A DNA stretch of 20,261 nt from Chrysochromulina tobinii (lineage: Eukaryota > Haptophyta > Prymnesiales > Chrysochromulinaceae), in the NCBI GenBank assembly GCA_001275005.1, contig JWZX01002727.1, positions 1 to 20,261 of the forward strand. The letters are read 5' to 3'. Positions 1-20,261 of the stretch are shown here, piece after piece. The position numbers and the translations under genes were made by a program. The notes under the pieces were generated by a model. The model was given only the letters and a program-made list of their open reading frames with translations, was not told where the DNA came from and made no database searches. Every line of letters starts with the position of its first letter. Positions within the stretch are counted from its first letter, which is position 1.

Positions 1-2
1 AG

Positions 3-803
3 CTCTTCGCCTTCACGCAGGCCAAGGGCAATGCGGATTTGCTCGCCATCCGTGCTGGCGAGGGCAGCGCTCCGTCCAATGATCAGAGTGCAGGAATCAG
101 AGGGGACAGTTCGGAGCTGTGCAAGCCCTCGCGCGAGCTCAGTAAGATGGCTGTGGGCACTGTGGACTCGACATACCTCGGTCTAGGCGCCATCCTGCGC
201 GACGCACAAGCCTTCAACCCGCCCGCGCGCACAAGCCTAGCTATCGGCGCGCACGAGGTGGCCTTCTCGATCACGCTCGAAGTGGTGCTGGTCGAGCAGG
301 ATGCGTCCGCTGCCGAGTCGCGCGTGCTGCCCACGGGATTGGTCTTCGTGTGGCTGGACGACGACGACATGCCTCGGATCTACGCGGACGCCGTCCTCAG
401 GGCGGCGAAGGCCAACAGGGAGGCGTCGCTCATCCTGGGCGAGACGTACGAGGAGGCGAAAACGTGCCTCGCGCGCGTGATGGAGCTGTCCGCGGAACAC
501 GGCGAGGAGCGCATGATCGTCCTCCTGGACCAGAACATCGACCAGTACCATGAGTGCGCCACCGAGGGTGTGATACAAGGCACCGAGCTGTGCCGCGAGT
601 TGCGCACGCGCGGCTTCCGTGGCACGATCGCCATCTGCTCGGCGAACGACGAGTCCAAGGACGAATACGAGTACCTTCAGGCGGGCGCCAACTTGTGCAT
701 AGGCAAGGGCCTAACGGGCGGACTCTCGACCATCCTCTCCAAGCTCGCCGACGCCCACTTCAAGACGCAAGCTCTCCACGCGATGTGCCAGTTGCCTAAT
801 TAG
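3..803 (+). CDS. Hybrid histidine kinase / response regulator, C-terminal receiver domain (5' partial)
   Basis: The frame is open from the first bases of the window with no ATG that must be the start, so this is the 3' part of a longer gene. The last ~130 residues form a complete CheY-like receiver. The acidic run in LDDDDMPR (about position 350) is the beta-1 metal-binding pair. LLDQN carries the probable phosphoacceptor Asp at 528-530. CSAND (about 640) supplies the Ser/Thr switch residue, and GKG (about 705) the conserved Lys. The ~110 residues before it are not clearly recognisable and may be the end of an ATPase or linker region. Receivers at the C terminus of hybrid kinases accept phosphate from an upstream kinase core; that core would lie outside the window, so kinase identity is inferred. 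The gene is convergent with the next one. Confidence 0.72.
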   Translation, partial: LFAFTQAKGNADLLAIRAGEGSAPSNDQSAGIRGDSSELCKPSRELSKMAVGTVDSTYLGLGAILRDAQAFNPPARTSLAIGAHEVAFSITLEVVLVEQDASAAESRVLPTGLVFVWLDDDDMPRIYADAVLRAAKANREASLILGETYEEAKTCLARVMELSAEHGEERMIVLLDQNIDQYHECATEGVIQGTELCRELRTRGFRGTIAICSANDESKDEYEYLQAGANLCIGKGLTGGLSTILSKLADAHFKTQALHAMCQLPN

Positions 804-1193
804 GGATGTACCACTTGCATGGCATTCTACATTCCGCTATAGCTTGGCAGAGGTCACGCCGATATGACGTGAGCCTGTGTGAGTGTGCGTGTGCAGCTGT
901 TGCTTTGAGCCTCTCTCCAATGTCCTTCCCTGTCGTGTGAGCCTGGCTGGCCCTTGTGTTGAGAGATGAGTGTGCGGACCGGGTTGGTATCTGAGAGGTT
1001 GAGCCATAACTTCCGGCCCGTCGATGTGTGTTAGTGTTGCACGAGCGTTGTCTGTCCCACTTGAGTGCCACTTGGGAAAGACGGCGAGGTTGGCCATCAT
1101 GCATTCGAACTGAGCGTGCGCCTATACGGACCTGATAGTGTGTGCTAAAACATTTGCTGTGAACGACCATGTGAAAGACCATGTGAAGACGCG
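804..1193. other. Intergenic, convergent 3' ends
   Basis: About 390 bases lie between the stop of the receiver gene (+) and the stop of the sulfotransferase-like gene (-). The stretch is GT-rich around 870-900 and probably holds both 3' UTRs. I see no gene, RNA or clear repeat in it. Confidence 0.6.
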
Positions 1194-2582
1194 CTAGTAC
1201 CTGTAGCACCACATCCTCTGCGAGCCGCTTGCATCGCGCAGGCAGTGCTTGCCGTGCAGCGGCGTGACCATTGCGCTCGTGTCGTCGCCCCCCGTGCGCT
1301 CGGCGATCGCGCGCATGCATGAGCCGACTGCCTCACTGTGCGCCTCGACGTCGCGCCAGAAGCGGCGCTTGGCGGCGCTGTACACGGCCTCGTCCGCCTC
1401 GTCCACCACATCGCCCGCGCTCTCGAGCCCGCGGTGCTCGGGGCGGCGCTCGACGCTCTCGAGCCCGCGGTGCTCGGGGTGGCGCTCGGCGCTCTCGAGC
1501 CCATGGTGCTCGGGACGGCGCTCGGCGAGCTGACGGCGTGCGCGTGGCTCCTCGGCGGGTATCGCCTCAACGTCCGCAAGCGCGCCATGCTGGGGGTCAG
1601 ACGCCCCGCTCTCTTCCTCCTCCACGCCCTTCAGACCCGGAGCCGTCGTGGGCGCGCTTGTCGTCCCGCGGCGCGAGTTGAGCAGTTCGATGCGCGCGAG
1701 CGGTGCGCCAAAGCGAGCGTGCCACAGGCACACGCTGCGCTGCCAGTGCTCCTGTAGCCCCACGAACCGCAGCGCCTCGACTGTCGCGACCGCCTGCGCA
1801 ATCTCTTGGGAGGTGAGAGGCGCCCGCGGCCGGTGGCACGGGGTGCCAAGGAGCATCTTCGCCTGGCAGCTGAGGGCCCCGGGCAGCGCGGCGTAGGTGG
1901 CGAGCGACATGTTGGACAGTGCGAGGTTGAACTTGTACGTCCGTCCGTACAAGTCCGTCCGTTGTTTCCTATCGAGCCTCACGATCGGTGTGAAGCCCCA
2001 GTCCCAGCAGCACGTGGGTGACTCACGCATGTGAGCGAAGCCGCTCGCGAGCCGGAGGGATGGGGACCGAAACAGGGCGACATAGCTATGGCTCTCGTTC
2101 TCAAGCCTGGGCGTGATCGTCCTATGTCGCCACGTGCCCGTACTGATGCGGCGCCAGGGCAGTGCGTCGTGGTATTGGCCGCCGCCGAGCGTCCACTGCC
2201 TGGAGGCGAATCCAAAGGGGCAGCAGTCCATCTTTTGGCAGGAGTCGTAGTACCTGTAGACTGCGTGCATCCGAGACCCGATCGCAGGTGCCACAATGGG
2301 GTGTGGTGTCGAAACAGTCAAGATAGGTTAGGCCGCACATATGATGAGCAGCGCATTCCATTCTTGTGCCGCCGGTAACGCAGCCGCTGCCGCAGTGCGC
2401 TTGCACGCGAAGCTCATGAGCGTGTGTAGAAATGCCGAGCCAGTCTTAGGTGCGTGCATCCAGAAGATGTTTGTGAGCTTCTCGTGAGCCGAGTTGTTGG
2501 GAGGCATCCAGAGAATGTCGCCGGCACTCTGCTGCTGGACTTGGGCACGATTTGGCATGGGCATGTTCAGCTCCACTTGCAC
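1194..2582 (-). CDS. Sulfotransferase-like catalytic region (possible pseudogene or multi-exon gene)
   Basis: Read on the minus strand, this frame carries a P-loop-type sulfotransferase signature. FWMHAPKTGSAF (about 2450) resembles the 5'-phosphosulfate-binding loop. ALFRSPSLRLASGF (about 2060) resembles the 3'-phosphate-binding R-S motif. Downstream are AKMLLGTPC and EALRFVGLQEHW, which recall C-terminal parts of algal sulfotransferase-family proteins. Such enzymes move sulfate from PAPS to glycans or small molecules, usually in the Golgi. One TAA at 2328-2330 interrupts the frame, but an in-phase GT-AG intron at 2261-2338 would remove it. The first ATG in frame is at 2564; the open frame begins just before it after a TAG. 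Three 12-residue PEHRGLES-type repeats are inserted near the C terminus. The link to the upstream exon at 2446-2943 needs a frame change I could not resolve with a normal intron, so a decayed gene is possible. Confidence 0.62.
1419..1530 (-). repeat. Coding minisatellite, 36-bp unit x3
   Basis: Three near-identical 36-base units encode the 12-residue repeat (A/V)ER(R/H)PEH(R/H)GLES in the sulfotransferase-like frame. They sit between the conserved VGLQEHW region and the C-terminal DEAVYSAAKRRF segment, so they look like an in-frame expansion inside the domain. Boundaries are approximate. Confidence 0.8.
2261..2338 (-). other. Candidate intron removing an in-frame stop in the sulfotransferase-like gene
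   Basis: On the minus strand the segment begins GTGCGG and ends ACGCAG. It is 78 nt long, a multiple of three, and contains the only stop codon between the PKTGS motif and the rest of the frame. Splicing leaves the frame open (phase 1). No flanking duplication is seen, so it is not one of the introner-like introns. Confidence 0.4.
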
Positions 2583-2943
2583 AAGGATCTAATTTGCAAT
2601 TTTCTAGTCCGTTACGAACCCCATGCGATTTACGTGCACACTTGCATGCAACTGGGTAGCAACTGGGGACCCAATTCTGTAGAGGCTCCGGCTCTGCTAC
2701 AATGTATGCCGTAGGTCCCAGCTCATGCTCCAAAGCCGAGTCAAGGTGCTGCTTGCTTGCTTGCTTGCTTGCTGGATGCTCACGCAGCCATGTGGCTGCT
2801 GCCTCTTTGTTAATAGCGGCGCACTCATCAATCGTGGCTCTCACCACCATCGAATAGTAGCGGCGCGCCATCTTCTCGTCCTTCGGGAAGCCATAGTGAC
2901 ACTCGGCGTAAATGAGCGTCCCAGAGTGTAGCACGCGTATTTG
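2446..2943 (-). CDS. Cys-rich exon between membrane anchor and sulfotransferase region (unknown)
   Basis: The minus-strand frame runs about 165 codons and looks protein-like in its first two thirds. It has a YAECHYGFPKDEKMARRYY segment, an amphipathic stretch ending WLREHP, then a Cys-containing part with AEPEPLQNWVPSCYP and CKLDPC. I do not recognise a named domain. If the 56-nt intron at 2944-2999 is real, this exon joins in phase to the type II membrane protein upstream. It overlaps the start of the sulfotransferase frame at 2446-2582 in a different frame, so its last ~45 codons are probably not translated this way. A TTGC tetranucleotide run (2753-2773) encodes the SKQASKQ stretch. Confidence 0.4.
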   Translation of the reverse strand, partial: QIRVLHSGTLIYAECHYGFPKDEKMARRYYSMVVRATIDECAAINKEAAATWLREHPASKQASKQHLDSALEHELGPTAYIVAEPEPLQNWVPSCYPVACKCARKSHGVRNGLENCKLDPCASGAEHAHAKSCPSPAAECRRHSLDASQQLGSREAHKHLLDART

Positions 2944-2999
2944 CTGCCGCGTTCAGCAGCCCGTGCTCATCATGCTCCAATGCCGTCCGCTCCGCCCAC
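2944..2999 (-). other. Candidate 56-nt intron joining membrane-anchor exon to Cys-rich exon
   Basis: Minus strand: exon ...GCGGAGGAG, then GTGGGC at 2999 and GCGGCAG ending at 2944, then CAAATACGC. Removal is phase 0 and converts a TGA-terminated frame into a continuous reading frame (TAEE then QIRVLHSGT). The length is short but possible for a compact algal genome. Confidence 0.4.
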
Positions 3000-4310
3000 C
3001 TCCTCCGCCGTCACCGTCTCGTTCTTGTCAGAGGAGAGCCACGTCCACGGCCACGTCACCTCGTGAGAGGTCGATCCACGTCGAGGCGTCGCCGTTGATA
3101 CGTTGACGGCCTCGCTGGTCGCGACAAGCTCTGGTGCCAGCCCTTCGGTACGGGCATCGGCGTTGGTGGCGTCTGTCACGAGCAAGTTGTCCGAGGCAGC
3201 CGTCTCATCCTCGAGGTTTGCCGTGGCGTTTGTGGCAGCCACTGCAGCACTCGTCGCGGACTCAACGGCCGAGACCGCCATCGTAGCGCCGTCGACCGTC
3301 GCATTTACCGTTGAGGGCACTTGGTACTCGACGTGCGAAGGCGGAGAGGGGGCGGCCGGCGGCGGCGGCGCGGCGAGCGGGCAGAAGTCGCAGGAGCGGC
3401 ACTTGCACCTCGTGCAATGGTGCTTCGCAAAGCTGAGCGAGCAGAAGGAGGAGCACATCGCTGTGCGTGAGTCGCCCTTGAGAAGGGTCGTGCAAGTCTC
3501 GCCGAAGCCCATGCGCGCTGTGATGGGCACCGCCGTGAGAGCGGCAGCCGTGCTGTTGCTCAAGCCGGCAGGCCCAGCCGTGCTGTTGCTCGAGCGGGCA
3601 GGCCCAGCCGTGCTGTTGCTCGAGCGGGCAGGTCCAGCCGTGCTGTTGCTCGAGCGGGCAGGCCCAGCCGTGCTGTTGCTCGAGCTAGGCAGCGCCGTGG
3701 GATGGCCGGCTTCAAGCTGTGAGCTGGGCTTGCGCCCACCGAGGAACTCACCCGCTGCACCCTCCGCATCCGCTGCACCCTCCCCACTCGCTGTGCCCGC
3801 GCCTAGGCCGGCCGTGGACGCGGGGAAGTCGGGCTGTCCAGGCCGGCACATCGAGGGCGGGCCACAGCCACCGCATTCGGCGGTCACATTGCCGATGAGT
3901 TTGGCGCAGACGCTCGCTTCGCACCAGGATGCACAGAGCTTCGCGGTCGCAGTCGCAGTCGAGACGTTGTTGCCCGTCGCTTTTGCTGTTGATGTGTTGT
4001 CGCCCGTCTCGCTGGAGCATCCCGAACACACGATGCGGGCACTGCCGTAGGTTGTGACCAGGTGCGAATCTTCGGGGTTCACAAAGTCGTGTATCGACTC
4101 GTCAGGTAGGTAGGAGCTCGCTCTGGGCGATGGGTGCAGCAACAAAGAGTCGGATTCCGTCCGGCGGATCTGTAGCGCGATGTTCCACCCGAGGAGGAGC
4201 ACGATGAAGAAGAGGAGAATCCGCTCGCGTTTGTGGCTCGACGAATGTGGGGCGGGCGCGGCTTTTTTCGTGGGCACCACCTGCAGGAAGGAGGCCGCGT
4301 CACGCGGCAT
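2970..4310 (-). CDS. Type II membrane protein with N-glycosylated stem repeats; probable Golgi anchor region
   Basis: The ATG at 4310 opens a 446-codon frame. Residues 1-28 are cytosolic and basic (KKAAPAP, HKRER). About 29-47 form one hydrophobic helix (ILLFFIVLLLGWNIALQI) followed by RR, which fits a signal anchor. The rest would be lumenal. It includes a Cys cluster (CASWCEASVC to CGGCGPPSMC), five 10-residue units with the sequon SNSTAGPA, and a second Cys cluster (CTTLLKG to CRSCDFCPL, 11 Cys in about 50 residues). Several more NxT/NxS sequons follow in a Ser/Thr/Ala-rich tail. This is the usual shape of the stem of a Golgi glycan-modifying enzyme. The frame stops at 2970, but a donor at 2999 could splice it onto the exons at 2446-2943 and 1194-2582. 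As a stand-alone gene its function is unknown. Confidence 0.6.
   Translation of the reverse strand: MPRDAASFLQVVPTKKAAPAPHSSSHKRERILLFFIVLLLGWNIALQIRRTESDSLLLHPSPRASSYLPDESIHDFVNPEDSHLVTTYGSARIVCSGCSSETGDNTSTAKATGNNVSTATATAKLCASWCEASVCAKLIGNVTAECGGCGPPSMCRPGQPDFPASTAGLGAGTASGEGAADAEGAAGEFLGGRKPSSQLEAGHPTALPSSSNSTAGPARSSNSTAGPARSSNSTAGPARSSNSTAGPAGLSNSTAAALTAVPITARMGFGETCTTLLKGDSRTAMCSSFCSLSFAKHHCTRCKCRSCDFCPLAAPPPPAAPSPPSHVEYQVPSTVNATVDGATMAVSAVESATSAAVAATNATANLEDETAASDNLLVTDATNADARTEGLAPELVATSEAVNVSTATPRRGSTSHEVTWPWTWLSSDKNETVTAEEVGGADGIGA
3541..3690 (-). repeat. Coding minisatellite, 30-bp unit x5 (SNSTAGPA repeats)
   Basis: Five consecutive 30-base units start at 3541, 3571, 3601, 3631 and 3661. 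The middle three are almost identical (one C/T difference); the outer two are diverged. On the minus strand each encodes SSNSTAGPAR or a variant, so each copy adds one N-glycosylation sequon. Confidence 0.92.
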
Positions 4311-4518
4311 TTATCCCCACTAGAGCTGTTGTCGCTGCCAAATGCATGCAATAAGCCGACATAAGTGTCTGTTTGCTCGGTTTGCGATCAGCTCGGGACA
4401 TCTGTATCTCGATCTAAGTGGGCCACTCTGCCTCACTGCGGAAGCTTAACGGAACGCCTGATCCGATCCCTGATCCAGTGAGGTTCCGTGTTGCTAACCA
4501 TGGTAAGGCGCCACTCTG
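4311..4518. promoter_or_regulatory. Divergent intergenic region, presumed bidirectional promoter
   Basis: Only 208 bases separate the ATG of the type II membrane protein (-) from the ATG of the WbsX-like gene (+). Both promoters must lie here or overlap the genes. I see no TATA-like box or strong repeat; the call rests on geometry alone. Confidence 0.4.
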
Positions 4519-5991
4519 ATGGAGCTGCTGATCTCGGTCTGCGTCTCCATCTCGTCGCTGTCCGAAATGCCGCAAGTGCCTGAGGTGCAGCTCTTTGCCG
4601 CCTATTTTCCGCAGTGGCATCAGACACCGATCAATGACTATTGGTTCGGCCCAAACTTCACGGACTGGTCTCTTCTTTGCAACCGCGTGCGCGCAAATGG
4701 TGGCTTCAACAGATTGGGCGGAAAGACTCTGCTCCCTTTGCCGCCACCCAAAGGGCTCGGATGGTACGACCTGAACGACCAAAGGATACGTCGGAGGCAA
4801 GCTCTGCTCGCGAGGGAATATGGCATCCACGGCTTTGCATACTACCACTACTGGTTCACAAGGCCTGCCGCATGGGGTCAATCTAGGGTCAATCTTGATG
4901 ACGTCCAGAATGTCAACGGTACGCGGTATGGGGCAGACATGGACGAGACGTTGCTGAAACTGCTGGATGAGCATGATGGCGAGCCTAATCTCCCATTCTA
5001 CTTCGTGTGGGCCAACGAGGCGTTTGTGTGGAAGTGGGTCTGGCCGCACGGACGCGTTTCGAGGTTGCGCCTGGGCGCGACCCAAGTGCCCCAGAACTAC
5101 GAGCGTCCGGGATGGGAGCCCCACTTTCGCTACCTGCTTCGCTTCTTCATGCATCGCAATTACCACAAGGTCGACGGCAAGCCGGTCTTTGCCATCTACG
5201 AGGCCAACCAGAAGAGCAGGGATGCGCAAGCGGCGCTGGACGAGATGATGCGCCTCTTCCAGGTCTGGGCTGTCGATGCGGGGCTCGCTGGGCTTCACCT
5301 GCTGCAATTCCATCACGGCCTTTCGAAGTTAAATGCCGTCGACAACACATCGAAGCTCAGGCCGTGGGCCAACGCAGTGCAAGACTTCGGTCGTCACTGG
5401 AGACGGCACTCCTCGGGCAATCATACAGGTAGTCATACAACACAGTACTCGTACACGTTACAGCCAAAGCCCGCGTGGCTGCCGGCGCATGTGCCCTGGC
5501 ACCCGGGACTTATCGTTGACTTTGACAACACGCCTCGTAAAGGCGTCCAAAGAGCCAATATCATGAAACAAGCTGACTCCTTTGATCCGCGCCTCGACTC
5601 CGCGCTCACCATGGCGCTCGCGTACGCTCGTGAGCGAAATCGTACCGCCCGGCCCTCAACTGCCATGATCTTCATTGTAGCCTGGAATGAGTGGTCCGAG
5701 GGATGCACCCTCGAGCCGAGCAGCGACCGCCGATTCGAACACCTACAGACCGTGCGAACCATCCTGAGCCGCCATGGGCAATACCGCCGCAAACCTGGTT
5801 GCGGCAGCAGCGCTGCCAGCGGCGCGAGCCGCCTCGCCGGCTTCGCCACAGACGTCCACAAAAGCACGGTCGTCTTGCAGCAGTGGACAGAATGTGCATG
5901 CGGCGATGCAGCCTCGATCCGAGCAGCGACTGCCAATTCGAGCACCTACAAACCGTACTTTTGCGGCAGTCCTTCCACAGATCGCTGCTGA
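4519..5991 (+). CDS. WbsX / GH99-like glycan-active protein
   Basis: The ATG at 4519 gives 490 residues. The family signature is plain: AAYFPQWHQTPINDYWFG near residue 27, followed by FTDW, then GIHGFAYYHYWF (about 108) and PFYFVWANEAFVWKW (about 160). HHGL appears near 266, and the C-terminal VAWNEWSEGCTLEP near 391. These match the Glyco_tran_WbsX family, which resembles glycoside hydrolase family 99 and was first named from bacterial O-antigen clusters. A role in making or trimming a surface polysaccharide is likely, but whether it acts as transferase or hydrolase is open. The N terminus is weakly hydrophobic and not a clear signal peptide. The usual family end falls near residue 415. The last ~75 residues are low-complexity and contain a frame-shifted partial duplicate of the C-terminal motif. 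No intron is needed. Confidence 0.85.
   Translation: MELLISVCVSISSLSEMPQVPEVQLFAAYFPQWHQTPINDYWFGPNFTDWSLLCNRVRANGGFNRLGGKTLLPLPPPKGLGWYDLNDQRIRRRQALLAREYGIHGFAYYHYWFTRPAAWGQSRVNLDDVQNVNGTRYGADMDETLLKLLDEHDGEPNLPFYFVWANEAFVWKWVWPHGRVSRLRLGATQVPQNYERPGWEPHFRYLLRFFMHRNYHKVDGKPVFAIYEANQKSRDAQAALDEMMRLFQVWAVDAGLAGLHLLQFHHGLSKLNAVDNTSKLRPWANAVQDFGRHWRRHSSGNHTGSHTTQYSYTLQPKPAWLPAHVPWHPGLIVDFDNTPRKGVQRANIMKQADSFDPRLDSALTMALAYARERNRTARPSTAMIFIVAWNEWSEGCTLEPSSDRRFEHLQTVRTILSRHGQYRRKPGCGSSAASGASRLAGFATDVHKSTVVLQQWTECACGDAASIRAATANSSTYKPYFCGSPSTDRC
5702..5956 (+). repeat. Tandem partial duplication of the WbsX C-terminal motif
   Basis: The segment 5702-5753 recurs at 5905-5956, 203 bases downstream, with about 45 of 52 bases alike. 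Because 203 is not a multiple of three, the main frame reads the second copy out of phase. In its own frame copy 2 still reads RCSLDPSSDCQFEHLQTV against GCTLEPSSDRRFEHLQTV, then reaches a stop near 5994. Confidence 0.85.
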
Positions 5992-6647
5992 CGTGACGCC
6001 ATGCGCGTTCGAGAGCTCCGGCGAGGGTGCACGCCGCCGTAGGTGTGCCCGGAGACGAGTGAGTGAGTTTCATCTGAACGAGCTACCCTACAGTAATGAA
6101 GCGGTGTGCTGTCGGGGAAATTTGAAAGTGGGGTGGTGCCGTCGCCGTGTGAGGTGCGTCCGACCTCTGAGGTGGGTGTCAACTAGGATTTAGGTGAGCG
6201 TTGATATGGTTATCTCGTCGTTGAGTTTTCTTGGTCGATATCTGCATGTTGCCACACGACATTCTCTGGCTATTCTTGACGTGACTGGAGGGTCGGGTAC
6301 CGCCGAGCGCCCGGTGGGCGGTTTTCTACACTCTACACTCCGACTAACACTCCGCTCCGACTCTTGCACTTGTTGTGCTGGTGTACTCGTCCACATCTAG
6401 AACTGCACTACAAATAATCGCGCTCGACGGATGGATTTCGGATCGATGATGCTTTTCAACGAGCCATTCGATGGCCGGGATGCTGATTCATGCTGTTGGG
6501 TGTGCCCGTCCGTCCACGCGGCCAATTCTGCATGCTACATGTAATTAGTAGTATGACCAGAACATGTCCAGAACAACGAGCACCAAAACCAAAACTGGAA
6601 GATCGGCCCCGTCAAGGAGACAGAGGCCATCGGCACACGGCCCTCGC
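5992..6647. other. Convergent intergenic region
   Basis: About 650 bases lie between the stops of the WbsX-like gene (+) and the IPT gene (-). Small open frames exist (for example 6194-6400 on both strands), but none shows protein-like character. The base composition is less GC-rich than in the genes. The region presumably holds two 3' UTRs. Confidence 0.55.
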
Positions 6648-9600
6648 TCACTCGTCAAAGTTCGTGAATGGCACGCAGTCGGCGCTATTCTGCAGGGGAT
6701 CGTTGTTGAGCGTCACTCGCACGCACACAACTTTGGGCTGCTCGACCTCGCACTGCGCGCGCCCGTCGTCTGCGCTGCAGCGCTGCTCCTGGTCCGCTTC
6801 GGTCGAGCGCGGTGCGCCCGAGGAGACTCCAAAGCGCGTGCCTGCAAAGTGGGCGGACGAGTTGTTCCAGGGAGGGCTGAGGCAGACGATGGCGGCGGCA
6901 AGCGGCACGTCGTCGTCGGTCCCGCCTGGCTCATCGCCCAGCGCGGCGCGCGCGAGGTCGGATCCGACCGGGTAGACCACCTGATGAGGGAGGCAATCAG
7001 AGGCCATCAGAGGCAATCAGAGGTCATCAGAGGCAATCAGAGGTCATCAGAGGCAATCAGAGGTCATCAGCGGTCATCTTCAGGATGGTCGGATCCGACC
7101 GGTAGACCACCTCCGCATCCACCATCGGGAGGTCCCCGAAGAGACACTTGATGCCTCGCTGGCTGCTCGCGCTGCCCGCGTCCAAGCTCGGCAAGGTGAG
7201 GATGTCGAGACCAAGGCTCTTGAAGCCCGTGCCGTACACCGTCACGTCGGTGCCCCCTTGCTTGGGGCCCGCGGCCGGATAGAGCCAGCGCACCGAGAGC
7301 ACCGGCGGCGCATAGTACTCGAAGCGCACGCCGGAGGCGGTGCGGTCGGCGAGCTGACCAGTAATCGAGAGCTCGACCGGCACGGGCACGTACGCCGTCC
7401 CGTTGCTTTGGTTGCGCAGCGGTGGAGAGACGCACACGGCGTGTGTGGAGTTGAGGAGCGTGGCCTGCACGTGCCACGGCAGCGCGCCCTCGACCGCCCC
7501 TGCCGCCAGAGCACGTGCGGGGCCGCCGAGCGGTGTCGCCTCGGCTGTGGAGTTGCCAAAGTTGCACAGCATTGGGGCATGCGAGAGGCGTCGGAAGTAA
7601 CGGCCGATCACAGTGACCGACGTGCCTCCCTCCATCGGCCCTCCAAACGGGTGCAGCGCTTGCACACGCACGCCCTCAAATGCCGTCAGCAGCGCGCCCA
7701 TCGCAGCACCGCCCGCCCCCACCGCCATCGCTTCGGGCTCGCCCACCACAGCGCCCACGTTGCACGTCTCCCAACGGACGTTGGGGTCAGCTGTGAAGCA
7801 CCACGGCGCCCCCGAACGCAGCCCGCCTGGTGCGCGGCAGTAGGTGTGCGCGCCCAGCCCCGCGTCGGGGAATGCGGCTGGCGTGTACGTGTGCGCGTGA
7901 GGTGTCTGCTCGTTCCACGGCTGGCATGCACGTCCGGTGACGGTGGCGTTCAGGGTGCCGCGGTACGTGCGACGCGCACGCTCCTCGCGCTCCCCAGCCA
8001 TGCACCAGCCAGGACGCGCGCAGTCGACGACGAACGTGTCGCGCGGGAAGTAGAAGAACCCGCGCGCAGAGCGTAGGTACTGTTGTCCATTGAGGGTCAG
8101 CCCTAACGACACCCACTGTGAATGGCCGCCCTTGTACAAGGAGGTATTCCCTGCCACCTCAGCGCGCAGCGGTGGCGCCTGGCACCACACCACCGGCTCG
8201 GGCCGACCCGGTGTTCCGCCTGGAGGCACGGCGTCCCATCCCAGCGCCCCCGTGTAGTTGGCCGTGCGCATCTGATGGGCGTCGTCATCCCACTCATGGT
8301 CCGTTTCGTAAGTCAGCACTGCGTCCGAGTGGCCGGCGACGCCGAAGCGGCATTGGAGCACCCAGCTGCCACCCGTGCCCGTGGGACCGTAGTACGGAGT
8401 CCAGATCGCAAGGCCCTCCCCACCGCTCCCAAGGCCTCCTCCAGCGCCACTGCCATTGGGCTGCAGCTGATGCACATGCTTAGCCCGTTGGTCGGGCCAA
8501 GCGCCGTCATAGGGTATGAGCTCCTCAAAGGAGGGGAGTGGGCCTGCCGTGCGCCGGTAGTTGGCGAGCACGCGCCCGCTGATGCGCACCCACGTGCCTC
8601 CGTCCATCGGGCCGCCCCACGTCTCAATCGCAGTGATGCGTGCCGCTCGCTCGTCGTAGTACGAAAAGTTGCATTGGGCACAGGGCGGCGACGCGGCCGC
8701 GTCGTCGCCGTTGAGGACGACGCTGACAGGCACGGAGCGCCGATGGTACGCGAGGTGGCCCTCGAATGGCGGCGAGCGGCAGATGAGCCGCGTGGGTGAC
8801 ACCACCGTCGCCGCGACTCGCACGGTGCCGTTGTGCGCGTATGGGTCGGCTCCGAAGAGGCAGTAGGTGCCATCGCGTGCGTCCGACGCTGGCGAGTCGA
8901 AGGCGGCGGAGCCACCCCGACGAAAGCCTCCGCCGAGCACGAGCACGGCCGTGTCGCCCGCCGTCGGCCCGCCGAGCGGCTCGACGAAGCTCACCCCCAC
9001 GCTCGCTGGATTGAGATACGCCCAGCTCGCATTCAGACCGTACGTGTACGAGTGGTCGTCGAACGTGACGTCCAGTGTGAAGGTTTCGTCAACGGCGGGG
9101 AGGGCGCCCAGGTCGGTCACATTGGCGACCAGGTGCGCGCGCGGCGTGAGGCACGTGAGCGTCTGCCGGTCGACGTACGTGGCGGGCACCTTCATCGCAC
9201 ACGGGCCCGGTCGTGCGCAGTCCGCCCGGCAGTCGAAGCCCTCAGCGCACGTTGCATTCGGCCGCAAGAAGACGCAATGGGCGTTGGGCGCGCGGGGCAG
9301 CGCCGCGCTCGAAGACTCGGGCAGGTAGCCACGCACGCCGCGCTTGCCCGGCCCCTCGAAGGCGTGGCCCACTACGGTGACGCGCGTGCCGCCGAGCACC
9401 GGCCCTGCCGAGGGCGACAGGTGGGAGATGCGGACCTCGCCTAGGTTGTAGTACGTGAAGGCGGTGGTCGCGGGGATGGAGCGCGTCCAGTCGACGCCGT
9501 TGAGGCTGATCTCGAGCGTCAGCTCGCGACGGCTGCTCTGCAGCCGCTCCAATGGATAGCTCGGCGTCCGGCAGCTCATCCGTTCGGGAGACTCCACCGT

Positions 9601-9750
9601 CGCCGGCATGATCCACGGCGCGCCGCCGAAGCGGCAGAGCGTGTGACCAAAGTCGCGAAAGCTGCGGCCCGAGACGTTCACGCGCATCCCGCCGCCGATG
9701 TCACCTAGGTTGGGCGAGACGGCGTCAATTTTGATGTGGCGTCGTGCCAT
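6648..9750 (-). CDS. Multi-IPT/TIG protein with embedded kringle-like domain, two exons
   Basis: The ATG is at 9750. Exon 1 is 9750-7111 and exon 2 is 6980-6648, joined phase 0 across an introner-like intron; the product is about 990 residues. Six IPT/TIG (Ig-like, plexin/transcription-factor) domains start with typical P..G...GGT signatures: residue 5 (AVSPNLGDIGGG), 106 (LSPSAGPVLGGT), 249 (VEPLGGPTAGDT), 371 (IETWGGPMDGGT), 695 (LHPFGGPMEGGT) and 822 (LYPAAGPKQGGT). The second has a Cys-rich insert. Between IPT 4 and 5, about residues 575-665, is a kringle-like module with TYRGTL, CQPWNEQTPHAH, TYCRAPGG, PWCFTADPN and RWETC. The protein is probably extracellular or adhesive and binds glycan or protein. 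No signal peptide is visible; the ATG begins directly in IPT 1, so an upstream exon may be missing. The final codons (FDE, then TGA) overlap a donor-like GTGAGG, so a further 3' exon cannot be excluded. Confidence 0.8.
6981..7110 (-). mobile_element. Introner-like intron in the IPT/kringle gene
   Basis: This is a 130-nt GT-AG intron (phase 0). The exon sequence AGGTGGTCTACC...GGATCCGACC is present twice, at 7087-7112 and 6956-6982 (26 and 27 bp, one G indel). Between the copies is filler built on the minus strand from alternating TGATTGCCTC and TGATGACCTC units, ending TGATTGCCTCCCTCATCAG. The donor GT lies in the upstream copy and the acceptor AG abuts the downstream copy. Splicing gives DAE|VVYPVG, which continues the sixth IPT domain. 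Unspliced reading hits TGA within the filler. Confidence 0.88.
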
Positions 9751-10113
9751 GGAATCCTTGTGGGTTCAACGCAATGACGGTTGCCTCAAAAAAGACATGC
9801 ATGCACGTGTTCACGTTTTCCGCACACACCGAGAGTAGAGTAAGTGAGCAATCAAGAGCATGCATTCGCTGCCTTGCAGTTTAGAAATTCCGCACGAGAT
9901 TCCTCACGGGCCCTGCGTAACTCAACTTCAAACAGTGATCTTGCTCGTTGTCGACACTTTTTTGCTCGACGACATTGACACTTCCCGCGAAAAAGTTATT
10001 TTGTGGGTGACCGGCTCCCCCCGGTGTCTTTGAACAACTTGTACTTGACACCGGGGGAGCCGAGCCTCCGCTCCTGTCCTACCAAAGTTGGATGAAAGTT
10101 GATTGTCGCCCAG
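9751..10113. promoter_or_regulatory. Divergent intergenic region between the IPT gene and the ABCA gene
   Basis: These 363 bases separate two divergent start codons and must contain both promoters and 5' UTRs. A strong GC hairpin lies at 10012-10062 (separate entry). An acceptor-like CCCACAAG just before the IPT ATG could mark an upstream exon of that gene. Confidence 0.45.
10012..10062 (+). promoter_or_regulatory. Strong hairpin just upstream of the ABCA start
   Basis: The left arm CGGCTCCCCCCGGTGTC (10012-10028) and right arm GACACCGGGGGAGCCG (10047-10062) pair over 16 bp with one bulged C, around an 18-nt loop. The right arm ends about 51 bases before the ATG at 10114. It is probably in the 5' leader or core promoter. 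A role in translation, transcription or as a small inverted-repeat remnant is inference. Confidence 0.65.
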
Positions 10114-13100
10114 ATGATAGCGCGAGTGGCCGACAATGGCGCGGGTGATGCTGCCCCATCCTTCCGCGGCCAGTTTGCCGGAATCTTCTTGAAGAACATC
10201 GCGCTCAAGAGAGGTGCCCTGAAGCAAACCTTCTATGAGTTTGTATTCCCCGTCTACTTTGCAGCCATCTTGTACTTCATCTCCACTCCACTCAAGTCGC
10301 CCATCGACTATCCAGGCAACTGCACCGGCGGTGCCGCCAATGCCACTTGCTTTGTTCCACTCGAAGCCGGCCTTGCCCCGTCGAGGGTGGACACTTGTAC
10401 CGTGGCCGCCGCCGCCACCGGCAATCCCGGATCCGTGCTGCTCTTCTCGCCCAACACAAGCGAGGCGCGCTCGATCGTCACGAACGCACTCGAGCTCCTC
10501 GATGCGTCAGGGTCGTGCGCACTGGGCTTCGACTCTGCGCGAGAGGCAGCTCAGTGGTACCTCGCCCAGCCGAGCTTTCGAGCGGACGTCACGTCCCCGA
10601 CGCGAATGGTCGTGGCCGCCGCCGTCTATCTGGACCTGAGCGCGCCCCTGACTGCCTCGTACACCCTCGCCCTGCCACCTGTCTTTTGGCCTCGACCTCG
10701 ACGCGGGCGCCTCGTTCTACGAGCTCAACTATGGTCAGTACGGCTCCAAGTACGGCGGGGTCGGAGTTTGGGTCGGGGTTTGGGTGCAGGGACCCCTCGC
10801 GCTCCAGTGGGCGATGACGCGCGCCATCGCAATGGAGCGCAATGCAACGCTGCGCGACGCTATCCTAGCGATCAACCCGACGCTGCCCACGCTCGCGGCG
10901 CTACCTGTGGCGCCCTTCACGTCGAGCTACACGCCCGGAGCGGGTGTCAAAGTGTTGACGTATCTGTTTCCGATCTACATGTGCGGGGGCCTCACCGCGG
11001 GTCTCGGTTACATGGTGGTGATGGTACGGCGAGACGGCGGTCGACCCCGCGACCTCCCGCGACCTCCCGCGCGACGCCAGCTCACGCGCGTTCTCGCTCT
11101 CCGTCACCACGGCAGGTGGTGAGCGAGCGCGAGAAGAAGCTGCTCGATGGGCTACGCATGATGGGCCTCTCGCCCCTTGTGTCCACGATGGCATGGTGGC
11201 TGCTGTACACGCTCATCTTCAGCGTCGGCGTCTCCGCAGTCACGATCATCACCGCCGTCGCCCAGCTCTTCCCGGGTGCGAACCTTGTCCTTTTTTGGAT
11301 CACGCTTGAGCTCTTCATGGTCTCGATGCTCGCCGCGGGCTTCGTCGTCTCGTCCGTGATGGCGACGGCTAAGCCCTCCCAAGGGGCCGCCACGCTCCTG
11401 TACATGGCTGGCTTCGGCCTCTTCGCCGTCAACCTTGCCTGCGGACGCCCAGCACTCCTCGAGCATCTCCTCTGCCTCATCTGCTTCGTCGCTGGGCCCG
11501 TCGGAGTGCTCAACTTCGTCGACGGCGCCGTCGCGGGCGCTCCCCTCACCTTCGAGAGCCTCACGGATGGGCAGACGCCGCTGCTCGCCGTGTGGGTGTA
11601 CCTGCTCTTCGATGCCGGCGTGTACGTGCTGCTCGCGTGGTACCTCGAGCAGGTGCGCTTCGGAGGCGCGAGATACGAGCGTGTGTTTGCATCTGATGAG
11701 CCATGATTGCCTCTGATGAGCCATGATTGCCTCCCTAATCAAGCAGGTGCGCTTCGGAGGCGCGATCCGCATGCAAGTGCTCACCACGGCGCCTCGCCTT
11801 CCCTACAGGTGCGCTTCGGAGGCGCGCGCTTCGACTTCGTGTGTCGGCGCTCGTGCTGGGGAACTGCCGGCATCGTCCGTCCGAGATTGGGTCAGATGGA
11901 GCTGCAGGAGGTGCGGGGGCTGAGCATCCTCACCGACGGCCTTGCTGCGACCGCCACCACTGCCCCTGACGCCGCCGTCGATGAGGTCGAGCGCCCTCTT
12001 GAGCGCGTGGCCGTTGAGCTCAAGAAGATCTCCCGCACCTTTCCCGGATCTCCGCCGGTGGTCGCTCTCAGCGACGTCTCCCTCCAGATGTACACGGGCC
12101 AGGTGGCGCCGCTGCCTCTGATTGCCTCTGATTGCCAAGTGGCCGTGTAATTGCCTCTGATTGCCTCTGATTGCCACGTGGCCAGGTGACGGCGCTGCTC
12201 GGGCCGAATGGTGCGGGCAAGTCCACCGCGATTGGTCTGTTGACCGGGCTCTTCCCCCCCACCTCTGGCACGGCGACCGTCTTTGGTCACGACATTCGGA
12301 CCGAGATGAGAGCTATCCGGCAGCTCACCGGCGTGTGCCCGCAGCATGATCTGCTCTTCGACTCGCTCACGTGCCAGGTGCGAGCGCCGCCAGAGTACCA
12401 TCCGATCGCCTCTGGTGATGTGCTCTTCGACCACCTGATGGCCTCTTGATGGCCTCTCGATGGCCTCGATGATAGCCTCTTGATGAAAGGCCTCTCGATG
12501 GCCTCGTTGATAGCCTCTTGATGAAAGGCCTCTCGATGACGTGCTCTTCGGACCCCCCTCTCCCGTGCTAGGAGCATTTGAAGCTCCTCGGCGCCATCAA
12601 AGGCGTGGCGGAGGCCAATCTGCGCCGTGAGGTGGATAGCTGGATCCGACGGGTCGGGCTCTTCGAGAAGCTCACCTCAGCGGCCTCGATCCTCTCCGGC
12701 GGCCAAAAGAGGAAACTCTCGGTGGCCATGGCGCTGATCGGCAATCCGCAGTTTGTGCTCCTCGATGAGCCGACGGCGGGCATGGACCCTGAGTCGCGCC
12801 GGGCGATATGGGAACTGATCATGGCGGCACGCACCTCGCGCTCGGTGTTGCTCACGACACATTTCATGGACGAGGCGGACGTGCTGGCCGATCGCATCGC
12901 CATCATTGCCAAGGCGCCCCTCGTGCTAGCTCCGTCGCTCGTGTATGCAGGCGGTGGAGGAGGCGGTGCAGGCACCTCCGACGAGGGGTTGGCGCGCGCA
13001 GGCAGCATTCAGTCGCCTCCACCCCCTGCTGCTGCTGCTGCTGCTGCAGTCGACGAGGGCAGTGTGAGCGCCCCTCGCGCCGAGCGTGGCGGGGTGCTGC

Positions 13101-16100
13101 GCGTCGTCGATACATCGCTCGGGCTCAAGACCCGCTGGGGCGCTGGCTACCATTTGCGATTCGGTCTGGCTGAGACGAACCGAGCCGCAGAGCTGTTGCA
13201 GCTGGTACAGCTCCACGTGGCGTCTGCGACGCAAGAGGAGCTCCAGACGCGCGAGATGACGATCTTGCTTCCGACGGAGTGCTCGGGAGCGTACGCGGCG
13301 CTGTTCCGAGCGCTCACGCCGGAGGTGATGCAGCCCCTCGGCTGCCTGAATTACGGGGTGTCGCTCCCATCACTCCAAGAGGTCTTCCTGAAGATCATCG
13401 ACGAGGACGAGGGCGGGTACTTGCCGCCCCAGCGGGCTCAAAGCTCGAGACCACCAGCAGTCCTGGGGGAGGAGCTGCCACTGCCTGCGGGTGGTGGCTC
13501 CGACCCGATCTCGACCAGACCTCGACCAGATCTCGACCAGATCTCGACCACCTTGCTGTCCACGTCCGATGCGTACGACCCGTCGGCGACCCATCCGGCG
13601 CCGAGATTCGCCGAGATGCTTCGGCTGATGATGTCGATTCATTGGGACCTCTGGCGGGTCGACCTTCGAGGGAATTTGTTCGTGCTTGGATTCGCGCTCG
13701 TCGTCCTCTTGGCCGCATTCTTGGTGCCGTGGATGTTCTCGCATTGGCCTTGCACTGACGACGAGGACGCGCGCGGTGACAGCCTGAGCATCGCTCCCAT
13801 CTTTCATGCCACCGCAGCGGCACTACCGTCCGTGCACGACGCCGTGTCTCCGCTCCCGTTCCTCGCGCCGCTCGAGAGCGCCGCCCGGGCCGGTCTCGAG
13901 GCCCTCGCACGTCAAACGCGTGGCTTCACAGCCGTGTCCCTGGGCGCACCGTTGAGCCACCTACCAGCGTCGATGGCCCATCTCGAGGCCGCTGTGTACG
14001 CCAACAGCACCCTGTTCGATGCCGTCGGCGCGTTCACCGCCTCGCGCAGCGTCTCCTCAGTGGGAGATGACCTGACGCTGTGGAGCAACGGCTTTGGCTT
14101 GCTCTTCGACTCGGAGTACCCAAACTCGGTGCCGGTGCTGCTTGGGGTGCTCGACACGGCGCTCCTCACCCAAGTGGCTCCGGGGATGACCATCTCCGCG
14201 GGCTACACGTACCTCCCCTCTGGCGGGGCCAATAGCACGAGCTGGACGTGCGGGGACAACCAGCCGCAGCTGCAGCTCCGGATGCAGCTGCAGCTTAGCA
14301 CGGTCCTCACGCCCATCGCGCTGTCGATCTCGGCGGCGCTCTTCACACTCTCTTCCGTCCTTGCGGTGGTGCAAGATCGGCAGACCAAATGCAAGCACCA
14401 GCTGCTCCTGATGGGCATGGACATCCGAGCCTATTGGCTCTCCGCCTTCCTCGCGCACGGCACCGTCCTCTTCACGGCCCTCGCCCTCCCCGCCATCGTC
14501 GCCGCTGCAGCCACCTCGACCATCTCGGCGGCGCCCGTGCCCGCCTTCGTGCTCGCCATCCTTCTCTCGATTCCTGCCGTCCTCATCTTCTCCTTCATGA
14601 TGAGCTTCCTCTTCTCCAAAAAGGAGACCGCCGCGGCCTATTACGCGAGCATGACGATAATGATCACCACCGTCGGTAACCTCGTCGTCTCGCTGCTACC
14701 GGACGCGGCGTCGCGCAAGCTGGTGCAGTACATCCTCCTCATCGTGCCCCTCAACCAGCTCATCGGCGCGGTCTCCACCTGCCTACAGATCGAGATGCTC
14801 GCCACCGGCAGCGGCACCCAACCGATCGCCATTGATTATTTCGCATTGACGTACACCAATGCGTTGACGGGGGACACGGTGGCCGGACCAGGCAGTTGCA
14901 TGCTCGCTTCGATCCTGTCCACGATCGTGTACGGATTCGTCATCTACAAGATTGACATGCTCCTTTATCTGCGTCCCGGAACGGAGCCGCCTCTGCCCCC
15001 TGCCGGGAGGGGCGCTGCTCAAGTGGTGGCCAGCCCTGTCGACGAGGACGAGGATGAGGACGTAGCCGCAGAGCGCGCACTCGTCGAGGCGGCGGGCGAG
15101 CAGCTGCACTCGGGCCCGGAGGCGGCATGGATCGCCATGAGAAGCCTTCGAAAGGAGTACAGGCCGTCCTTGTTCGAGTGCTCGCGCGCTCGCAGACCGC
15201 CCAAGGTGGCAGTAGACTCGCTCAGCGTGGCAGTCAGCCCGGGCACGTGCTTCGCGCTGCTCGGCCCGAATGGAGCAGGCAAGACCTCGGCGATCTCGAT
15301 GCTTACCGGGGAGGTGTTCCCCACTGCCGGCGGAGCGTGGGTCAAGGGCCTGTCAGTCCGCACGCAGCTCACCGAGATCTTCAAGCACACGGGCTTCTGT
15401 CCCCAGTTCAACGGGCTGTGGGAAAGGCTCACACTCGACCAGCACCTGAGGATCTACTTGCGATTGAAAGGGGTGCCCAAGTCGCATCTCGCTGCCGCGG
15501 CCGCAGACGTCGAGGATGACTACGGACTGCGCGAGCATGCCCGCAAGAAGAGCAAGGATCTGTCAGGGGGCACGCGGCGCAAGCTCTCGGCGGCGCTCGC
15601 GCTCGCGTGCGGGCTGCCCCCAGTCGTCTTCCTGGACGAGCCGACCACTGGCGTCGATGTGGGCACCCGCCGATTCATCTGGGATCGCATCCGAGCCAGC
15701 GTGAGCGGTCGCGTCATCTTGCTGACCACGCATTACGTGGACGAAGCGGACGCCCTCGCCCATCGCATCGGCATCATGGCCGGGGGCAAGCTGCGTGTGA
15801 TTGGGTCCCCACAGCACCTCAAGTCGCGCCATGGCGGAGGCTACCGCGTGCAAACGTGCGGCCCCGCCACGCACGCCGATGAGGTCTGCGCGCTCGTGCG
15901 CCGCACGTTTGAGACGGTCGAGCTGCTCGAAGCCCACGGCGGCACGCAGTGCTTCGAGGTGGGCTCGAACTTTGCGCTGGGCGACGCGTTCGCCGCGCTC
16001 GAGGAGGCCAAGGCGGCCAGGCTGCTGCACTCGTACTCGATCTCGCAGACGAGCCTCGAGCAGGTCTTCCTCAACATCTCCGCCAAGGCTCGCGGGGACT

Positions 16101-16171
16101 CGGCGTCGACCGAGCACCCAGCCGGGAGCTCCCCGGCGCCTCAAGGTGAGGGAAGCGGTCGTTCCTGCTGA
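10114..16171 (+). CDS. Full-size ABC transporter, subfamily A (ABCA-like), five exons
   Basis: Predicted exons are 10114-11023, 11116-11652, 11809-12102, 12186-12377 and 12572-16171. Their sum is 5533 nt, one base more than a whole number of codons, giving about 1843 residues. The order is typical of ABCA. There is one TM helix ([19 protein letters not shown]), a large lumenal loop, five or six more helices (11000-11650), then NBD1: [11 protein letters not shown] (12195), Q-loop CPQHD, signature [10 protein letters not shown], Walker [21 protein letters not shown]. Next come TMD2 (13670-14970) and NBD2: [11 protein letters not shown] (15257), [31 protein letters not shown]. All catalytic residues are present in both sites. 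ABCA proteins usually move lipids across membranes. The frame shifts by one base near 10675 (LALPPVFW against [11 protein letters not shown]). An upstream in-frame TTG at 10099 is not needed. A low-complexity insert (12930-13085) follows the NBD1 H-loop. Confidence 0.9.
11024..11115 (+). other. Ordinary spliceosomal intron in the ABCA gene
   Basis: This is a 92-nt intron, GTACGG to ACGGCAG, whose removal moves the frame from 2 to 1. It joins GYMVVM to [18 protein letters not shown], the conserved loop after the second TM segment. No flanking exon duplication or TGATTGC filler is present. It contains a short CGACCTCCCG tandem. Confidence 0.8.
11653..11808 (+). mobile_element. Introner-like intron with triple exon duplication (ABCA gene)
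   Basis: AGCAGGTGCGCTTCGGAGG-CGCG occurs at 11648-11671, 11742-11765 and (21 bp, starting CAG) 11806-11826. Between copies 1 and 2 the 20-base unit TGATGAGCCATGATTGCCTC is repeated twice (11694-11713, 11714-11733) and followed by CCTAATCA. Between copies 2 and 3 is unrelated sequence ending CCCTACAG. Removing 11653-11808 (156 nt, phase 0) gives [13 protein letters not shown], continuing the ABCA chain after the last TM helix. Nested alternatives, 11653-11746 (94 nt) or 11747-11808 (62 nt), could also be spliced. Unspliced reading stops at TGA at about 11704. Confidence 0.85.
12103..12185 (+). mobile_element. Introner-like intron next to Walker A of NBD1 (ABCA gene)
   Basis: This is an 83-nt GT-AG intron (phase 0) whose removal changes frame 1 to 3 and joins YTGQ to [13 protein letters not shown]. 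The flanking exon piece GGCCAGGTG.CG.CGCTGC is present on both sides with two mismatches in 20. The filler is GATTGCCTC units, four of them, split by a short AAGTGGCCGTGTAA segment that supplies an in-frame stop. The diverged repeats suggest an older insertion. Confidence 0.85.
12378..12571 (+). mobile_element. Repeat-rich intron in NBD1 (ABCA gene), introner-related
   Basis: This is a 194-nt intron, GTGCGA to GTGCTAG, joining DSLTCQ to [12 protein letters not shown] in NBD1 after the Q-loop. Its centre is built from GATGGCCTC(T) and GATGAAAGG units, including a 38-bp unit in tandem at 12454-12491 and 12492-12529 with one mismatch. GTGCTCTTCG occurs before and after the repeat block (12420, 12541), like a diverged flanking duplication. 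The exon-derived direct repeats of the other introns are not clear here, so membership of the same family is likely but not proven. Confidence 0.75.
13017..13047 (+). repeat. CTG/GCT trinucleotide run in the ABCA gene
   Basis: About seven CTG/GCT triplets encode a poly-Ala stretch after a poly-Pro stretch in the low-complexity insert of NBD1. Confidence 0.8.
13508..13550 (+). repeat. 12-bp tandem repeat in the ABCA linker
   Basis: The unit TCTCGACCAGA and close variants repeat about four times and encode the [16 protein letters not shown] part of the linker between NBD1 and TMD2. It is in frame and outside conserved domains. Confidence 0.75.
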
Positions 16172-16362
16172 TTCCCGTTCCTTGCTTGCGATTCCATTTC
16201 GCGTTCAAGCGACGTGTCCTCTCGTAAAATCGTTGGACGTTGAGCAAGGAAAATACACGGGGTGCAAGGAAAATACACGGGGTGCCGGACCGGCCGAGGA
16301 CGCCGAGTGTGAACAGCCAATTCACAGTTGTACTGTTTTCATCAGGCTGCCTCCATCCACAA
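16172..16362. other. Short intergenic region with a 20-bp tandem duplication
   Basis: These 191 bases lie between the ABCA stop and the PX-gene ATG, both on +. They must hold a 3' UTR and the next promoter. GCAAGGAAAATACACGGGGT is present twice back to back (16244-16263 and 16264-16283). Confidence 0.7.
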
Positions 16363-19300
16363 ATGACCAACGAGGAGCTCGACGGCACCCCGCCGCTACG
16401 TCTGACGGACGTCGACGTGAGGACGGACGACGTGTGGCACTCGCAGCTCCCCGGCCTCCTCGAGCGCGACGAGTGGCGAAGGTACAGCTACACCTTGCGC
16501 GTGCCCGGCTTCGTCGACGTGCCTGACGACTCGCTCCGCGGCTCCTTCACCGCGTACGAGATCACGTTCACGCTGCGCACGCCCGCGGGCAGGCCGTACA
16601 CGTTCCGCGCGCGCCGGCGCTTCAGCGAGTGGCGAAAGCTCCACGCCGACCTGGGACCATCAGTGGGCAAGTTCCCCGTCGTCCGTCCCTTCCAGCTGAT
16701 GCCCGACGAGGACGCGAAGCAGAAGCGCGCGGCAGCGCTCGAGCGCTGGCTGCAGGAGCGCTTGCAGCCGGTGTACGGCGCGCCCGTCGCCCGAGGTGCT
16801 CCAGTTCGTCGGCATGCACGGCATGCACGGCATGCCGGCTAGCATCGGCCGGCGAGACTCATCAGTTCTGGGGCGGACAACGTTGGGCTCTTTCGACACG
16901 ACGCATCGCGGGACGGTGCGTGAGACGTTCGAGGCACGAGCGACGTGCGAGCAGGCGGACGGGCCCATTGTTATTGGCGCATCCGCCGCATCCTGCGTCA
17001 GCCTCGACCTGACGCCCACGACGCAGGCCGGGTCCAGCTCGAGCCTCGACAACCTCGGACGCGGATCGTTCCGTTCGGTCTCGTCCTTCAACTCGCTGCA
17101 GCCGACGCCCAACTCGACGCCGACCGCGACCAAGCGCGTGCCGCCGCGCGTGCCCTTCGTGCCCTTCGTGCCTATCGACTCGCCGACCGATGAGCAGGGA
17201 AGGGAGGGCACAGGGCGTGCAGCCGCGAGTGGGGAGCAGGGTACACAAGCAGGCGCAAACGGGGGCGCGGGCGGCCACGGCGGGGTGGCACTCGCGCACC
17301 CGCCCTCGCGCACGCCCGGTACGGCGCTTCCCTTCCGCCAACGGCTCCACGCGCGCGTGCTCGGTACGGCGCTCGCCTCCTTCGCGCCCGTGCCTCTCGT
17401 CGTGCTCAGCACGGCGCTCGGCTCGTTCGCGTCCGTGCCTCTCTTTGTGATCATCCCGGTCGTCTGCCTGTGGGCGCTCCAAAACTTTGACCTGCTCTGC
17501 CTGCTGTGCCTCGCCCAGTACGGCGCGTGTTACGCGGCGCTCGACACGGCGCTCGGCGGCAACAGGCAGGTGGCGCCCGGCACGGCGCTCCTCGCGCTGC
17601 CGCCGCCGCTGGACTCGGCCTCGCTGCTCACGGCGCTGCTCGCGTACACGCTCGAGCGGATTCGTATCATGCTGCTCCCCGCCGCCACAGCGTCCACCGC
17701 CGCCTTTGTACTACCGGCTTCTGGTGCGACACCTGGTGCCCTTGGCCGCGCCGCCGGCCTCAACGGGGCGTCGGTACGCCCAAGCCCCGCCTTTGTGCTC
17801 TGATCGCATGCTGATTGCATGCTGATTGCCTCCCCCATCAGGTACGCCCAAGCCCCGCCTTTGTGCTCTGGATCAGCGTCGCTCTCGCGTGCAGCGGCGG
17901 CGGTGGTGGCGGCGGCGGCGGCCTGGGCGGCGTCATGGATGGCGGCAATGACGCCAATGACGCCACTGGCAGCTTGGCGGAGGGGTTGATGGCGGCGGCG
18001 GAGGTTGCGATGACCGATGCGACAACCGACGCGGAGATGCTCAATACGGCGCTACTCAATACGGCGCTGGGCGTGGGCAGCGCGGCGCCCACGACGGCGC
18101 GTCCGGTCCGTCTTGTCGCTCTCGCCGAGGGCGCGGTGTTTGCGCTCGTATTGCTTGTGTGGGCGGCTGCGTTGCTCTTCGAGTGCTTGGAGGCGGCGGA
18201 GGTGACACGGGTGGCGGCGGAGGCGGCGGAGGCGGCGGCGCGCGCCTCCGTTTCGGACGACGTCCCCGGCGGCCTGAGCAACACCTCACTCGGGAGCTCG
18301 CGTCGTCGTGGGCGTCTCTCATGGCTCGAGCACGCCGCCCCTATCTGCCGTGCGGGCACGTGCGCCGTGCTCGCGTGCCTCGGGGCCTGGCGCCTGGGGG
18401 GCACGGGCGCGTGGCTCGTGGCCGCTCTGACCCTGTCCGTCCTCGTCCACGAGCTTGCGGAGGCGTCGGAGCTGGCGAGATGGGCGCGGCTGAGCAGCCG
18501 AATTCGAGCTGGCGCGCCGTACGAGCACGGCATGGCGCCGCCGCCGCGCGCTGCCGCCGCCGCGCCGTCGCCGCGTCGACAGGCGCTGCCGCTCATGCGT
18601 AGTCAGAGCCCTCAGTGGCGCACGGAGACCTTCGAGCACCCGGTGAGCCACGCCGTGTCGAGCGCGTCTGAGCTCGACCCGAGGAGATCTGAGCTCGACG
18701 TGGACGGTTGGGAAGTGCTCGACGACGACGTGACCAGCTTCGCGACCGACCCTCAGTACGCACGCCTCGCCCCTGGGGGACACCAGCCTCGCTGTGAATG
18801 TTCACACCCCAGGGGACACCAGCCTCGCTCGCGACGGTTGAGCCACGAGAAGGGGGCGGGTGCTCGCCACAGCGCCGGCGCCGCCGCCAGGGGAGAGGGC
18901 GTAGGCGGCAGCAGCAGTAGCGGCGGCAGTGGTGGCGGGGGCGACGCGGGGGGAGGGGTGCTTGCCGACACCACGACCACGGCCACCGCGCCCACCGCCG
19001 CTACATCACCACTGGAACAGCCAGCCACGCACGCCGTGGTGGGCACTTCCGAGGCCACGCCGCACCCCACCAGCCCCGCTACCTCGCCCGTGCACGGCGG
19101 CGGCGGCGGCAGCAGCAGTGGCGATCGATCCGAGCCCATCCCTCCTATGGATCGGTCCGCATGCATCGAGCCCCTCCAGACCCTGCAGCGCACAATGGCG
19201 CTCACCTCCCCGATGCTCTCGATGGCGGAGCGGCTCCTCCGTTGCCTCCCTCACGAGCTACGTGAGCTCGCGCGCCCGATTGCCGTCGAGCTGCTCGCGG

Positions 19301-20261
19301 TAGGGGTCGAAAAGGGAGCGATCGACAATGACAAGTTCCGGGCGATCGTGCAGGCGCTCGGCGCGACGCTCTCGCTCGTGCTCACACGTACGCTTCTCGA
19401 CCCTGCAGGCCGCATGAAGCTCTGGCTCGGCCTGATTGCATGCTGATTGCATGCTGATTGCCTCCCCCATCAGGTACGCTTCTCGACCCTGCAGGCCGCA
19501 TGAAGCTCTGGCTCGGCCTCAAGGCCTTTGCCGACTCGGCGCCCATGGAGGGGCGGCTGCCCGCGGTCGTGTCGGCGTTCACGCGCCAGCGACATGCCTT
19601 CTCGATAGGCATGCATGGCTCGCTCGTGATGGTCCGAGATAGGCGAACGGAGGCTCGCGTCGCGATGCATCGGCTGTACACGCCGGGCACCTCACCGCCC
19701 GAGCGTGTGCAGCCGAGCTCGGTCCGGGAAGGCGACGTCGTGCGTGTGCGCCTGCCGCTCTTTCTCGAGACAGGGCGGCCGGATCCGGAGGAGGCGCTCT
19801 TCCTCGCTGTCATCACGGCAGTCCATTCGGACGGCTTCGGTCCCTCGTCCTCAGACGACGACGACGGCCGAGGCGGCGGCTTTGGCGGGCACGTAGGGAT
19901 CGGCGGGCTGAGCGGCATCGGCTATGCTGCCTATGCGATTCCGCTCTCGCCACGTCGATCAACCGGGGGCATCCCGACTTGCGTGGACGTACGTTACAAG
20001 GATGAGGTGAAGGCCACGTTTGGGGACGTGCCCGAGGGGGCGGGACTCAATGTGCTTGACTTGGTCCAGGACGTTGGTGCCACGTGGCGTCTCTGGATGC
20101 GCGGGATACACATCGATATCATTGTGCCTGATGATAAGACCTCCGAGCAACGGCATCAGAACACTGACCCGACCGACATCCCTCGCGTGCGCGGATTCTC
20201 CTCCGTCAAGCGCGAACACACCGCCGCCGCCGCCGCCGCTACCGCCGCCGCCGCCGCCACC
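16363..20261 (+). CDS. PX-domain protein with hydrophobic segments and low-complexity linkers (3' partial)
   Basis: The ATG is at 16363 (ACAAATGACC). Exons are 16363-17773, 17842-19387 and 19474 onward; the last stays open to the final base, so about 1248 residues are visible and the gene continues. Residues ~50-150 look like a phox-homology (PX) domain: YEITFTLRTPAGRPYTF, RRRFSEWRKLHADLG, FP, KQKRAAALERWLQERL, and PEVLQF. PX domains bind phosphoinositides on endosomal membranes. The reading frame shifts by one base near 16785-16795, between ERLQPVYGAPV and PEVLQF. Hydrophobic stretches follow at about 17385-17540, 17850-17885, 18100-18175 and 18355-18460, separated by Gly- and Ala-rich runs. 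The C-terminal ~260 residues (from RTLLDPAGRMKLWLGLKAF) are more regular, but I do not recognise a domain. The PX, PXA and Nexin-C order of known transmembrane sorting nexins is not seen. Confidence 0.7.
17321..17455 (+). repeat. 45-bp coding repeat (TAL repeats) in the PX gene
   Basis: ACGGCGCT recurs at 17321, 17366 and 17411, exactly 45 bases apart. Copies 2 and 3 are similar throughout (TALASFAPVPLVVL and TALGSFASVPLFVI); copy 1 is weak. The repeat builds the first hydrophobic segment. More TAL tripeptides, all encoded ACG GCG CTN, follow at about 17548, 17581, 17628, 18045 and 18061. Confidence 0.75.
17774..17841 (+). mobile_element. Introner-like intron 1 of the PX gene
   Basis: This is a 68-nt GT-AG intron (phase 0). 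A 30-bp exon piece beginning GGTACGCCCAAGCC is perfectly duplicated at 17773-17802 and 17841-17870. The 38-bp filler between copies is GATTGCATGCT-type units ending TGATTGCCTCCCCCATCA. Splicing restores ASVRPSPAFVLWISVAL; retention stops at TGA (17801) straight after the first copy. Confidence 0.93.
18776..18829 (+). repeat. 36-bp in-frame duplication in the PX gene
   Basis: GGGGACACCAGCCTCGCT occurs at 18776-18793 and 18812-18829, 36 bases apart, giving a repeated GHQPR peptide in a low-complexity linker. Confidence 0.85.
19388..19473 (+). mobile_element. Introner-like intron 2 of the PX gene
   Basis: This is an 86-nt GT-AG intron (phase 1, splitting an Arg codon). A 46-bp exon piece starting GTACGCTTCTCGACC is perfectly duplicated at 19388-19433 and 19474-19519. 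The 40-bp filler is GATTGCATGCT twice, then GATTGCCTCCCCCATCAG. It differs from the filler of PX intron 1 by one internal base (C/T) plus the terminal bases. Splicing gives LTRTLLDPAGRMKLWLGLKAF, and the downstream frame is open to the window end. Confidence 0.94.
20217..20261 (+). repeat. GCC trinucleotide run at the window end
   Basis: More than a dozen GCC/GCT/ACC triplets encode a poly-Ala/Thr stretch at the end of the visible PX-gene frame. The run may continue beyond the window. Confidence 0.85.

Follow-up and report, generated by a model that had tools for sequence, protein, structure and literature searches.

Terminal inverted repeats are found in only part of the known introner families, and LINE and SINE elements, which move by target-primed retro-insertion, generate target duplications of variable length, a fixed 3′ end and 5′ truncation. 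According to the parts of the introner survey considered here (Gozashti et al. 2022, PMC9860276), introners, where they have target-site duplications (TSDs), show ones of 3-9 bp, and only introns alike near both ends were accepted, low-complexity families being discarded. In the same parts of that work, Symbiodinium introners are described with 4-bp TSDs, an acceptor carried by the element and a donor derived from the target duplication. The introners of a TARA Chrysochromulina MAG (family 5, Fig. 2C), which likely shares the algal order or genus of the species studied here, are described with 4-bp TSDs, a 5′ splice site of their own and a co-opted 3′ splice site.

The introns analysed here resemble introners, as far as the compared parts of PMC9860276 describe them, in being numerous, similar, located at unrelated sites and inserted into exons, and they share with those of Symbiodinium a donor taken from the target duplication. 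However, their duplications span 13-46 nt (27 cases) instead of 3-9 bp, and similarity near both intron ends is not found, their 5′ parts being locus-specific copies of the local exon. A carried host exon, present here, is not among the features given in those parts of the survey, and the supply of splice sites is reversed relative to the TARA family 5. Insertions with short repeats and assorted filler also place inserted DNA between direct repeats, but the filler here belongs to one of two families and its 3′ end is always an intron end. As in LINE/SINE retro-insertion, a variable target duplication, a fixed 3′ end and 5′ truncation are observed, whereas the 3′ end here is formed by a splice site, an element-specific tail was not seen, and the introns are known from DNA. 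A search of the open-access literature returned no description of these two intron families.

Introns of the analysed window

The window, that is, the whole stretch of 20,261 nucleotides analysed, contains five introns for which the original prediction proposed a recent, introner-like gain by duplication of an exon segment around a shared filler, and an additional one in the ABCA-type gene.

6981..7110 (-): IPT/Kringle gene intron, 130 nt; copy 1 at 7087-7110 (24 nt), filler at 6981-7086 (106 nt), copy 2 is the exon at 6956-6980 (25 nt)
11653..11808 (+): ABCA-type gene intron, 156 nt; exon copies at 11653-11670, 11747-11764 and 11809-11826 (exon), family-1 filler at 11671-11746, family-2 filler at 11765-11808
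12103..12185 (+): ABCA-type gene intron, 83 nt; TGATTGC filler, weak exon duplication (11/13)
12378..12571 (+): additional ABCA intron, 194 nt; TGATGGCC-type arrays, end-anchored duplication not noticed
17774..17841 (+): gene 3 intron, 68 nt; copy 1 at 17774-17802, filler at 17803-17841 (39 nt), copy 2 is the exon at 17842-17870, copies exact over 29 nt
19388..19473 (+): gene 3 intron, 86 nt; copy 1 at 19388-19433, filler at 19434-19473 (40 nt), copy 2 is the exon at 19474-19519, copies exact over 46 nt

The proposed duplication is clear at 6981-7110 (-), 11653-11808, 17774-17841 and 19388-19473, but not at 12103-12185, where the match, made by eye, would score 7 (11 matches, 2 mismatches), below the 13.3 that marks the 99th percentile of the mismatched-pair null used for anchored-copy scores. 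The strong direct repeat at this locus sits within the filler; the intron itself is nonetheless well supported, since its removal restores the Walker A region. The idea of a shared filler holds genome-wide, but two families had been merged: in 11653-11808 the 18-nt exon start is present three times, separated by two different fillers. Similarly, filler does lie between the copies, but it is not an inert spacer, as it corresponds to the 3′ end of another intron. TGATTGC occurs 17 times in the window against 2.35 expected, and a rare C-form filler followed by GTACGC past the AG is common to the introns at 17774 and 19388.

The orientation of the introns with their genes, in three genes and on both strands, agrees with the reading frames, and splicing at the window junctions is predicted from the restored frames together with protein comparison. 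Relatives' proteins continue uninterrupted across all five junctions: the 6981-7110 (-) intron is absent in P0127, P0128 and P0129, the relative P0002 has no gap at the 11653-11808 junction, and both gene 3 introns are absent in P0121. Thus, as in introners, new introns stand where relatives have none, at the protein level and with one comparison involving a more distant relative, which supports a recent gain with long, variable exon duplications.

Filler families and exon duplications across the genome

A genome-wide search recovered the filler far beyond the window. The family-1 filler 3′ end, TGATTGCCTCCCNCATCAG, has 904 exact copies in the 53.15 Mb genome (reversed control, 0), and family 2, which has the same architecture, is represented by 387 exact 25-mers, so that one genome, as with introners, holds many similar introns at unrelated positions. 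Across 200 kb taken from evenly spaced contigs, 7 family-1 acceptors were counted, 3 of them followed by GT/GC (reversed control, 0), while a loose family-2 regular expression gave 24 matches, 7 with GT/GC, against 10 in its control; given these counts and this looseness, totals are given only to the order of magnitude, a thousand or more. Local direct repeats in the same 200 kb, sought in a general scan through which family 2 came to light, numbered 46; 11 of them passed a lenient test for AG followed by GT or GC on either strand, several of these being coding repeats. Outside this genome, the T-form 19-mer had 3 matches in 257 billion bases of prokaryote contigs, about the chance expectation, the family-1 21-mer had none in the viral contig collection, family 2 had a single viral match, at the end of a chimeric-looking contig, and the phage records gave no match.

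Duplications flanking the filler also recur at the sampled loci. Of 98 sampled acceptors, tandem-array units included, 50 had an upstream copy that was anchored and scored 14 or more, against 1/98 with downstream exons drawn randomly from the same set, where self-pairing was allowed and may account for that one. A small family-2 null, also with self-pairing allowed, gave 2/6 scores of at least 18 and was not used. Among 74 outermost acceptors, 51 had a repeat scoring at least 14, and 31 of these were free of the family motif; the repeat started -3 to 0 nt from the AG in 22 of the 31, and 5 more anchored at 0 in a gapped test. The remaining off-anchor cases were L012:532, L061, L009(+) and L068, where the repeat begins 21 nt downstream of the AG.

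From 59 duplications, 29 tandem or internal ones were set aside, leaving 30 simple cases in which the duplication begins immediately behind the acceptor AG, with GT in 25, GC in 2, GA in 2 and CC in 1. Two of the 30, L012:532 and L015:682 (the GA starts), run into the family motif and are doubtful, splicing is unclear at L056, which starts with CC, and L071:120 belongs to a two-unit array; a further off-pattern start, AA, was observed at L065. Window introns are represented in this set by 6981-7110 (-), 17774 and 19388, the acceptor patterns having missed the other two. In the 27 GT/GC cases, duplications measured 13-46 nt, introns were no shorter than 68 nt, and longer duplications tended to go with shorter fillers (rho -0.61).

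These cases can be compared with the tandem AGGT duplication model (PMC3443670, the parts considered here), in which an exon segment is likewise duplicated and the copies give the splice sites. Unlike in that model, the copies are separated in 30/30 cases by filler that brings an acceptor of its own, and AG precedes copy 1 in only 8/30, so that the adjacent copies with exonic AGGT that characterize it are not the pattern here.

An open-frame test on joined flanks of 29 events (the 27 GT/GC events, with L071 as a full array, plus L073 and L046:4450) gave 23 open frames spliced against 5 unspliced; it was discarded because the controls were about as open (22 antisense, shifted-frame mean 21), making it uninformative in GC-rich DNA.

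Source introns and the origin of the copies

In three fillers, part of the sequence is exonic at the locus of a different intron, and therefore both source and direction are known for three transfers: C395 to C19, C1396 to C107 and C1330 to C987. The L002 filler corresponds to the C395 intron end at 67/68 positions, including 6 past the AG, and 24 nt of it are exon at C395; the L028 filler matches the C1396 intron end at 73/73, the carried AACTCCG being exon at C1396; and in L052 the C1330 unit is found together with its exon start, GTGCCGAGC, at 70/72. Additionally, to judge from 16 nt of exon and 39 nt more, L055 probably derives from L028; a 13-mer of this carried exon is also present, by chance, at L045. 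Source searches were run for five fillers and succeeded for L002 and L028, whereas no source was found for those of L044, window 11675 and L070; a match to C1100 (L072) considered for L044 proved to be a different, unrelated one. The C1330/L052 and L028/L055 pairs were found outside these searches. In the traced copies the source intron is kept up to its AG and its 5′ side is shortened, so that the three traced events combine a common 3′ end with a 5′ end that varies between source and copy. These elements are thus introners that copy intron 3′ ends, and the guess that they do not move by cut-and-paste gains strength from the sources identified, the copied piece ending at the source AG and the carried source exon.

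We lean slightly towards the view that the new introns arise as copies of other introns' 3′ ends by RNA-templated, target-primed insertion, with the donor supplied by the duplicated exon; this is the reading we favour, and the mechanism is perhaps new. What is copied into a new exon would be the source intron from a variable start, often within its exon-derived part, to its 3′ splice site, and the 13-46 nt of target directly downstream of the new AG would become duplicated. The inserted piece would contribute the acceptor and CTGAT or GCTCAC, which we take to be branch-point-like motifs, and the target's upstream copy the donor, so that splicing would restore the exon. Exon sequence duplicated at the source may be part of what is copied, and in this way remnants of earlier hosts may travel along. 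The template would be intron RNA, inserted at staggered nicks by an endogenous LINE-like reverse transcriptase, and selection would retain insertions that have a donor at their start and attain a length of about 68 nt. In favour of this view are the traced sources, the empty sites in relatives, the 13-46-nt duplications with the 68-nt floor and the anchoring of repeats near the AG; against it stand the three fillers left without a source, the off-pattern starts and the repeat at L068. The GT starts could reflect selection or microhomology. Reverse transcriptases are common in algae. The genome has 26 RVT_1 matches, 22 above the cut-off and most in long open frames, which, together with the variable-length target duplication, agrees with target-primed retro-insertion, although the presence of a reverse transcriptase proves nothing about a role in intron copying. 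A bolder form of this view, which we hold tentatively and short of even chances, is that spliceosomal introns here are themselves retroelements, reverse transcription of the excised intron RNA beginning at the 3′ end, at a nick in an exon, and leaving 5′-truncated copies and long staggered duplications from which the donor comes.

The strongest competitor, plausible but less likely in our judgement, is copying from a DNA template, in which a stalled fork or resected break would anneal by GTR microhomology to an intron-exon border elsewhere, copy back through the intron end and rejoin its own template 13-46 nt behind in an MMBIR-like or polymerase-theta-like manner, producing a duplication with a templated insert. 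For the four traced pairs, agreement by eye between source and target extends 6, 3, 4 and 3 nt beyond the AG, not clearly more than chance would give, and two of the pairs also agree over about 2 nt at the 5′ joint. Neighbourhood also points this way, as in the C-form filler and GTACGC common to 17774 and 19388. In fact, the nearest neighbour of a filler lay on the same contig in 14/56 cases, against a permutation mean of 4.5 and a maximum of 14 in 1000, stronger evidence than the weak within-contig mean filler distance (p 0.033; 71/101 elements kept once tandem neighbours were dropped). On the other hand, no duplication among the 27 exceeded 46 nt in a search permitting 90, and running past the source AG is not routine among copies. 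Moreover, similar fillers did not have significantly similar exon starts across the family (56 GT-start of 80 distinct; p 0.156, 0.158 and 0.053 at three cut-offs).

An ordinary introner, in which a transposase mobilizes a non-autonomous DNA transposon and the target duplications happen to be unusually long, would explain the high copy number, the exon insertion, the acceptor on the element and the donor from the duplication; it is nevertheless quite improbable, as the duplication length varies over 13-46 nt and the inserted piece begins at different points in source and copy and takes in host exon at its 5′ end, leaving no fixed termini for a transposase. Even less probable is tandem duplication of an exon segment followed by minisatellite expansion of branch-point-like repeats, with fillers converging: many fillers are indeed built as arrays of units, and at several loci exon and filler together form a tandemly repeated unit, but 904 exact copies of a single 3′ end, host exon from other contigs inside fillers and the rarity of AG before copy 1 stand against it, the transfers counting against it as a full account. 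Misassembly, conceivable for short direct repeats, can practically be set aside, since P0126, from another assembly and a contig of differing sequence, ends reading copy 1 of the 6981-7110 (-) intron into its filler, the copies have diverged to varying degrees and the spliced frames match relatives.

Implications for intron gain

The origin of new introns is a long-standing question, and in the present case individual events can be assigned both a source and a copy, their direction being known from the carried exon sequence, so that end points, truncation and duplication become measurable event by event. The pattern amounts to a form of intron mobility confined to the 3′ part, with the donor provided by the host, and suggests that surveys demanding similarity at both intron ends would tend to miss such families. 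Coding fragments are predicted to flow into the introns of other genes and, if the retroelement reading is true, introns would spread while having neither genes nor terminal repeats of their own, shuffling exon fragments between genes.

Window introns and relatives that probably lack them

Five introns of the window, a contig of the 53.15 Mb, 2253-contig assembly of Chrysochromulina tobinii, had been predicted to consist of an exon duplication plus filler:

6981-7110, reverse strand, intron of the IPT/Kringle gene
11653-11808, intron of the ABCA-type gene
12103-12185, intron of the ABCA-type gene
17774-17841, intron of gene 3
19388-19473, intron of gene 3

This architecture was recovered in four of them, where the downstream exon start is copied at the intron's 5' end (copy 1), filler follows and the acceptor abuts copy 2; at 12103-12185 the copy proved weak. 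Both filler families lie behind a single donor in intron 11653-11808, where the exon start is present three times. When both introns of gene 3 were removed, the frame was stop-free from 16700 to 20261, while in silico splicing gave 990 residues from ATG to stop in the IPT gene (897 unspliced) and recovered the Walker A region of the ABC gene, which aligns with ABCA structures.

The protein relative P0121 (74% identity over the alignment) shows no gap at either gene 3 junction, which fall between NGAS and VRPSPAFVLW and inside the codon of R in LVLTRTLLDPAG, and P0002 (46%) shows none at both ABC junctions. We infer that these two entries are unspliced gene calls, and hence evidence of intronless DNA, because P0001, from the same source, opens with M at a window V and continues in another frame. 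A relative of the IPT/Kringle gene is present in Prymnesium polylepis, and the IPT junction is crossed without a gap by P0127, P0128 and P0129, the last being a EukProt set entry uninformative on introns. P0126, on a different contig (99% identity over 888 residues), terminates by reading copy 1 into filler (VVYPIGSDHPEDDR); therefore, this joint is not peculiar to the present assembly.

Two further irregularities were seen. In gene 3, at about 16780, the frame changes between two open frames where P0121 is continuous, through an intron, an error or a frameshift. In the ABC gene, 13501-13550 holds an 11-bp tandem repeat, possibly varying in copy number between strains, from which the near-identical P0001 runs in another frame.

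Duplications and filler families across the genome

With a score threshold of 12, anchored copies were found at 59 of 128 acceptors, 30 of these being simple; a score of 14 was reached at 50/98 acceptors, versus 1/98 with exons drawn at random. The simple duplications, collected via the acceptor, so that other end points are under-seen, start with GT (25), GC (2), GA (2) or CC (1). For the 27 duplications starting with GT or GC, lengths range from 13 to 46 nt for the duplication, from 36 to 142 nt for the filler and from 68 to 162 nt for the intron, filler and duplication length being anticorrelated (rho -0.61, p 0.0007); the 68-nt minimum suggests that shorter introns may not be spliced. Copy 1 is preceded by G in 24/30 cases and by AG in 8/30, and the acceptor AG therefore lies mostly outside the exon duplication. 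Judging from sequence, non-GT donors may be in use at four sampled loci with GC- or GA-start duplications (L012, L018, L025 and L057). At L038:5228-5326, a 20-bp direct repeat flanks TGATGA-rich filler that starts with GT, AG being absent before the second copy; this arrangement may be reversed.

The 3' end of family 1 filler (TGATTGCCTCCCNCATCAG) has 904 exact matches genome-wide, against 0 for the reversed control; with GT directly after, the T form occurs 590 times and the C form nine times, two of the latter in gene 3. Family 2, around GCATGCAAGTGCTCACNACGGCGCC, has 387, and its introns at L008, L018, L032, L046 and L044 are built like those of family 1. Among 100 family 1 matches listed, neighbours 130-1500 bp apart shared strand in 22/22 cases and those beyond 1500 bp in 7/11, a pattern expected if fillers follow genes; five contigs held four or more sites, versus 0.07 expected under a Poisson model treating contigs as equal.

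Tandem exon-copy-plus-filler units, with periods of about 54, 78, 70, 48 and 80 bp, were observed at C1959:55592-55831, C1300:5081-5412, C107:2616-2776, L053 and L071, and perhaps arose by unequal exchange between copies. A family 2 intron end also lies at a contig edge in L074:4495-4519, an IMG/VR contig filed as viral that appears chimeric.

Source introns and possible copying mechanism

The introns are very probably copied 3' ends of other introns. The 62-nt filler of L002 (contig C19) contains an unusual 15-mer found elsewhere only at contig C395, twice, 80 bp apart, at the same distance to the acceptor. At C395, 24 nt of this filler are exon, with further exon after, and are also duplicated inside the intron; thus, the C395 intron, which had absorbed a stretch of the exon hosting it, was copied into C19 together with that stretch. 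L028 (C107) and C1396 are identical at 73/73 positions, including two positions upstream and three downstream of the filler, which contains AACTCCG from the C1396 exon, and L052 (C987) carries the C1330 unit with the C1330 exon start GTGCCGAGC. L055, 8 kb from L028 on the same contig, probably derives from it. In all four traced pairs, the copy extends as far as the AG of its source and is truncated at its 5' end; three of five genome-wide source searches for fillers found no source.

As to the route, we lean slightly towards intron RNA serving as template for target-primed insertion, at staggered nicks, by an endogenous LINE-like reverse transcriptase. Target-primed reverse transcription yields variable target duplication, a common 3' end and 5' truncation, and would fit the same features observed here; the genome holds 26 reverse-transcriptase matches, most within long open frames. 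DNA template switching would give the same picture if GTR microhomology guided the switch, and is favoured by the resemblance between fillers of the same contig and by the letters common to source and target past AG (6 nt in L002, 3 in L028, 4 in L052 and 3 in L055, including the GT needed by both). However, no duplication exceeds 46 nt and carry-over past AG is not routine, both of which argue mildly against it.

Comparison with known introners

No description of these two families was found in the open-access literature searched. As far as the available part of a broad introner survey goes, TSDs were 3-9 bp, similarity near both intron ends was required and low-complexity families were removed (PMC9860276). 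Compared with the introners described there, the C. tobinii families differ in duplication length, in their locus-specific 5' part and in the host exon that they carry.
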